Shown here: positions 1-59,549 of the stretch, piece after piece | Layout: the number at the start of each line of letters is the position of its first letter | Numbering within the stretch: the first letter of the stretch is position 1 | Origin: Sedimenticola sp. | GTDB lineage: Bacteria; Pseudomonadota; Gammaproteobacteria; Chromatiales; Chromatiaceae | Length of the DNA: 59,549 nucleotides | Direction of reading: 5' to 3' | NCBI GenBank assembly: GCA_026984735.1 | Contig: JALSRN010000038.1 | Coordinates: forward strand, 1-59,549 | Notes under the pieces: generated by a model | Told to the model about the DNA's origin: nothing | Seen by the model: the letters and a program-made list of their open reading frames with translations, nothing else | The model's database searches: none | Program-made: the position numbers and the translations under genes

Positions 1-605
1 CCGTGCGCCATCTCTACGTGGGGGACGATTTCCGTTTCGGTCGCGACCGCGCCGGCGACTTCCGTCTGCTGGAGAAAGCGGGGCGCCGCGCCGGCTTCGG
101 CGTGGAGAGCCTGCCCACCGTGGAGCTGGAAGCGTGCCGCATCAGCAGCACCCGCATCCGCGAGGCACTGATGGCGGGGGATCTGGCCGCCGCCGAAGCC
201 TGCCTGGGGCGTCCCTACCAGATCTTCGGCCGGGTCGGTCGCGGCCACCGGCGGGGGCGCACCCTCGGCTTTCCCACTTTGAACATCCCCCTCCACCGCC
301 GGGTGAGTCCCTTGCAGGGCGTTTTCGCCGTCACCGTGCAGGGGTTGGCGGAGGGGGATCTTCCCGGAGTGGCCAACATCGGCGTGCGGCCGACGGTGGC
401 GGGGGACGCGCGCCCGCTGCTGGAGGTGCACCTGTTCGATTTCGACCGCCAGGTGTATGGCGCCCACGTGGGCGTCACCTTTCTCCGCTTCATCCGCGAG
501 GAGCGCAAGTTCGACTCTTTCGACCGGCTTCGCCGGCAGATCGAACTGGACGCCGCCGAGGCGAGGCGCTTCCACAGCCTGGCGCCGGCCGCCGCCATTC
601 TCTGA
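1..605 (+). CDS. ribF: Bifunctional riboflavin kinase/FAD synthetase, 3' part (5'-truncated)
   Basis: This protein converts riboflavin to FMN and then FMN to FAD in the cytoplasm. The window begins inside the gene and about 200 C-terminal residues remain. The first readable part carries ISSTRIR, the conserved end of the FAD synthetase (nucleotidyltransferase) domain. The flavokinase domain follows with the GFPTLNI motif at about residue 90 and a conserved tail, EERKFDSFDRL. The ATG/GTG-like codon at position 3 is only where reading becomes possible, not the true start. The next gene, ileS, begins 33 bp downstream on the same strand; the ribF-ileS-lspA order is common in gammaproteobacteria. 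Confidence 0.93.
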   Translation, partial: VRHLYVGDDFRFGRDRAGDFRLLEKAGRRAGFGVESLPTVELEACRISSTRIREALMAGDLAAAEACLGRPYQIFGRVGRGHRRGRTLGFPTLNIPLHRRVSPLQGVFAVTVQGLAEGDLPGVANIGVRPTVAGDARPLLEVHLFDFDRQVYGAHVGVTFLRFIREERKFDSFDRLRRQIELDAAEARRFHSLAPAAAIL

Positions 606-638
606 TCGAGCCAACCATCACCACAGGAATCGAAGTCC

Positions 639-3452
639 GTGAGCAACAACTACAAGGAGACACTCAACCTCCCCAAGACCGATTTTCCCATGCGTGGCAA
701 CTTGGCCCGGCGGGAGCCGCAGGCGCTGAAGCAGTGGGAAGAGAAGCAGCTCTATCGGCGCATCCGCGAAGCGCGTGCCGGCTGCGACAAATTCATTCTT
801 CACGACGGCCCCCCTTACGCCAACGGCGACATCCACATCGGCCACGCAGTGAACAAAGTGCTCAAGGACATCATCGTCAAGAGCCGTACCCTCGACGGTT
901 ATGACGCGCCCTACGTCCCCGGGTGGGACTGCCACGGCCTGCCCATCGAGCTGCAGGTGGAGAAGAGGGTGGGCAAGCCGGGACAGAAGGTGAGCGCGGC
1001 CGAGTTCCGCCGCGCTTGCCGCGACTACGCCCGCGGCCAGGTGGAGCGGCAGATGGCCGATTTCAAGCGGCTGCTGGTGGTGGGCGACTGGGAGAACCCC
1101 TACCTCACCATGAATTTCCAGCAGGAGGCCGACATCGTCCGCTCGCTGGGACGCATCGTGGCGGCGGGGCACCTGCACAAGGGCTCCAAGCCGGTGAACT
1201 GGTGCATCGAGTGCGGCTCGGCCCTGGCCGAGGCGGAGGTGGATTATCTGGACAAGAGCTCCACCGCCATCGACGTGCGTTTTCCCGTGGTGGACGAGGC
1301 CGCCTTTCTGGACCGGTGCGACATGGCCGAGGTCGGGGAAGGGCCGCTCTCGGTGGTGATCTGGACCACCACTCCCTGGACGCTGCCGGCCAACCAAGCG
1401 GTGGCGCTCCACCCGGATCTGGAGTACCTGGTCGTCCAGGCCGGCGACGAGCGGTTGCTGGTGGCCGAGGGGCTCATGGAGGAGGCGGTGGCCCGGTGGG
1501 GCGTGGAGAGCCCTCGCCGCCTGGGGAGCTGTCGGGGCGCTGCGCTGGAAGGGGTGGAGCTGCGGCACCCCTTCTACGACCGCAAGGTTCCGATCATTCT
1601 CGGCGGGCACGTCACCCTCGACGCCGGCACCGGCGCCGTGCATACCGCGCCCGGTCATGGCCTGGAGGACTATGTGGTGGGTCGGGAATACGGCCTGGAG
1701 GTGGACAATCCGGTGCTGGGGGACGGCCGTTTCCGCGACGATCTGCCGCTCTTCGGCGGCCGGCCGGTGTTCGAGGCCAACGAAGAGGTGGTGAAAGTGC
1801 TTAAGGAGCGGGGCCGGCTGCTTTGCGCAGGCCGGCTCACCCACAGCTATCCCCACTGCTGGCGCCACAAGAGTCCCATCATCTTCCGCGCCACCCCTCA
1901 GTGGTTCATCAGCATGGATCAGAAGGGCTTGCGCCGCGCGGCCCTGGCCGAGATCGAACAGGTGCGGTGGCTCCCCGAGTGGGGGCGGGAACGCATTCGC
2001 GGCATGGTGGAGAACCGGCCCGACTGGTGTATCTCGCGCCAGCGCACCTGGGGGGTTCCCATCACCCTCTTCGTCCACCGCGACAGCGGCGATCTGCATC
2101 CGCGAACCCCGGAGCTGTTCGAAGAGGTGGCCCGACGGGTGGAGGAGAAGGGGATCGAGGCGTGGTTCGAGCTCGATCCCGCCGAGCTTCTGGGCGACGA
2201 CGCGGCGCACTACGACAAGGTCACCGACACTCTGGACGTCTGGTTCGACTCGGGGGTGACCCATGCCTGCGTCCTCGACCGCCGGCCGGAACTGAAGCGC
2301 CCCGCCGAGCTCTATCTGGAGGGCTCCGACCAGCACCGCGGTTGGTTCCAGTCCTCCCTACTCACTTCGGTGGCCATGACCGGCAAAGCGCCCTACCGTG
2401 CCTGCCTCACCCACGGCTTCACCGTGGACGCCCAGGGGCGCAAGATGTCCAAGTCCCTGGGCAACGTGGTGCAGCCGCAGAAAGTGATGAAGAGCCTCGG
2501 CGCGGACATCGTCCGCCTCTGGGTGGCGGCCACCGATTACCGGGCGGAGATGGCGGTTTCCGACGAGATTCTGGGGCGCATGGCCGACGCCTACCGGCGG
2601 CTGCGCAACACGCTCCGTTTTCTGCTGGCCAATCTGTTCGATTTCGATCCGGCGCGGCATCTCCTCGATCCGGAGCGGATGGTGGAGCTCGATCGCTGGA
2701 TCCTGGGGCAGGCGCGCAAGCTCCAGCAGGAGGTGGTGGAAGCCTACCGGGACTACAACTTCCACCTCATCCATCAGAAGGTGACCCAGTTCTGCGTGGT
2801 GGAGCTGGGCGGTTTTTATCTGGACGTGATCAAAGACCGGCAGTACACCTGCAAGACCGAAAGCCCGGCGCGCCGCTCCTGCCAGAGCGCCATTCATCAG
2901 ATCGCGGAAGCGATGGTTCGCTGGCTGGCGCCCATTCTCAGTTTCACCGCTCAGGAGGCGTGGGAGCATCTGCCCGGTGAGCGGGACGAGTTTGTCTTCA
3001 CCCAACATTGGCACCGTTTTCCCCGAGAAGCCGCCGGCGGCGGGCGGCTGGACGAGGCCGACTGGCAGCGGCTCTTGAGAGCGCGCGGCGAGGTGAGCCG
3101 GGTGCTGGAAGGGATGCGCAAGGCGGGCGAAATCGGCTCTTCCCTGGACGCCGAGGTGGTGCTCTACTGCGATGGCAAGCTCCGCGAGAGCCTGGCGAAA
3201 CTGGAGGACGAGCTGCGTTTCGCCCTCATCACCTCCCATGCCCGGCTGAAGCCCCTGGCCGAGGCGGGGCCGGAAGCGGTGGAGACCCAAGTGACCGGGC
3301 TGAAGGTGGCGGCGGCGGCTTCCAGTCATCCCAAATGCGTCCGCTGTTGGCACCACCGGGAGGACGTGGGCACTCATCCCGATCATCCTCAGCTCTGCGG
3401 CCGCTGCGTGGAGAACGTGGAGGGGCGCGGAGAGGAGCGCCGTTTTGCCTGA
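639..3452 (+). CDS. ileS: Isoleucyl-tRNA synthetase
   Basis: Charges tRNA-Ile with isoleucine in the cytoplasm and edits mischarged valine. The 937-residue length is normal for bacterial IleRS. The class I HIGH motif appears as HIGH near residue 65, after PPYANGD, and KMSKS is at about residues 602-606. The CP1 editing domain lies between them, and a tRNA anticodon-binding domain follows. The C-terminus has a zinc-ribbon pattern, CVRCWHH then CGRC, near residues 899-922. The start is GTG at 639, with an AGGA-type site somewhat far upstream. The end overlaps lspA by 8 bp, which suggests translational coupling. Confidence 0.98.
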
Positions 3453-3939
3453 GCGGCTTTCCACCACGCCCTGGCTGCTGCTGGCAGTCGGAGTGGCGTT
3501 GGCGGACCAGCTCACGAAGGGGTGGATGCTGGCCCATTTCGAGCCGGGGGAGGTGCGCAGCGTGCTCCCTTTCTTCAATCTGGTGCTCACTTTCAACGAG
3601 GGGGCCGCCTTCAGCTTTCTCAGCGAGGCGGGCGGCTGGCAGCGCTGGTTCTTCGTGGCGCTCACCCTGGTCGTGGCCGGTGCGCTGGTCATCTGGCTGC
3701 GGCGCCTTCGTTCTGGCGAAGGGCTCACCGCCCTGGCGTTGGCGTTGATCCTGGGGGGCGCATTGGGAAATCTGGTGGATCGGCTGCGGATGGGCCGGGT
3801 CACCGATTTTCTCGATCTCCACTGGCAGCAGTGGCACTGGCCCGCCTTCAACCTGGCCGACTCCGCCATCACCGTCGGCGTGGTGGTACTTCTGCTCTCC
3901 TCCGGGCGGCAGAAAAAAACCCGGCCACATTTCGTGTGA
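3445..3939 (+). CDS. lspA: Prolipoprotein signal peptidase (signal peptidase II)
   Basis: An inner-membrane aspartyl protease that removes the signal peptide of diacylated prolipoproteins. The protein has 164 residues and four predicted hydrophobic segments. Both catalytic aspartates are visible: D112 in GNLVDR and D139 in FNLADSAI. Translation probably starts at TTG 3445, inside the end of ileS; no better start lies downstream before the first membrane segment. The usual partners fkpB and ispH do not follow. The 3' end overlaps a strong minus-strand terminator hairpin that appears to serve the opposite-strand transcript. Likely clients in this window are BamD, OppA and the polysaccharide export lipoprotein. 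Confidence 0.96.
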
Positions 3940-3944
3940 CCGGG
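3913..3944 (-). terminator. Strong intrinsic terminator for the btuF side
   Basis: Read on the minus strand, CCCGGTCACA and TGTGGCCGGG form a 10-bp stem (one G-T pair) around a CGAAA loop, followed at once by seven T. The plus strand has no T-run after the hairpin, so it is directional. It lies 100 bp after the btuF stop and overlaps the last codons of lspA. It would end either the ampD-btuF mRNA or a separate small RNA. Confidence 0.85.
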
Positions 3945-4035
3945 GTGTCGCCAGGCTTGCTCTGGATCTTCCTTGGGCCTTCCCTGAAGGAAACTTCCCT
4001 GTTCCGTTCTCCTTCCTGGAGTCTCCTTGCTTCGG
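3913..4035 (-). ncRNA. Candidate CsrA/RsmA-sequestering small RNA (RsmY/RsmZ/CsrB-like)
   Basis: The minus strand between the btuF stop and the terminator is purine-rich. It holds seven GGA motifs in the 57 nt from 4026 to 3970. At least one is in a hairpin loop: CTCC-AGGAA-GGAG at 4021-4009. Others sit between short pairing segments, such as GGAA/TTCC around CAGGGAAGT. The region ends in a 10-bp terminator stem with seven T. A GacA-box-like palindrome lies upstream at 4095-4112, and a weak promoter (CTGAAG, 17 nt, CTGAAT) would start transcription near 4035. That would give a transcript of about 120 nt, similar to the RsmY/RsmZ family. It could instead be only the 3' UTR of btuF. Confidence 0.5.
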
Positions 4036-4041
4036 CGACGG

Positions 4042-4070
4042 ATTCAGTTTCTCAAAAGGGGCGTCTTCAG
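4042..4070 (-). promoter_or_regulatory. Possible activator-dependent promoter of the candidate small RNA
   Basis: On the minus strand CTGAAG (4070-4065) and CTGAAT (4047-4042) are separated by 17 nt and match the sigma-70 boxes only partly. Weak boxes are expected for an activator-dependent promoter. The -10 box overlaps the btuF stop codon. Confidence 0.3.
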
Positions 4071-4895
4071 TCTGTCGGCGGCTGCGGAAGCGGGTGTAGG
4101 CAAATTCCTACAGAGCTCCTCCAGCCCCTCCGCCAGGCGGGGACCGGGGCGCTCCAGCGCAGGGGGTATGGCGACCGCAGGGGCATCCTGGGGATTGGGA
4201 TCGGTCGCCGGGCGGGCGGTGAGAAGAAGATCGTAGGGGCGGCTGAGCACGGCTTCCCGGCCGATGCGGATCACTCCCGCCGGCACGTCGGCGAAGACGT
4301 TCGCCAGCCGCGCCCGTTGCAACAGCTCGTTGATCCAGTGGCGGCCGCCGACGGTCATGGGCGGGTCCGGCCAGATCTGGTAATAGACCCGCAGCGGTGC
4401 TGCGTGCCGGCGGGAGGCGCAGGCGGCCGACAGCCTCTTCTCGAAGAGGCGGGCGGCCCGCTCGCCGACCCGCGGCACGCCGGCCAGTAGGGCGATCTTG
4501 CGCAAAGCCGCGGCGATGTCGGCCAGGTGGCGCGGCTCGGTGCGATAGACGGCGATGCCCGCGGCGGCCAGCCAGCTCAGGTCCGCCGGTCGGTTGCCAG
4601 ACTGCCAGGCCACCACCAGATCGGGCCGGAGCTGCAACAACCGCTCACGGTCCAACGGCCCCAGGGCGGCCAGGCGGGGCACCCGGCGCAGCGCCGGTGG
4701 ATAGTTCGCGAAATCGGCCACCGCCGCCAGGCGCGATTCCAGCCCCAATGCCAGCACCAGCTCGGTGGCGTGGGGCGCCAGGGTGACGATGTGCCGGGCG
4801 GGGCGGGTGAGAACCACCTTCTGGCCGGTATCGTCGACGACTTGCAATGGGGCGGAGGTCGCGGCCAACAGCAGGATCAACGGCAGCCACTTCAT
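4044..4895 (-). CDS. btuF: Periplasmic cobalamin/iron-complex-type substrate-binding protein (BtuF-like)
   Basis: A 283-residue class III periplasmic binding protein of the BtuF/FhuD type. It starts with a signal peptide (MKWLPLILLLAATSA). The typical opening is present, with RPARHIVTLAPHATELVLALG and later LRPDLVVAWQSGN. Such proteins deliver a corrinoid or iron chelate to a BtuCD-type importer, but no permease or ATPase gene is adjacent, so the substrate is uncertain. ATG 4895 was chosen because it precedes the signal peptide and overlaps the ampD stop by 4 bp (ATGA). Codons for CRNLPT near the C-terminus contain the palindrome at 4095-4112. Confidence 0.82.
   Translation of the reverse strand: MKWLPLILLLAATSAPLQVVDDTGQKVVLTRPARHIVTLAPHATELVLALGLESRLAAVADFANYPPALRRVPRLAALGPLDRERLLQLRPDLVVAWQSGNRPADLSWLAAAGIAVYRTEPRHLADIAAALRKIALLAGVPRVGERAARLFEKRLSAACASRRHAAPLRVYYQIWPDPPMTVGGRHWINELLQRARLANVFADVPAGVIRIGREAVLSRPYDLLLTARPATDPNPQDAPAVAIPPALERPGPRLAEGLEELCRNLPTPASAAADRLKTPLLRN
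4095..4112 (-). promoter_or_regulatory. GacA-box-like palindrome
   Basis: TGTAGG-N6-CCTACA has the architecture of the GacA/UvrY upstream activating site (consensus TGTAAG-N6-CTTACA). One position changes in each half, and the changes preserve the dyad. Its centre is about 68 nt upstream of the proposed small-RNA start, within the range known for rsmY and rsmZ. It is embedded in the 3' coding part of btuF. Confidence 0.5.
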
Positions 4896-5467
4896 GGCCG
4901 GGACGCCAGCAGCTCGCGGATTCGTCGCCACTCGAAAGCGGGACCGGGATCGGTTTTTCGATCCGGCGCGATGTGGCAATGGCCGACGACGCGCTCCGGG
5001 GTGATGGCGGGGAAACGACTCATGATCCGCCGGATCGTTCGGGCCAGAACATCGTACTGAAGATCGGTGTATGGGATCCGGTCGGCGCCTTCCAGCTCGA
5101 TGCCGATGGAGTAGTCGTTGCACCGTTCGCGCCCCTGGAACGAGGAGACGCCGGCATGCCAGGCCCGTCTGTTCAGTGGCACGAACTGCACCAGCGCGCC
5201 GTCACGCCGGATGAGCAGGTGACTGGAGACCCGCAAATGGTGGATCTCCCGGAAGAACGGGTGCCGGTATCTGGGCAGCCGGTTGAGAAAGAGCTGTTCG
5301 ATCCAATCGCCGCCGAAGACGCCCGGCGGAAGACTGATACCGTGGATCACCACCAAGTCCACGGCGATGCCTTCGGGTCGGTCGTCGCAGTTGGGCGACG
5401 GGATCCTTCGGGCGCCCTCGAGCCATAGTGCTTCTTCGGCATTTCTCGGATTTGAAGGGATCGTCAT
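4892..5467 (-). CDS. ampD: 1,6-anhydro-N-acetylmuramyl-L-alanine amidase AmpD
   Basis: A zinc amidase that cleaves anhydro-muropeptides during cell-wall recycling in the cytoplasm. The protein has 191 residues, close to the family length. The zinc ligands are visible: H42 in VVIHGISLPP, then GHCHIAPDRKTDPG near residues 156-170 with its His and Asp. A catalytic Glu lies in SIGIELEG. AWHAG is the conserved substrate-site element. ATG 5467 was chosen because the next upstream start (5515) adds 16 unconserved residues. The last base of the stop overlaps btuF, so the two genes are coupled. Confidence 0.93.
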   Translation of the reverse strand: MTIPSNPRNAEEALWLEGARRIPSPNCDDRPEGIAVDLVVIHGISLPPGVFGGDWIEQLFLNRLPRYRHPFFREIHHLRVSSHLLIRRDGALVQFVPLNRRAWHAGVSSFQGRERCNDYSIGIELEGADRIPYTDLQYDVLARTIRRIMSRFPAITPERVVGHCHIAPDRKTDPGPAFEWRRIRELLASRP

Positions 5468-5855
5468 GGGGACATCGGCATTTGGTCGGTAGCCCGACTC
5501 TTGAGACCAGTGCAACTTCGACCTCCACAGTGTGCCATCTTATTGCGGTGGATTCGGCGGGGATTTCGGCGGCGATGCCGTTACAATGGGTCTGGCTTGG
5601 ACGGTCGTCACGGAAAAAAATCGAAAAATCGTCTATGATTATTTAAACTCAACAACTTGAAGTCATTTTGTTAAGAACTGGTTTAAAAACACATTGTATT
5701 GTTTGGTTCCATGTGGGTAGGGTGAAAGGGGTATAACCTCCCATTATGGAGAAGACTTCAGCGGCGAGAAAGGGGCGAAACGAAAGGGAAGGGAGATTTC
5801 CTGGATGTCCTCCTGTAACCAGCCACCATAACAACGATTGAGAAAGGGCACATTC
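5468..5855. other. 388-bp divergent intergenic region with an AT-rich core
   Basis: Holds the promoters of ampD (minus) and the DUF1631 gene (plus). About 5620-5720 is markedly AT-rich against the GC-rich genome. Within it, TTTAAAC (5642-5648) and GTTTAAA (5681-5687) form an inverted repeat around a nested AACAA/TTGTT pair. TATGAT and TATAAC look like -10 boxes but have no well-spaced -35. The open frame at 5428-5646 has no ribosome-binding site or family features. No gene is called here. Confidence 0.6.
5642..5687. repeat. AT-rich nested inverted repeat
   Basis: TTTAAAC at 5642-5648 pairs with GTTTAAA at 5681-5687. Inside, AACAA (5651-5655) can pair with TTGTT (5668-5672). It may be a protein-binding dyad or a melting-prone promoter segment; there is no T-run that would make it a terminator. 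Confidence 0.4.
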
Positions 5856-8066
5856 ATGGCGAAGCCCTACAAATCGGTGCTCACCCGGCCCCAATTGCAG
5901 AGGCTGGCCGCTCTTTTCAGCCGGCGGGTGGCGGAGTGGCTGGATGCCCGGCTCGACATCTATTTTTCTGCTTTGCAGGAGCGCTTCTTCGAGAAGATGG
6001 AGCAGGCTCCCAACGATGAAGCGCGCCACGATTTTGCCCACGCGGCCCGGGAGCTCCCAAAAAGGCAGGTGGCTGTGGGCCAGGTGTTTCGCGCCAATCT
6101 GCTCAAGGCGGTGGAGACCTTCTTTCTCCATTATGAAGCCTATCTCGAGGAGTTCATCCACGCCTTCACCAGTTCTGCCGGAGACCAGGGTGCGTTGGAG
6201 CTGGTGAACAACGAAAAGCTGGAGGAAGATCTGGTCATCCTCCGGGTGTCGCACCAAGCCACCACTCGCCTGCAGCCGGCTTACAAAGAGGTTACTTCCT
6301 ACTTGGCCGCCGTGGTGCAGCCCAAGGATCTGCCGCCCAATGGAACGCCGCTTTCCCCCCAGGTGATCGCCAACTGCTTGCGAATGGCTCTTTCTGGTTG
6401 GGAAGGAACACCGGCTTCCCGTTTTCTTTTCTATCAGACGCTGGCCGAAGAGTTGATGCCAAAGCTCTCCCTGCTCTTCGAGCCCACCATCGCAGCGCTT
6501 CGCGATCTCGGTCTGGAGCCAGTGGAATCTCGGTTGAAAATGAAACGGACGGCAGTTCGGCAACGCGCTCTGCCTCTACCTCCGCATCCGAGGACACCTG
6601 AAAATATCGTCCCTTCCGGAGCGGCGCAGGACGAGGCCACCATCTTTTCGGTACTTGGCCTGATGCGCCAAATGGACGAGCAGGACCGCAAGGACCTGAA
6701 GATGGTTGGATCTTTGGCAGGAGCCGCTTCCAAACCAGGGCCCGCATTGAGACCCGACACGCTGATGGAGGTGGTAGAAGGGTTGAAGGGAGAGCGGTTT
6801 AGGGAGGTTGAGAATCTCCAAGAGATGCGTAGCATCCAACGCCGGTGGAAAGAAACACTGGTGGTGAAATTGAAGGAGAAGATGGCGCAAGAGCACGCCA
6901 AGCTGCATCAGTTGGACCAGCAGATCCTTGACATCGTCACCATGCTGTTCGATTTTGTTCTCGACGACTCTTTGATACCCGACTCCATGAAAGTGCTGCT
7001 GGTTCGCCTGCAGATACCGGTTCTACAGATCGCAATTCGTGACAAGACCTTTCTCACCGACAATCGCCATCCCGCGCGTCTGTTGATCAACAACCTATCC
7101 AGAGCTGCGGTCCGTTGGGCAGGAAGAACAGACTGTACCGAAGACAATGTCTATGCCATGATCCAGGATACGGTATGTATCGTTCTGGAAGGGGATGCGG
7201 GGGATCCAGACCTCTACCGGGAGGCGAACTGCCGCTTCGAAGCCTTTCTGGCTCAAGAAGAGCGGGGGGCAAGAGTGGCGGAGGAACGCCTGTCGCAAGT
7301 GGCTCGGGGCAAGGAGCAGCTGGCCTTGGCGCGTCGTCGCGTGAACACTCTTCTCGACCGACTGGTCAGTGAGGAGCTTCCGGATGTGGTGCGAGAGATC
7401 CTTGAAGACGTGTGGCGCGACGTGCTCACACTCGTGCTGCTGCGTGAAGGGGAAGAGAGCGATGCTTGGCGCGATGCTTTGGGGGTGGCGACAAGGCTGG
7501 CGCGGGGCTCCTGGAACTTGGAGTCTCGAGAAGAATCCGTTTCCATCGAAAAAGAGGCTCCCGATCTGCTGGGAGAACTACGCCGGGGATTCGCTTCCAT
7601 CGCCTACGACTCCAAGAAGGCGGCGCAGCTGTTGGAACGTCTGGAAGGTTGCTATGCGGCCGTCTCGCGGGGGGATGGCCCCTGCTTATCCGAACCCATC
7701 ACGGAAGAGGATGAGGAAAAGCCGCTCGGCGACACAGCGTACCCTTCGGAGCCGGATCGGTGGGACCGGCTCGTGGCCTCTCTGAAAGAGGGAGATTGGG
7801 TCCGCTGGGAGGCCACGGAGGGAGAAGAGTACCGTGGCAAGCTGGTGTGGCGCAGCGAGATCGCCGACCTCCTGCTCTTCGTGGACATGCGTGGGCGCAA
7901 GCTGGCCGAACACACCAGCCAACGGCTCGCGGAGCTTTTCCGACAGGGCCACGCCTCGGTGCTCGAACAGATCGATCAGCCCTTCATGGAACGGGCTCTG
8001 CACTATCTGCACCAGTTATTGAGCCGGCGGGTGGCGCGTCACTCGCCCCGCATCCTGCCGGCTTGA
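5856..8066 (+). CDS. DUF1631 family protein
   Basis: A 736-residue soluble protein recognised by the DUF1631 core near residues 385-410 (LVRLQIPVLQIAIRDKTFL, then HPARLLINNL). Members are often mislabelled thymidine phosphorylase; no enzymatic motif of that family is seen. The N-terminal 200 residues are helical and rich in charged residues. A coiled-coil-like stretch spans about residues 310-355. A compact segment near 635-690 (WDRLVASLKEGDWV, then LFVDMRGRKLA) resembles the small beta domain found at the end of these proteins. ATG 5856 follows GAGAAAGGG at good spacing; the upstream TTG 5838 is less likely. The gene stands just before nadC. Function is unknown. Confidence 0.8.
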   Translation: MAKPYKSVLTRPQLQRLAALFSRRVAEWLDARLDIYFSALQERFFEKMEQAPNDEARHDFAHAARELPKRQVAVGQVFRANLLKAVETFFLHYEAYLEEFIHAFTSSAGDQGALELVNNEKLEEDLVILRVSHQATTRLQPAYKEVTSYLAAVVQPKDLPPNGTPLSPQVIANCLRMALSGWEGTPASRFLFYQTLAEELMPKLSLLFEPTIAALRDLGLEPVESRLKMKRTAVRQRALPLPPHPRTPENIVPSGAAQDEATIFSVLGLMRQMDEQDRKDLKMVGSLAGAASKPGPALRPDTLMEVVEGLKGERFREVENLQEMRSIQRRWKETLVVKLKEKMAQEHAKLHQLDQQILDIVTMLFDFVLDDSLIPDSMKVLLVRLQIPVLQIAIRDKTFLTDNRHPARLLINNLSRAAVRWAGRTDCTEDNVYAMIQDTVCIVLEGDAGDPDLYREANCRFEAFLAQEERGARVAEERLSQVARGKEQLALARRRVNTLLDRLVSEELPDVVREILEDVWRDVLTLVLLREGEESDAWRDALGVATRLARGSWNLESREESVSIEKEAPDLLGELRRGFASIAYDSKKAAQLLERLEGCYAAVSRGDGPCLSEPITEEDEEKPLGDTAYPSEPDRWDRLVASLKEGDWVRWEATEGEEYRGKLVWRSEIADLLLFVDMRGRKLAEHTSQRLAELFRQGHASVLEQIDQPFMERALHYLHQLLSRRVARHSPRILPA

Positions 8067-8078
8067 GAGCGCGCGGTC

Positions 8079-8921
8079 GTGAAATTCTTCAGCGATCAGA
8101 AGATCGTTCACGGCGACGTGAAAAGGGCGCTGGCCGAAGACGTGGGGGGCGGCGATCTCACCGCGGAGCTGGTGGCCGACAGGGGTTCCGGGAGCGCTCG
8201 GCTGCTCTGTAGGGAACGGGCGGTGCTGGCGGGAAGGCAGTGGTTCGAGGAAGCTTTCCGCCAGGTGGACGGTTCGGTTCGAGTCCATTGGCGGGCGGCC
8301 GATGGAGATCTTCTTGCGAGCGACAGCGAGGTGTGCCGCATCGAGGGGCCGGTGGCCTCCATCCTCACGGCGGAACGCACCGCCCTCAATTTTCTCCAGA
8401 CCCTTTCCGGCGTGGCCACCGCCACCGCGGCCTATGTGCGGGCCGTTGCGGGGACGGGAGCCCGAATCCTGGACACGCGCAAGACGCTTCCCGGTCTGCG
8501 GCATGCGCAGAAATACGCCGTCACTTGCGGAGGAGGGCACAACCATCGCATGGGGTTGTACGACGCCATCCTCATCAAAGAGAACCACATCGCCGCCGCC
8601 GGTTCCATCAAGGCCGTGCTGGAGCAGGCGCGCAGCCTCCATCCCGAGGTGAAGATCGAGATTGAGGTGGAGAACCTCGGGGAGTTGGAGCAGGCGCTGG
8701 CCGCGGGCGCCCGGCGGGTGTTGCTGGACAATTTCGACCTGGAGACCCTGCGCCGGGCGGTGGCGCTGAACGGAGGGCGAGCCCGCCTGGAGGCGTCGGG
8801 CGGCGTTGATCTTGAGCGGGTGCGCGCCATCGCCGAGACGGGCGTGGACGACATTTCGGTGGGCGCCATCACCAAGAATGTGCGCAGCGTCGATTTCTCT
8901 TTGTTGTTGGACGGCGCCTGA
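8079..8921 (+). CDS. nadC: Nicotinate-nucleotide pyrophosphorylase (quinolinate phosphoribosyltransferase)
   Basis: Converts quinolinate and PRPP to nicotinate mononucleotide, CO2 and PPi in de novo NAD synthesis. The 280-residue protein has the family hallmarks: ALAEDVGGGDLT near residue 12, LNFLQTLSGVAT near 105, TRKTLPGLR near 132 and KENHI near 166. The C-terminal part contains EVENLGELEQAL, VLLDNFDLE and EASGGVDLERVR. Translation starts at GTG 8079, 12 bp after the DUF1631 stop, so the two are probably cotranscribed. nadA and nadB are not in the window. Confidence 0.96.
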   Translation: MKFFSDQKIVHGDVKRALAEDVGGGDLTAELVADRGSGSARLLCRERAVLAGRQWFEEAFRQVDGSVRVHWRAADGDLLASDSEVCRIEGPVASILTAERTALNFLQTLSGVATATAAYVRAVAGTGARILDTRKTLPGLRHAQKYAVTCGGGHNHRMGLYDAILIKENHIAAAGSIKAVLEQARSLHPEVKIEIEVENLGELEQALAAGARRVLLDNFDLETLRRAVALNGGRARLEASGGVDLERVRAIAETGVDDISVGAITKNVRSVDFSLLLDGA

Positions 8922-8966
8922 TCCGGGCGCCGTTTCTTGTGCAATCCCCTCTCGAGGAGCGAGCCG

Positions 8967-9656
8967 ATGAACAGAAGTATCCTTTCCCTGGCGGTCTGCG
9001 GGCTGCTGCTGGCCGGTACCCCGCGGGCTGCCGAGTTGAAAACCCTGGATCAGCGCTACAGCTACGTGCTGGGGGTGCGCATGGCGCGCATGCTCAAGGC
9101 CGAGGGCATCGGCCGGCTGGACGGCGCCGCCTTCGGCGAGGCGGTGGCCGACGTGATCAACGGCAATCCGCTCAAGCTGAGCGAGGACGAGATGAGTGAG
9201 GTGCTCAAGGAGCGCACCCAGAAGAACCGGGAGGAGGCTCGGCGCAAGGCCGAAGAGGCGCTGGCCCGTTCCCGGAGGTTTCTTGCGGAGAATGCTAAGA
9301 AACCCGGCATTCGACAGTTGCCCGGCGGAGTGCAGTACCAGGTGATCCGCCCCGGCAAGGGGACGCCGCCCACCATGGACGACAAGGTGAAGGTCCATTA
9401 TGAAGGACGCACCATCGACGGCCGCAAGTTCGACAGTTCCAGGGATCGAGGCCAGCCGGCGGTGTTCGCCTTGCGAGGCGTCATCAAAGGGTTCGCCCAG
9501 GCGCTCACCCACATGAAACCCGGGGCACGCTGGAAAGTCTTCATTCCGCCGGAGCTGGCCTACGGCCGTCGAGGGGCCGGCGGTCTCATCGGCCCCAACG
9601 AAGCGCTCGTCTTCGACCTGGAGCTGTTGGAGGTGATACCCCGCAACGGCAATTGA
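8967..9656 (+). CDS. FKBP-type peptidyl-prolyl cis-trans isomerase (FkpA/Mip type, periplasmic)
   Basis: A prolyl isomerase that helps fold proteins in the cell envelope. The 229-residue protein starts with a signal peptide (MNRSILSLAVCGLLLAGTPRAA). A helical dimerisation domain spans about residues 20-110 and begins KTLDQRYSYVLGVRMAR. The FKBP domain follows: DKVKVHYEGRTIDG, FDSSRDRGQPAVF, GVIKGFAQAL, FIPPELAYG and VFDLELLEV. ATG 8967 has GAGGAGCGA just upstream; the in-frame start at 8937 has none and would spoil the signal peptide. The architecture matches FkpA and Legionella Mip. Confidence 0.92.
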   Translation: MNRSILSLAVCGLLLAGTPRAAELKTLDQRYSYVLGVRMARMLKAEGIGRLDGAAFGEAVADVINGNPLKLSEDEMSEVLKERTQKNREEARRKAEEALARSRRFLAENAKKPGIRQLPGGVQYQVIRPGKGTPPTMDDKVKVHYEGRTIDGRKFDSSRDRGQPAVFALRGVIKGFAQALTHMKPGARWKVFIPPELAYGRRGAGGLIGPNEALVFDLELLEVIPRNGN

Positions 9657-9693
9657 AGGAGTCCGGGGCGGTGGGATTCGCTTCGAACGCGGA

Positions 9694-10506
9694 TCAGTTC
9701 TTGTCCAGTTCGAGGAAATCCCAGATCTTTTCGGCGAGGGTCTTCTTACCCTGTTTCAGGGTGGGGAAGTTTCCGCGTTTCTCGTTGTAGGCCAGCACGC
9801 GCAGCGCGTCGCGATAGAGCTGATCCTCCCCCATCCTGGCATAGGCGACGATCATGATGGTCAGCGCCTCCTTCACCGAAGGCGTGTATTGGTAGTGCTG
9901 CACCACGTATTGGGCGCGGTTGGCGGCCGCCAGCCAGGCGCCGCGGTCCAGGTAGTAGCGAGCCACGTGGAGTTCGTGGCGGGCCAGCTGGTTGCGTAGA
10001 TAGAGCATCCGCAAGCGGGCGTCCTTGGCGTACTCGGTGTCGGGGAAGCGGCGCACCAGTTCGGCGAAATCGTTGTAGGAGTCCTGGATGGAACCGGGAT
10101 CCCGTTGGGAATTGTCGGTGGGCAGGAAACGGGAGAAGAAGCCCATGTTCTGGGTGAAGTTCACCAGCCCCTTCAAATAGAGGGCGTAGGCCACCGCCGG
10201 ATGATCGGGATGGAGGCGGATGAACCGGTCCAGCGCGGCCAGCGCCGAGTCGGGCTCGTCGTTCTTGTAGTAGGCGTAGGCGATGTTAAGCTGGGACTGA
10301 AGCGCGTATTTGCCGAAGGGGTAGCGGGATTCGAGCTTCTGGTAGTAGTCGATCGCCTTCTGGTAGTTGCCGTCGTGCATCTCCTCGGTGGCCGCCGCGT
10401 AGAGCCGTTGGGCCGACCACCCTTCGGTCTTGTCCTTCTGTTTGGGCAACAGGCTGCAACCGCCCAGAAAGAGGACCAACAGGATGGGCCAGATGAGTCG
10501 TCGCAT
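9694..10506 (-). CDS. bamD: Outer membrane assembly lipoprotein BamD
   Basis: An essential lipoprotein of the BAM complex, which inserts beta-barrels into the outer membrane. The 270-residue product has a lipoprotein signal (MRRLIWPILLVLFLGGC; lipobox LGGC, Cys at 17). TPR-like repeats follow, with YQKAIDYYQKLESRYPFGKYA and DSALAALDRFIRLHPDHP as clear units. Conserved features include YNDFAELVRRFPDTEYA and RYYLDRGAWLAAANRA. ATG 10506 is preceded by GGAGAAG-type purines on the minus strand. The palindromic element at 10576-10756 begins just upstream of its promoter region. The next gene downstream is convergent. Confidence 0.96.
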   Translation of the reverse strand: MRRLIWPILLVLFLGGCSLLPKQKDKTEGWSAQRLYAAATEEMHDGNYQKAIDYYQKLESRYPFGKYALQSQLNIAYAYYKNDEPDSALAALDRFIRLHPDHPAVAYALYLKGLVNFTQNMGFFSRFLPTDNSQRDPGSIQDSYNDFAELVRRFPDTEYAKDARLRMLYLRNQLARHELHVARYYLDRGAWLAAANRAQYVVQHYQYTPSVKEALTIMIVAYARMGEDQLYRDALRVLAYNEKRGNFPTLKQGKKTLAEKIWDFLELDKN

Positions 10507-10537
10507 GGAAGGAGAAGAGGCGGTTGCAAGTGGCGGG

Positions 10538-10543
10538 ATTATA
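10538..10543 (-). promoter_or_regulatory. Probable -10 box of bamD
   Basis: Perfect TATAAT on the minus strand, about 32 bp before the bamD ATG. No good -35 is seen at 16-18 nt. The palindromic element begins about 33 bp upstream of this box. Confidence 0.45.
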
Positions 10544-10575
10544 CCCCACATTAAAGGCCTCGCGACCGCTCCCCA

Positions 10576-10756
10576 GGGCAATCGCAGGAACAGGCCCCGC
10601 CCGGTTCGAGGGTCTGGATGGGGGTGTCGGGGACGCCGTGAACACATTCCTGTGGGCTCGGCCTCGGCGTCCATGCCTCGGGCGCCCCGCCATCCCCGTC
10701 CAGACCCTCGAACCGGGCTCCGTGGCAACTCGAGAGCCGAATTCATGCGATTGCCC
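10576..10756 (+). repeat. 181-bp palindromic intergenic element, copy A
   Basis: Bounded by a perfect 11-bp terminal inverted repeat, GGGCAATCGCA (10576-10586) and TGCGATTGCCC (10746-10756). Inside is a long hairpin: the arm from 10599 (GCCCGGTTCGAGGGTCTGGA) pairs perfectly over 20 bp with its complement ending at 10718, and pairing continues with wobbles to about 38 bp. The central loop is about 45 nt and starts GTGAACACATTCCTGTGG, which can form its own small hairpin. The second copy is at 52088-52268, also 181 bp. There is no transposase inside. Confidence 0.9.
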
Positions 10757-10832
10757 GGGGCTGGCGCCCCGATTCTGGCAGGCCGCCCGTTCCGGCGATC
10801 GCTTGGCGGCCACCGTCCACAGGTTTTCAGGC

Positions 10833-11798
10833 ATGAGTTCATCCCAGCAGATCCACCACAGCGAAACCATCGGCGCCGAACTTTCGGGGCTGCGTCTCGA
10901 CCAGGCGCTGGCGCGCCTGTTCAGCGACTACTCCCGCAGCCGGCTCCAGGGTTGGATCCGAGAGGGGAGGGTGCGGGTGGATGGCGTGCGGCTCAAGCCG
11001 CGTGACAAGGTTTTCGCCGGCCAGCAGGTGGAGCTGGAGGCGGTGCTCGATGCCCAGGTGCCCTGCCGCCCGCAGGCCATCCCCCTGGAGATCGTCCACG
11101 AGGATGAACACCTGATCGTCGTGAACAAGCCGGCCGGCCTGGTGGTCCATCCCGCCGCCGGCAATCCCGACGGCACCCTGCAGAACGCCCTCCTGCACCA
11201 CGATCCCGCCCTCGAGGCCCTGCCGCGCGCCGGCATCGTCCACCGCCTGGACAAGGAGACCACCGGCCTCATGGTGGTGGCGCGCACGCCGCTGGCCCAC
11301 CGCAATCTGGTGGAGGCGCTGCAGGCGCGATGCATCAAGCGTCGCTACCAGGCGCTGGTGGTGGGGCGGCCCACGGCGGGGGGGACGGTGGAGGCTCCCA
11401 TCGGCCGCCACCCGGTGCAGCGCAAGCGCATGGCGGTGGTGGCGGGCGGAAAGCCGGCGGTGACCCATTTTCGCATCGCGGAGACCTTCCGCGGCCACAC
11501 CCTTCTCGACGTGGAGCTGGAAACGGGGCGCACCCACCAGATCCGCGTGCACATGGCCTGGCTTCGCTTTCCCTTGGTGGGCGACCCCCTCTACGGCGGG
11601 CGGCTGAAACTGCCGTCGAAGGCCGCCGAAGAGACGGCCGCGGCCTTGCGCGATTTCCGCCGGCAGGCGCTCCACGCCCGCCGATTGGAGCTGGAACACC
11701 CCGCCAGCGGCGAGTCCTTCGCCTGGGAGGCGCCTCTGCCGGAGGATTTCGCCCGTCTGCTCGAGCTGTTGCGGCGGGATCGCGAAGCTCATGGTTGA
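10833..11798 (+). CDS. rluD: 23S rRNA pseudouridine synthase RluD
   Basis: Converts U1911, U1915 and U1917 in helix 69 of 23S rRNA to pseudouridine. The 321-residue protein has an N-terminal S4 RNA-binding domain (GLRLDQALARLFSDYSR to VRVDG) and a RluA-type catalytic domain. The catalytic Asp lies in HRLDKETTG near residue 137. GRTHQIRVHMA and GDPLYGG are further family motifs. ATG 10833 precedes the S4 domain at the usual distance. No clear promoter is visible between the palindromic element and the start, so the element may contain or influence it. The end overlaps pgeF by 8 bp. Confidence 0.95.
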   Translation: MSSSQQIHHSETIGAELSGLRLDQALARLFSDYSRSRLQGWIREGRVRVDGVRLKPRDKVFAGQQVELEAVLDAQVPCRPQAIPLEIVHEDEHLIVVNKPAGLVVHPAAGNPDGTLQNALLHHDPALEALPRAGIVHRLDKETTGLMVVARTPLAHRNLVEALQARCIKRRYQALVVGRPTAGGTVEAPIGRHPVQRKRMAVVAGGKPAVTHFRIAETFRGHTLLDVELETGRTHQIRVHMAWLRFPLVGDPLYGGRLKLPSKAAEETAAALRDFRRQALHARRLELEHPASGESFAWEAPLPEDFARLLELLRRDREAHG

Positions 11799-12522
11799 GT
11801 TCCTCCGTCCCGACTGGCCGGCGCCTCCCGCGGTGCGCGCCCTCGCCACCACCCGGCGCGGCGGGGTGAGCGCGCCGCCGTGGAACAGCCTCAATCTGGG
11901 GGACCATGTGGGGGACGACGCCGTCGCCGTGGCCGAGAACCGCCGGCGTCTGCGTGCCGTTGCGGGCCTGCCGGAAGCGGTGGAGTGGCTCGACCAGGTC
12001 CACGGCAGCCGCATCCGCGTGCCCGGCAGCGAGGAGCGCTGCGCCGACGGCCGCTTCAGCGACCGGCCGGGCGAGGTGTGTGCGGTGCTCACCGCCGACT
12101 GTCTGCCGGTACTGCTGTGCAACGCCGCCGGCACCGCGGTGGCGGCGGTGCATGCCGGCTGGCGAGGTTTGGCGGCGGGGGTGATCGAGGCGGCCCTGGA
12201 CTGTTTTCCCGATCCCCCCTCGGCTATCATGGCTTGGTTAGGACCTGCCATTGGCCCCCAGTCCTTCGAGGTGGGGGAGGAGGTCAGAAACGCCTTTCTT
12301 ACGCAAGACCGGAAGGCGGAGACGGCTTTCCATCCCAGCGGGCGAGGTCGTTGGCTGGCCGATCTCTACGCCCTGGCCCGGCTGCGTTTGCGGCGTCGTG
12401 GCGTGGCCGGGATCCACGGCGGCGGGTTCTGCACCTACCGGGAAGCCGACCGTTTCTTTTCCTATCGCCGCGACGGCACCACCGGGCGGATGGCGACGCT
12501 GGTGTGGCTGGCGGAAGAATGA
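11791..12522 (+). CDS. pgeF: Purine nucleoside phosphorylase/peptidoglycan editing factor (YfiH/PgeF family)
   Basis: A 243-residue member of the YfiH/LACC1 family, once called laccase or polyphenol oxidase. Family members have been linked to purine nucleoside phosphorolysis and to removal of wrong amino acids during peptidoglycan synthesis. The metal-binding residues are visible: His in DQVHG, Cys in TADCLPVL, His in HAGWRGL. GPAIGP and the C-terminal GGFCTY are conserved too. The ATG lies within the last codons of rluD. The rluD-pgeF-clpB neighbourhood is a typical gammaproteobacterial arrangement. Confidence 0.93.
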   Translation: MVEFLRPDWPAPPAVRALATTRRGGVSAPPWNSLNLGDHVGDDAVAVAENRRRLRAVAGLPEAVEWLDQVHGSRIRVPGSEERCADGRFSDRPGEVCAVLTADCLPVLLCNAAGTAVAAVHAGWRGLAAGVIEAALDCFPDPPSAIMAWLGPAIGPQSFEVGEEVRNAFLTQDRKAETAFHPSGRGRWLADLYALARLRLRRRGVAGIHGGGFCTYREADRFFSYRRDGTTGRMATLVWLAEE

Positions 12523-12568
12523 GGGCATGGGTGCCGTGCCGAAACGATCGAATCGTGAAGAGGAACTG

Positions 12569-13090
12569 ATGAACCACTGGTACATGCTCACGCTCACCGG
12601 CGCGGACCGGCCCGGCATCGTGGCGCGGATCACCCAGGCGCTTTTCGAACAGGGCATGAACCTGGGAGAGGCCTCCATGCTGCGTCTGGGGGGCAACTTC
12701 ACCATCATGATGATGGTCAGCGGAGAGCTGGATGCCGGCGAGCTGGAGCAGGCGCTGGCGCCGGTTGCCGGCGAACTGGGTCTGAGCCTCCACATCGACC
12801 CCATGGAAGGGGGGTTGCACCGCCACGTGGTGCCCAATCTGATGGTGCGGGTGAGCGGCGCCGACCGCGCCGGCATCGTCGCCCGGGTCACCGGCGTGCT
12901 GGCAGAGCATGGCTTCAACATCTTCGACCTCGAATCCGACGTGGCCGGCACCGCGGAGCAGCCGGTCTATCTGATGCAGATCGCCGGCATCGCCGCCGAG
13001 CCCTTGGAGACGCTGGAGGCGGCTCTGGCGCCCTTGCGGGAGGAGGGCATCGAGGTGAATATCTCGCCGGTCGAGACGCTGGTGGGATGA
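12569..13090 (+). CDS. Tandem ACT-domain protein, GcvR-like
   Basis: A 173-residue protein made of two ACT domains, the layout of the glycine-cleavage repressor GcvR and relatives. The first begins MLTLTGADRPGIVARITQAL near residue 5 and the second LMVRVSGADRAGIVARVTG near residue 91; each has the DRxGIV signature of amino-acid-binding ACT folds. It has no DNA-binding domain, so it probably acts through a partner protein or as an amino-acid sensor. ATG 12569 follows GAAGAGGAA. The gene ends with a 4-bp ATGA overlap with def. No gcv genes are in the window. Confidence 0.83.
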   Translation: MNHWYMLTLTGADRPGIVARITQALFEQGMNLGEASMLRLGGNFTIMMMVSGELDAGELEQALAPVAGELGLSLHIDPMEGGLHRHVVPNLMVRVSGADRAGIVARVTGVLAEHGFNIFDLESDVAGTAEQPVYLMQIAGIAAEPLETLEAALAPLREEGIEVNISPVETLVG

Positions 13091-13590
13091 AACCGCTGCC
13101 GATCCTCACCATTCCCGACGAACGGCTCAAGCAGGTCTCGGAACCGGTCGCCGAGTTCGACGACGAGCTGCGCGCCTTCGTCGAACGACTGGAACTCACC
13201 CGCCGCCGCGGCCCCGCCGCGGTGGGCATCGCCGCGCCCCAGGTGGGGCGCTTCCAGCGCATCTGCATCGTTGACTGTTCCAACACCCGCAAGCCGGTGC
13301 CCAACCACGGCAACCTGGTGCTCATCAACCCCGAGATCACCCACTGGGAGGGCTACGAGGTGGGACGCGAAGGCTGCCTCTCGGTGCCCGACTACACGGG
13401 CAACGTCATCCGCGCCACCCAGATCCGTCTGAAGGCCTTCGATCCTCACGGGGAGGAGCGGGAGTACGAGATGGAGGGGTTCGAAGCGCGAGCCGTGCAG
13501 CACGAGATCGATCATCTCGACGGCATCCTTTTCATTGACCGGGTGGTGAGCCGCCGCACCGACCTTTTCAAACGCAAGGTGTACCGATGA
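13087..13590 (+). CDS. def: Peptide deformylase
   Basis: Removes the formyl group from the starting methionine of new proteins; a metalloenzyme. The 167-residue protein carries all three family motifs: GIAAPQVG near residue 47, EGCLSVP near 94-100 (metal-ligand Cys) and HEIDHLDG near 139-146 (two His ligands and the catalytic Glu). It overlaps the ACT-domain gene upstream and the nitroreductase gene downstream by 4 bp each. fmt, its usual neighbour, is not here, so this may be a second deformylase. Confidence 0.95.
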   Translation: MKPLPILTIPDERLKQVSEPVAEFDDELRAFVERLELTRRRGPAAVGIAAPQVGRFQRICIVDCSNTRKPVPNHGNLVLINPEITHWEGYEVGREGCLSVPDYTGNVIRATQIRLKAFDPHGEEREYEMEGFEARAVQHEIDHLDGILFIDRVVSRRTDLFKRKVYR

Positions 13591-14252
13591 ACGTGGAAGA
13601 GGCCATCGTCGGGCGCTGCTCCTGCCGCGCCTACCTGGAGCGGGAAGTGCCCCGCGAAACGATCGAAAAGATCCTCGACACCGCTCGCTGGAGCCCTTCG
13701 GGTGCCAATCTCCAGCCCTGGAAGGTGGCGGTGGTCCAAGGAGAGGCCAAAGAGCGGTTGAGCCGGGCGCTTCTGCGCGCTTTCGAGGGGGGCGAAAAGG
13801 CGGCGCCCGACTACCCCTATTATCCAAAAGCGTGGCCCGAGCCCTACAAGAGCCGCCGTTTCGAGTGCGGCATGGCGCTCTATCGCGCCCTGGAGATCGA
13901 GCGCGACGACAAGGCGCGCCGGCTGGAGGCGTGGAAGGACAACTACCGCTTCTTCGGCGCTCCCGCGGCCTTGTTTTTCTTCGTGGAGCGGGTGATGGAA
14001 CAGGGCGCCTGGATCGACATGGGCATGTTCATCCAGAACGTGATGCTGGCGGCGCGCCACCACGGCCTGGAGAGCTGTCCCCAGGCTTCGGTGGCCGACT
14101 ACCCGGAAGTGGTGCGCCGGGAACTGGAGCTGGAGAAGGATCTGGTGCTGTTGTGCGGCCTCTCTCTGGGCTACCCGGACGCCGGCCATCCGGTGAACAA
14201 CTACCGCACCGACCGTGAACCGGTGGAGGGGTTCACTCGTTGGTACGATTGA
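13587..14252 (+). CDS. Nitroreductase family flavoprotein
   Basis: A 221-residue FMN-dependent oxidoreductase of the NfnB/NfsB-like superfamily. The N-terminal FMN-binding signature is RCSCRAYLEREVP, followed by ARWSPSGANLQPWKVAVV. The middle contains WIDMGMFIQNVMLAARHHGLESCPQ and the C-terminus LSLGYPDAGHPVNNYRT, which typically binds the flavin. The physiological substrate is not apparent. It starts in a 4-bp overlap with def, so the ACT protein, deformylase and nitroreductase form a coupled set. Confidence 0.9.
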   Translation: MNVEEAIVGRCSCRAYLEREVPRETIEKILDTARWSPSGANLQPWKVAVVQGEAKERLSRALLRAFEGGEKAAPDYPYYPKAWPEPYKSRRFECGMALYRALEIERDDKARRLEAWKDNYRFFGAPAALFFFVERVMEQGAWIDMGMFIQNVMLAARHHGLESCPQASVADYPEVVRRELELEKDLVLLCGLSLGYPDAGHPVNNYRTDREPVEGFTRWYD

Positions 14253-14290
14253 GCTGGGGAAGGGGCAGGATGGCTTTTTGGGAGCAGCCG

Positions 14291-14318
14291 CTTGAATTTC
14301 CGCTCTTCAACCCCATCT
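14291..14318 (+). promoter_or_regulatory. Heat-shock (sigma-32) promoter of clpB
   Basis: CTTGAA (14291-14296), a 14-nt spacer, then CCCCATCT (14311-14318). This is a near-perfect match to the RpoH consensus (CTTGAAA, 11-16 nt, CCCCATNT). It lies about 40 bp before the clpB start, exactly where heat-shock control is expected. Confidence 0.88.
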
Positions 14319-14357
14319 CGCCTTGGACTTCAAGATTTTAGGGGAGCCTGAACGATC

Positions 14358-16934
14358 ATGCGGATGGACAAATTGACGACCAAATTTCAGATGGCGCTGG
14401 CCGACGCCCAGAGCCTGGCGGTGGGGCGGGACCACCAGTTCATCGAGCCGGTGCACTTGCTCGTGGCCATGCTCGACCAGGAAGGCGGCAGCATCCGCCA
14501 CCTGCTCACCCAGGCGGGCGTCAACGTGGACCAGCTCCGCTCCAGCCTGGGCGAGGCGCTGGATCGCCTGCCCAGCGTGCAGGGGGCTGAGGGGGAGGTA
14601 CACGTCTCCAACGACCTCAACCGCCTGCTCAACCTCACCGACAAGCTGGCGCAGCAGAAGGGGGACCAGTACATCTCCTCCGAACTCTTTCTGCTCGCCT
14701 GCGTGGAAGACAAGGGACAGGTGGGCGAGATCCTGCGCAAGGCGGGGGTCACCAAAGGGGTGCTGGAGCAGGCCATCGAGAAGATGCGGGGCGGTCAGGC
14801 GGTGAACGATCCCAACGCCGAGGAGCAGCGTCAGGCGTTGGAGAAGTACACCATCGACCTCACCGAGAAGGCCGAGCAGGGCAAGCTCGATCCGGTGATC
14901 GGCCGCGACGCCGAGATCCGCCGCACCATCCAGGTGTTGCAACGGCGCACCAAGAACAACCCGGTGCTCATCGGCGAGCCCGGGGTGGGCAAGACCGCCA
15001 TCGTCGAGGGGTTGGCCCAGCGCATCGTCAACGGCGAGGTGCCCGAGGGGCTAAAGCACAAACGGCTGCTGTCGCTGGACATGGCGGCGCTCATCGCCGG
15101 CGCCAAGTTCCGCGGCGAGTTCGAGGAGCGCCTCAAGGCGGTGCTCAACGACATCGCCAAGGCGGAGGGCAACATCATTCTCTTCATCGACGAGCTGCAC
15201 ACCATGGTGGGCGCCGGCAAGGCCGAGGGCGCCATGGACGCCGGCAACATGCTCAAGCCGGCGCTGGCGCGGGGCGAACTTCACTGCGTGGGCGCCACCA
15301 CCCTCGACGAGTATCGCCAGTATATCGAGAAGGACGCCGCTCTCGAGCGCCGTTTCCAGAAGGTGCTGGTGGACGAGCCCAGCGTGGAGGACACCATCGC
15401 CATCCTACGGGGATTGAAGGAGCGCTACGAAGTGCACCATGGCGTGGAGATCACCGATTCGGCCATCATCGCCGCCGCCACCCTGTCGCACCGCTACATC
15501 ACCGACCGGCAGCTGCCCGACAAGGCCATCGACCTCATCGACGAGGCGGCTTCGCGCATCCGCATGGAGATCGACTCCATGCCGGAGGAGATGGACAAGC
15601 TCGACCGGCGCCTGATCCAGCTCAAGATGGAGCGCGAGGCGCTGAAAAAGGAGACCGACGAGGCGGCGAAGAAGCGGCTCGAGGCGCTGGAAGAGGAGAT
15701 CGCTGATCTGGAGCGCCAGTTCTCCGATCTGGAAGAGATCTGGAAGGCCGAGAAGGCGGCGGTGGAGGGCACCACCCACATCAAGGAGGAGCTTGAGCGC
15801 GCCCGCATCGAACTGGAGACGGCCCGACGCGCCGGCGACCTGCAGCGCATGTCGGAGATCCAGTACGGCGTGATTCCTCAACTGGAGCAGCAGCTCGAGG
15901 CCGCCGCCAAAGCGGAGAAGCAGGAGTTCAAGCTGTTGCGCAACAAGGTCACCGAGGAGGAGATCGCCGAAGTGGTGTCGCGCTGGACCGGCATCCCGGT
16001 GAGCAAGATGCTCGAAGGGGAGCGCGAGAAACTGCTGCACATGGAGGAGGCGCTGCACAAGCGGGTGGTGGGCCAGGACGAAGCGATCAAAGCGGTCTCC
16101 GACGCCATTCGCCGGGCGCGCGCGGGGCTTGCCGATCCCAACCGTCCCAACGGCAGTTTCCTCTTTCTCGGCCCCACCGGGGTGGGCAAGACCGAGCTGT
16201 GCAAGGCGCTGGCCGAGTTTCTTTTCGACACCGAAGAGGCGATGGTGCGCATCGACATGTCGGAGTTCATGGAGAAGCACTCGGTGGCCCGACTCATCGG
16301 CGCGCCGCCCGGCTACGTGGGCTACGAGGAGGGCGGCTATCTCACCGAGGCGGTGCGGCGCAAGCCCTATTCGGTGATCCTGCTGGACGAGGTGGAGAAG
16401 GCCCACCCCGACGTCTTCAACGTGCTGCTGCAGGTATTGGACGACGGCCGGCTCACCGACGGCCAGGGGCGCACCGTGGATTTCCGCAACACCGTGGTGG
16501 TGATGACCTCCAACCTCGGTTCGCAGCTCATCCAGGAGATGGCGCGCACCGGCGACTACGAGGCGATGAAGACCGCGGTGATGGAGGTGGTGAGCCAGCA
16601 CTTCCGGCCCGAGTTCATCAACCGCCTCGACGAGACCGTGGTGTTCCACCCCTTGGCCAAGGAGCAGATCCGCAAGATTACCGACATCCAGATCGGCTAT
16701 CTGCGCCAGCGGTTGGAGGAGCGGGATCTCAAGCTGGAGATCACCGAAGCGGCCCTGGACAAACTGGGCGAGGCGGGGTTCGACCCGGTCTACGGCGCCC
16801 GGCCGCTCAAGCGGGCCATCCAGCACGAGCTGGAGAATCCCCTGGCGCAAAGGATCCTCGCCGGCGAGTTCGCGCCCGGCGACACCATCCGGGTGGACGT
16901 GGCGCCGGACGGTCTTACCTTTTCCAAGGCGTGA
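14358..16934 (+). CDS. clpB: ATP-dependent disaggregase ClpB
   Basis: A hexameric AAA+ chaperone that works with DnaK to pull apart protein aggregates. The 858-residue length is typical. A Clp N-domain covers about residues 1-145. AAA+ domain 1 has Walker A GEPGVGKT at about 206-213 and Walker [11 protein letters not shown]. The ClpB-specific coiled-coil middle domain spans about 405-525. AAA+ domain 2 has Walker A GPTGVGKT at about 605-612 and ends with the [11 protein letters not shown] sensor motif. There is no ClpP-binding loop. ATG 14358 is used; MDKLTTK two codons later is an alternative. It is preceded by an RpoH promoter and followed by a terminator. Confidence 0.98.
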
Positions 16935-16958
16935 CCACCGCTGTCGCTCCCATCGAGA

Positions 16959-16982
16959 GCCCCGGAAAACCGGGGCTTTTTT
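16959..16982 (+). terminator. Intrinsic terminator after clpB
   Basis: GCCCCGG-AAAA-CCGGGGC stem-loop (7 bp) followed by six T, 25 bp after the clpB stop. Confidence 0.92.
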
Positions 16983-17031
16983 GCGTCTGGAGAAAGAGAA
17001 GCTTGGCCTACAGTTTCCAATGTAAGCAAGT

Positions 17032-17037
17032 TATAAT
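17032..17037 (+). promoter_or_regulatory. Possible -10 box of the LysR-type gene
   Basis: Perfect TATAAT in a short AT-rich stretch 41 bp before the start codon. The -35 is poor, which fits a regulated or autoregulated promoter. Confidence 0.45.
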
Positions 17038-17078
17038 ATAAAATTGTTTTATCCCATCATTCCGCCAAAGGTGGCGTC

Positions 17079-17984
17079 ATGGCCGATCGCAGGTTACAGG
17101 TGTTCTTCACGGTGGCTCGCCTGCTCAGTTTCACCAAGGCGGCGGAAGAGCTTCACATGACCCAGCCGGCGGTCACTTTCCAGGTGCGCCAGCTCGAGGA
17201 GTATTTCAATACCCGCCTGTTCGACCGCACCCACAACCGCATCAGCCTCACCGAGGCGGGGCAGAAGGTCTACGAGTACGCCGACCGCATCTTCGATCTC
17301 TACGACGAGATGGAAGGCATGGTGAAGGAGATGACCGGCGAGATCGGCGGCGCCATCACCATCGGCGCCAGCACCACCATCGCCGAGTACATGCTCCCCT
17401 CGCTCCTCGGCGACTTCCGCAAGAAATACGAGGAGGTGGTGATCCATCTCAAGGTCTCCAACACCGAGGGCATCGTTTCCATGGTGGAGAACAACGTCAT
17501 CGACCTGGGTGTGGTGGAGGCGCCGGTGGCCAACAAGAACCTGGTGGTGGAGACCTGTCTGATGGACAAGCTGGTGGCCATCGTCCCGCCCGGCCACCCC
17601 CTGGCGGAGCGGGAGGTGGTCTCCTTGCCGGAGATCATGCGCTTTCCTTTCATCTGCCGGGAAGAGGGCTCAGGCACCCGCGAGGTGATCGAGGACTACA
17701 TCTGCCATGCCGAAGGTTGCGAGGAGGGGCTCAAGATCGCCATGGAGCTGGGCAGCCCCGAGGCGGTGAAGGGCGCGGTGGAGGCGGGCATGGGCATCTC
17801 CATCGTCTCCGAGGCCACCATCGAGAAGGAGCTCAAGCTGGGAACCCTGGCCAAGGTGGAACTGGATCCGCCCATGGAGCGCCCTTTCTCCTTCGTCCAC
17901 CAGAAGCAGAAGTTCCGCATGCGGGTGATGGACAAGCTGCTGGAGTTCGCGCGCAACTATTGCGACCAGGGAGTGCGGACTTGA
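17079..17984 (+). CDS. LysR-family transcriptional regulator
   Basis: A 301-residue DNA-binding regulator. The N-terminal winged helix-turn-helix is clear: FFTVARLLSFTKAAEELHMTQPAVTFQVRQLE near residues 8-40. A periplasmic-binding-like effector domain follows (GAITIGASTTIAEYMLP near 90, then LVAIVPPGHPLA near 168). The effector region resembles CysL-type regulators and those next to selenium-metabolism genes, but the ligand cannot be told from the sequence. The downstream small gene starts at the overlapping TTG 17981. An AI-2E-type permease follows and may be in the same transcript. Confidence 0.92.
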   Translation: MADRRLQVFFTVARLLSFTKAAEELHMTQPAVTFQVRQLEEYFNTRLFDRTHNRISLTEAGQKVYEYADRIFDLYDEMEGMVKEMTGEIGGAITIGASTTIAEYMLPSLLGDFRKKYEEVVIHLKVSNTEGIVSMVENNVIDLGVVEAPVANKNLVVETCLMDKLVAIVPPGHPLAEREVVSLPEIMRFPFICREEGSGTREVIEDYICHAEGCEEGLKIAMELGSPEAVKGAVEAGMGISIVSEATIEKELKLGTLAKVELDPPMERPFSFVHQKQKFRMRVMDKLLEFARNYCDQGVRT

Positions 17985-18355
17985 ACTTGGGCTCCGCCGT
18001 GCCGTCCCGCGAGGAGCGCCGCCTGCTGGGGCTGTTCCAGCGGTTGGACGATGCCGGTCGCCGCACGCTGCTCGATTTCGCCGAGTTTCTCGCCGACCGG
18101 AGGAGCGCCGGGGAGGCGGGAAGAGAAGAGCCACCCGGCGAGCCGCTCAAGATCCCCAGGCCGGAGAAGGAGTCGGTGGTGGGCGCCATGAAGCGCCTGC
18201 GCCGCACCTATCCCATGGTGGACCCCGATCGCCTGTTGGACGAGGCCTCGGGGTTGATGAGCGCCCATCTGCTGGGCGGGCGGCCGGCGCGGGAGGTGAT
18301 CGACGAGCTGGAGGCGCTCTTTCACCGCCATTTCCGCGCGTTGCGGGGGGAGTGA
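17981..18355 (+). CDS. Small conserved-looking protein of unknown function
   Basis: A 124-residue charged soluble protein with no recognised domain. The N-terminal part is helical (EERRLLGLFQRLDDAGRRTLLDFAEFLA), the middle is a Pro/Glu linker, and the C-terminal half is again helical (AMKRLRRTYPMVDP to VIDELEALFHRHFRALRG). I recall similar proteins sometimes being labelled Crp-like, but no cNMP or helix-turn-helix motif is visible. Coding is supported by tight packing: it overlaps the LysR stop and ends 4 bp before the permease start. The start is uncertain; TTG 17981, TTG 17987 or GTG 17999 are possible. Confidence 0.65.
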   Translation: MNLGSAVPSREERRLLGLFQRLDDAGRRTLLDFAEFLADRRSAGEAGREEPPGEPLKIPRPEKESVVGAMKRLRRTYPMVDPDRLLDEASGLMSAHLLGGRPAREVIDELEALFHRHFRALRGE

Positions 18356-18359
18356 CCGC

Positions 18360-19424
18360 GTGCAACTCATTCTCCAGTGGTTCCGCCGCACCTTTTCCGA
18401 TCCGCAGCTGGTGGTGCTGCTCACCCTTCTGGTGGGGGGCTTCGTGGTGGTGCTCACCATGGGCAACATGCTGGCGCCGGTGCTGGCCAGCATCGTCATC
18501 GCCTATCTGCTGGAGGGCCTGGTGGCGCCCTTGCAGAGGCTGGGGCTGCCGCGCATGGTGGCAGTGGTCATCGTCTTCGTGCTCTTTCTCATCGCCCTGG
18601 GACTCATTCTCTTCGGCTTGCTCCCCTTGTTGTCCCGCCAGGTGAGCCAGCTGGTGCAGCAGCTTCCCAACATGATCACCAAGGGACAGCAGGTTCTCAT
18701 GATGCTTCCGGAAAAGCATCCCGGCCTGATCACCGCCGAACAGGTGCAGGAGGTGATCTCTGCTATCGGGGGCGAAGTGGGAAAGTTGGGGCAGAAGGTG
18801 CTCTCCTGGTCGCTGGCCTCGGTGGTGGGGCTGATCACCGTGTTGGTCTACTTGGTGCTGATGCCGCTGTTGGTCTTCTTCTTCCTCAAAGACAAGAAGC
18901 TGCTGCTGGACTGGGTCTCCAGCCTTCTGCCGGAGGATCGCAAGATCGCCGTGAACGTGTGGCGCGAGGTGGACCGGCAGATCTCCAACTATGTGCGGGG
19001 CAAGTTCATCGAGATCCTCGTCGTGTGGGCGGCCAGCTACGTCACTTTCGTGCTGCTCGGCCTGCAGTACGCGATGCTTCTGAGCCTGCTGGTGGGCCTG
19101 TCCGTGATCATTCCCTACATCGGCGCCACCGTCGTCACCCTGCCGGTGTTGGCGGTGGCTTGGTTCCAATGGGGGTGGACGGCCGACTTCGGCTACCTGG
19201 CGGCGGCCTATTTCGTCATCCAGGCGCTGGACGGCAACGTGCTGGTGCCGCTGCTCTTCTCCGAGGTGGTGAGCCTGCACCCCATCGCCATCATCGTCGC
19301 CATTCTGGTGTTCGGCGGTTTCTGGGGCTTTTGGGGCGTCTTCTTCGCCATTCCCTTGGCCACCCTGGTGAACGCGGTGATCCAGGCCTGGCCGCGCCGG
19401 CGCCGCGGCGAAGCGCCGGCCTGA
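18360..19424 (+). CDS. AI-2E family (PerM/YhhT-like) membrane transporter
   Basis: A 354-residue inner-membrane protein of the AI-2E exporter superfamily. Two N-terminal hydrophobic hairpins (VVLLTLLVGGFVVVL; VAVVIVFVLFLIALGLILFGLL) precede a soluble segment at about residues 95-145. A multi-helix core follows, with SNYVRGKFIEILVVWAASY, GLSVIIPYIGATVVTLPV and the C-terminal FWGFWGVFFAIPLATLVNA; these GxxIPYIG-like and PLA motifs mark the family. The transported compound is not predictable: members have been tied to AI-2 release, Na+/H+ exchange or unknown solutes. The start is GTG 18360. Confidence 0.9.
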   Translation: MQLILQWFRRTFSDPQLVVLLTLLVGGFVVVLTMGNMLAPVLASIVIAYLLEGLVAPLQRLGLPRMVAVVIVFVLFLIALGLILFGLLPLLSRQVSQLVQQLPNMITKGQQVLMMLPEKHPGLITAEQVQEVISAIGGEVGKLGQKVLSWSLASVVGLITVLVYLVLMPLLVFFFLKDKKLLLDWVSSLLPEDRKIAVNVWREVDRQISNYVRGKFIEILVVWAASYVTFVLLGLQYAMLLSLLVGLSVIIPYIGATVVTLPVLAVAWFQWGWTADFGYLAAAYFVIQALDGNVLVPLLFSEVVSLHPIAIIVAILVFGGFWGFWGVFFAIPLATLVNAVIQAWPRRRRGEAPA

Positions 19425-19439
19425 GGGGGCTCGCCCCCT
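19424..19439. terminator. Possible short terminator between convergent genes
   Basis: AGGGGG-CTCG-CCCCCT hairpin directly after the permease stop, followed by a few T, between converging genes. The T-tract is short, so the call is tentative. Confidence 0.4.
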
Positions 19440-19440
19440 T

Positions 19441-21393
19441 TCAGCCGGCTGCAAGGGGCAGCCGCACCTCGAAAGTGGTGCCCCGCTTCGCCTCCGACAC
19501 CACTTCGATGCCGCCGCCATGGGCCTCCACCAGCCGGCGGACGATGGCCAACCCCAGGCCCGTTCCCCGGGCGCGGGTGGTGTAGAAAGGCTCGAACAGT
19601 CGTTCGCGCCGCTCTTCCGGGATGGGCGGCCCCTCATTGTGGACCGCGATGACGACCACTTCCCGCTCCTCCTGGCGGGCGCTCAACGTCACCTCGGTAC
19701 CGGCGGGGGCGGCGTCGATGGCGTTTTTCACCAGGTTGAGCAGGATCTGCAACAGCCGGTCGGGATCGGCGGCGAGCCACAAGCCGGCGTCGCAGCGGAT
19801 TTCCACCCCGATCTCCTTGTCGGCAGCCTCGGCGGCCAGGCTCTCCTTCACCTGCCGCAGCAGCGGTCGCAGCTCGACCCGCTCGACCTTGAGGGTGAGC
19901 GGCCTGGCGTAGAGGAGCACCTCGGCCAGGAGCCGGTCGATGCGCGCCATCTCCCGCTGGGCCAGCTCGAGCCGCTGTTTCTCGGTCTCCGAAGAGCTTC
20001 TCTCCAGCGAGTAGTCGAGCGCCATTCCCACGGTGGCCAGAGGGGTGCGGATCTCGTGGGCGATGCCGGTGACGAACTGGCCGATGGCCGCCAGGCGGGC
20101 ATGTTCGGCGAGTTTCAGGGTGCGGCTGAAGCTGAGGGTGATCACCGTGACCAGGTTGGCCAGCAGTTCCAAATGGAGCGGGCGGTAAGCGTTGGCTTGG
20201 CGGGTGGCGAAGACCAGCACGCCCGGGAGAGGGGCGTGGGTGGCCACCGGCAGAAAGATGGCGTCGCGGCGGTGCCGCTCCGCCAGCACCTCGAGAAAGC
20301 GGTAGCTGCTGTTGAGGGTGGCCACCTCGTGAACGTCGGGAATGTGCAGCGGGCGGCCGCTCTCCATGCACTCTTCCAATAGAGTGTTGGCCAGGGGGAA
20401 GCGGAGGATGCCGAGCCGTTCGGGCTTGCCGTCGCTGTAGGCGCCTTCCAGTTGAATGAGGCCGTCGTTGGCCACGAAGAGAGCGCCCACCCAGTCGAGA
20501 GGCAGCAGGCGGGGAAACTCGTGGGCGACGAACGCCAGGGTCTCGTTCAGGTCGCTGCCCTCCTGCAACCGGGCGGTGAGCCGGAAGAGCGTGTCCAGGC
20601 GGCTGGTGGTCTCGTTGAAAGTGGTGGCCAGCAGGGCCAGCTCGTTGTCGCTCTCCACCGGCAGGCGGTGCGAGAAGTTGCCCGTGGCCACTTCCCTGAA
20701 GCCGCGCACCATGCGGTCGAGAGGGTGGATCACCTTGCGAAAGAACCAGAACATGATGCCGGCGGCGATGAGCAGGGCGCCGGCGAAGGAGAGGCGCACC
20801 ACCAGGCCGGTCTGACGCTCCTGCCGGCGCAGATCGGCATCCAATGCTTCGAGGAGATCGTGGGTGCGCTGCAGCAGAACGGGGTTGTTCTCGACGATGA
20901 GACGGGCCGCCTCCGAAAGATGCGGCATGTCGGCCTTGCCGAGCGTCTTCCGGAGTTTTCGGGCGAAGGCGTTCCATTGGCGTTCGAGCTCTCGGGCGGC
21001 GGCCAGGGTGGCGGAGCCCAGAGAGACTTTCATGGGCATCTCCTGATCCAGCTGCTCCTGGAAGTCGCCGCTGGAGAAGGCCATGCAGAGGTCGTCGAAG
21101 CGGCGGGTGTTGGCCATCAGATCCTGGAAGTAGAGGCGCAGGTCACGTTTATAGGCGGCGTTGTCGAGGGGACGGTTCTCCGCATAGTTCATGGCCTGCA
21201 TGGCCATGTGCTGTGCGGTGGCCTGGAGCTCTCCCGCCAGCCTCAGGACCACGCTCTGGGCCCGCTGTTCGTCCAACATTCTCAGCGTATAGAGGCTGAA
21301 GAGGGTGAAGAGGACGATCAACGCCAGCAGGGCGGCGCCGATCTGGAACCTGAGAGTCCGGCTGAAACGCAAGGGCGGGGTGGTGTTGCTCAC
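19441..21393 (-). CDS. Membrane-bound sensor histidine kinase (orphan)
   Basis: A 650-residue two-component sensor. A first membrane helix (GAALLALIVLFTLFSLYTL) precedes a periplasmic four-helix sensor of about 150 residues, similar in layout to NarX/PilJ-type input domains. A second helix (LSFAGALLIAAGIMFWFF) follows. Then come a HAMP domain (near VIHPLDRMVRGFREVA), a GAF-like domain (about 265-405) and the kinase core. The phosphorylated His is in GIAHEIRTPLA, and the N, G1 and G2 boxes are LLNLVKNAIDAA, VHNEGPPIPEE and GTGLGLAIVRRLVEAHGG. GTG 21393 is preferred over an upstream start that adds basic, unconserved residues. No response regulator gene is adjacent. Confidence 0.9.
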   Translation of the reverse strand: MSNTTPPLRFSRTLRFQIGAALLALIVLFTLFSLYTLRMLDEQRAQSVVLRLAGELQATAQHMAMQAMNYAENRPLDNAAYKRDLRLYFQDLMANTRRFDDLCMAFSSGDFQEQLDQEMPMKVSLGSATLAAARELERQWNAFARKLRKTLGKADMPHLSEAARLIVENNPVLLQRTHDLLEALDADLRRQERQTGLVVRLSFAGALLIAAGIMFWFFRKVIHPLDRMVRGFREVATGNFSHRLPVESDNELALLATTFNETTSRLDTLFRLTARLQEGSDLNETLAFVAHEFPRLLPLDWVGALFVANDGLIQLEGAYSDGKPERLGILRFPLANTLLEECMESGRPLHIPDVHEVATLNSSYRFLEVLAERHRRDAIFLPVATHAPLPGVLVFATRQANAYRPLHLELLANLVTVITLSFSRTLKLAEHARLAAIGQFVTGIAHEIRTPLATVGMALDYSLERSSSETEKQRLELAQREMARIDRLLAEVLLYARPLTLKVERVELRPLLRQVKESLAAEAADKEIGVEIRCDAGLWLAADPDRLLQILLNLVKNAIDAAPAGTEVTLSARQEEREVVVIAVHNEGPPIPEERRERLFEPFYTTRARGTGLGLAIVRRLVEAHGGGIEVVSEAKRGTTFEVRLPLAAG

Positions 21394-21533
21394 GACAATG
21401 TCACCATTATGGCAGTAAAATCGGCGCCGGGGAGGGAATCGCGGGGCGTTGGCGCGAAAGGACCGGGGCAAGTCGAGGCGCTCGTCACCCGTCCCCCAAG
21501 GCTCCCTTCATCACACAAGACCAGGACGCCATC

Positions 21534-22451
21534 GTGGATCTTTCTTCCTGCCAAGAACTTTTGACCCTACGCGACTGGGTGCGGTGGGGCGCCAGCCGTT
21601 TCATCGAGGCCGGCCTCTTTTTCGGTCATGGCACCGACAACGCTTTCGACGAAGCGCTGGCGCTGGTGCTGCACGCCCTCCATCTGGACCACGATCACGG
21701 GCTGACCTACCTGGACGCTCGTCTCACCCGCGAGGAGAAGGAACGGGTGCTGGGCTATTTCAGACTGCGGGTGGAAGAGCGGCTGCCCGCCGCCTACATC
21801 ACCCACGAGGCCTGGTTCGCCGGTCTCTCTTTCTACGTGAACGAGAACGTGCTGGTGCCCCGTTCCCCCATCGCCGAGCTGATCGAACAGGGTTTCGAGC
21901 CCTGGCTCAACGACGAGGAGGAGGTGCGCATTCTCGATCTGTGCACCGGCAGCGGCTGCATCGCCATCGCTTGCGCCCACTACCTGCCCCATGCGCGGGT
22001 GGACGCGTCGGACATCTCCCCGTCGGCCCTGGAGGTGGCGCAGGTGAATCTGGACCGTCACCAGTTGCAGGGGCGCGTGAGCCTGTTCCGATCCGATCTC
22101 TTCGATGAACTGCCCGAGGCGCGGTACGATCTCATCGTCAGCAATCCTCCCTACGTGAGCAGCGAGGAGATGGAGTCGCTGCCGGAAGAGTATGGCCACG
22201 AGCCGGCGCTGGGGCTGGAGGCGGGCGCCGATGGCCTGGAGATCGTGTCGCGCATCCTCGCCCAAGGGGCTCGCTGGCTGAAACCGGGTGGTATCATGGT
22301 GGTCGAAGTGGGCGACAGCATGGAGAATCTGACGCGCCGCTATCCGCGGGTGCCCTTTCTGTGGCTCGATTTCCAGCGGGGCGGCCATGGAGTTTTTCTG
22401 CTCACCGCCGAACAGTTGCAGCAATATCAGGACCAGCTTTCCGAGGAGTGA
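21534..22451 (+). CDS. prmB: Ribosomal protein uL3 glutamine N5-methyltransferase PrmB
   Basis: Methylates a glutamine of ribosomal protein L3 using S-adenosylmethionine. The 305-residue protein has the PrmB/HemK layout: a helical N-terminal domain (LRDWVRWGASRF, then LPAAYITHEAWFAGLSFYV), the SAM-binding motif LDLCTGSGCIAIA near residue 138, and the catalytic NPPYV motif near 205. VPRSPIAELIEQGF is characteristic of PrmB rather than PrmC. The start is GTG 21534. It is followed closely by a small unknown gene and hemN. Confidence 0.95.
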   Translation: MDLSSCQELLTLRDWVRWGASRFIEAGLFFGHGTDNAFDEALALVLHALHLDHDHGLTYLDARLTREEKERVLGYFRLRVEERLPAAYITHEAWFAGLSFYVNENVLVPRSPIAELIEQGFEPWLNDEEEVRILDLCTGSGCIAIACAHYLPHARVDASDISPSALEVAQVNLDRHQLQGRVSLFRSDLFDELPEARYDLIVSNPPYVSSEEMESLPEEYGHEPALGLEAGADGLEIVSRILAQGARWLKPGGIMVVEVGDSMENLTRRYPRVPFLWLDFQRGGHGVFLLTAEQLQQYQDQLSEE

Positions 22452-22459
22452 CCAAGAAG

Positions 22460-22786
22460 ATGAGCCTGCGCCGCGCCAAGAGTGCCGAAGAGTATGTCGA
22501 ATGGGTGAAGAACGCCGTCTTCGAGGTGGCCGATCTGCGCGACTGCTACGATTACGAGCTGGAGATGGAGGATCTCACCCGCTATCCTCTCTGGCTCGAT
22601 CCTCTGGAAGAGAGCATCAAGGAGCTCTACGACCAGATGGCGGAGGGGCGTTACCATTTCGGGCGCGAGGATCTGCCCTTCATGGAGATCGTGCACCGGC
22701 ACGGCGACCAGATCCCCTTCCACACCCTTCTCAAGCAGATCAACGAGACCCACCGCAAGGGGCTCGACGTGGAAGAAGAGACGTGA
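22460..22786 (+). CDS. Small acidic protein of unknown function, upstream of hemN
   Basis: A 108-residue, strongly acidic soluble protein rich in aromatic and charged residues (MSLRRAKSAEEYVEWVKNAV; YDYELEMEDLTRYPLWLDPL; KELYDQMAEGRYHFGREDLP). No domain is recognised. Coding is supported by its snug fit: it starts 8 bp after prmB and stops 2 bp before the hemN ATG, so it is probably cotranscribed and coupled with hemN. It has no cysteines, metal motif or membrane segment. A role linked to HemN would rest on position only. Confidence 0.75.
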   Translation: MSLRRAKSAEEYVEWVKNAVFEVADLRDCYDYELEMEDLTRYPLWLDPLEESIKELYDQMAEGRYHFGREDLPFMEIVHRHGDQIPFHTLLKQINETHRKGLDVEEET

Positions 22787-22788
22787 AG

Positions 22789-24171
22789 ATGCAGCAACAG
22801 CTGATTCTCGACGACGCCCTCATCGCCAAGTACGATCAGAGCGGCCCCCGCTACACCTCCTACCCCACGGCGGTGCAGTTTCACGACGGCTTCGGCAACG
22901 CCGACTATGCGCGCATCGCCCGCGAGAGCAACGCAAGCGGCCGCCCCTTGTCGCTCTATTTCCACATTCCGTTCTGCGACACCATCTGCTTCTATTGCGC
23001 TTGCAACAAGGTGGCCACCAAGGATCGCAGCAAGGGGGGCGAATACCTGCGCCGGTTGCACCGCGAGATCGCCCTCCAGGCCGAGCTGTTCGACGCGGAC
23101 CGGCCGGTGGCCCAGCTCCACTGGGGCGGGGGCACGCCCACTTTCATCAGCCACGACGAGATGCGCGAGCTGATGCGGGTCACGGGGGACCATTTCCACC
23201 TGCTTCCCGACGACCAGGGCGAATACTCCATCGAGATCGATCCTCGTGAAGCCACCGCCGAGACCGTGGCTCTGCTGCGCGAGATCGGTTTCAATCGCAT
23301 GAGCCTGGGAGTGCAGGATTTCGATCCCAGGGTGCAGCGGGCGGTGAACCGCCTGCAGAGCGAGGAGCAGACCCTGGCCGTGCTCGAGGCGGCCCGTGCC
23401 GAGGGGTTCCGTTCGGTGAGCATCGATCTCATCTACGGTCTTCCCTTCCAGAGCCGCGAAAGTTTCGAACGCACCCTGGAGCGCATCGTCGAGGCGGCGC
23501 CCGACCGGCTCTCGGTCTTCAATTACGCCCACCTTCCGCAGATCTTCAAGCCCCAGCGGCGCATCGACGCGCGGGCGTTGCCGCCCCCGGAGGTGAAGCT
23601 GGAGATCCTGCACATGACGGCCTCCAAGCTGGCCGATGCCGGCTACGTCTACATCGGCATGGACCACTTCGCCAAGCCGGACGACGAACTGGCGCGGGCC
23701 CAGCGGGAGGGGACCCTCTATCGCAACTTTCAGGGCTACTCCACCCACGCCGACTGCGATCTGATCGGGCTGGGCATCACCTCCATCGGCAAGGTGGGCA
23801 ACTGCTACGCCCAGAACCTCAAAGAGCTGGAGAGCTATTACGCCCGCGTCGACGCCGGTGAGCTGGCGATCTTCCGCGGGCTGGAGCTGACGCCGGAGGA
23901 CGAGTTGCGGCGGGACGTCATCACCCGGCTCATCTGCAATTTCGTGCTCGACTACCAGTCGGTGGAGCGGCGTTGGGGCATCGACTTCCAGGCGCATTTC
24001 CGCGACGAGCTGCGGCGGCTCGAAGAGATGGCCGCCGACGGCCTGCTGGAGCTGGACAAGAAGGGGATCCGGGTGCGGCCGGTGGGGCGCATGCTGATCC
24101 GCAACATCTGCATGGTGTTCGACGCCTACCTCGAACGGGCCGCGGGGCAACGTTTTTCACGGGTCATTTGA
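22789..24171 (+). CDS. hemN: Oxygen-independent coproporphyrinogen III dehydrogenase
   Basis: A radical-SAM enzyme that converts coproporphyrinogen III to protoporphyrinogen IX without oxygen. The protein has 460 residues. The 4Fe-4S cluster motif CxxxCxxC is FCDTICFYCACNK near residues 61-73, with the fourth conserved Cys at C71. GPRYTSYPTA near residue 19 and HWGGGTPTF near 112 are typical. HFAKPDDELA and NFQGYSTHADCDL distinguish true HemN from HemW. ATG 22789 is preferred to GTG 22783 because the GGAAGAAGAG site is too close to the GTG. It implies heme synthesis under low oxygen. Confidence 0.97.
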   Translation: MQQQLILDDALIAKYDQSGPRYTSYPTAVQFHDGFGNADYARIARESNASGRPLSLYFHIPFCDTICFYCACNKVATKDRSKGGEYLRRLHREIALQAELFDADRPVAQLHWGGGTPTFISHDEMRELMRVTGDHFHLLPDDQGEYSIEIDPREATAETVALLREIGFNRMSLGVQDFDPRVQRAVNRLQSEEQTLAVLEAARAEGFRSVSIDLIYGLPFQSRESFERTLERIVEAAPDRLSVFNYAHLPQIFKPQRRIDARALPPPEVKLEILHMTASKLADAGYVYIGMDHFAKPDDELARAQREGTLYRNFQGYSTHADCDLIGLGITSIGKVGNCYAQNLKELESYYARVDAGELAIFRGLELTPEDELRRDVITRLICNFVLDYQSVERRWGIDFQAHFRDELRRLEEMAADGLLELDKKGIRVRPVGRMLIRNICMVFDAYLERAAGQRFSRVI

Positions 24172-24194
24172 AGGCGGACGGGCGGTCCGTCCTT
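24171..24194. terminator. Hairpin between convergent hemN and HD-GYP genes
   Basis: AAGG-CGGAC pairs with GTCCG-T-CCTT around a 5-nt loop, with one bulged base. It begins at the last base of the hemN stop. No T-run follows on either strand, so it may act weakly or with Rho. Confidence 0.3.
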
Positions 24195-24197
24195 CAT

Positions 24198-25415
24198 CTA
24201 CATGAGGCAGGGCGTCTGCGCCTCGTCCTTACAGCGGTGATGGATCGATTGGATCTGCTCACTGGCCGTGAAGAAGGCTTCCACGCAGCCGGGATCGAAA
24301 CGGCTTCCGGCATTTTTTCGCACATAGTCGAAGCTCCGCTCCAGAGACCAGGCTTCTTTGTAGGGGCGCACCGTGGTCAGCGCATCGAAAGTGTCGGCGA
24401 TCGCCACGATGCGCGATTCCACCGGGATCTCCTCCCGCGACAGGCCCCGCGGATACCCTTTCCCGTCCCACCGTTCGTGGTGTGACAGCGCGATGGAGGC
24501 AGCCATCTGCAGGTAGGGAGAGCTGCTTTTCGCCAGGATGTCGTGGCCGATGGTGGTGTGCCGCTTCATCACTTCGTGCTCTTCGGCGGTGAGACGACCC
24601 GGCTTGAGCAGAATGGCGTCGGGAATGCCGATCTTGCCGATGTCGTGCATGGGCGACGCATATTCCAGAAGGTCGAGGGTGGCGGCGGGAAGCTCCATCG
24701 CTTCGGCGATGGCCACGCTGTAGCGGGCCATGCGCTGAATGTGGTTGCCGGTGCCCTCGTCGCGGAACTCGCCGGCCTTGGCCAGGCAGAAGAGGGTTTC
24801 ATGTTCGCGCCGCTTGATCTGCCGGGTGGCCTGGGCGATCTGCTGCTCCAGGTTCTCGGCGCGGTGCATCGCCTCCTGCTGATAACGGTGGAGCAAAAGC
24901 AGGTTTCGGCAGCGCGCCTGGCACTCGTAGTGGTCGAAGGGGCGGTTGAGGAAGTCGGTGGCGCCTGCCTCCAGGGCTTCGTAGCGGATGTGGCGGTCTT
25001 CGACGATGGTGACCACCACGATGGGGGTGTGCGCACAGCCGGGCAGCGCACGAAATCGGCGGATCACTTCGATGCCGTCGAGAGCCGGCATGCGGTAATC
25101 AGTGATGAGCAGGTCGGGAGGATTGAGACGGCATGCTTCCAGCGCTTCGAACGGGTCGGCGTAGGAGCACTGGGTGATCTCGGGCGAGATGTTCTCCACC
25201 ACGCGCTCGAGGATGGTACGGCCGGTGGATTGATCGTCGATGATCACCACATGCTGAGCGTGTTCTGCCTGTGTGGAAGAGGAGGGGGCCTTTTCCAGGA
25301 TCGGTGAGTGTCGGTTGCTGGTTATCATGGTGCTCTCGCTCGTCTGGGGAGGGCGGCCTGGAAGCTCCTGTTTCTCTGTCCTGTCCGCCTCTTCGTATAC
25401 TGCTTCAGCATCCAC
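24198..25415 (-). CDS. Response regulator with HD-GYP cyclic-di-GMP phosphodiesterase domain (RpfG-like)
   Basis: A 405-residue protein. A receiver domain (VVIIDDQSTGRTILERVV near residue 56; phospho-acceptor Asp in LLITDYRMPALDG near 102) is joined by a coiled linker to an HD-GYP output domain. HD-GYP motifs are intact: FRDEGTGNHIQRMARY, SPMHDIGKIGIPDAIL, RHTTIGHDIL, HHERWDGKGYP and DTFDALTTVRPYKEAW. Cleavage of c-di-GMP is therefore likely. GTG 25415 has an excellent AAAGGAG site five bases upstream; ATG 25328 (MITSNRH) lacks one but would remove an unusual acidic 29-residue extension. No sensor kinase is adjacent. Confidence 0.93.
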   Translation of the reverse strand: MDAEAVYEEADRTEKQELPGRPPQTSESTMITSNRHSPILEKAPSSSTQAEHAQHVVIIDDQSTGRTILERVVENISPEITQCSYADPFEALEACRLNPPDLLITDYRMPALDGIEVIRRFRALPGCAHTPIVVVTIVEDRHIRYEALEAGATDFLNRPFDHYECQARCRNLLLLHRYQQEAMHRAENLEQQIAQATRQIKRREHETLFCLAKAGEFRDEGTGNHIQRMARYSVAIAEAMELPAATLDLLEYASPMHDIGKIGIPDAILLKPGRLTAEEHEVMKRHTTIGHDILAKSSSPYLQMAASIALSHHERWDGKGYPRGLSREEIPVESRIVAIADTFDALTTVRPYKEAWSLERSFDYVRKNAGSRFDPGCVEAFFTASEQIQSIHHRCKDEAQTPCLM

Positions 25416-25651
25416 GTCCGCTCCTTTGCGTGGGAGTCCTGGGAGTGCCGGGATGTGTGAAGAAAAGAAAATTTGCCCGACACTCCAAAGGGTTACGCGG
25501 CTCCAGTGTAACCATTTTCCTGGTTTCTGGAAGAGCGGGCGGTGGAAAAAATGGAGAAAATGGCCGGATTGTGAACGCCGTCCCTTTTCTGTGGCATAGA
25601 GGCTAGAATCAGTGGGATCAAACCATTACTCAACTCCCCCGGAGACTGCTC
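25416..25651. other. 236-bp divergent intergenic region
   Basis: Separates the HD-GYP gene (minus) from moaB (plus). TAGAAT at about 25604 is a possible moaB -10 and TACACT on the minus strand a possible HD-GYP -10; neither has a convincing -35. No gene, RNA or repeat was recognised. Confidence 0.5.
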
Positions 25652-26170
25652 ATGTCCCAGCAAAATCAATTTGTACCTTTGGAGATCGCCGTTCTCACCG
25701 TATCGGACAGTCGTACCCTGGAGACCGACAAGTCCGGCCAGGTTCTTGTAGATCTGCTGGAAGGCGATGGGCACAGACTGGCGGACCGACAGATCGTGCC
25801 TGACGACATCTATCAGATCCGAGCCAGAGTCTCTCACTGGATCGCGGATCCGGCGGTTCAGGCAGTGATCACCACCGGTGGCACGGGATTCACTGGCAGG
25901 GACGGAACGCCGGAGGCGGTCAGGCCTCTGTTGGACAAGGTAATGGACGGTTTCGGCGAGCTCTTTCGGGCGCTCTCGTACGAGGATATCGGCACCTCCA
26001 CCATGCAGTCCAGGGCGCTCGCCGGCGTGGCGAATGGCACCTTCGTCTTCTGCCTGCCGGGGTCGACGGGTGCGTGCAGGGATGGCTGGAACAAGCTGCT
26101 CTCGCCCCAGCTCGATTACCGCACTCGCCCTTGCAACTTGGTGGAAGTGATGCCCCGGCTGAAAGAATGA
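25652..26170 (+). CDS. moaB: Molybdenum cofactor biosynthesis protein B
   Basis: A molybdopterin-binding (MogA/MoaB-fold) protein that adenylylates molybdopterin for molybdenum insertion. The 172-residue length and N-terminus match MoaB ([23 protein letters not shown]). The substrate-binding signature [17 protein letters not shown] is near residues 74-90, and the C-terminal [14 protein letters not shown] is conserved. ATG 25652 follows CCGGAGA. It is a single-gene unit in this region, with no other moa/moe gene nearby. Confidence 0.95.
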
Positions 26171-26459
26171 CTCTGCGTGGCATGCTCAGAGAGGTGAGGA
26201 TACAGCTACCGTATCGAAGAAGTGCAAGTTACTGAAAATCCAAGGGTCGGTACGTCGCGTTTTCTTTGTCCTGGAAAAGGCGTGGGGTTGGACAGGGCCG
26301 TTGGCGGCCGCCTTCCTCCTCATGCTACACTCCAATGCAGCTTAAGATGCTGTATGGATGGCCGCCGGTAAGTGAGTGTATGCGCTGCTTCCCGGTCGAG
26401 AGACATGTCCCCGGCGGGGAGTCGGGGCACCGTTCGAAGCTCAGAGGGAGGAACTCTCA
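26171..26459. other. 289-bp leader of the exopolysaccharide locus
   Basis: Probably contains the promoter of the long downstream locus. TG-C-TACACT (extended -10, TACACT at 26326-26331) lies 128 bp before the first start, with TTGGCG 19 nt upstream. The untranslated leader that results includes a CCCCGGCGGGG hairpin near 26411 and a strong GGGAGGAA ribosome-binding site. No credible sigma-54 site (GG-N10-GC) was found. Confidence 0.45.
26301..26331 (+). promoter_or_regulatory. Possible promoter of the exopolysaccharide locus
   Basis: TTGGCG (26301-26306), 19-nt spacer, then TACACT (26326-26331) with a TG extended -10. The spacing is long, but the extended -10 may compensate. It is the best sigma-70-like candidate in the leader. 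Confidence 0.4.
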
Positions 26460-27101
26460 GTGAAGAAGTCGTGGTATCGGTCCAGCAAACTCTGGCTGGT
26501 GTTTTCCATTTTCGCTGCACTGCTCTTGCCGGGGTGCTCCACCTCGACGTCACCGCATCCTCCGATCAGTCAGGAGCAGATTCGGCCGCAGCAGGAGTAC
26601 GATTACCTGATCGGCCCGGGCGATATGGTGGAAGTTTTCGTGTGGAGCAATCCTGAACTCACCGTGACCGTGCCCGTTCGGCCGGACGGCAAGATCACCA
26701 CCCGACTGGTGGAAGACATCGAAGCGAGCGGCAAGACGCCCACTCAGTTGGCCAGGGACATCGAAAAGGCTTACTCCGAGTATGTCAAGAATGCGGTGGT
26801 GAGCGTCATCGTCAACGGTTTCGTTGGCGTTCCTTATCAGCAGGTTCGGGTGGTAGGCGAGGCGGCCAAGCCGTTGAGCGTTCCCTTCCGCAAGCATATG
26901 ACCCTCCTTGACCTGATGATCGAGGTGGGCGGGCTCACCGACTATGCCGATGGCAACAAGGCCGTCCTCATCCGGAACTTCAAAGGCAAGCAGAAGACCT
27001 TCTCCGTGCGGTTGGACGATCTCGTGCGGAAAGGTGACATCTCTGCCAACGTTCCGCTTTGGCCCGGCGACATCATCATCATTCCCGAATCGTGGTTCTG
27101 A
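26460..27101 (+). CDS. Polysaccharide export outer-membrane lipoprotein (Wza/EpsA-type, XrtA-associated)
   Basis: Forms the outer-membrane export channel of an exopolysaccharide pathway. The 213-residue product has a lipoprotein signal ending LLLPGC (Cys at about 32). A polysaccharide export (PES) domain follows, starting YDYLIGPGDMVEVFVWSNPEL, then SLBB-like repeats (YQQVRVVGEAAKPLSVPF; MTLLDLMIEVGGLTDYA; VPLWPGDIIIIPESWF). The size and the FWPGD-type ending fit the exosortase-A-associated subgroup. GTG 26460 follows GGGAGGAACTCTCA; the upstream in-frame ATG 26376 would bury the signal peptide. First gene of the exopolysaccharide locus. Confidence 0.93.
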   Translation: MKKSWYRSSKLWLVFSIFAALLLPGCSTSTSPHPPISQEQIRPQQEYDYLIGPGDMVEVFVWSNPELTVTVPVRPDGKITTRLVEDIEASGKTPTQLARDIEKAYSEYVKNAVVSVIVNGFVGVPYQQVRVVGEAAKPLSVPFRKHMTLLDLMIEVGGLTDYADGNKAVLIRNFKGKQKTFSVRLDDLVRKGDISANVPLWPGDIIIIPESWF

Positions 27102-27152
27102 GGCGGCCTGTGGACTCCGCCGTTCCTTGCAAGCATTAAGGTGGACTGAGCC

Positions 27153-28745
27153 ATGCAGGAATTGCTCGCCCAGATTACAGAATATGCCTTGGGAATCTGG
27201 CGTCACCGCTGGGTGGCGCTGGCCTCGGCGTGGGTTTTTTCCATCGCCGGTTGGCTCTGGGTGGCCCAGATACCCGAAGAGTACTTGGCCAGCGCCCGAG
27301 TCTACGTCGATACCAACCGGGTGCTGAAACCGTTGTTACGTGGGCTTACGGTGGAGCCCAACACCAAACAACGAATAGAGGTGCTCAGTCGCACCATGTT
27401 GAGCCGGCCCAATCTCGAAAAGCTGATGCGCATGACCGACATGGACCTCGACGTCACCGATGCCCGCCAGAAGGAGGAGCTGTTAAGAGATCTCTGGGAG
27501 AATATCCGCATCAGGGCAGACCGCCGCAACCCTTCTCTTTACACCATCTCTTTTCAGCATCCGGACCGGAAGACGGCGAAGCTGATGGTGCAGTCGCTGC
27601 TCTCTGTTTTCGTGGAGGGTACCCTGGGCGAGAAGCGTGAAGAGACGGTGGGGGCACGGGAATTTCTCGAACAACAGATCGCGGACTATGAGCGACGGCT
27701 CACCGAGGCGGAAACACGTTTGGTGAAATTCCGCCAGAAGCACATCGACGATCTCACCGGCGATGTGGATACCTACTATGACCGGCTCCAGCAGGCAAAA
27801 GGGCAAGCCAAGATGGCTCAGCTTCAGCTTGAGGAGATGGAGAACCGGCGCAAGGAACTGCAGCGTCAGCTCGAAGATGAGGAGGGCGATTCCGACTCTC
27901 TTCTGGGCGATCTTGCCGAGGAAGATTCGGGGAGCGGCGCCGTGACCACCAGTGTGGACTCACGGATCGAATCACTGCAGACCAAGCTCGACACTCTGCT
28001 GCTCAAATATACCGAAAAACACCCGGAGGTGGTTCAACTTAGGGCCATGCTGAAAGAGTTGAAGGCGAAGCGTGCGCGCGAGCTCAAGAAACTTGCGAAG
28101 GCCAAGAAGCCGTCTGCGGAGTTGCAGGAGAACCCTATTTATCAACAGGTGCGCGCCATGCTGGCGGAGACCGAAGCACGGATCGCCGAGCTGAAGACTC
28201 GCAGTGAGGCCTACGCCAAGCAGGTGAAACTGCTGGAGGGCAAGCTGGAAAGCATTCCAAAGGTGCAGGCGCAGCTCAAGCAGTTGAACCGGGATTACAA
28301 AGTGCTTTCCGAACGTTATCGGAAACTCATCGAGCGTCGAGAATCGGTGTATATCTCCGGTGAGGTGGAGAAGCGTGCCGAAAACGTGAAATTCAAGGTG
28401 ATCGATCCTCCTTTCGTGCCACTTGAGCCCACCGAGCCCAACAAACTGCTGCTCAATGCGGCGGTGTTCGTCGGTGCCCTCTTTGGAGGAGGCGGCATTG
28501 CACTCCTGCTGAGTCTGCTTCGGCCTGTGTTCATGGATCCCCGTTCGCTGGCTAGGGTCACGGGGCTTCCTGTGTTGGGGATTGTATCGTTATTGGAGAC
28601 ACCGGAATACAAGCACCGACAGCGGATGCAGCAGTTGGCTTTCGGAATCCTGTTGCTGATCTGGATTGGCGCTTTCGTTGGAGTCAATCTTTTGCAAGGC
28701 GTGACCTTGGAATCTGTCAGGGCCGTGTTCCCATGGGAGGGGTGA
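27153..28745 (+). CDS. XrtA-associated polysaccharide chain-length determinant (Wzz/GNVR type)
   Basis: An inner-membrane polysaccharide co-polymerase that sets chain length and works with the tyrosine kinase encoded next. The 530-residue protein has two terminal membrane helices (about 20-38 and 433-460, plus another near 495-512). Between them is a long periplasmic coiled coil, about residues 170-400, rich in Glu, Lys and Leu. The Wzz N-terminal domain has YLASARVYVDTNRVLKPLLRG. The Pro-rich motif near the second helix is IDPPFVPLEPTEPNKLLL. The kinase gene begins 4 bp after its stop, so the pair is coupled. Confidence 0.93.
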   Translation: MQELLAQITEYALGIWRHRWVALASAWVFSIAGWLWVAQIPEEYLASARVYVDTNRVLKPLLRGLTVEPNTKQRIEVLSRTMLSRPNLEKLMRMTDMDLDVTDARQKEELLRDLWENIRIRADRRNPSLYTISFQHPDRKTAKLMVQSLLSVFVEGTLGEKREETVGAREFLEQQIADYERRLTEAETRLVKFRQKHIDDLTGDVDTYYDRLQQAKGQAKMAQLQLEEMENRRKELQRQLEDEEGDSDSLLGDLAEEDSGSGAVTTSVDSRIESLQTKLDTLLLKYTEKHPEVVQLRAMLKELKAKRARELKKLAKAKKPSAELQENPIYQQVRAMLAETEARIAELKTRSEAYAKQVKLLEGKLESIPKVQAQLKQLNRDYKVLSERYRKLIERRESVYISGEVEKRAENVKFKVIDPPFVPLEPTEPNKLLLNAAVFVGALFGGGGIALLLSLLRPVFMDPRSLARVTGLPVLGIVSLLETPEYKHRQRMQQLAFGILLLIWIGAFVGVNLLQGVTLESVRAVFPWEG

Positions 28746-28749
28746 TGAA

Positions 28750-29682
28750 ATGAGCATCATCGAAAAGGCGGTAGGTAAACTTGAACGAGAAAACGGTGCT
28801 CGCCCGGAAGGAAAAGAAGGGAAAGAGGTTGCGGAAAGCTTGGTGGCGCGCGATGAACAGGCCGCCCCCATAGAGCCACCAAAAACAACGGAGGATTTTC
28901 CCTCCGCTAACCCTCAATATGTGGAACTGCCGCTGGAGAAACTGGCTGAGATAGGCATGATCACGCCGGACAAGCCGCGCAGCCAGATCGCCGAAGAGTT
29001 TCGCATCATCAAGCGCCCGCTGCTCCAGAACCTCGCGGGAGACGGGGCAGCGGTGGCGGAGAACATCAATCTCATCATGGTCACCAGTGCACTGGCGGGA
29101 GAAGGAAAGACCTTTTCCGCCATCAACCTTGCTATCAGCATGGCCATGGAGCAAGACAAGACCGTTCTTTTCGTAGATGCGGATGTCTCCAAAGCGACTG
29201 CGGCGACTCTATTGGGGCTTTCCAGCAAGCGACCAGGACTTATCGACCTGTTGGAGGATCCTGCCATAGAGATGCGGGATGTGATGCTGCACACCAACAT
29301 TCCCAATCTTCGCATTCTCACGGCGGGACGGTTGCACGACAGGGCGACTGAATTGCTTGCCAGTGAGGCTATGCACCGGCTGATGCTCGATCTCTCGCGG
29401 CGTTATCCTGACCGTGTCATCGTTTTCGATTCACCACCTTTGTTGCAAAGCACCGAAGCCGTGGTGTTGGCTAACCTGATGGGGCAGGTGGTTTTCATTG
29501 TTGCTGCGGAGCAGACTGGCCAGGGAGCAGTATTGGAGGCAGTCCACCTTCTCAAAAAGGAGCAAGTTGTCGGCATGGTGTTGAACAAGAGCAAACGGAG
29601 GATCTCCACTGGATACGGATATGGCTATGGCTACGGCTATGGATATGGCAATACAAGAGTCGAGCCGGCGGAAGCCGGATGA
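28750..29682 (+). CDS. XrtA-associated tyrosine autokinase (BY-kinase)
   Basis: A cytoplasmic bacterial tyrosine kinase that controls polysaccharide assembly with the Wzz-type partner. The 310-residue protein has Walker A SALAGEGKT near residue 117, Walker A' VLFVDADVS near 139 and Walker B VIVFDSPP near 224. The C-terminus carries the tyrosine cluster GYGYGYGYGYGYGN (six Gly-Tyr pairs at about 288-299), the usual autophosphorylation site. The cluster is written by six GGN-TAY hexamers in a row at 29611-29646. The separate Wzz and kinase genes match the proteobacterial XrtA arrangement more than fused Wzc. Confidence 0.95.
   Translation: MSIIEKAVGKLERENGARPEGKEGKEVAESLVARDEQAAPIEPPKTTEDFPSANPQYVELPLEKLAEIGMITPDKPRSQIAEEFRIIKRPLLQNLAGDGAAVAENINLIMVTSALAGEGKTFSAINLAISMAMEQDKTVLFVDADVSKATAATLLGLSSKRPGLIDLLEDPAIEMRDVMLHTNIPNLRILTAGRLHDRATELLASEAMHRLMLDLSRRYPDRVIVFDSPPLLQSTEAVVLANLMGQVVFIVAAEQTGQGAVLEAVHLLKKEQVVGMVLNKSKRRISTGYGYGYGYGYGYGNTRVEPAEAG
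29611..29646 (+). repeat. GGN-TAY hexamer repeat encoding the Tyr cluster
   Basis: Six consecutive 6-bp units, GGATAC GGATAT GGC... style, each coding Gly-Tyr. Third bases vary between units, which suggests selection on the protein as much as slippage. Length change would alter the number of phosphorylatable tyrosines without shifting the frame. Confidence 0.85.
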
Positions 29683-29698
29683 CAGGCGGCCATTGAAG

Positions 29699-31156
29699 AT
29701 GAGCTGGCGTTTCCGCGGGAGAGTCGCGGCTGGCTTTTTGATCTGTTCTCTTTTCATGCCGGCTCAGGCGGCGAAGTGGGATTTGAAGGAGAACGTTACG
29801 CTCAGCGAGGCCTATACCGACAATGTCTATCTATCCGAAACCAACCCGGAAAGTTCATGGGCCACCATCATTAGTCCCAATGTTATCCTTTCGGGGAAAG
29901 GTCGAAAAATGTCCTTGGAGCTCGTCGGAGCTTTCCAATTCATTTCCAATGCCGAAAAAAAATTCTATCCTCGCCTGCGTGGACAGCTGAATTCCGAGCT
30001 CTATGAGCGGCGATTGTTCCTTTCGGCGTGGATATATGCAGACCAGGAAGCTATCGATCCTTTGAAGGCATCGGGCTCGCCAATCAACCGAACCGGAAAT
30101 CTCACCACCACCTATGCTATCGGCATCAACCCTTACTGGGTGGAACATTTTGGAGATCTAGCTGATCTCCGGGCAGATTACGAATATAGCCATCGCTTTT
30201 ACACCACAGGATCCCTGGGGGATGAAAATCGCAACAACTTTTTCCTGAAAATCAATGACGGCCGACGGTTCAGCGTGAGCAACTGGGGCTTGGACGCTTC
30301 CTACAAGAAAACCACATACCAAAAAGACAGCAGCGCGGATACTGTTTTCAAGTCTCTCGATTTGCGGTTGGGTTACGACGTCACTCGGTCGCTCTCTCCC
30401 TATGTGACCTTCGGGCGTGAATGGAACACCTACAACACCAGCCAGGCGCGGCGAGGCGGAAACAAATGGCTGGTGGGTGCCATCTGGTCGCCTAATCCGC
30501 GATTGCGCCTCAACCTGGGATATGGCTACCGCTTCTTCGGTCACTATCCTTTCGTGGATTTGCGGTATCGCCGTCGCCGGAGCGTGCTTTCCTTGAACTA
30601 CAGGCGTGATCTGGAATCGGGTTATGTGCCCCTCGAGTTCCAGTCGTTTTTGGCCACGACCAACCCGTTGGGCAATCCGGTAAATCCTTTTGGAGGTAAT
30701 CCAGGCGGTATTTCTGGCACCCAGGGCTTTAACAGCCTTGCGCGCATCGGTGCATTCGTGGACGAGCGGTTCACGGGCTCCTACCTGTTCCAGGGGAGGC
30801 GGACTACTTTCGGTATCAATGGGAGGTATTCCGACAAGGACTACCAGCTACAGCCCAAACGGATCATCGAGTGGCAGTTGGGCATGAACGTAGTGAGGAA
30901 TGTCTCGCGGAACATCATCGTGGACGCCTGGACGCGTTGGGATCGCATCGAGGATGAAACGGATTTTCAGGCCGATACCTGGTATCTTGGCTTAGGGATC
31001 ACCCGCCAGCTGGGTACCTATACCCATCTGCGTCTCGGTTATATCTACTCCAATCGCGATTCCAACCGGATCAACGACAGCTATATCGAGAACCGCTTCG
31101 CCCTGATACTGAACACTTCCATGGTGAGGTTGGCAAAACAGGCCGGTTGGTACTGA
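29699..31156 (+). CDS. XrtA-system outer-membrane beta-barrel protein
   Basis: A 485-residue protein with a signal peptide (MSWRFRGRVAAGFLICSLFMPAQA) and a body of alternating beta strands ending in aromatic residues, typical of an outer-membrane barrel. Examples are LGYGYRFFGHYPFVDLRYRR and LRLGYIYSNRDSNR; the C-terminal residue is Tyr after GW. The start of the mature part, WDLKENVTLSEAYTDNVYLS, is like the PEP-CTERM-associated barrel family. It probably forms or assists the export pore. ATG 29699 is used; the in-frame start at 29621 lies inside the kinase gene and would add a poly-Met-Ala stretch. Confidence 0.87.
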   Translation: MSWRFRGRVAAGFLICSLFMPAQAAKWDLKENVTLSEAYTDNVYLSETNPESSWATIISPNVILSGKGRKMSLELVGAFQFISNAEKKFYPRLRGQLNSELYERRLFLSAWIYADQEAIDPLKASGSPINRTGNLTTTYAIGINPYWVEHFGDLADLRADYEYSHRFYTTGSLGDENRNNFFLKINDGRRFSVSNWGLDASYKKTTYQKDSSADTVFKSLDLRLGYDVTRSLSPYVTFGREWNTYNTSQARRGGNKWLVGAIWSPNPRLRLNLGYGYRFFGHYPFVDLRYRRRRSVLSLNYRRDLESGYVPLEFQSFLATTNPLGNPVNPFGGNPGGISGTQGFNSLARIGAFVDERFTGSYLFQGRRTTFGINGRYSDKDYQLQPKRIIEWQLGMNVVRNVSRNIIVDAWTRWDRIEDETDFQADTWYLGLGITRQLGTYTHLRLGYIYSNRDSNRINDSYIENRFALILNTSMVRLAKQAGWY

Positions 31157-31157
31157 A

Positions 31158-32270
31158 ATGCCTCCCGAAGTGCTGTGCGTAGTGGGGGCGCGCCCCAATT
31201 TCATGAAGATCGCGCCGGTGATGCGCGCTTTCGCGCGTCCTGAATGTCCTCTGACCGCTCGTCTGCTTCACACCGGCCAGCACTACGACGAGGCGATGAA
31301 GCACGCCTTTTTCGAGCAGCTCGCCATTCCCGAGCCGGAGGTTGATCTGGAAGTCGGTCCCGGCAGCCACGCGGTGCAGACCGCCGAGATCATGCTCCGC
31401 TTCGAGCCGGTGCTGGACGAACGCCCCCCCGCCGCCGTGCTGGTGGTGGGAGACGTGAACTCCACCATCGCCTGCGCCCTGGTGGCGGTGAAGAAGGGGA
31501 TTCCCGTGGTTCACGTGGAGGCGGGATTGCGCAGCGGCGACCGCACCATGCCGGAGGAGATCAACCGCATCCTCACGGACCAGATTTCCGACCGGCTTTT
31601 CACCACGGAGCGTTCCGCGGGGGAGAATCTGCGGCGCGAAGGGGTGAACGGCGACAAGATCCACTTCGTGGGCAACGTCATGATCGACACCCTCAAGTTC
31701 AATCTGCAGCGCGCGGTGCCGGCGGAGCGGACTTTGGCGCCCCTCATGGGCGAAGTGGACGATTTCGGCTTGCTCACCCTCCATCGCCCTTCCAACGTGG
31801 ACGATCCACAAGTGCTCCGGGGGCTGCTGGAGACCCTGGTCGAGCTCTCCCGCGAGCTTCCCCTGGTGTTTCCGGTGCACCCCCGCACCCGGCAAGCCAT
31901 CGAACGCGCGGGGCTCTTCGAACTGTTGCGCGCTGGTTCCATCCACACCACCGCTCCCCTGGGCTATCTGGAGATTCTCGGCCTGATGCGCCGGGCGCGG
32001 CTGGTGCTCACCGATTCGGGTGGCATCCAGGAGGAGACCACCGCTTTGGGAGTTCCCTGCATCACCCTTAGGGAGAGCACCGAACGGCCGATAACGGTGG
32101 AAGAGGGCACCAACACCATCACCGGGAGCGATCCGCGGCGCATCCGCAAGGCGTTTGGAGAGATCATGGAGTCAGGCGGCAAACAGGGAAGGATACCCGA
32201 TCTCTGGGATGGCCGCGCCGCCGAGCGCATCGTGGACCATCTATCCCACTGGCTGCAGCCTGGCAGTTGA
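31158..32270 (+). CDS. wecB: UDP-N-acetylglucosamine 2-epimerase (non-hydrolysing)
   Basis: Interconverts UDP-GlcNAc and UDP-ManNAc, supplying an amino sugar for the polysaccharide. The 370-residue protein has the family signatures: VVGARPNFMKIAPV near residue 7, HTGQHYDEAM near 40, VVGDVNSTIACALVA near 96, HVEAGLRSGD near 117 and TDSGGIQEETTALG near 288. The start is ATG 31158, one base after the upstream stop. Its presence suggests ManNAc or its uronate in the repeat unit. Confidence 0.95.
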   Translation: MPPEVLCVVGARPNFMKIAPVMRAFARPECPLTARLLHTGQHYDEAMKHAFFEQLAIPEPEVDLEVGPGSHAVQTAEIMLRFEPVLDERPPAAVLVVGDVNSTIACALVAVKKGIPVVHVEAGLRSGDRTMPEEINRILTDQISDRLFTTERSAGENLRREGVNGDKIHFVGNVMIDTLKFNLQRAVPAERTLAPLMGEVDDFGLLTLHRPSNVDDPQVLRGLLETLVELSRELPLVFPVHPRTRQAIERAGLFELLRAGSIHTTAPLGYLEILGLMRRARLVLTDSGGIQEETTALGVPCITLRESTERPITVEEGTNTITGSDPRRIRKAFGEIMESGGKQGRIPDLWDGRAAERIVDHLSHWLQPGS

Positions 32271-32286
32271 ACCGCGCGCAGGAAGC

Positions 32287-33123
32287 ATGATCACCAACGC
32301 CATGACCGTGGACGTGGAGGACTGGTTCCAGGTCTCCGCTTTCGAAACCCACATCGACCGGGATCGTTGGGAATCGTTGCCCTGCCGGGTGGAGGCCAAT
32401 GTGGAGCGCATCCTGGCCCTGTTCGACGAGACGGGTGTCCGCGCCACCTTCTTCACCCTGGGTTGGGTGGCGGAACGTTTTCCCGAACTGATCCGGCGGA
32501 TCGTGGCCCAAGGTCACGAATTGGCCAGCCATGGCTGGTCCCATGTGCGCGTGACGCAGCAGCAGCCGGAGAGTTTTCGCGAGGATGTGAGCCGGACCAA
32601 GGCGCTGCTCGAAGACCTGGGGGGAACGGAGGTGGTGGGCTACCGCGCCGCCAGCTACTCCATCGGCAAGGGGAATTTGTGGGCATGGGAGGTGCTCGCC
32701 GAGGTGGGCTACCGCTACAGCTCTTCGGTGGTGCCTGTCCGTCACGATCTCTACGGCATGCCAGACGCGCCTCGTTTCGCCTTCCCAGCGGTGGAGGAGA
32801 GACTGTTGGAAGTGCCGGTCACCACCTTTCCCGTCGGCGGCCGCAACGTCAACTTCGGCGGCGGCGGCTGGTTTCGGCTCTTTCCCTATGCGTTGACCCG
32901 CGCCGTCTTCCGCCGGGTGAACCGGAAGGAGGGGCGGCCTTGCATCTTCTATTTCCATCCCTGGGAGATCGATCCCGGCCAGCCCCGGGTGGAAGGGGTT
33001 GGGCCCCGCACCCGCTTTCGCCACTATCTCAATCTGGGTAGAACCGAAAAGCGGCTGCGCCGGCTGCTGGGCGATTTCCAGTGGGACCGTATGGACAGGA
33101 TCTTTCTTCAGGAGGCGGCATGA
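32287..33123 (+). CDS. XrtA-system polysaccharide deacetylase
   Basis: A NodB-homology carbohydrate esterase predicted to remove acetyl groups from an N-acetyl-sugar of the polymer or its precursor. The 278-residue protein opens with TVDVEDWFQVSAF, a motif typical of the exosortase-associated deacetylase group. The metal-binding motifs follow: HGWSHVRV near residue 95 (SHxxxH-like) and RAASYSIG near 120. A C-terminal YFHPWEIDP motif supplies the catalytic His. There is no signal peptide, so it may act in the cytoplasm. ATG 32287 fits the family N-terminus. It ends in a 4-bp ATGA overlap with the next gene. Confidence 0.92.
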   Translation: MITNAMTVDVEDWFQVSAFETHIDRDRWESLPCRVEANVERILALFDETGVRATFFTLGWVAERFPELIRRIVAQGHELASHGWSHVRVTQQQPESFREDVSRTKALLEDLGGTEVVGYRAASYSIGKGNLWAWEVLAEVGYRYSSSVVPVRHDLYGMPDAPRFAFPAVEERLLEVPVTTFPVGGRNVNFGGGGWFRLFPYALTRAVFRRVNRKEGRPCIFYFHPWEIDPGQPRVEGVGPRTRFRHYLNLGRTEKRLRRLLGDFQWDRMDRIFLQEAA

Positions 33124-34148
33124 CTCTCGCCGTGGAATCACTCCAGGCCGGCGACGAAGAGCGCTGGGACCGCTACGTTCTGGCCCACCCCCAAGGCACT
33201 TTCTTTCACCGCGCCGGCTGGAAGAGCGTGTTGGAAGAGGCTTTCGGTCATGCCACCCATTTTCTCCAGGCCCGGCGCGACGGCGAGATCGTGGGAGTGC
33301 TGCCTTTGGCGCAGGTGAAGAGCCTGCTCTTCGGCAACAGCCTCTCCTCCACCCCCTTCTGCGTCTACGGGGGCGTGGTGGCCGACGATGCGGAAGCGGA
33401 AACGGCGCTGCTCGATGCCGCCAGGAGCCTGGCGGAACGGCTGGGCGTTGACGCCCTGGAGCTGCGCAACCGCCGCGCACTGGAAGGGGAGTGGCTGGCC
33501 AAGGAGCTCTACGCCACTTTCCGCAAACCCATCTCGGCCGATCCGGAGGAGAACCTCAAGGCCATTCCCCGCAAGCAGCGGGCGATGGTCCGCAAGGGGA
33601 TCAAAGCGGGATTGGTGAGCGAGGAGGACGACGGCTGGGAGCGTCTCTATCGGGTCTATTCGGAGAGCGTGCGCAATCTGGGGACGCCGGTCTTTCCCCG
33701 CCGCTATTTCCGTATCCTGCGGAAGGTCTTCGGGAATCAGTGCCGGGTGCTGATGGTTCGCCACGGGGACGAGGACATCGCCGGTGTGATGAGTTTCTAT
33801 TTCCGAGACGAAGTGTTGCCCTATTACGGAGGCAGCCGCCCCGTGGCGCGCAGGCTCAAGGGCAACGACTTCATGTATTGGGAGCTGATGCGGCGTTCCG
33901 GCGAGGAAGGGATCCGCCTCTTCGACTACGGACGCAGCAAAAGGGGCACCGGCGCCTACAGCTTCAAGAAGAACTGGGGGTTCGAGCCCGAACCGCTCCA
34001 CTATCAATACCATTTGGTGAAGGCGAAGACCGTGCCCGAGGTCAATCCCATGAACCCCAAGTACCGGCTCTTCATCGAAGGGTGGAAGCGGTTGCCGTTG
34101 CCGGTGGCCAATTTTCTGGGGCCCTTCCTGGCGAGGAGCCTGGGCTGA
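33120..34148 (+). CDS. FemAB-like XrtA/PEP-CTERM-system protein
   Basis: A 342-residue member of the GNAT-related FemAB family that occurs in exosortase-A loci. N-terminal residues ERWDRYVLAHPQGTFFHRAGW and the later HYGG-like PYYGGSRPVARRLKGNDFMYWELMRR are diagnostic. FDYGRSKRGTGAYSFKKNWGFE is the conserved C-terminal block. FemAB enzymes transfer amino acids from tRNA to peptidoglycan precursors; here the acceptor may be a sugar of the exopolysaccharide, which is inference. It overlaps the deacetylase gene by 4 bp. Confidence 0.9.
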   Translation: MTLAVESLQAGDEERWDRYVLAHPQGTFFHRAGWKSVLEEAFGHATHFLQARRDGEIVGVLPLAQVKSLLFGNSLSSTPFCVYGGVVADDAEAETALLDAARSLAERLGVDALELRNRRALEGEWLAKELYATFRKPISADPEENLKAIPRKQRAMVRKGIKAGLVSEEDDGWERLYRVYSESVRNLGTPVFPRRYFRILRKVFGNQCRVLMVRHGDEDIAGVMSFYFRDEVLPYYGGSRPVARRLKGNDFMYWELMRRSGEEGIRLFDYGRSKRGTGAYSFKKNWGFEPEPLHYQYHLVKAKTVPEVNPMNPKYRLFIEGWKRLPLPVANFLGPFLARSLG

Positions 34149-34174
34149 AGGCCGTGGGCGTGCAGGGTCGAGCG

Positions 34175-35386
34175 GTGAAACCACCCCTGCTCTTTCTCTG
34201 TCACCGCATCCCCTATCCGCCGAACAAGGGCGACAAGATCCGCTCTTTCCATCTGCTCGAGTACCTGTCGAGGAGTCACCGGATCCATCTGGGCACCTTC
34301 GTGGACGATCCGGCCGACTGGGAGCATCTGGAACGGCTGGACCAATGGTGCGCCGAACGCATGGTGCGGCCGTTGCGCCCCCCTCTCGCGCGGATGAGAA
34401 GCCTGAAAGGGTTGGCGAAGGGTCAACCCCTGACGCTGCCCTATTACCAGGACGCGGCGCTGGCGGCCTGGACGCGCAAGGCGATGCGGGAACGGTCGGT
34501 GAAGCGCGTTTTGATCTACTCCTCGGCCATGGCTCAGTACCTTCTTCCCGAGACCGCGGAGGCCACAGTGGTGATGGATCTGGTGGACGTGGATTCGGAC
34601 AAGTGGCGCCAGTACGCGAAGAGCCGCAGCTGGCCCATGAGCTGGCTCTACCACCGGGAAGCGGAGCGGTTGCTCGAGTTCGAACGCAGCGCCTCGGCCG
34701 CCGCCGAAGCCACTCTGCTGGTCTCCGAGGAAGAGGCGGAACTCTTCAGGCGGCTGGCCCCCGAGGCGGCCTCCCGGGTGCACGCGCTGCGCAACGGCGT
34801 GGATCTGGCATGGTTCGATCCGCGGGTGGAGCATCCGTCGCCCTACGAGGGCCCCGGCCCCCATCTGGTCTTCACCGGCGCCATGGATTACTGGCCCAAC
34901 GTGGACGCGGTGGTTTGGTTCGCGGAAGAGGTGATGCCCCTCCTGCGCGCCCGTTTTCCGCAGTTGCGGTTCCATGTGGTCGGCAGCCGCCCCGCCGAGC
35001 GGGTGCGCGCGTTGGCGCAGGAGCCCGGCGTGGAGGTGAGCGGTACGGTGCCGGACATCCGCCCCTACATCGCCCACGCCGACGCCGCGGTGGCGCCCAT
35101 GCGCATCGCGCGCGGCATTCAGAACAAGGTGCTGGAAGCGATGGCCCTGGCGCGCCCGGTGGTGGCCTCTCCCATGGGCGCCGAAGGCATCCGCGCGGAA
35201 TGGGGCGTGGAGCTGCTGGTCGCTGAATCGGGCGAGGAGTTCGCCGACGCTCTCGACAGACTGTTGAACGACAGGGAAAGGGCCGTCACGCTCGGCGAGG
35301 CGGCGCGGCGCCGGGTGGAGGCGGACTACGGCTGGGAGGGCACGCTGCCGCTGCTCGACCGCTGGTTTCCGCCGCAAGAGGGGTGA
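34175..35386 (+). CDS. XrtA-system glycosyltransferase 1 (GT4 type)
   Basis: A 403-residue GT-B sugar transferase. The N-terminus LLFLCHRIPYPPNKGDKIRSFHLLEYL is characteristic of the first glycosyltransferase of exosortase-A loci. The C-terminal donor site includes VFTGAMDYWPNVDAVVWFAEE and PMRIARGIQNKVLEAMALARPVVASPMGAEG, with the conserved Glu in the KVLEAMA motif. The start is uncertain: GTG 34175 was chosen because AGGG lies 7 nt upstream and the N-terminus then matches the family. GTG 34154 and 34160 are alternatives. Confidence 0.9.
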   Translation: MKPPLLFLCHRIPYPPNKGDKIRSFHLLEYLSRSHRIHLGTFVDDPADWEHLERLDQWCAERMVRPLRPPLARMRSLKGLAKGQPLTLPYYQDAALAAWTRKAMRERSVKRVLIYSSAMAQYLLPETAEATVVMDLVDVDSDKWRQYAKSRSWPMSWLYHREAERLLEFERSASAAAEATLLVSEEEAELFRRLAPEAASRVHALRNGVDLAWFDPRVEHPSPYEGPGPHLVFTGAMDYWPNVDAVVWFAEEVMPLLRARFPQLRFHVVGSRPAERVRALAQEPGVEVSGTVPDIRPYIAHADAAVAPMRIARGIQNKVLEAMALARPVVASPMGAEGIRAEWGVELLVAESGEEFADALDRLLNDRERAVTLGEAARRRVEADYGWEGTLPLLDRWFPPQEG

Positions 35387-35391
35387 ACGGA

Positions 35392-36591
35392 ATGGTGGTG
35401 GAAGCGCCGCTGGTGGTCCATGTGATTCACAGCCTGGGCGTGGGGGGGCTGGAGAACGGCCTGGTCAATCTCATCAACCGGACGCCCCCTGATCGCTACC
35501 GGCACGCCATCCTCTGCCTCACCGAGTCGGGCAGCTTCCAGGCGCGTCTGCAAGACCCTCGGGTGCCCGTGGTGGCGCTCGGCCTGCCTCCGGGCCACCG
35601 CTTCGGCGACTACAAAGCGGTGTGGAACGCTTTGCGTGACATGAGGCCGGCCATCGTCCACACCCGCAACCTGTCGGCGTTGGAGGCGCAGCTGGCGGCC
35701 TTCTGGCTCGGCGGCGTGAAGCGGGTGCACGGCGTGCACGGGCGGGACGTCTTCGATCTGGAAGGGAAAAACCGAAAATACAACCTGTTGCGCAAAGCGA
35801 TCCGTCCTTTGGTGGAACAATACACCACGGTGAGCCGGGATCTGCAGCGCTGGCTGGTGGAGGTGATCGGCGTGCCGCCGCGGCGGGTGGTGCAGATATA
35901 CAATGGCGTGAACCAGCGCTCCTTCCGCCCCGGCCCGCGTCCGCAAGAGCTGGCGCCCCAGGGCTTTCTCGGCGAAGAGTGCCTGGTGGTGGGCACTGTG
36001 GGCAGACTGGCGGCGGTGAAGGATCAGGCCACTCTGTTGCGCGCCTTTGCCCTCCTTGGCCGGCGCGAGCCGGCGATGGAACACCGTCTTCGGCTGGTGC
36101 TGGTGGGCGACGGCCCGGAACGGGAGTCGCTGCAGGCGTTGGCCGGCGAGCTGGGGATCTTGGAACGAACCTGGTTCGCGGGCGATCGCGACGAAGTGCC
36201 CGAACTGCTGAGGCTGTTCGATCTTTTCGTCCTGCCGTCGCTCGGCGAGGGGATCTCCAACACGCTTCTCGAGGCCATGGCCACCGGCCTGCCGGTGGTG
36301 GCGACGAGGGTGGGCGGAAACCCCGAACTGGTGAGGGAAGGGGAAAACGGCTTGTTGACGCCCCCCGGCGATGCTGAGGCGCTGGCGCGGGCCCTTTCGA
36401 TGCTGCTCGGCGATGCGGAGCGGCGGCGGGAGATGGGCGCGGCCTCCCTGGCGCGGGTGCGCCGCGACTTCCACTGGGAGCGGACGGTGGCGAAGTATCT
36501 GGAAGTGTACGATCGGGTGTTGGGAAGGGGGGGCGATGAGAGGGGAACTGCGGGTCGCTCCCGTCGAACGAAAAGTGGTGGCTTTGGGTAG
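35392..36591 (+). CDS. XrtA-system glycosyltransferase 2 (GT4 type)
   Basis: A 399-residue GT-B glycosyltransferase. The opening VVHVIHSLGVGGLENGLVNLINRTP is the signature of the second exosortase-A-associated transferase. The donor-binding block contains VGTVGRLAAVKDQATLLRAF, LVLVGDGPERESL and SLGEGISNTLLEAMATGLPVVAT, with the E-x7-E motif intact. ATG 35392 has GAGGGG about 8 nt upstream; GTG 35383, overlapping the previous stop, is the alternative. The last 20 residues (GGDERGTAGRSRR) look like unconserved extension. Confidence 0.9.
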   Translation: MVVEAPLVVHVIHSLGVGGLENGLVNLINRTPPDRYRHAILCLTESGSFQARLQDPRVPVVALGLPPGHRFGDYKAVWNALRDMRPAIVHTRNLSALEAQLAAFWLGGVKRVHGVHGRDVFDLEGKNRKYNLLRKAIRPLVEQYTTVSRDLQRWLVEVIGVPPRRVVQIYNGVNQRSFRPGPRPQELAPQGFLGEECLVVGTVGRLAAVKDQATLLRAFALLGRREPAMEHRLRLVLVGDGPERESLQALAGELGILERTWFAGDRDEVPELLRLFDLFVLPSLGEGISNTLLEAMATGLPVVATRVGGNPELVREGENGLLTPPGDAEALARALSMLLGDAERRREMGAASLARVRRDFHWERTVAKYLEVYDRVLGRGGDERGTAGRSRRTKSGGFG

Positions 36592-36603
36592 GAAATAGAC
36601 AGG

Positions 36604-38499
36604 ATGTGTGGAATCACCGGAATATTCGACATGCAGGGCGAGGGAGAGATCTCCCGCGATCTCCTTTCCCGCATGAACGAGACCCAGTTCCATCGCGGGC
36701 CGGACGAGGGTGGCATCCATCTGGAACCGGGGGTGGGGCTGGCCCATCGCCGCCTCTCCATCATCGATCTCGCCAGCGGGCAGCAGCCGCTCTTCAACGA
36801 GGACCGCAGCGTGGCGGTCACCTACAACGGCGAGATCTACAATTTTTCCGAGCTCACCCGTGAGCTGGAAGAGCGGGGCCATCGCTTTCGCACCCACTGC
36901 GACACCGAAGTGATCGTTCACGCTTGGGAGGAGTGGGGCGAGGCTTGCGTGGAACGGTTCCGCGGCATGTTCGCCTTCGCTCTGTGGGACCGCAACCGGC
37001 GGACACTCTTTCTGGCGCGCGACCGCCTCGGCATCAAACCGCTCTACTACGCGGCCCTTGCCGACGGCACGTTCCTATTCGGCTCGGAGTTGAAGTCGCT
37101 CCAGGCCCACGGAGGGATTCCCCGCGATCTCGATCCACCGGCGGTGGAGGAGTATTTCGCCTTCGGCTACGTGCCCGAGCCGCGCACCATCTATCGCGGC
37201 GTATTCAAGCTGCCCCCCGCGCACCGGCTTACGGTGAAGCGCGGCGCCCCTTTGCCGCCTCCTCGGCCCTATTGGGACGTGCCCTTCGAGGTGCGCGCCG
37301 ACGTGGACGAAGAGAGCCTGCAAGAAGAGCTGCTGGCGCGCCTGGAGGAGGCCGTGCGCGTGCGCTTGGTGGCCGAAGTGCCTCTGGGCGCCTTTCTCTC
37401 CGGGGGGGTGGACTCCAGCGCGGTGGTGGCCGCCATGGCGCGGTTGTCGGACGAGCCGGTGAACACCTGTTCCATCTCTTTCGGAGACCCCCGTTTCAAT
37501 GAGGCTGGCTACGCCGCCATGGTGGCGGACCGCTACCGCACCGCCCATCGGGTGGAACAGGTGGATCCCGACGATTTCGATCTGGTGGATCACCTGGCCG
37601 ACCTCTACGACGAGCCCTATGCCGACAGTTCGGCCCTGCCCACCTATCGGGTTTGCGAGTTGGCGAAGAAGCAGGTGACCGTGGCGCTCTCCGGCGATGG
37701 TGGCGACGAGAACCTGGCCGGCTACCGCCGCTATCGCTGGCACACCTACGAAGAGCGCATGCGCGCCCTGCTGCCTGCTTCGCTGAGACGCCCGCTCTTC
37801 GGTCTGCTGGGCCGCCTCTATCCCAAATTGGACTGGGCGCCGAAGATATTCCGCGCCAAGAGTACTTTCCAAGCCTTGGGGCGCGACGCTCTCGAGGGGT
37901 ATTTCCACAGCGTCTCCGTGCTCTCGGACGAGATGCGGACGAGACTCTTCAGCGACGCCTTCAAGCGCGAATTGCAGGGCTATCGCGCGGTGGAGGTGTT
38001 TCGGCGCCATGCGCGCAATGCGCCCACCGATCATCCTTTGTCGCTGGTACAGTACCTGGACATGAAGACCTATCTGCCCGGAGACATTCTCACCAAGGTG
38101 GATCGGGCCAGCATGGCGCACGCTCTCGAGGTGCGGGTGCCCATTCTCGATCACCATTTGGTGGAGTGGATCTCGGGGTTGGCGCCGGAGATGAAACTGC
38201 GGGGGCGTGAAGGGAAGTATCTCTTCAAAAAAGCGCTCGAACCGCTGCTGCCCCGCGAGATCCTCTATCGGCCCAAGATGGGCTTTTCGGTGCCGTTGGC
38301 GAGCTGGTTCCGGGGGCCGCTCAAAGAGCGGGTTCGGGAGGCGGTGCTCGGTGGTGCCATGAGTCGGAGCGGCCTGTTCGATCAGGGCTATCTTCGTCAA
38401 CTGGTGGATCAACACCAGTCGGGCATCCGCGACTACAGCGCCTCGTTGTGGGCGCTGCTCATGTTCGAATCCTTTTTGCGCAAGGAGGGGCATTCGTGA
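36604..38499 (+). CDS. XrtA-system asparagine synthase-like amidotransferase
   Basis: A 631-residue class II glutamine amidotransferase fused to an asparagine-synthetase domain. Cys2 (MCGITGIF) is the nucleophile that releases ammonia from glutamine; RRLSIIDLASGQQP and YNGEIYNF complete that site. The ATP pyrophosphatase loop SGGVDSSAVV is near residue 266. The C-terminal part keeps GDGGDENLAGY and KVDRASMAHALEVRVP. Family members in exosortase loci are thought to amidate or modify a sugar acid, not to make free asparagine. Only 12 bp separate it from the upstream gene, and its stop overlaps the next start. Confidence 0.94.
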   Translation: MCGITGIFDMQGEGEISRDLLSRMNETQFHRGPDEGGIHLEPGVGLAHRRLSIIDLASGQQPLFNEDRSVAVTYNGEIYNFSELTRELEERGHRFRTHCDTEVIVHAWEEWGEACVERFRGMFAFALWDRNRRTLFLARDRLGIKPLYYAALADGTFLFGSELKSLQAHGGIPRDLDPPAVEEYFAFGYVPEPRTIYRGVFKLPPAHRLTVKRGAPLPPPRPYWDVPFEVRADVDEESLQEELLARLEEAVRVRLVAEVPLGAFLSGGVDSSAVVAAMARLSDEPVNTCSISFGDPRFNEAGYAAMVADRYRTAHRVEQVDPDDFDLVDHLADLYDEPYADSSALPTYRVCELAKKQVTVALSGDGGDENLAGYRRYRWHTYEERMRALLPASLRRPLFGLLGRLYPKLDWAPKIFRAKSTFQALGRDALEGYFHSVSVLSDEMRTRLFSDAFKRELQGYRAVEVFRRHARNAPTDHPLSLVQYLDMKTYLPGDILTKVDRASMAHALEVRVPILDHHLVEWISGLAPEMKLRGREGKYLFKKALEPLLPREILYRPKMGFSVPLASWFRGPLKERVREAVLGGAMSRSGLFDQGYLRQLVDQHQSGIRDYSASLWALLMFESFLRKEGHS

Positions 38500-39734
38500 A
38501 GATTCTGCATGTTCTCGACCACTCCATTCCTCTGCACAGCGGTTACACCTTCCGCACCCGCGCCATTCTGGAGCAGCAGCGGGCGCTCGGCTGGGAGACG
38601 GTGCAGGTGACCAGCAGCAAGCAGGGGCGCAGCGCGGTAGAGATGGAGGAGGTGGATGGTTTCCGTTTCTACCGCACGCCGCCGTCTTCCGGTCTTTTGA
38701 GCAAGTTGCCGGTGGCGAACCAGTGGGCGGTGGTGGAGAGCCTCGCCCGCCGGCTCGACGATGTGATCCGTCGGGAGAGCCCCGACCTGCTGCACGCCCA
38801 CTCGCCCGCCCTCAACGGAATGGCCGCCTTGCGGATGGGGCGGCGCCACGGGCTTCCCGTAATCTATGAATGCCGCGCCTTCTGGGAAGACGCCGCCGTC
38901 GATCACGGCACCAGCCGCGAAGGAGGGGTCCGCTACCGCCTCACCCGGGCGATGGAGACCCATGTGTTTCGCGAAGCCGACGCCGTCACCACCATCTGCG
39001 AAGGGCTGAAATCCGACATCGTCGCCCGCGGCATCGACGAAGAGAAGGTGACGGTGATCCCCAACGCGGTGGACCTGGAACGTTTCTCCACGGAGTCGGC
39101 CCGGGATGCCGAGCTGGCTGCCCGGTTGGGCCTGGAAGGGAAGGTGGTGCTCGGTTTCCTCGGCTCCTTCTACGCCTATGAGGGGTTGATGCTCCTGGTG
39201 GAGGCGATGCCGCAAATTCTCGAACACCGTCCGGAGGTGCGGTTGTTGCTCGTGGGCGGCGGTCCCCAGGAGGCGGAACTGCGGGAGCGAGTTCGGCAGT
39301 CGGGGCTGGAAGATCAGGTCGTCTTCACCGGCCGGGTTCCCCACGACGAAGTGGATCGCTATTACGGACTGGTGGATATCCTCGTCTATCCGCGACTGGC
39401 GATGCGCCTCACGCAATTGGTGACCCCCCTCAAACCGCTCGAAGCGATGGCCCAGGGCAAACTAGTGGTCGCTTCCGACGTGGGCGGGCATCTCGAGTTG
39501 GTCAAGAACGACGTCACTGGCCGCTTGTTCCATGCGGGCGATCCGCGGGCATTGGCGGAGACGGTGATCGACATGGTCGGACATCCCCACCGATGGGAAC
39601 GGATGCGCCAGTCGGCCCGCCGCTTCGTGGAGCGGGAGCGCAGCTGGCCGCGCAGCGTGGGCCGGTACCGTCTGGTCTATGCCAAGGCGCTGTCCAAGAA
39701 GCAGCGCGCGCCCTTTTCAGCGGAAAGAGGTTGA
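38496..39734 (+). CDS. Exosortase-A-associated glycosyltransferase 3
   Basis: A 412-residue GT4-type enzyme. ILHVLDHSIPLHSGYTFRTRAIL at the N-terminus and HAHSPALNGMAAL with YECRAFWEDAAVDHGTS are features of the Daro_2409-like exosortase-associated transferases. The donor site has GFLGSFYAYEGLMLLVEA, LLLVGGGPQEAELR and PLKPLEAMAQGKLVVASDVGG. GTG 38496 overlaps the amidotransferase stop and has an AAGGAGGGG ribosome-binding site at 8 nt. The exosortase gene follows after 5 bp. Confidence 0.93.
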   Translation: MKILHVLDHSIPLHSGYTFRTRAILEQQRALGWETVQVTSSKQGRSAVEMEEVDGFRFYRTPPSSGLLSKLPVANQWAVVESLARRLDDVIRRESPDLLHAHSPALNGMAALRMGRRHGLPVIYECRAFWEDAAVDHGTSREGGVRYRLTRAMETHVFREADAVTTICEGLKSDIVARGIDEEKVTVIPNAVDLERFSTESARDAELAARLGLEGKVVLGFLGSFYAYEGLMLLVEAMPQILEHRPEVRLLLVGGGPQEAELRERVRQSGLEDQVVFTGRVPHDEVDRYYGLVDILVYPRLAMRLTQLVTPLKPLEAMAQGKLVVASDVGGHLELVKNDVTGRLFHAGDPRALAETVIDMVGHPHRWERMRQSARRFVERERSWPRSVGRYRLVYAKALSKKQRAPFSAERG

Positions 39735-39739
39735 GTTCG

Positions 39740-40612
39740 ATGACGACCCAGACGTTAGGAAAAGGACGGCCGTGGTTCCTGGAAGGCAAGGGGGCCGAGA
39801 AGTTTCTTCCATGGTTGCTCGGCGGCGTCTATCTGGCGGTCTACGGGCCCACTCTGGTGTGGCTCTGGCACCGTTGGACCTTGAGCGTCTGGCACAACGG
39901 CCACGGCATCCTCATCACCCTGGTCGTCGCCTGGCTGGTGCGTGAAGAGTTGAAGCGCTTCCAGGATCGGCCGCGCGATGCTTCCGCCTGGGGGTTCCTG
40001 CTGCTGGTGCCGGCACTGGCGCTGCACATGCTGGATACGGGCATCCGCTCGCAACTTCTTTCGGCCTTTTCGCTGGTGCTTGGGCTTCCCGGTCTTTCGC
40101 TGTTGCTGTTGGGCGTGGAGCGGACCCGGGCGATCATCTTTCCCCTGCTGGTGCTCTTTCTCACCCTTCCCATTCCACTGGCCTTCACCGAGTCCATCCA
40201 TCTCTTTCTCCGCCACGTCACCACCGTCGGTGCGGCCTGGCTGCTGCCCTGGATGGGTGTTCCCGTCTACGCCACCGGTACGATGCTGGAGACGCCCAAC
40301 GGCTCGCTCATGGTGGCGGATGCCTGCAGCGGTTTCTCCACTCTCTACGCCACTGTGACCGTGGCGGTGCTCACCGCCTACGCCACGCACAGTCGTTGGC
40401 GGCGGATCGCGGTGCTCCTGGTGGCGGTGCCGCTGGCCATCGTCGTGAACGTGGTGCGGGTAGTGGTGCTCACGGTGCTGGTGGATCGCTACGGACTCGA
40501 CGTGCTGCATACTGCCGCCCATGAACTCTCGGGCCTTGCCACCTTCGCGGTGGCGCTGCCGATCATCTTCTGGTTGGGTTATGAACCCCGGAAACGGGAG
40601 GCGGGCTCGTGA
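39740..40612 (+). CDS. xrtA: Exosortase (XrtA type by context)
   Basis: An inner-membrane cysteine transpeptidase that cleaves sorting tails of PEP-CTERM-type proteins and probably joins them to an acceptor. The 290-residue protein has about eight hydrophobic segments. The catalytic triad is intact: C196 in ADACSGFSTL, R240 in NVVRV and H261 in AAHELSGLATF. The XrtA label rests on the neighbours, which are the exosortase-A-associated set; other exosortase subclasses cannot be excluded from sequence alone. It is the short form without the fused EpsI domain, which is encoded next and overlaps by 4 bp (GTGA). No PEP-CTERM substrate is encoded in the window. Confidence 0.92.
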   Translation: MTTQTLGKGRPWFLEGKGAEKFLPWLLGGVYLAVYGPTLVWLWHRWTLSVWHNGHGILITLVVAWLVREELKRFQDRPRDASAWGFLLLVPALALHMLDTGIRSQLLSAFSLVLGLPGLSLLLLGVERTRAIIFPLLVLFLTLPIPLAFTESIHLFLRHVTTVGAAWLLPWMGVPVYATGTMLETPNGSLMVADACSGFSTLYATVTVAVLTAYATHSRWRRIAVLLVAVPLAIVVNVVRVVVLTVLVDRYGLDVLHTAAHELSGLATFAVALPIIFWLGYEPRKREAGS

Positions 40613-41214
40613 TCTCCCTGCGTTACGTTCCTGCAGTCATTCTGCTGTTGTTGGTGGCTCTGGTTCCCACGGTGATCCACCTCTATCTGGGGCTCGAGGA
40701 GGACGACGGCTTGCGGACCTCGGCGGTTCCCATGGAGTTGGCCGGTTTCAAGGGTAAGGCCACCCAGCGTCGCAAGGCTTGGGGGCTGGCGATGTTCGGC
40801 AGCCATGACTGGTTCGAGCGGCTCTATGAGAAAGAGGGGCGCCGCGTGCGGCTGTTCGTGGGGCGTGGATACGATCCCAAAAGGCTCTACCACCATCCTG
40901 AGATCGCGCTCTCGCGTGGCTTCGATCTCGCACCCGAAAGAATCGTAGTGGTGCAGGGGATTCCGGTGCACCTCCTCGAAGAGGAGGACGGCGAAGGAAT
41001 CGCGGCCTATGTGCTGTTGTCCGGTGATGGCTTCATCGAGAAGCCGGTTGCGCATCAGCTCGCCACCGCCTTGTGGCAGCTGTTTCATCCGCGCCGGCAG
41101 ATGACCCTCTTCTATGTGGCGCAGGCGGACTACCCCGTGAAACGTCCTTTCGAGAAGAGCGACGCAGAGCGGGTGCTGCTCGAGGCGATTCGAGACTTCA
41201 GAGGGCAGAAGTGA
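40609..41214 (+). CDS. epsI: EpsI-type exosortase-associated protein (DUF3485)
   Basis: A 201-residue protein with one N-terminal membrane anchor (VPAVILLLLVALVPTVIHLYL) and an extracytoplasmic domain. The domain has the EpsI features: VPMELAGFKGKA near residue 40, then RRVRLFVGRGYDPKRLYHHPE near residue 78. In many genomes it is fused to the exosortase C-terminus; here it is separate. Its exact role in polysaccharide export or protein sorting is not known. GTG 40609 overlaps the exosortase stop. Confidence 0.88.
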   Translation: MISLRYVPAVILLLLVALVPTVIHLYLGLEEDDGLRTSAVPMELAGFKGKATQRRKAWGLAMFGSHDWFERLYEKEGRRVRLFVGRGYDPKRLYHHPEIALSRGFDLAPERIVVVQGIPVHLLEEEDGEGIAAYVLLSGDGFIEKPVAHQLATALWQLFHPRRQMTLFYVAQADYPVKRPFEKSDAERVLLEAIRDFRGQK

Positions 41215-42432
41215 GTGGCACGGCCGGCGCTGATCGTCTTTTCCACCCTCTTTCCCCATGCCGGCGCGCCCGGGGCGGGTCTGTTCGTTCGGGAGAGGAT
41301 GTTCAGGGTGGGACGCAAATTTCCCCTGGTGGTGGTGTCGCCCCGCCCTTGGTTCCCGGGTCAGGGAGTGGTTCGGCGGTTCTTTCCGCGCTATCGTCCT
41401 CCCGCGCCTTTTCAAGAGGAGCAGCAGGGGTTCCGGGTATTCTTTCCCCGATTTTTCGCCTTGCCCGGCGTGATGCGCAGGTGGGACGGTTTTTTCATGG
41501 CGTTGGCCTCCTATCGGCTGGTCAGACGCCTGCAGCGAGAGGAGGGTTTCAACCTGCTCGACGCCCACTTCGCCTATCCCGACGGCTATGCGGCCACCCG
41601 GCTGGGCCGTTGGCTGGGGATGCCGGTGACGGTCACCCTGCGGGGCACCGAGGTGCCCCATGCCGGCAAACCGGCCTTGCGCCGCCGCATGCTGGCGGCG
41701 CTGAGGGAGGCGACGTGGATCTTTTCGGTGTCCCAGGCGCTCAAGGAGCATGTGGTGGCGCTGGGGATTGCCGAAGAGAAGGTGCAGGTGGTCGGCAATG
41801 GCGTCGATACCGCCAAGTTCCGTCCCATGCCGCAAGCGGAAGCGCGGCGTCGCTTGGGGCTGGAGGAAGAGGGTCCCGTACTCGTCACCGTGGGGGGGCT
41901 GGTGGAACGGAAGGGTTTTCATCGGGTGATCGAGGTGTTGCCGCGCCTGCTCGAACGCCACCCGAATCTTCGCTACCTGGTGGTGGGCGGACCGAGTCCG
42001 GAAGGGGACTGGAGCCAAAGGCTGCGTGACCAGGTGGCTCGCATGGGCCTTCAGGAGACGGTCCGTTTTCTCGGGCCGGTGGCTCCGGAAGAGCTCAGGA
42101 TTCCCCTCTCGGCCGCGGATCTCTTCGTGCTGGCCACCCGGAACGAGGGGTGGGCCAATGTCTTTTTCGAAGCCATGGCTTGCGGGCTGCCGGTGGTCAC
42201 CACCGACGTGGGGGGCAACCGCGAAGTGGTCAGTGACGAAGAGCTCGGCATCGTGGTTCCTTTCGGCGATTCCGACGCCCTGGCCGAGGCGCTGCTGAAC
42301 GCTTTGGATCGCCGCTGGAACCGCGAGGCGATCGTCGCCCATGCCCGGGCCAACGGCTGGGACGAGCGGGTCCGGGTTCTTTCGGAGGCTTTCGAAAGAA
42401 CGCTTCGAAGACGGGAGGAGTCGGAATCTTGA
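41215..42432 (+). CDS. Glycosyltransferase 4 (GT4 type)
   Basis: A 405-residue GT-B transferase. The acceptor half has HAGAPGAGLFVRERMFRVGR and NLLDAHFAYPDGYAATRLG. The donor half has VVGNGVDTAKFRP, VTVGGLVERKGFHRVIEVLPRLL, YLVVGGPSPEGD and NEGWANVFFEAMACGLPVVTTDVGG. The opening resembles transferases that often sit at the end of exosortase-A loci. GTG 41215 begins directly at the EpsI stop, so the genes are contiguous. The stop overlaps the next start. Confidence 0.92.
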   Translation: MARPALIVFSTLFPHAGAPGAGLFVRERMFRVGRKFPLVVVSPRPWFPGQGVVRRFFPRYRPPAPFQEEQQGFRVFFPRFFALPGVMRRWDGFFMALASYRLVRRLQREEGFNLLDAHFAYPDGYAATRLGRWLGMPVTVTLRGTEVPHAGKPALRRRMLAALREATWIFSVSQALKEHVVALGIAEEKVQVVGNGVDTAKFRPMPQAEARRRLGLEEEGPVLVTVGGLVERKGFHRVIEVLPRLLERHPNLRYLVVGGPSPEGDWSQRLRDQVARMGLQETVRFLGPVAPEELRIPLSAADLFVLATRNEGWANVFFEAMACGLPVVTTDVGGNREVVSDEELGIVVPFGDSDALAEALLNALDRRWNREAIVAHARANGWDERVRVLSEAFERTLRRREESES

Positions 42433-43778
42433 GTCTTTACACGAAACTGGTGTCGTCCGTTCTGTTTCCGCTTCACGAGCGGCTGAAAGGTCATGACAGC
42501 GTGGCGGTGCGCAAAGAGATGGGGCGCACCCAGTGGCTGGAACCGGAAGAGCTGGACGCCCTGCGGCTGCAGCGGCTGAGGGGGTTTCTCCGGGAGGTGG
42601 GGGAGCGGGTGCCCGTCTGGCGGGAGCGTTTTCGGGAGCTGCGGTTCGATCCTTCCGCACTCGCCTCGATCGAGGAGCTGCAGCGCCTGCCGCTCACCGA
42701 CAAGGCTTTCATCCGGGAGAACACCGAGCGCCTCAAAGCGGAGAACGCCCGCGGGCTGGCCCGTTTCAATACCGGCGGCTCCAGCGGCGAACCGCTCATC
42801 TTCTACATCGGCAAGGAGCGCGTGAGTCACGACGTGGCGGCCAAGTGGCGGGCCACCCGCTGGTGGGGCGTGGATATCGGCGATCCGGAGATCGTGGTCT
42901 GGGGGTCGCCCATCGAGCTGGGCGCTCAGGATCGGGTGCGGCAGCTTCGGGACGCCGTGCTGCGCACCCGGCTGCTGCCCGCCTTCGAAATGTCGGAAGA
43001 GCGGCTCGACGAGTTTCTGCGCCAGATCCGGCGCATGCGGCCGCGCATGCTCTTCGGTTATCCCTCGGCGCTGGCGCACATCGCCGCGCATGCGCAGAAA
43101 AGGGGCGTCGCCATGGACGATCTGGGGATCCGCGTCGCTTTTGTCACCTCCGAGCGGCTCTACGATCACCAGCGCGATCGCATCGCCGAAGTGTTCGGCT
43201 GCCCCGTGGCCAACGGCTACGGCGGACGGGATGCCGGATTCATCGCTCACGCCTGCCCTCGGGGAGGCATGCACATCACCGCCGAAGACATCGTGGTGGA
43301 GATCGTGGATCCGGAGGGGCGGGTGCTGCCTCCCGGCGAGAGCGGCGAGATCGTGGTGACCCACATGGCCACCAAGGACTTTCCTTTCATCCGTTATCGC
43401 ACCGGCGACGTGGGGGTGCTGGACACCGAGCGCTGTCCCTGCGGCCGCGGCCTGCCGCTTCTGAAAGAGATCCAAGGCCGCACCACCGACTTCATCGTGG
43501 CCCAGGACGGCACCGTGCTGCACGGCTTGGCGCTCATCTACGTTCTGCGCGATCTGCCGGGGGTGGCCGAATTCAAGATCGTTCAAGAGAGCCTCGATCT
43601 CACCCGCGTACAGATCGTCAAAGGGCCGGGCTACTCCAGCGAGGCGGAAAAGGAGATCCGCCAAGTTTTCCAGAAGCGGCTGGGAAGCGGCGTGAAGATC
43701 GAGATCGAATACGTGGAGCGGATCGCTGCGGAGAAGTCGGGAAAGTTCCGCTACGTGGTGAGTCGTGTCTCCGCGTGA
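42429..43778 (+). CDS. PaaK/CapK-like adenylate-forming ligase
   Basis: A 449-residue enzyme of the phenylacetate-CoA ligase (PaaK/CapK) type in the ANL superfamily. The phosphate-binding loop is NTGGSSGEPLIFY near residue 117. A5-like FGYPSAL and NGYGGRDAG near 245-275 and the YRTGDVG motif near 320 bind the adenylate. CPCGRGLP resembles the zinc-like site of PaaK. CapK relatives occur in capsule loci, where they may activate an acid that decorates the polymer. TTG 42429 is used because it overlaps the upstream stop. The natural acid is unknown. Confidence 0.88.
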   Translation: MSLYTKLVSSVLFPLHERLKGHDSVAVRKEMGRTQWLEPEELDALRLQRLRGFLREVGERVPVWRERFRELRFDPSALASIEELQRLPLTDKAFIRENTERLKAENARGLARFNTGGSSGEPLIFYIGKERVSHDVAAKWRATRWWGVDIGDPEIVVWGSPIELGAQDRVRQLRDAVLRTRLLPAFEMSEERLDEFLRQIRRMRPRMLFGYPSALAHIAAHAQKRGVAMDDLGIRVAFVTSERLYDHQRDRIAEVFGCPVANGYGGRDAGFIAHACPRGGMHITAEDIVVEIVDPEGRVLPPGESGEIVVTHMATKDFPFIRYRTGDVGVLDTERCPCGRGLPLLKEIQGRTTDFIVAQDGTVLHGLALIYVLRDLPGVAEFKIVQESLDLTRVQIVKGPGYSSEAEKEIRQVFQKRLGSGVKIEIEYVERIAAEKSGKFRYVVSRVSA

Positions 43779-43829
43779 ATGAAGAACGCCGCTTCTGAGA
43801 AACAGATCGCGTATCGGCGCTGCCTCCAC

Positions 43830-43838
43830 TGTTACACT
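43830..43838 (+). promoter_or_regulatory. Possible promoter (-10) of the MaoC-like gene
   Basis: TG-T-TACACT is an extended -10 (TACACT at 43833-43838), about 47 bp before the start. No -35 stands out. It implies that the MaoC-like gene may be a new transcription unit after the polysaccharide locus. Confidence 0.35.
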
Positions 43839-43884
43839 CGAAGTCGAAGCGGCAAAACCGGCGGGAATGGGGAGAGGCGGCGAA

Positions 43885-44838
43885 ATGAGAAAAGGAGCGG
43901 CACCTTTGGAGGCAGCGGTCTGGCCCTCCGGTGACGGCGAGGCGGCGTCCGCCGCCGACGCGTCGGACCGGCAAGTGGTCTTCAGCCAGCTCCATGTGGA
44001 GATGGCGCGCAACGCCACGGGCGATTTCAACCCTTTTCACGACCCTTTTCGGTGGCGTCGGGTACGCCACAACCGCTTCGGCGCTCCCATCGTTCTCGGA
44101 TTCCAGCTGGAGATGTTGCTGCTGCAGACCGCCCTCGACGGCTTGGGCGTGGAGCCCGCCAGTCTTGGAAAGGAACTTCCCGGCGAGTACGCCTCCTTTC
44201 GTTTCACTTTCGCCGATGTGGTGAAAGTGGGTGAAAAAGTGGTGGCGGAGGCAAGGTTCAGCCGTTCCGAAAGCGGGGTGAGGAGCCGCCTGATTCTGCG
44301 CAAGGGAGGCCGCCCGGCGGTGAGCGGACGCATGAACTGCGGACAGGAGCGACCGGCGGCGCTGCAACTGGACTTCCGGCCGCCCCCGGAGCTGTTCGAC
44401 CTGCCTGACGGCGCCCGCCTGGCGGGAGGACGCCATTTTCTGAAGCACCGCCTGCTGCAGATGAGCGACGCCAAGAATTTTCTGGCCGGTTCGCTGGTGC
44501 CGTCGGCACGCTATTTCGACGAACTGGAAGGAAAGGCGCGGTTCCCGGCGCTCTTTCCGTTGGCGCTGATCTCGTCAGCGTTGCTGGAGAAAGCGGCCGC
44601 GGAGGGCTATGATTTTCTGGAGAAGCCGCTGGTCTACACCTCCCACCGCTTCGATATGGATCTCTTTCTTTTGAGAGAGGCGCGGGACGGCACTCCGCTG
44701 CACCTGTTGGTGGAGGAGACGGGCCACCGCAGCGGCGGCCGCGACCGCAATCACTCTTCTTATCGCTGTCTCGGCCTCTTTTCCGGCGGCCGGCCGTTGT
44801 TCGCGGCCGAGATCCGTCTCGCTTCCCTCCAGGCCTGA
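43885..44838 (+). CDS. MaoC/hot-dog-fold protein, likely thioesterase or dehydratase-like
   Basis: A 317-residue protein with a double hot-dog-like layout. The first half contains ARNATGDFNPFHDPFRWRRVR and FGAPIVLGFQLEM, similar to the hydratase-2/MaoC signature (D-x-N-x-x-H). The second half begins SDAKNFLAGSLVPSARYFDE. Typical members act on acyl-CoA or acyl-ACP. The substrate is unclear. ATG 43885 has GGAGAGG 7 nt upstream; ATG 43867 would lie on that site. Its position after the PaaK-like gene hints at a shared acyl pathway, which is only inference. Confidence 0.75.
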   Translation: MRKGAAPLEAAVWPSGDGEAASAADASDRQVVFSQLHVEMARNATGDFNPFHDPFRWRRVRHNRFGAPIVLGFQLEMLLLQTALDGLGVEPASLGKELPGEYASFRFTFADVVKVGEKVVAEARFSRSESGVRSRLILRKGGRPAVSGRMNCGQERPAALQLDFRPPPELFDLPDGARLAGGRHFLKHRLLQMSDAKNFLAGSLVPSARYFDELEGKARFPALFPLALISSALLEKAAAEGYDFLEKPLVYTSHRFDMDLFLLREARDGTPLHLLVEETGHRSGGRDRNHSSYRCLGLFSGGRPLFAAEIRLASLQA

Positions 44839-45059
44839 AGCGGCTCCAGTCGTTTTCTCCATTTCCTCCCGCCGTCCTCCAGCGGGTGACGCACCGCCCT
44901 TTCCCAAATGTGCGTGGAGCCGGATCTCCGCTCCTTTCCATCCTCTTCCCTTGAATTGGCGTTCCTCAACCTAAATGTACGGAAAAAAGGAGATGAAAGT
45001 TCGATTCCCCGTCGCTTGCTCAGGATTCCTTTTCGGGGAACCAATTTTGGAGTGTGCAG
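44839..45059. other. 221-bp intergenic region before the phosphoribosyltransferase gene
   Basis: A pyrimidine-rich first half has no clear terminator. TTGAAT near 44952 with AATGTA 17 nt downstream is a weak promoter candidate. The leader holds TTCCCCG (45005-45011) and CGGGGAA (45034-45040), a 7-bp inverted repeat that would fold 20 bp before the start codon. No gene is seen. Confidence 0.45.
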
Positions 45060-45746
45060 ATGGCAGGGACCGTCCTGGAACTGCCGCAACTGAGAGATCG
45101 GCGCTGGGTCTTCGAGGATCGGGCGGATGCGGGCAGAGTGCTTGCTTCGATGCTGGAGGATCATCGAGGGGGGCCCGGCCTGATCCTTGCCGTTCCGGCG
45201 GGAGGCGTGCCCGTGGCGGCCGCCATGGCGGATCATCTGGGTCTGCCCTTGGATCTGTGCGTGGTGAGCAAGATTCTGCTTCCATGGACCACCGAGGCCG
45301 GTTTCGGCGCCGTAGCGTTCGATGGCACGGTCTGGATCAACGAGGCGTACGTGGAACACTACCGTCTCACCACGGAGCAGGTGGAAAAGGCCACTGAAGA
45401 AGCGAAGCGCAAGGTGGCGTCGCGGGTTGCGCGCTTTCGCAAAGGGCGTCCCATGCCGGAACTGCGGGGGCGGCCGCTCTTCCTGGTGGACGACGGTCTG
45501 GCCTCCGGCGCCACCCTGCGAGCGGGGTTGGCCGCGCTGCGCAGGCAGGGCGCCGAGCGACTGTCAGTGGCGGTGCCCACGGCGCCGGCACTGGGTGCCT
45601 TGGAATTGGCACGCGAGGTGGAGACCGTCTACTGCCCCAACGTGCGGAGGGGCGCGACCTTTGCCGTGGCCGATGCCTATCGAAACTGGTATGACGTGAG
45701 CGAGGAGGAGGTGGAACGAATCCTTGGTGAAAGAGCATGGCCGTGA
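45060..45746 (+). CDS. Phosphoribosyltransferase family protein
   Basis: A 228-residue type I PRTase-fold protein. The PRPP-binding loop is LFLVDDGLASGATLRAG near residue 140, with the expected acidic pair and SGAT. The N-terminal half has LILAVPAGGVPVAAAMADHLG, the conserved second part of the fold. Such stand-alone proteins are often next to, or fused to, a dienelactone-hydrolase-like protein, as here. Their substrate is unknown. ATG 45060 has GGAG 7 nt upstream; GTG 45054 is less well placed. The C-terminus stops 11 bp before the hydrolase start. Confidence 0.85.
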   Translation: MAGTVLELPQLRDRRWVFEDRADAGRVLASMLEDHRGGPGLILAVPAGGVPVAAAMADHLGLPLDLCVVSKILLPWTTEAGFGAVAFDGTVWINEAYVEHYRLTTEQVEKATEEAKRKVASRVARFRKGRPMPELRGRPLFLVDDGLASGATLRAGLAALRRQGAERLSVAVPTAPALGALELAREVETVYCPNVRRGATFAVADAYRNWYDVSEEEVERILGERAWP

Positions 45747-45756
45747 GGTGGGAGAG

Positions 45757-46455
45757 ATGAGATCCAACAGTGGCAAGATCGAACTGCGCGAGCTGGTGGT
45801 GGATTCCGCAGGGGTGCCGCTGCCGGCCTATCTGCTGCTCCCCTCCGCCGCCAAAGGGTTGGTGATCTTCGTTCATGGCAGCGGCAGCAGTCGTTTCAGC
45901 GTCCGCAACCGTCAGGTGGCGGAGCTGCTCGCCCGTGCCGGGCTGGCCACTCTCTTGTTCGACCTTCTCACCGAAGCGGAGGGGCGGCGGGACGCGGTCA
46001 CGGCCGAGCTCCGGTTCGACATACCGCTGCTGATCGAACGTACCCAGGGCACCCTGGAATGGGTGGCCCGCACCTTCGAATTCGGGCCGGTGGGCCTGTT
46101 CGGATCCAGCACCGGAGCGGCCGCCGCCCTTGGCGCCGCGGCGCTCGAGCCGGGCCGGGTGGCGGCGGTGGTCTCCAGGGGAGGGCGGCCCGACCTGGTC
46201 ATGCCTCTGTTGCCCAAAGTGGAGGCGCCCACCCTCTTCGTGGTGGGGGAGCTGGACACCGTGGTGCTCGAGCTCAACCGCAAGGCGGCAGCCGCCATGC
46301 ACGCTCCCCATGACCTTGTCGTGGTGCCTGGCGCCACGCACCTATTCGAGGAGCCGGGCACCCTGGAGCACGCCGCCGGGCTGGCCCGCGACTGGTTCTT
46401 ACGCCACCTCTCACCCAAAGCCGAGCGATCGGGACTTCATCCATCACAGGAGTAA
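45757..46455 (+). CDS. Alpha/beta hydrolase (dienelactone-hydrolase-like)
   Basis: A 232-residue alpha/beta hydrolase. VIFVHGSGSSRFSVRNRQVA holds the oxyanion region near residue 37. The nucleophile elbow is GLFGSSTGAAAAL near residue 113, with Ser in G-S-S-T-G. The acid is probably Asp in VGELDTVVLE and the base His in PGATHLFEEPG. No signal peptide is seen. Genes for this protein and the upstream phosphoribosyltransferase are fused in other bacteria as far as I recall, so they may act together. ATG 45757 follows GGGAGAG. The stop abuts the next start. Confidence 0.86.
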   Translation: MRSNSGKIELRELVVDSAGVPLPAYLLLPSAAKGLVIFVHGSGSSRFSVRNRQVAELLARAGLATLLFDLLTEAEGRRDAVTAELRFDIPLLIERTQGTLEWVARTFEFGPVGLFGSSTGAAAALGAAALEPGRVAAVVSRGGRPDLVMPLLPKVEAPTLFVVGELDTVVLELNRKAAAAMHAPHDLVVVPGATHLFEEPGTLEHAAGLARDWFLRHLSPKAERSGLHPSQE

Positions 46456-46860
46456 ATGAAGATGACAGCGAATCTGAGCCCCCCAGCCGTCGAAGAGTTC
46501 CAACGGATGCTCCGGGAACGGGAGCAAGCGTTGAAGCAGGAGATCCGTGAGGAGTTGTTGAAGGCCGACCGCGAAGGTTATGCCGAGTTGGCCGGCCAGG
46601 TGCACGACGCCGAGGAGGCTTCGGTGGCCGACCTTCTGGTGGATCTCAATCTCACCGCCATCGACAAGCACGTGGAAGAACTGCGGGAGGTGGAGAGCGC
46701 CTTGGGGCGCATGCTGGAGGGGACCTATGGCGAATGCGTGGAGTGCGGTGGCCCCATCGGCGAGGCCCGCCTCCGGGCCAATCCGGTGGCGCTTCGCTGC
46801 ATCCGTTGCCAGGAGGTGTGGGAGAAGACCCACGCGGGGGGCGAAACGCCGGCCCTCTGA
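46456..46860 (+). CDS. DksA/TraR-type zinc-finger protein
   Basis: A 134-residue protein with a helical coiled-coil N-terminal part (about 20-85, rich in Glu and Leu) and a C4 zinc finger CVECGGPIGEARLRANPVALRC-xx-C (split as CVEC near 95 and CIRC near 116). DksA proteins bind RNA polymerase through the secondary channel and alter transcription with ppGpp. The acidic coiled-coil tip of DksA is not clearly kept, so this is more like the short YbiI/TraR-like group. It starts at the hydrolase stop with AGGAG upstream. ATG 46462 is an alternative start. Confidence 0.87.
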   Translation: MKMTANLSPPAVEEFQRMLREREQALKQEIREELLKADREGYAELAGQVHDAEEASVADLLVDLNLTAIDKHVEELREVESALGRMLEGTYGECVECGGPIGEARLRANPVALRCIRCQEVWEKTHAGGETPAL

Positions 46861-46881
46861 GAAGGATCGCCGGCCGCCCGC

Positions 46882-47508
46882 TCAAGGCGACTGGAAGAGG
46901 TACTCCTGCAGCCCGTTGCGCAGCAGTCTCGATTGCCGCACGGTGAGGCCCGGCATCAGCCGTTCCAGGGTGCGGCGGGGATATCTTGGAGCCGGCACTG
47001 TTTCGCGGTCATCGCGCACCCACTCCATGCGGTCCGGCGCCAGGAGTCGAAAGCGACCGGGTGCTGCAGGCATGGTGGCCTTGGTGTGCACGAAGGCATG
47101 CAGCCAGGCCCCCGGCGCGGTGCGGCTCTGAAGGTGATCGGCCAGCCGGGCCAAGCCGTATTCGTCCAGATAGTTCAGCAGTTCCCAGCATAGGATGAGG
47201 TCGAGCCGGACCCCTTCGGCCAGCGGCAGCAGCCGGGGCGGCTCGGGTGGTGGCGCTTCTTCGTCTTTCTGCAGCCACTCGGGCAGCGTCTCTTCCAGAG
47301 AGCCGATATGGAAACGGCAGCGGAAGCGGGAGAAGAAGGCCACATGGTTGCCCGAAGCGGGTCCCAGGTCGAGGATTTCGTATTTCCGTTCCGGCGTTTT
47401 TTCCAGGACTTCCACGAGGTGGTGAAAGGCGGGAACGCCCAGCTCCTCCGAGCCGGCGGCGGCTGCGGAGGCGGGGGGTGTGGCGCCGCTCCGGCGAAAA
47501 AGCGCCAT
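46882..47508 (-). CDS. Putative class I SAM-dependent methyltransferase-like protein
   Basis: A 208-residue protein. ILDLGPASGNHVAFFSRF near residues 45-62 matches the SAM-binding motif I (DxGxxxG-like). LDLILCWELLNYLD near 104 fits the motif-IV region of Rossmann-fold methyltransferases. The N-terminal 20 residues are low-complexity Ala/Pro. It is shorter than many methyltransferases, and no substrate motif is visible. It lies 18 bp downstream of the bactofilin gene on the same strand and may be cotranscribed. Confidence 0.7.
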   Translation of the reverse strand: MALFRRSGATPPASAAAAGSEELGVPAFHHLVEVLEKTPERKYEILDLGPASGNHVAFFSRFRCRFHIGSLEETLPEWLQKDEEAPPPEPPRLLPLAEGVRLDLILCWELLNYLDEYGLARLADHLQSRTAPGAWLHAFVHTKATMPAAPGRFRLLAPDRMEWVRDDRETVPAPRYPRRTLERLMPGLTVRQSRLLRNGLQEYLFQSP

Positions 47509-47526
47509 GGTGACGGTGGGATGCCG

Positions 47527-47985
47527 TCAGGCGCTTTGGCTCTTGGGAGCGGCCTTCAAGGCCGGCGCCTCGGCTTTGGCGTCCATGTCGATGCTGCCCT
47601 TGAAGGAGGCGCCCTCCTCCAGGATCACTTTGGGCGCGATGATGTTGCCGCGCACGCGCCCGGAAGCGGTGATGGTGACCTTTTCCGCGCCGGTGAGATC
47701 GCCGGTGAGCTCACCGCGCACGGTGATGGTCCGCGCGAAGGCGTTGGCCTTGATGCGCCCCTGTTCCCCCACGGTGAGATTGTGCTCCTTCAGGTGGATG
47801 TTGCCCTCCACTTCGCCCTGGATGAGAAGATCCTCGTCGCCGCTGAGCTCGCCGTTGAGCTTGATGGAGGGGCCGATGGTGGTGGTCTGGCCGCTCGGGG
47901 TGGCCGGCCGCTGGGCGGGCGGAGGCGTGCTCTCCACCTTCTGGCTCTTTTCAATGGAGCTGGTTTTCTTCGATTTGTCGAACAT
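47527..47985 (-). CDS. Bactofilin
   Basis: A polymer-forming cytoskeletal protein of the bactofilin (CcmA/BacA) family that often organises cell-wall or polysaccharide enzymes. The 152-residue protein has a disordered N-terminus rich in Ser, Thr and Pro, then the beta-helix core of repeated Gly/Val/Ile turns: LNGELSGDEDLLIQGEVEGNI, RIKANAFARTITVRGELTGDL and ASGRVRGNIIAPKVILEEGA. The C-terminal tail is Ala/Lys-rich. ATG 47985 follows GCAGGAGATC. No peptidoglycan hydrolase partner gene is adjacent, but the exopolysaccharide locus is near. Confidence 0.93.
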   Translation of the reverse strand: MFDKSKKTSSIEKSQKVESTPPPAQRPATPSGQTTTIGPSIKLNGELSGDEDLLIQGEVEGNIHLKEHNLTVGEQGRIKANAFARTITVRGELTGDLTGAEKVTITASGRVRGNIIAPKVILEEGASFKGSIDMDAKAEAPALKAAPKSQSA

Positions 47986-48073
47986 GTGGGATCTCCTGCG
48001 GTGGTTGAAACGGGACTCTTTTAACCTTTTCCCTGGGAGTGTTGTTTGTTCAAGGTCTCATTTTGGCAAAAAA

Positions 48074-49057
48074 TCAGTAGAGGTGACAGGCGACCCGGTG
48101 CGGCGCCCGGCCGTCGTGCCTTTGGGTGAGGCGCGGAGCCCGCTCGGCGCACAACGGCATGGCTTCGGGGCAGCGGGTGCGGAAGGGGCAGCCCGATGGC
48201 GGCGCCAGAGGGGAGGGCACGTCGCCCTGCAGGACGATGCGCTTGCGCCGCCGCTTGGGATCGGGAACCGGAATGGCCGAGAGCAGCGCTCGGGTGTAGG
48301 GATGCAAGGGGTCGCGATAGAGATCCTCCGCCGGGGCGATCTCCACCAGCCTGCCCAGATACATGACGCCCACCTGGTGGCTGATGTGTTGCACCACCGC
48401 CAGGTCGTGGGAGATGAAGAGAAAGCTGATCCCCAGCTCGCGCTGCAGGCGGGCGATGAGATTGAGCACCTGGGACTGCACCGACACGTCGAGAGCCGAT
48501 ACCGCTTCGTCGGCGACGATGAAACGGGGGTCGAGAGTGAGCGCGCGGGCGATGCCGATGCGCTGGCGCTGGCCGCCGGAGAATTCATGGGGATAGCGGT
48601 GCAGCACCTCCGGCCCCATGCCCACGATGTGGAGCAGTTCCAGCACTTTTTCGCGCCGTGTGCGGGGTGTGCCGATGCGGTGCACCTCCATGGGCTCGAG
48701 CAGCGTCTGTAACACGGTGCGGCGGGGGCTGAGGGAGGCGTAGGGGTCCTGGAAGATGATCTGCATCCGGCGGCGCGCCGCGGTGAGCGCCCTGCGTGGA
48801 AGAGCGGTGATCTCGGTGCCGTCCAGGATCACCCGCCCGGCGGTGGGCTCGTGCAGCCGCAGGATGGCGCGGCCGAGGGTGGATTTGCCGCAACCCGACT
48901 CGCCCACCAGGCCGAAGGTCTGACCGTGGGCGATCTGGAAACTGACGTCGTCCACCGCCTTGAGCCAGCCGGTGACGCGCCGGAAGAAACCGCCACGCAC
49001 GGGAAAGTGCTTGCTCAAGCCTTCCACGCGCAGCAGAGGCGCCGTTTCCCGGTTCAT
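48074..49057 (-). CDS. oppF: Oligopeptide/dipeptide ABC transporter ATPase (OppF)
   Basis: One of two ATPases driving an OppBC peptide permease. The 327-residue protein has Walker [10 protein letters not shown] near residue 50, signature [15 protein letters not shown] near 164, Walker [14 protein letters not shown] and the switch His in FISHDLAVV. The C-terminal OppD/F extension has [15 protein letters not shown] with conserved cysteines. ATG 49057 overlaps the oppD stop by 4 bp; the long upstream extension of the open frame is oppD shadow. Last gene of the five-gene operon. Confidence 0.95.
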
Positions 49058-50043
49058 TCGCGGCACCCCGCATAGCGGTTGGGATGGTGGCAGGCCACGG
49101 CGATGTCGCAGCGCAGCTCCAGCTTGGGCTCGCGGCGGCGACACAGCTCGTCGGCCCGGGGGCAGCGGTCGGCGAAGCGGCAGCCGGGCGGCAGGTGGAG
49201 AAGGTCGGGAACCGAACCGGGAATGGTGGGCAGTTCCGGAAGCTTCTCTTCGCGGATGCGTGGAATGGAGGCGAGCAGCCCCTCGGTGTAGGGGTGGCGC
49301 GGCTGTTCGAAGAGGCACTCCACCGGCGCTTCCTCCACCACGCGGCCGGCGTACATCACCACCGCCCGGCGGCAGGTCTCGGCCACCACCCCCAGGTCGT
49401 GGGTGACCAGGATCACGGCGGTGCCGAAGCGTTCCTGGAGCCGCACCATCTCCTCCAGAACCTGGGCCTGGGTGGTGACGTCCAGCGCCGTGGTGGGCTC
49501 GTCGGCCAGCAGCAGCTTGGGGTTGCAGGAGAGCGCCATGGCGATCATCACCCGCTGGCGCATGCCGCCCGACATCTGGTGGGGATAGTCGTCGATGCGC
49601 TTCTCCGGCGAGGGGATGCCCACCAGCGCCAGCATCTCCACCGCGCGGTCGCGCGCCCGGCGGCGGCTCATACCCTGATGGCGCACCAGCACGTCGGTCA
49701 TCTGGGTGGCGATGGTGAGCACTGGATTGAGGGCGGTCATGGGCTCCTGGAAGATCATGGAGATCAGTTTGCCGCGGACGTGGCGGTACTCGCGTTCGCC
49801 GAGGCGGGTCAGCTCACGCCCTTCCAGGCGGATGGAGCCGGAGAGGATACGCCCGGGCGGCGAGGGAATCAGACCCAACACCGCCAGCGCCGTCACCGTC
49901 TTGCCGCAGCCCGATTCGCCCACCAGCCCCAGGGTTTCGCCGGGCGCCAGGTCGAAGCTCACGCCGTCGATGGCGCGCACCCGCCCCCGCTCTGTGGAGA
50001 ACTCCACCACCAGGTCGCGGATGCTCAGCAGCGCGGAACTCAT
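49054..50043 (-). CDS. oppD: Oligopeptide/dipeptide ABC transporter ATPase (OppD)
   Basis: Partner ATPase of OppF. The 329-residue protein has Walker [13 protein letters not shown] near residue 42, the Q-loop [11 protein letters not shown], signature [15 protein letters not shown], Walker [14 protein letters not shown] and [11 protein letters not shown]. The C-terminal [16 protein letters not shown] block is the usual OppD/F extension. ATG 50043 has AAGGAAAAGGAGCC upstream, 52 bp after the oppC stop. Confidence 0.95.
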
Positions 50044-50095
50044 GGGACGTATGGCTCCTTTTCCTTTCTACGATCCCCTTTGGCGATCGGCCGCG

Positions 50096-50962
50096 TCATG
50101 CGCTCACCTTCCTGGGATCCAGCGCGTCCTGCAGGGCGTCGGCGAAGAGGTTGAAGGCCATCACCAGCACGAAGAGAAAGCTGGAGGCGGTGACGAAATT
50201 GGAGAAGTGCCCCGCCTGCACCTCCTGGGTGGATTCGGCGATCATCAGCCCCCAGGAGACGCCGTCGGTGACCCCCAGTCCGAGGAAGCTGAGAATCACC
50301 TCGGACTTGATGGCACCGACGAAGACGATGGTGGCCTGCACCAGCAGAATGTGGAAAGTGTTGGGCAGAATGTGGCGGAAGAGGATGAGCCGCCGTGGCA
50401 GGCCGATGGCGCGCGCCGCCTCCACGAACTCGAACTGCTTGAGCTTGATCACCTCGCCCCGAACCAGCCGGGCGGTGGTGGTCCAGAAGGTGGCGATCAT
50501 GGCGATGTGCATGGCGTAGGGATTGCCCTGCAGCGCATACGCCAGGGCCGCCACGAAGAGATAGAAGGGGATGGCGTCGAGGACCCCCATGAGCCAGAGG
50601 ATGAGTTCGTCGGCCCAGCGGTTGCTGAAATAGCCGGCCAATCCCCCCATCAGGCCGCCGAGCAGCGTGGAGAGCACGGCCACCACCAGTCCCACGTCGA
50701 AAGCGGTTCGGGTGGAGTAGAGCGCCCGTTCGAAGATGTCCTGGCCGATGATGTTGGTGCCCAGCCAGTATTTCGGGCCCGGCGGCGCCCACATGGGTCC
50801 TTCCACCTGGCTCCATCCCTGCCCCCAAAGCCCCAGCCAGACGCCGAGCGCCACCACGAAATAGAGCAGGACCACGCCCAGGGAAATCATGCCGATGCGG
50901 TCGCGCCGCAGCTTGTACCAAGCCTTGGCCCACAGAGAGGTTCGTTCCCTGGATCGGTTCAT
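50096..50962 (-). CDS. oppC: Oligopeptide/dipeptide ABC transporter permease (OppC)
   Basis: An inner-membrane permease subunit of 288 residues with about six membrane helices (first ISLGVVLLYFVVALGVWLGL). The N-terminal OppC-type region includes KYWLGTNIIGQDIFERALYSTR. The ATPase-docking EAA loop is EAARAIGLPRRLILFRHILPN near residue 184. The C-terminal FNLFADALQDALDPR is the family ending. ATG 50962 was chosen because the extension up to 51058 has no family similarity. Confidence 0.94.
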   Translation of the reverse strand: MNRSRERTSLWAKAWYKLRRDRIGMISLGVVLLYFVVALGVWLGLWGQGWSQVEGPMWAPPGPKYWLGTNIIGQDIFERALYSTRTAFDVGLVVAVLSTLLGGLMGGLAGYFSNRWADELILWLMGVLDAIPFYLFVAALAYALQGNPYAMHIAMIATFWTTTARLVRGEVIKLKQFEFVEAARAIGLPRRLILFRHILPNTFHILLVQATIVFVGAIKSEVILSFLGLGVTDGVSWGLMIAESTQEVQAGHFSNFVTASSFLFVLVMAFNLFADALQDALDPRKVSA

Positions 50963-51086
50963 GGGGGACTCCGTCTCGTGGGGGCGGGCGAAAAGGCCCG
51001 GGAAAATCGCTTTCCCCGGTTCCGTGGTGGAAAAAGTCCATGGGGGGACCTTCCCCACACTCTTCTGGATGGTTCGGCCGGCGCTC

Positions 51087-52040
51087 TCATTTCAGGCTCA
51101 CCCGCGGATCCACCACTTTGTAGAGGATGTCGTTGAGGATCAGCACCAGCACGAAGAGCGCCGCCGTCAGCCCCACCACCGCCTTGAGCACGGGCTGGTC
51201 TCCGGTGGTGATGGCGTCGTAGGTGACCAGCCCCACGCCGGGGATGCCGAAATAGCTTTCGATGAGCAGCGCTCCCGAGATCACCACGAAGGGAATAGAG
51301 AACATGATCCGGGTGATGATGGGGATGAGCGCGTTCTTCAGCACATGCTTGAAGAGCAGCTCCGCCGGCGGCGTGCCGAAGGCGCGGGCGGTGCGCACGT
51401 GGTCGCGCCCCATCTCCTCCACGAAGACGGCGCGGTAGAAGCGGGTGTTGTAGCCCAGGGCCACGAACACCGTGGCCAGGGTGGGCACGGTGACATAGCG
51501 CAGGTAGTCCCCGAAGTCGTAGACGTTCCACCCTCGCACCGGAAACCAACCCAGGCCGTAGTTGGAGGAGAGCAGGATCTGGAAGGCGATGATGACGATG
51601 AGGAAGCTCACGCTCATGCCCACCACCGAGCCTCCCATGATGAGCTTGTCGAGCCAGCGTCCGCGGTACCAAGCCGCGGCCAGGGCGAGGGCGATGCCCA
51701 ACAGATTGCCCAGCACGAAACCGGGCAGGACGAGCGCCAGGGAGATGGGGATGGTGCGTTTCAGGATGGAACTCACCCGCTCGCCCGTGGAGTCGGAATA
51801 GCCGAAATCGAGGGTGACCAGCTCTTTCAGATACTCCAGATAGCGGGTGAGGAAGGGGCGGTCGTAGCCCAATTGGTGGCGGATCTCGGCGATCTGTTCG
51901 GGAGTGGCGTTCTTGCCGATGAGGTCATAGGTCTTGTCCGGCCCGAAATAGACCATCAGCAGAAAGCTGATGAGGGTCACTCCCAGGATCAGCGGAATCC
52001 CGGTGATCAATTTGCGCAGTGCGTACTGGAGCATCTCCAT
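51087..52040 (-). CDS. oppB: Oligopeptide/dipeptide ABC transporter permease (OppB)
   Basis: A 317-residue inner-membrane permease subunit. The N-terminus (ALRKLITGIPLILGVTLISFLLMVY) is typical of OppB/DppB. The docking loop is RTARAFGTPPAELLFKHVLKNALIPI near residue 210. VISGALLIESYFGIPGVG and the C-terminal LVLILNDILYKVVDPRV are family blocks. It is separated from the upstream oppA by 294 bp that contain the 181-bp palindromic element. Confidence 0.95.
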   Translation of the reverse strand: MEMLQYALRKLITGIPLILGVTLISFLLMVYFGPDKTYDLIGKNATPEQIAEIRHQLGYDRPFLTRYLEYLKELVTLDFGYSDSTGERVSSILKRTIPISLALVLPGFVLGNLLGIALALAAAWYRGRWLDKLIMGGSVVGMSVSFLIVIIAFQILLSSNYGLGWFPVRGWNVYDFGDYLRYVTVPTLATVFVALGYNTRFYRAVFVEEMGRDHVRTARAFGTPPAELLFKHVLKNALIPIITRIMFSIPFVVISGALLIESYFGIPGVGLVTYDAITTGDQPVLKAVVGLTAALFVLVLILNDILYKVVDPRVSLK

Positions 52041-52334
52041 GGCGGGCTATTCTAGCCCACCGTGCGATAACTTCACCCTGTTTGTCCGGGCGATCGCATG
52101 CATCGGCTCCCCAGGCGCTGCGGAGCCCGGTTCGAAGGTCTGGAAGGGGACTGTCGAGGACGCCGTGAACACATCCCTGTGGGCTTGGCCTCGGCATCCA
52201 TGCCTCGGACGCCCCGCCATCCCCTTCCAGACCTTCGAACCGGGCGGGGCCTGTTCAGGGAATTGTCCTGTCCGGTTCGTGGGGGTACGGGCGTTCGGGC
52301 ACCTCGGTCGAAAGAGGCCGATCGGAGATCCGCG
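52041..52334. other. 294-bp gap inside the opp operon with the palindromic element, copy B
   Basis: Unusually long gap between oppA and oppB for an operon. It is filled mostly by copy B of the palindromic element (52088-52268). Remaining bases show no gene, promoter or terminator with a T-run. Confidence 0.75.
52088..52268 (+). repeat. 181-bp palindromic intergenic element, copy B
   Basis: The arm starting at 52125 (GCCCGGTTCGAAGGTCTGGA) pairs perfectly with its complement ending at 52245. Compared with copy A, the pair G-C in GAGGG/CCCTC is A-T here (GAAGG/CCTTC), and a T-G pair is A-T, so pairing is conserved while bases change. The core (GACGCCGTGAACACATCCCTGTGG and onward) is nearly identical to copy A and in the same direction. 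The flanks, however, match copy A only when reversed and complemented. Its terminal repeat is degraded (GGGCGATCGCA versus GGGAATTGTCC). Confidence 0.9.
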
Positions 52335-54134
52335 CTACTTCTTCTCCTGTCCTTCTGGCAGCACGTCCACATATTTGAGATGGAAGCCCCCCACGATGGA
52401 GCTGTCGGGATAGCTCACCACGTTCTTGTGCCACAGCAGGATGTAACGGCGCGAAAGTCCCGAGATGGTGACGCAAGCGTCCTCGACGATGCGGTTCATG
52501 CGGCGGTAGATGGCGGTGCGTTCCGGCGAGGGCTGCATCACTGAGCTCTTCTCGTAGAGCCGGTTGTACTCCGGATCGTCGAAATTGGAGGCGTTGGAGC
52601 CGGGCGAGCCGTTGGGGCCGTAGAAGAGCTGCAGGGTGTTCTCGGCGTCGGGGTAGTCGAGCCCCCATCCCATTCCCACGATCATGATCTTCGCCTGCTT
52701 CACCGCCTTGTTGTAGTCGCCGAAGCTGGCGTAGGAGTCGAACTGGATCTTCTCCTTGGGGTAGCCGATGCGGGTGAGCCAGCCGCGGAACTGCTCGAAC
52801 ATCTGCCGGGAAGTGACCGAGGCCACGCCGCCGTAGGTGAGCACCGGCAGATTGGCGGCGTTCCACCCCGCTTCCTCCAGCAGCTTGCGGGCTTTTTCCG
52901 GATCGTGGCGGATCGACTCCTTGGATGCGTCGGGATCGAACTCGGGCACCACGGGTGGAATGATGCCGGGAAAGACCCGGCCCATGTCGTTGTAGAAGGT
53001 GCGGTTACGCTCGGCCCAGTCGAAGGCGTAGCGGATGGCGCAGCGCAAGGCGTGGTTGCGCTCTTGCCGGCGCGGATCGGGGTTGTAGCCGATCTTCGGG
53101 TCTTTCATGTTGAAGTCGGTGTGGACGAAGCCGTTCTCCAGGCCGCTGGTGTAGAAATACTTTTTGGCGTATCGGGCCCGCAGCACCACCTCGGGCTGCT
53201 TCTTCAGCAGCACTTCGTCCAGCAGCTCCCGCGGGATCGAGGCGAACTGGATCTCGTCGCCCTTGGTGAAGGAGTTCCAGCGCGACAGCCCCTCCTTGAT
53301 GAAATGGATCTCCAGCCGGTCCACCAGGGGCGGAACCTTGCCTTGGATGCGGGCGATGCCGTAGCGGGCCTGGCGCTCGGGATCGTATCCCTCGTACGCC
53401 AGGTCGATGGGCTCCTTGCGGTATTTCGGGTTGCGCACCAGCACCGCCCGCACCGAATCGAAGGTCTGCAGCCGGAAAGGACCGGAACCCACGGGGTGGA
53501 TGGAGAACTCGCGTCCGTAACGTTCCACCGCCTCGCGCGGCACGATGGCCGAGAAGCCCTGGGCCAGGGTGTGCACCAGCTGGGGAAAGGGACGGGTGAG
53601 ACGGATCTGAATGGTGTAGCGGTCCAGCGCCTTCAGCCCGGCCACCGGGCGGTCGTAGTCGGCCCCCGCCTTCTTCCATGCCTCCATCCCCTCGATCTTT
53701 CCCGCCCAGAGCCAACTCCCCTGGGAGCGGCTCTTGGGGTCGAAATGGCGTTTCATGGAGTAGACGAAGTCGGCGGCGGTCACCTCCCGCCCCTTGCCCT
53801 CGGGAAAGCAGGGGTCGTCGATGAAATGAACCCCCTTCTTGATGTGGATGGTATAGACCAGGCCGTCGTCCGACACCTCGGGCATGGCCACGGCCAGGTT
53901 GGGCTTGAGTTGGTAGGGGCGCGCCAGATACTTGTAGGCGTAGAGCGTGTCGTAGAGGTTCACCACCAGATGGTTGGCATAGACCGTGGCCGATTGCACC
54001 GGGTCCAGGCTGGTGGGCCGTCCTCCCAGCGAATGACGGTAGATCTTCAGGCCGTCGGTGCCCGGACCGGCGCTGCAGGCGGCCAGCAGCGCCATCCACA
54101 GAATGAGTGAGAGGCGGAAGGGGTGAAAGGACAT
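52335..54134 (-). CDS. oppA: Oligopeptide ABC transporter substrate-binding lipoprotein (OppA-like)
   Basis: A periplasmic peptide-binding protein of the SBP_bac_5 family, anchored as a lipoprotein (lipobox LLAAC, Cys at about 20). The 599-residue length suits long or bulky peptides. Family blocks include RPTSLDPVQSATVYANHLVVNLYDTL, LKPNLAVAMPEVSDDGLVYTIHIKKGV, HPVGSGPFRL and RCAIRYAFDWAERNR. First gene of oppABCDF. A minus-strand TATACT at 54168-54163 is a plausible -10. The hairpin-forming element downstream could protect the oppA part of the mRNA. Confidence 0.94.
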   Translation of the reverse strand: MSFHPFRLSLILWMALLAACSAGPGTDGLKIYRHSLGGRPTSLDPVQSATVYANHLVVNLYDTLYAYKYLARPYQLKPNLAVAMPEVSDDGLVYTIHIKKGVHFIDDPCFPEGKGREVTAADFVYSMKRHFDPKSRSQGSWLWAGKIEGMEAWKKAGADYDRPVAGLKALDRYTIQIRLTRPFPQLVHTLAQGFSAIVPREAVERYGREFSIHPVGSGPFRLQTFDSVRAVLVRNPKYRKEPIDLAYEGYDPERQARYGIARIQGKVPPLVDRLEIHFIKEGLSRWNSFTKGDEIQFASIPRELLDEVLLKKQPEVVLRARYAKKYFYTSGLENGFVHTDFNMKDPKIGYNPDPRRQERNHALRCAIRYAFDWAERNRTFYNDMGRVFPGIIPPVVPEFDPDASKESIRHDPEKARKLLEEAGWNAANLPVLTYGGVASVTSRQMFEQFRGWLTRIGYPKEKIQFDSYASFGDYNKAVKQAKIMIVGMGWGLDYPDAENTLQLFYGPNGSPGSNASNFDDPEYNRLYEKSSVMQPSPERTAIYRRMNRIVEDACVTISGLSRRYILLWHKNVVSYPDSSIVGGFHLKYVDVLPEGQEKK

Positions 54135-54162
54135 GATCGGTCGCCGTCACAAGGAATCGGGG

Positions 54163-54168
54163 AAGTAT
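54163..54168 (-). promoter_or_regulatory. Probable -10 box of the opp operon
   Basis: TATACT on the minus strand, 29 bp before the oppA ATG. It overlaps the divergent rnm promoter region. No strong -35. Confidence 0.4.
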
Positions 54169-54178
54169 AGGAGTTCGG

Positions 54179-54187
54179 TGCTAGAAT
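54179..54187 (+). promoter_or_regulatory. Extended -10 near the rnm start
   Basis: TG-C-TAGAAT (TAGAAT at 54182-54187) is an extended -10. It overlaps the ATG at 54186, so if used, translation of rnm must begin further downstream. Confidence 0.35.
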
Positions 54188-55091
54188 GCGCCACCATCCC
54201 ATCGTCGTTCCTTGCGTCTTCTTGATCAACCAGGACTTTCACACCCACTCCACCGCTTCCGACGGCACCTTGACGCCGGCGGAGCTGGTGCGCCGCGCCG
54301 GCGAGGCGGGCGTGGAGCGGTTGGCTCTCACCGACCATGACACCGTGGCGGGGCTGGCCGAAGCGGCGGGGGCGGCGGCCGGGGCGGGGGTGGAGCTGAT
54401 TCCCGGCGTGGAGATCTCGGTGAGCTGGCAGGGCCACACGGTGCATCTGGTGGGGTTGAATGTGGACCCCGCCGACCCGACGTTGCTCCGAGGGCTTGCG
54501 CGTCTGCTGGAGTACCGCGGCTGGCGCGCCGTGGAGATCGGGCGTCGTCTGGAGAAGGCGGGCATCCCCGGCGGCTACGAAGGGGCCCGCGCCTTGGCTG
54601 CGGGCGAACTGGTGGGGCGCACCCATTTCGCCCGTTTTCTCGTCCAGGAGGGCCACGCCCGCGACGTGCGCGAGGTGTTCAAGCGCTTCCTGGTCCGCGG
54701 AAAGCCGGGCCATGTGCCGGGCCGGTGGGCCGATCTGCAAGAGGCGGTGGGATGGATCCACGGCGCCGGCGGCGTGGCGGTGGTGGCCCACCCGGCCCGT
54801 TACCGCATGACGGGCGCCAAGCTGCGCCGCCTGCTGGGCGAATTCCGCGAGGCAGGCGGTGAGGCGCTGGAGGTGGTCTCCGGCAGCCACAGCAAGGAGG
54901 ATTGCCGCCTCATGGCCCGCCACGCCCGCGAGTTCGGTCTGGCGGCCTCCATGGGTTCGGACTACCACGGCCCCGAGAACCCCTGGCTCCAGCTCGGGCG
55001 CCTGCCGGCGCTGCCGGCGGGCTGCCGGCCGGTGTGGACCCTTTTCGAGACAAGAAAGCATGGCGCAGTTCTTTCAGATACATCCCGATAA
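54186..55091 (+). CDS. rnm: PHP-domain 5'-3' exoribonuclease (RNase AM/YciV)
   Basis: A metal-dependent nuclease that trims 5' ends of 5S and other rRNA. The PHP metal-binding motifs are all present: DFHTHSTASDG, LTDHDTVAG, AHPARYRMTG and GSDYHGPENPW. The 301-residue length fits the family. The start is uncertain: ATG 54186 has no close ribosome-binding site and overlaps a -10-like box; TTG 54222 (LINQDFHTHS) would leave the first motif intact. The 3' end overlaps yciO by 32 bp. The rnm-yciO pair is conserved in gammaproteobacteria. Confidence 0.9.
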   Translation: MRHHPIVVPCVFLINQDFHTHSTASDGTLTPAELVRRAGEAGVERLALTDHDTVAGLAEAAGAAAGAGVELIPGVEISVSWQGHTVHLVGLNVDPADPTLLRGLARLLEYRGWRAVEIGRRLEKAGIPGGYEGARALAAGELVGRTHFARFLVQEGHARDVREVFKRFLVRGKPGHVPGRWADLQEAVGWIHGAGGVAVVAHPARYRMTGAKLRRLLGEFREAGGEALEVVSGSHSKEDCRLMARHAREFGLAASMGSDYHGPENPWLQLGRLPALPAGCRPVWTLFETRKHGAVLSDTSR

Positions 55092-55680
55092 CCCCCAGCC
55101 GCGACTCATCCGCCAGGCGGTGGAGATTCTCCGCCAGGGGGGGGTGATCGTCTATCCCACCGATTCCGGCTATGCCCTGGGCTGCCAGGTGGGTCACAAA
55201 AGCGCCCTGGACCGCATCCGCCGCATCCGCCGTCTGGACGAGAAGCACAACTTCACCCTGGTCTGCCGCAACCTGGCCGAGGTCTCCCAGTACACCAAGA
55301 TCGGCAATCAGCAGTACCGCCTCATCAAGAGCCTCACCCCCGGCCCCTACACCTTCATCCTCAAGGCCACCAAACAGGTGCCGAGGCGGTTGATGAATCC
55401 CAGGCGGAAAACCATCGGCATCCGCATTCCCGACAACCGCATCGCCCTGGCGCTGGCCGAGGAGCTGGACGAGCCCATCCTCAGCAGCACTCTGATCCTC
55501 CCGGGCGAAGAGGCGCCCCTGGCCGATCCCTGGGAGATCAAAGAGGTGCTGGAGCACCAGGTGGATCTCATCATCGACGGCGGCTATTGCGGCTACGAGC
55601 CCACCACCGTGGTGGTGATGGAGGACGACGACTTCCGGGTGGTGCGCAAGGGAAAAGGGGACGCCGCCCTCTTCGAGTGA
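55060..55680 (+). CDS. yciO: YciO/Sua5/YrdC family protein
   Basis: A 206-residue YrdC-fold protein related to TsaC, the enzyme that makes threonylcarbamoyl-AMP for the t6A tRNA modification. VYPTDSGYALGCQVG near residue 30 and KHNFTLVCRNLAEVSQYTKIGN near 62 mark the YciO subgroup, as does RRKTIGIRIPDN near 120. The subgroup's own role is not settled. ATG 55060 lies within the end of rnm in another frame. Confidence 0.93.
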   Translation: MAQFFQIHPDNPQPRLIRQAVEILRQGGVIVYPTDSGYALGCQVGHKSALDRIRRIRRLDEKHNFTLVCRNLAEVSQYTKIGNQQYRLIKSLTPGPYTFILKATKQVPRRLMNPRRKTIGIRIPDNRIALALAEELDEPILSSTLILPGEEAPLADPWEIKEVLEHQVDLIIDGGYCGYEPTTVVVMEDDDFRVVRKGKGDAALFE

Positions 55681-55690
55681 GGGTTTTCGC

Positions 55691-55696
55691 TATAAT
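55691..55696 (+). promoter_or_regulatory. TATAAT immediately before the M50 peptidase gene
   Basis: Perfect TATAAT ending 6 nt before the ATG at 55703. Transcription from it would start at about the A of the ATG, giving a leaderless mRNA. No -35 is evident. Confidence 0.35.
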
Positions 55697-55702
55697 CGTT
55701 CG

Positions 55703-56377
55703 ATGCACGATCTTAATCTGATCCAGCAGCTGGCGGTCTTCGTCCTGCCGCTCATCTTCGCCATCACCGTCCACGAGACCGCCCACGGCTGGGTGGCGGA
55801 CAAGCTGGGCGACCACACCGCCAGGATGCAGGGGCGCATCACCCTCAATCCCATTCCCCACATCGATCCGGTGGGCACCCTCCTGGTGCCGCTGGCGCTC
55901 TACGCCGTGAGCAGCCTGTCGGGGGGCGGCGGCATGCTGTTCGGCTGGGCCAAGCCGGTGCCCATCGATCCACGCAATTTCCGCCACTACCGCCGCGACA
56001 TGGCGCTCACCGCGGCGGCGGGTCCCGCTTCCAACCTGCTGATGATGCTGGGCTGGGCGCTGGTGCTGCGCTTGACCCTGGGGATGGAGAGCCTTTCTCA
56101 GTGGGTGGCCGCGCCCCTGGCCTACATGGCCCTGGGCGGCATTCTCATCAACGGCCTGCTCATGGTGCTCAACCTGCTGCCCATCCTGCCGCTGGACGGC
56201 GGACGGGTGGTCGCCTCCCTGTTGCCGCCGCGGCTGGCCCTCCCCTATTCCCGGCTGGAGCCCTGGGGCATGTTCGTCCTCATCGCCTTGATGGCGACCG
56301 GCTTGCTGGGCGCCATTCTCCTGCCGGCGCTGGAGGGGGTGCAGTCGCTCGCCTACCGCATGGCGGGTATCCTATAG
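55703..56377 (+). CDS. Site-2 protease family membrane peptidase (M50)
   Basis: A 224-residue intramembrane zinc metalloprotease. The HExxH zinc motif is HETAH at about residues 24-28 in the first membrane region. The third ligand motif is NLLPILPLDGGRV near residue 155-165. FGWAKPVPIDPRNF is conserved in this short, PDZ-free group. Five or six hydrophobic segments are predicted. Targets are unknown. No ribosome-binding site precedes the ATG. The gene sits between yciO and trpS, as in related genomes. Confidence 0.92.
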   Translation: MHDLNLIQQLAVFVLPLIFAITVHETAHGWVADKLGDHTARMQGRITLNPIPHIDPVGTLLVPLALYAVSSLSGGGGMLFGWAKPVPIDPRNFRHYRRDMALTAAAGPASNLLMMLGWALVLRLTLGMESLSQWVAAPLAYMALGGILINGLLMVLNLLPILPLDGGRVVASLLPPRLALPYSRLEPWGMFVLIALMATGLLGAILLPALEGVQSLAYRMAGIL

Positions 56378-56408
56378 TCCCAAACGATTCGAAGATTCGA
56401 AGGAGTCC

Positions 56409-57626
56409 ATGGAAAACGTCGCCACGCATCACGCCCGGGTGCTTTCGGGCATGCGCCCCACCGGGCGCCTCCATCTCGGCCACTACCACGGCGTGCTCAA
56501 AAACTGGGTGGAGCTGCAGCACGAGTACCAGTGCTTCTTCTTCGTCGCCGACTGGCACGCGCTCACCACCCATTACGACGACCCTTCCATCATTCCCGAC
56601 AGCGTCTGGGAGATGGTGGTGGACTGGCTGGCCGCCGGCGTCAATCCGGGCGAGGCCACCCTCTTCATCCAGTCGCGGGTGCCCGAGCACGCCGAGCTGC
56701 ATCTGCTGCTCTCCATGATCACCCCCCTGGGGTGGCTCGAGCGGGTGCCCAGCTACAAGGATCAGCAGGAGAAGCTGAAGGAGAAGGACCTGGCCACCTA
56801 CGGCTTTCTCGGCTATCCCTTGTTGCAGGCGGCGGACATCCTCATCTACCGCGCCGGGCTGGTGCCGGTGGGCGAGGACCAGGTGGCCCACGTGGAGCTC
56901 ACCCGCGAGATCGCGCGCCGCTTCAACCACCTCTACGGCCGCGAGCCCGATTTCGAGGAGCGTGCCGAGGCGGCGGCCCGGAAGATGGGCAAGAAGAACG
57001 CCCGGCTCTACCACAACTATCGCAAGGCGTGGCAGGAGCAGGGCGACGAAGAGGCGTTGGCCGCGGCGCGCGCCCTCCTGGAGTCCCAGCGCAACATCTC
57101 GCTGGCCGACCGCGATCGCCTGTTCGGCTATCTGGAAGGCAGCGGCAAGGTGATCCTTCCCGAGCCCCAGGCGCTGTTGACGAAGGCTTCGAAGATGCCG
57201 GGCCTGGACGGCCAGAAGATGTCCAAGTCCTACGGCAACACCATACCGCTCAACGCCGAGCCGGAAACGGTGAAGCAGCAGCTGCGCACCATGCCCACCG
57301 ATCCGGCGCGGGTGCGGCGCACCGATCCGGGCGATCCCGCCAAGTGCCCTGTTTGGCAGTTCCACGAGATCTATTCCGACGACGAGGTGAAGCGGTGGGT
57401 GCAGGAGGGGTGCCGCAACGCCTCCATCGGTTGCGTCGAGTGCAAGCAGCCGGTCATCGACGCGGTGCTGGCCGAACTGCGGCCCATTCAGGAGCGCGCC
57501 GCGGAGTATGGAAGGGATCCCGACCTGGTGCGCAGCATCATCAACGAAGGGTGTGAGAAGGCGCGTGACGAGGCCCGGCAGACCATGGAAGAGGTGCGCT
57601 ACGTCATGTCCCTGGAGTACCGGTGA
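56409..57626 (+). CDS. trpS: Tryptophanyl-tRNA synthetase
   Basis: Charges tRNA-Trp. The 405-residue protein has the class I motifs: HLGHY near residues 22-26 (HIGH equivalent) after SGMRPTG, and KMSKS at about 270-274 in GQKMSKSYGN. It is longer than the roughly 330-residue E. coli enzyme because of an insertion between about 165 and 215 and a longer tail; this long form occurs in several bacteria. ATG 56409 has AAGGAG at 6 nt. The stop overlaps the scpA start. Confidence 0.96.
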   Translation: MENVATHHARVLSGMRPTGRLHLGHYHGVLKNWVELQHEYQCFFFVADWHALTTHYDDPSIIPDSVWEMVVDWLAAGVNPGEATLFIQSRVPEHAELHLLLSMITPLGWLERVPSYKDQQEKLKEKDLATYGFLGYPLLQAADILIYRAGLVPVGEDQVAHVELTREIARRFNHLYGREPDFEERAEAAARKMGKKNARLYHNYRKAWQEQGDEEALAAARALLESQRNISLADRDRLFGYLEGSGKVILPEPQALLTKASKMPGLDGQKMSKSYGNTIPLNAEPETVKQQLRTMPTDPARVRRTDPGDPAKCPVWQFHEIYSDDEVKRWVQEGCRNASIGCVECKQPVIDAVLAELRPIQERAAEYGRDPDLVRSIINEGCEKARDEARQTMEEVRYVMSLEYR

Positions 57627-58465
57627 GCGCCGCGGCTGAAAAGCTGGCGGGCGCCGCCGAGCCCCCGCCGCGGCAGCAGGAGATGCCCTTCGCCGTGGTG
57701 GAGGGCGAACCGCAGTACACCCTCCCCAAGGATCTCTACATCCCGCCGGACGCTCTGGAGGTGTTTCTGGACGCCTTCGAGGGGCCGCTGGACCTGCTCC
57801 TCTATCTCATCCGGCGGCAGAACCTGGACATCCTCGACATTCCGCTGGCGGAGATCACCGCCCAGTACATGGAGTACATCGAGATGATGCGCGAGCTGCG
57901 CCTGGAGTTGGCGGCCGAGTATCTGGTGATGGCCGCCATGCTGGCGGAGATCAAGTCGCGCATGCTGCTGCCGCGTCCCGCGGAAGAGGAGGAGGAGGGA
58001 GAGGATCCGCGCGCCGAGCTGGTCCGCCGGCTGCAGGAGTACGAGCGCTTCAAGCAGGCGGCCGAGGATCTGCACCGATTGCCCCAGCTCGGACGGGATG
58101 TCTTCCCGGTGCAGGCGGAGGTGCCCCACAAGCGGGCCCAGCGCAAGCCGCCCGACCTGGATCTGAAGGAGCTGTTGCTGGCCCTGCGCGATGTGCTCAA
58201 GCGGGCCGACATGTTCAGCCGGCACCATGTCACCCGGGAGCCCCTCTCCCTGCGCGAACGCATGACCCGGGTGCTGGAGACGGTGCGTCCCGACCGCTTC
58301 ACCGACTTTCACGAGCTGTTCGACGTCACCGAGGGGCGCGACGGCGTGGTGGTCACCTTCATGGCCATCCTAGAGCTGCTCAAGCAGACCCTCATCGAGA
58401 TGGTGCAGGCGGAGAATTTCGGTCCCATTCACGTGAAAGCCGCGACCGCCCATGAATCCCAGTGA
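57623..58465 (+). CDS. scpA: Segregation and condensation protein A (ScpA kleisin)
   Basis: The kleisin subunit that joins SMC heads with ScpB in chromosome condensation. The 280-residue protein has the ScpA core: [31 protein letters not shown] near residue 52, then [23 protein letters not shown]. The C-terminal winged helix has [22 protein letters not shown] 45-residue Pro-rich N-terminal extension precedes the core. GTG 57623 overlaps the trpS stop by 4 bp. An smc gene is not in the window. Confidence 0.95.
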
Positions 58466-59081
58466 GCATCTCAAGCAGATCGTGGAGGCGGCCCTGCTGG
58501 CCGCCGGGCGACCCCTCGGCCTGGATGCCCTGCAGGCCCTCTTCGACGAGCTGGAGCGGCCCCACAAGAATAGGCTGCGCCAGGTCCTGGAGGAGTTGGC
58601 GGCCGACTACGAGGGCCGCGGCATCGAAGTGGTGGAGGTGGCCAGCGGCTGGCGCATCCAGGTGCGCAAGGAGTGCTCTCCCTGGGTCTCCCGCCTGTGG
58701 GAAGAGAAACCCGGCCGCTACTCCCGCGCCCTCATGGAGACCCTGGCGCTCATCGCCTATCGGCAGCCTATCACCCGCGGCGAGATCGAAGAGATCCGCG
58801 GGGTCTCCGTCAGCTCCAACATCGTCCGCACCCTGTTGGAGCGGGAGTGGGTGCGGGTGGTGGGGCATCGCGACGTCCCCGGCCGGCCCGCGCTCTACGG
58901 CACCACGCGCCAGTTTCTGGACTATTTCGGCCTGAAGTCGCTCGACGATCTGCCTGCTCTTGCCGAGTTGAAGGATCTCGACAGCCTGGAAGGGGAGCTC
59001 GAGCTGCCCGACCCGGACCGCGAGAGCGTGGCGGTTGGTTCTGGCGAACCGCCCGCACAAAAGCCCCATGAAGAAGCCTGA
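58452..59081 (+). CDS. scpB: Segregation and condensation protein B (ScpB)
   Basis: The dimeric partner of ScpA in the Smc-ScpAB complex. The 209-residue protein consists of two winged-helix domains: [22 protein letters not shown] near residue 10, and [38 protein letters not shown] near residue 95. [18 protein letters not shown] is the family's conserved end block, followed by an acidic unconserved tail. ATG 58452 lies inside the scpA 3' end (14-bp overlap), so the two are translated together. Confidence 0.95.
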
Positions 59082-59549
59082 GCCGGAGCGCCTGCAGAAA
59101 CTGCTGGCCAACGCCGGCCTCGGCTCGCGCCGCCAGATCGAACGCTGGATCCGGGCCGGGCGGGTGGAGGTGAACGGCCGCCGGGCGCGGTTGGGCGACC
59201 GCGCCACCGCGAAGGACCGCATCCGGGTGGATGGCCGGCCGGTCTCGCCGAAACGACTGGCGGCCGAAGAGCGCTTCGTCATCCTCTACAACAAGCCCGA
59301 GGGCGAGGTGGTGACCCGCAGCGATCCCGAAGGGCGGCGCACCGTGTTTCGGAGCTTGCCCCGCCTTCCCGGCGGGCGGTGGATCGCCGTGGGCCGGCTG
59401 GACGTGAACAGCTCCGGCCTGCTGCTCTTCACCAACGACGGGGAGCTGGCCAACCGGCTCATGCACCCGGCCCGGCTGATCGAACGCGAATACGCCGTGC
59501 GCGTCCACGGCGAGGTGAACGACGAGATGCTGGAGCGGCTCGTGCGGGG
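59068..59549 (+). CDS. rluB: 23S rRNA pseudouridine synthase RluB, 5' part (truncated by window end)
   Basis: Makes pseudouridine at position 2605 of 23S rRNA. The readable 160 residues include an S4 RNA-binding domain ([31 protein letters not shown]) and the start of the RsuA-type catalytic domain with [17 protein letters not shown] near residue 113, whose Asp is catalytic. No stop is reached before the window ends. ATG 59068 is in the scpB 3' end, overlapping by 14 bp. The scpA-scpB-rluB order supports RluB over RluE or RluF. Confidence 0.92.

Follow-up and report, generated by a model that had tools for sequence, protein, structure and literature searches.

The 3' region of a btuF-like gene in a Sedimenticola contig raises the question of whether a separate regulatory RNA is encoded where a transporter gene ends, and what such an RNA would do for the cell. 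The window, that is, the whole stretch of 59,549 nucleotides analysed here, belongs to the genome of a marine sulfur bacterium, 2.44 Mb in 101 contigs (hereafter G000). The original prediction for this locus had proposed a GacA-driven CsrA sponge, and the sequence-level tests reported below supported this reading. On the basis of current results, we consider it highly probable (about 0.92) that the RNA gene specifies a GacA-activated, CsrA-sequestering small RNA (sRNA) of the RsmX/RsmY/RsmZ and CsrB/CsrC kind. RsmX, RsmY and RsmZ of Pseudomonas are described as short RNAs that carry 6-10 GGA motifs, follow an 18-bp palindromic upstream activating sequence and occur in more than one copy per genome (PMC7911923, PMC4950607). 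The predicted RNA is similar to them in its short length, its GGA motifs and its 18-bp upstream palindrome.

The coordinates of all features at the locus are shown in Table 1. As the btuF stop codon occupies 4046-4044, both the palindrome and the putative promoter fall within btuF and the RNA lies downstream of it. The product of this gene scored 109.7 bits with the BtuF model NF002894, below the cut-off of 234, and 64.4 bits with the TroA_like model NF038402, above the cut-off of 30. On the other side, the terminator extends in antisense orientation into the final codons of lspA, whose end is at 3939. The two putative promoter elements in the window are separated by a spacer of 17 nt, and the predicted start of the RNA was deduced from the -10 element. 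The primary transcript would begin at CCGTCGCC, near 4040, and these estimates amend the previously suggested start (about 4035), the distance from the palindrome centre to the start (about 68 nt, now about 64 nt) and the transcript length (about 120 nt, now about 127 nt). It should be noted that the putative promoter was absent from the output of a simple sigma-70 scan, though its elements are conserved by sequence.

Table 1. Positions of the predicted RNA gene, its putative control elements and the neighbouring genes in the window.
Feature	Position	Strand	Remarks
Predicted sRNA gene	3913..4040	minus	About 127 nt, 7 GGA / 6 ANGGA; model R1, 118 bits (sequence in R1 training set)
Putative GacA/UvrY-type upstream activating palindrome TGTAGG-AATTTG-CCTACA	4095..4112	minus	Within the btuF 3' end
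Putative -35 element CAGACT	4069..4074	minus	ACAGAC at the same place in 14/14 genus loci
Putative -10 element GAAACT	4046..4051	minus	43 nt after the palindrome; GATACT in several relatives
Closing stem, 5' arm GTCGCC	4034..4039	minus	Partner 3952-3947
Closing stem, 3' arm GGCGAC	3947..3952	minus	Partner 4039-4034
GGA cluster (seven GGA), proposed CsrA-binding region	3970..4026	minus	Based on motif counts and shuffles
Intrinsic terminator	3913..3944	minus	10-bp stem 3944-3920 plus seven T to 3913; antisense to the lspA 3' end
btuF-like B12-binding protein gene	4044..5051	minus	Contains the palindrome and putative promoter; open frame used overlaps ampD, start codon provisional
lspA	3445..3939	plus	Convergent neighbour; TIGR00077, 143 bits, above cut-off

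Three elements of the original prediction were found just as described: seven GGA motifs at 4026-3970 of the minus strand, a 10-bp terminator stem (3944-3920) followed by seven T, and the TGTAGG-N6-CCTACA dyad at 4095-4112 with the 6-6-6 spacing of GacA sites. When the region 3000-5000 was shuffled with its dinucleotide composition retained, at least seven GGA in any 57-nt stretch were reached in 6 of 500 shuffles. The more specific motif ANGGA occurs six times in the 97 nt of 4041-3945 against a shuffle mean of 1.6, a count reached in 2 of 2000 shuffles. However, three more sites in the window (+10078, +57982 and -44880) contain 7-8 GGA per 57 nt, so GGA density alone is no proof. The window also has 29 perfect 6-6-6 dyads against 14.5 expected, and the palindrome at 4112-4095 is the one among them that starts with TGT. 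These other GGA-dense stretches and dyads lend something to the view that the locus is a mere terminator and purine-rich spacer between convergent genes, in which the GGA motifs and the palindrome came together by chance. Such a view does not account for the excess of ANGGA, for a T run that is found on one strand only of the inverted repeat at the terminator, or for the conservation in genus and family and the paired stems reported below. A chance origin of the GGA array and palindrome was rejected on conservation, paired stems and ANGGA excess, and its probability appears close to negligible.

Folding predictions indicated that the RNA stretch is more stable than its shuffled versions (z -2.85; 2 of 200 shuffles were equally or more stable) and that the body of the RNA is weakly structured. 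The GGA motifs of the body are partly paired in the prediction for the window RNA, with unpaired probabilities of 0.1-0.99. The letters of a CTCC-AGGAA-GGAG stem-loop, which had been suggested to present one of the motifs, are indeed present, but the hairpin was neither part of the minimum-energy fold nor kept in the alignment. In 12 of 14 genus members, the loop of the terminator contains a GGA, which the window RNA lacks. In genome G008, the closing stem (p 0.22) is not the preferred fold.

When 55 genomes were searched at the DNA level, the RNA copy at the btuF end was found in ten other members of the genus. We then used a covariance model (R1) that was built from 11 sequences (the window and ten genus members) and covers the RNA part only, with the palindrome outside the model. 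R1 matched all but one of the 15 genus genomes, with scores of 108-146 bits, and 11 of the 14 matched genomes had supplied the training set. Among the four genus genomes outside the training set, G010, G014 and G003 were matched at 132-133 bits, and a search of G005, whose genome is 84% complete, gave no match. The exact halves of the palindrome are present 55-56 nt before GTCGCC in all 14 genus loci. Within the genus, no other part of the region upstream of the RNA is retained as strictly as the palindrome and the distance that separates it from the RNA. In 10 of the 14 loci, the TAG of the palindrome serves as the btuF stop codon. In the remaining four (G000, the window; G012; G008; G002), btuF reads through the palindrome in another frame, has an extended C-terminus and, counted from the first base of the palindrome, stops 66 or 81 nt further on. 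Since two btuF frames cross the same DNA, coding does not explain the conservation of the palindrome, and protein-coding constraint was ruled out as its cause. The comparison of relatives that had been proposed as a check was thus favourable: 14 of 15 genus genomes retain the palindrome together with the promoter elements, the ANGGA motifs, the closing stem and the terminator, and the btuF end drifts, even into another frame. The RNA is thus accompanied by a G/C variant of the palindrome that, in most genus members, also supplies the stop codon of btuF.

The same data bear on the possibility that the RNA is mainly a 3'-UTR product of the btuF mRNA, that is, a processed GGA-rich tail with little or no promoter of its own. 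An origin of this type would be compatible with the overlap between the btuF end and the palindrome and putative promoter, and with a simple scan of 2500-6000, which listed no other minus-strand terminator and did not list the proposed promoter either. It is, however, difficult to reconcile with the strictly kept spacing between palindrome and RNA within the genus, also where btuF is in a different frame. Furthermore, the RNA and palindrome occur in other genera with no BtuF match nearby (none in 20 loci, examined over about 1.5 kb on each side where the contig allows). Therefore, we consider an origin mainly from the btuF mRNA very unlikely.

Only one other exact TGTAGG-N6-CCTACA was identified in the window genome, on contig C94 (G000:C94:99782-99799, locus L040). 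No GGA array follows it, and it was discarded as a twin sRNA. Downstream of this palindrome (at about 1501 of L040) there is a small open frame with, by eye, a secreted-protein-like start, and this frame is a possible direct target of GacA.

Pairing in the stems was examined in an alignment of 47 places (A4), which was fitted to the structure of the model, so that its pair counts lean towards that structure. In A4, 97.4% of pair cells were paired and changes on both sides were observed in 10 of 15 pairs, compared with 5.4 in shuffles; the pairing was lost when the partner was displaced by one, two or three columns. Most of the pair variation was contributed by the terminator, in which seven of nine model pairs had a both-side change in relatives. 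The closing stem was paired in 99.6% of cells, and three of its six pairs had changed on both sides, in a single sequence in each case; it is invariant across the 11 aligned genus sequences.

To extend the analysis beyond the genus, R1 was applied to 194 genomes sampled from the family (probably Sedimenticolaceae) and to a class sample of 321 genomes with a threshold of E<=0.001. Matches were identified in 94 of the 194 family genomes (10 of them of the own genus), one of which, in G209, spans only about 50 bases. At E<=1, a level at which chance matches are expected, 117 of the 194 family genomes were matched. In the class sample, 10 of 321 genomes had a match, among them the window genome and a further member of the family. 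Seven of the nine class matches besides the window were inspected: L168, L169 and L171 (only L171 being of the own family) look like sRNAs and carry a palindrome-like site, and L170, L172, L173 and L175 were not accepted as sRNAs, having no palindrome-like site and looking terminator-driven. Some genomes contain multiple strong copies, for example, G095 (53 and 50 bits) and G070 (61 and 41 bits). In addition, a pattern scan of named genomes returned 35 stretches, 28 of which had a model match at E<=0.01 (L087 with 25.7 bits only). The organisms represented by these 28 include Sedimenticola selenatireducens, S. thiotaurini, S. hydrogenitrophicus, Candidatus Sedimenticola endophacoides and a Thiolapillus. 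The other seven (L084, L086, L094, L096, L101, L102 and L106) had no model match at E<=0.01 and were taken as chance; the titles of their records name Massilia, Nocardioidaceae, a gammaproteobacterium (L094), Bacteroidaceae, Chloroflexi, Rokuibacteriota and Gemmataceae. We also observed the RNA, at 46 bits, in a record titled Candidatus Polarisedimenticolaceae (L099:6779-6914), which may reflect a misbinned contig or transfer.

The upstream palindrome accompanies the RNA in these other genera. A script placed the best palindrome match 59-60 nt ahead of the model start in 18 of the 21 RNA places found in 20 loci, and six of these matches were complete (12 of 12 letters). At L063 and L067, the palindrome could be seen by eye at the same place, and at L058 there was none at the expected place upstream of the RNA. 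The imperfect palindromes of other genera often approximate TTTCAGA-N4-TCCTACA. As about 0.3 matches of 8 of 12 letters are expected by chance per 130-nt stretch, such matches can be accidental, and it is their constant position that carries the argument. The excess of ANGGA was also general: counts in the first 95 nt of the 47 places were 2-6 against shuffle means of 0.5-1.8, and in 46 places no more than 13 of 200 shuffles reached the observed count. The exception was L169, with only 2 ANGGA, a count reached by 30 of 200 shuffles.

Direct assignment of the RNA to an Rfam family failed, all scores being below gathering. A scan of the whole window with Rfam release 15 gave no family at its gathering score, including RsmY (RF00195) and CsrB (RF00018), so that the covariance comparison suggested at the outset did not recognise the RNA. 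The CsrB model, which has 356 positions, scored 7.5 bits at the RNA against a gathering score of 71, and in this the window RNA is unlike enterobacterial CsrB. Among 15 loci of relatives, the sole match of such kind was RsmY at 19.1 bits (gathering score 57), at a copy of the second type described below (L134). Our data nevertheless indicate that the RNA carries most of the tested sequence-level features of GacA-dependent CsrA-sponge sRNAs and, as far as sequence can tell, is a new, unannotated family of a known kind in Thiolapillus/Sedimenticola-type bacteria. Unlike the Pseudomonas Rsm RNAs, it is predicted to hold its ANGGA motifs in a long loop with little structure, which the GTCGCC/GGCGAC stem closes, and its gene follows btuF. 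The same regulatory logic operates in another gammaproteobacterium, Legionella, where RsmY and RsmZ are under the control of LetA. Enterobacterial CsrB and CsrC are similar in acting as CsrA sponges under the BarA/UvrY system (PMC8639471).

We also considered the case of a real sRNA whose activator is not GacA but a regulator with a similar palindrome, or whose action depends on base-pairing instead of CsrA. The published Pseudomonas GacA site is given as TGTAAG-N6-CTTACA (PMC4950607, PMC9911603), and each half of the palindrome here (TGTAGG-N6-CCTACA) differs from it by one base, with G/C in place of A/T, a deviation that leaves some room for a different regulator. On the other hand, the 6-6-6 spacing and the upstream position match those of GacA sites in the same sources; the site here is at about -64, compared with -75 for rsmY and -196 for rsmZ of P. 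aeruginosa (PMC4950607). Both the ANGGA excess in nearly all relatives and the csrA and gacA-like genes of the genome likewise speak against this alternative, for which we see only a slim chance.

The window genome contains csrA as well as genes resembling gacA and barA/gacS, the partner genes whose presence had been named as a check. There is one copy of csrA (117.8 bits, cut-off 73), and its product aligns closely with solved CsrA chains, including the chain of 2jpp and the 2mf0 series, structures of a Pseudomonas protein with RNA. The best match to the GacA/UvrY family scored 268 bits (cut-off 280) and that to the BarA family 634 bits (cut-off 890), each over nearly the full length. The GacA-like gene is located about 0.8 kb from the 3' end of uvrC. 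The two proteins are probable orthologues of the sensor pair, an assignment that is uncertified because both scores are below the curated cut-offs.

Other members of the genus carry a second, shorter type of the RNA, for which a model (R2) was built from eight places in five genomes. Upstream of each of the eight, the top palindrome match agreed in 8 to 11 of 12 letters and lay 59-62 nt before the RNA; here, too, the constant position is what counts, as agreement in 8 of 12 letters can be accidental. In the window genome, a candidate second copy was identified on contig C48 (C48:25542-25423, minus strand; G000:C48:25615-25423, L114). It has a palindrome-like CGTCGGAAAATTCCTACA at 25615-25598, TAGGAT exactly 43 nt later, which equals the spacing of the window gene, as well as AGGGA motifs and a terminator. 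Because of its weak scores (23 bits with R2 and 21 bits with R1, the latter match being C48:25427), this locus is regarded as a candidate only; if real, the two-RNA arrangement would parallel RsmY plus RsmZ. Two other R1 matches in the own genome were dropped: C82:1529, a terminator only, by eye after the end of a tRNA, and C14:47979, with no palindrome of note. At L124 (G070) and L118 (G010), the sRNA occurs in tandem; the copies are separated by a few hundred bases, and every copy has a palindrome-like site. In two genomes of other genera (L123:4004-4127 and L125:8204-8324), a divergent second copy lies directly 3' of lspA and on the lspA strand, and the first copy is about 2.7 or 6.9 kb from it.

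Taken together, the following mechanism may be proposed for the GacA-activated sponge. The BarA/GacS-like kinase would phosphorylate the GacA-like regulator, which would then bind the palindrome at about -64 and aid RNA polymerase at a weak promoter within the btuF end. The resulting RNA of about 127 nt is predicted to form a long, weakly structured loop on the GTCGCC/GGCGAC stem, followed by the terminator hairpin. Its ANGGA motifs would bind CsrA dimers, and the mRNAs targeted by CsrA would be freed. In an extended form of this scheme, the CsrA sponge would be produced both from its own promoter and from the 3' end of the btuF mRNA, and read-through or processing would couple B12 uptake to the state of the Csr system. 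Such a coupling would include antisense contact with the lspA 3' end, and the shared palindrome and btuF stop codon would be its physical joint. We regard this extension as rather unlikely.

In the literature searched, a scope that leaves out most subscription journals, no earlier description of the RNA in Sedimenticola or Sedimenticolaceae was found. Kulkarni et al. reportedly predicted sRNAs that regulate CsrA, and the RNA could figure there. R1 and the palindrome variant now permit annotation of the RNA across dozens of genomes, and because Thiolapillus brandeum is in culture, the prediction is open to experiment. In Candidatus Thiodiazotropha endolucinida, a clam symbiont of the same family, csrA occupies the top row of the published table that lists the annotated genes with the highest transcription common to three hosts (PMC13137333), and it is also among the highest-transcribed genes in other lucinid symbionts (PMC12172469); the terms 'GacA' and 'small RNA' are absent from the main texts of both papers. 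The RNA gains weight from this high transcription of csrA in symbionts of its family, as given in those texts, and it looks like the RNA arm of the Gac/Csr pathway in the Sedimenticola/Thiolapillus group.
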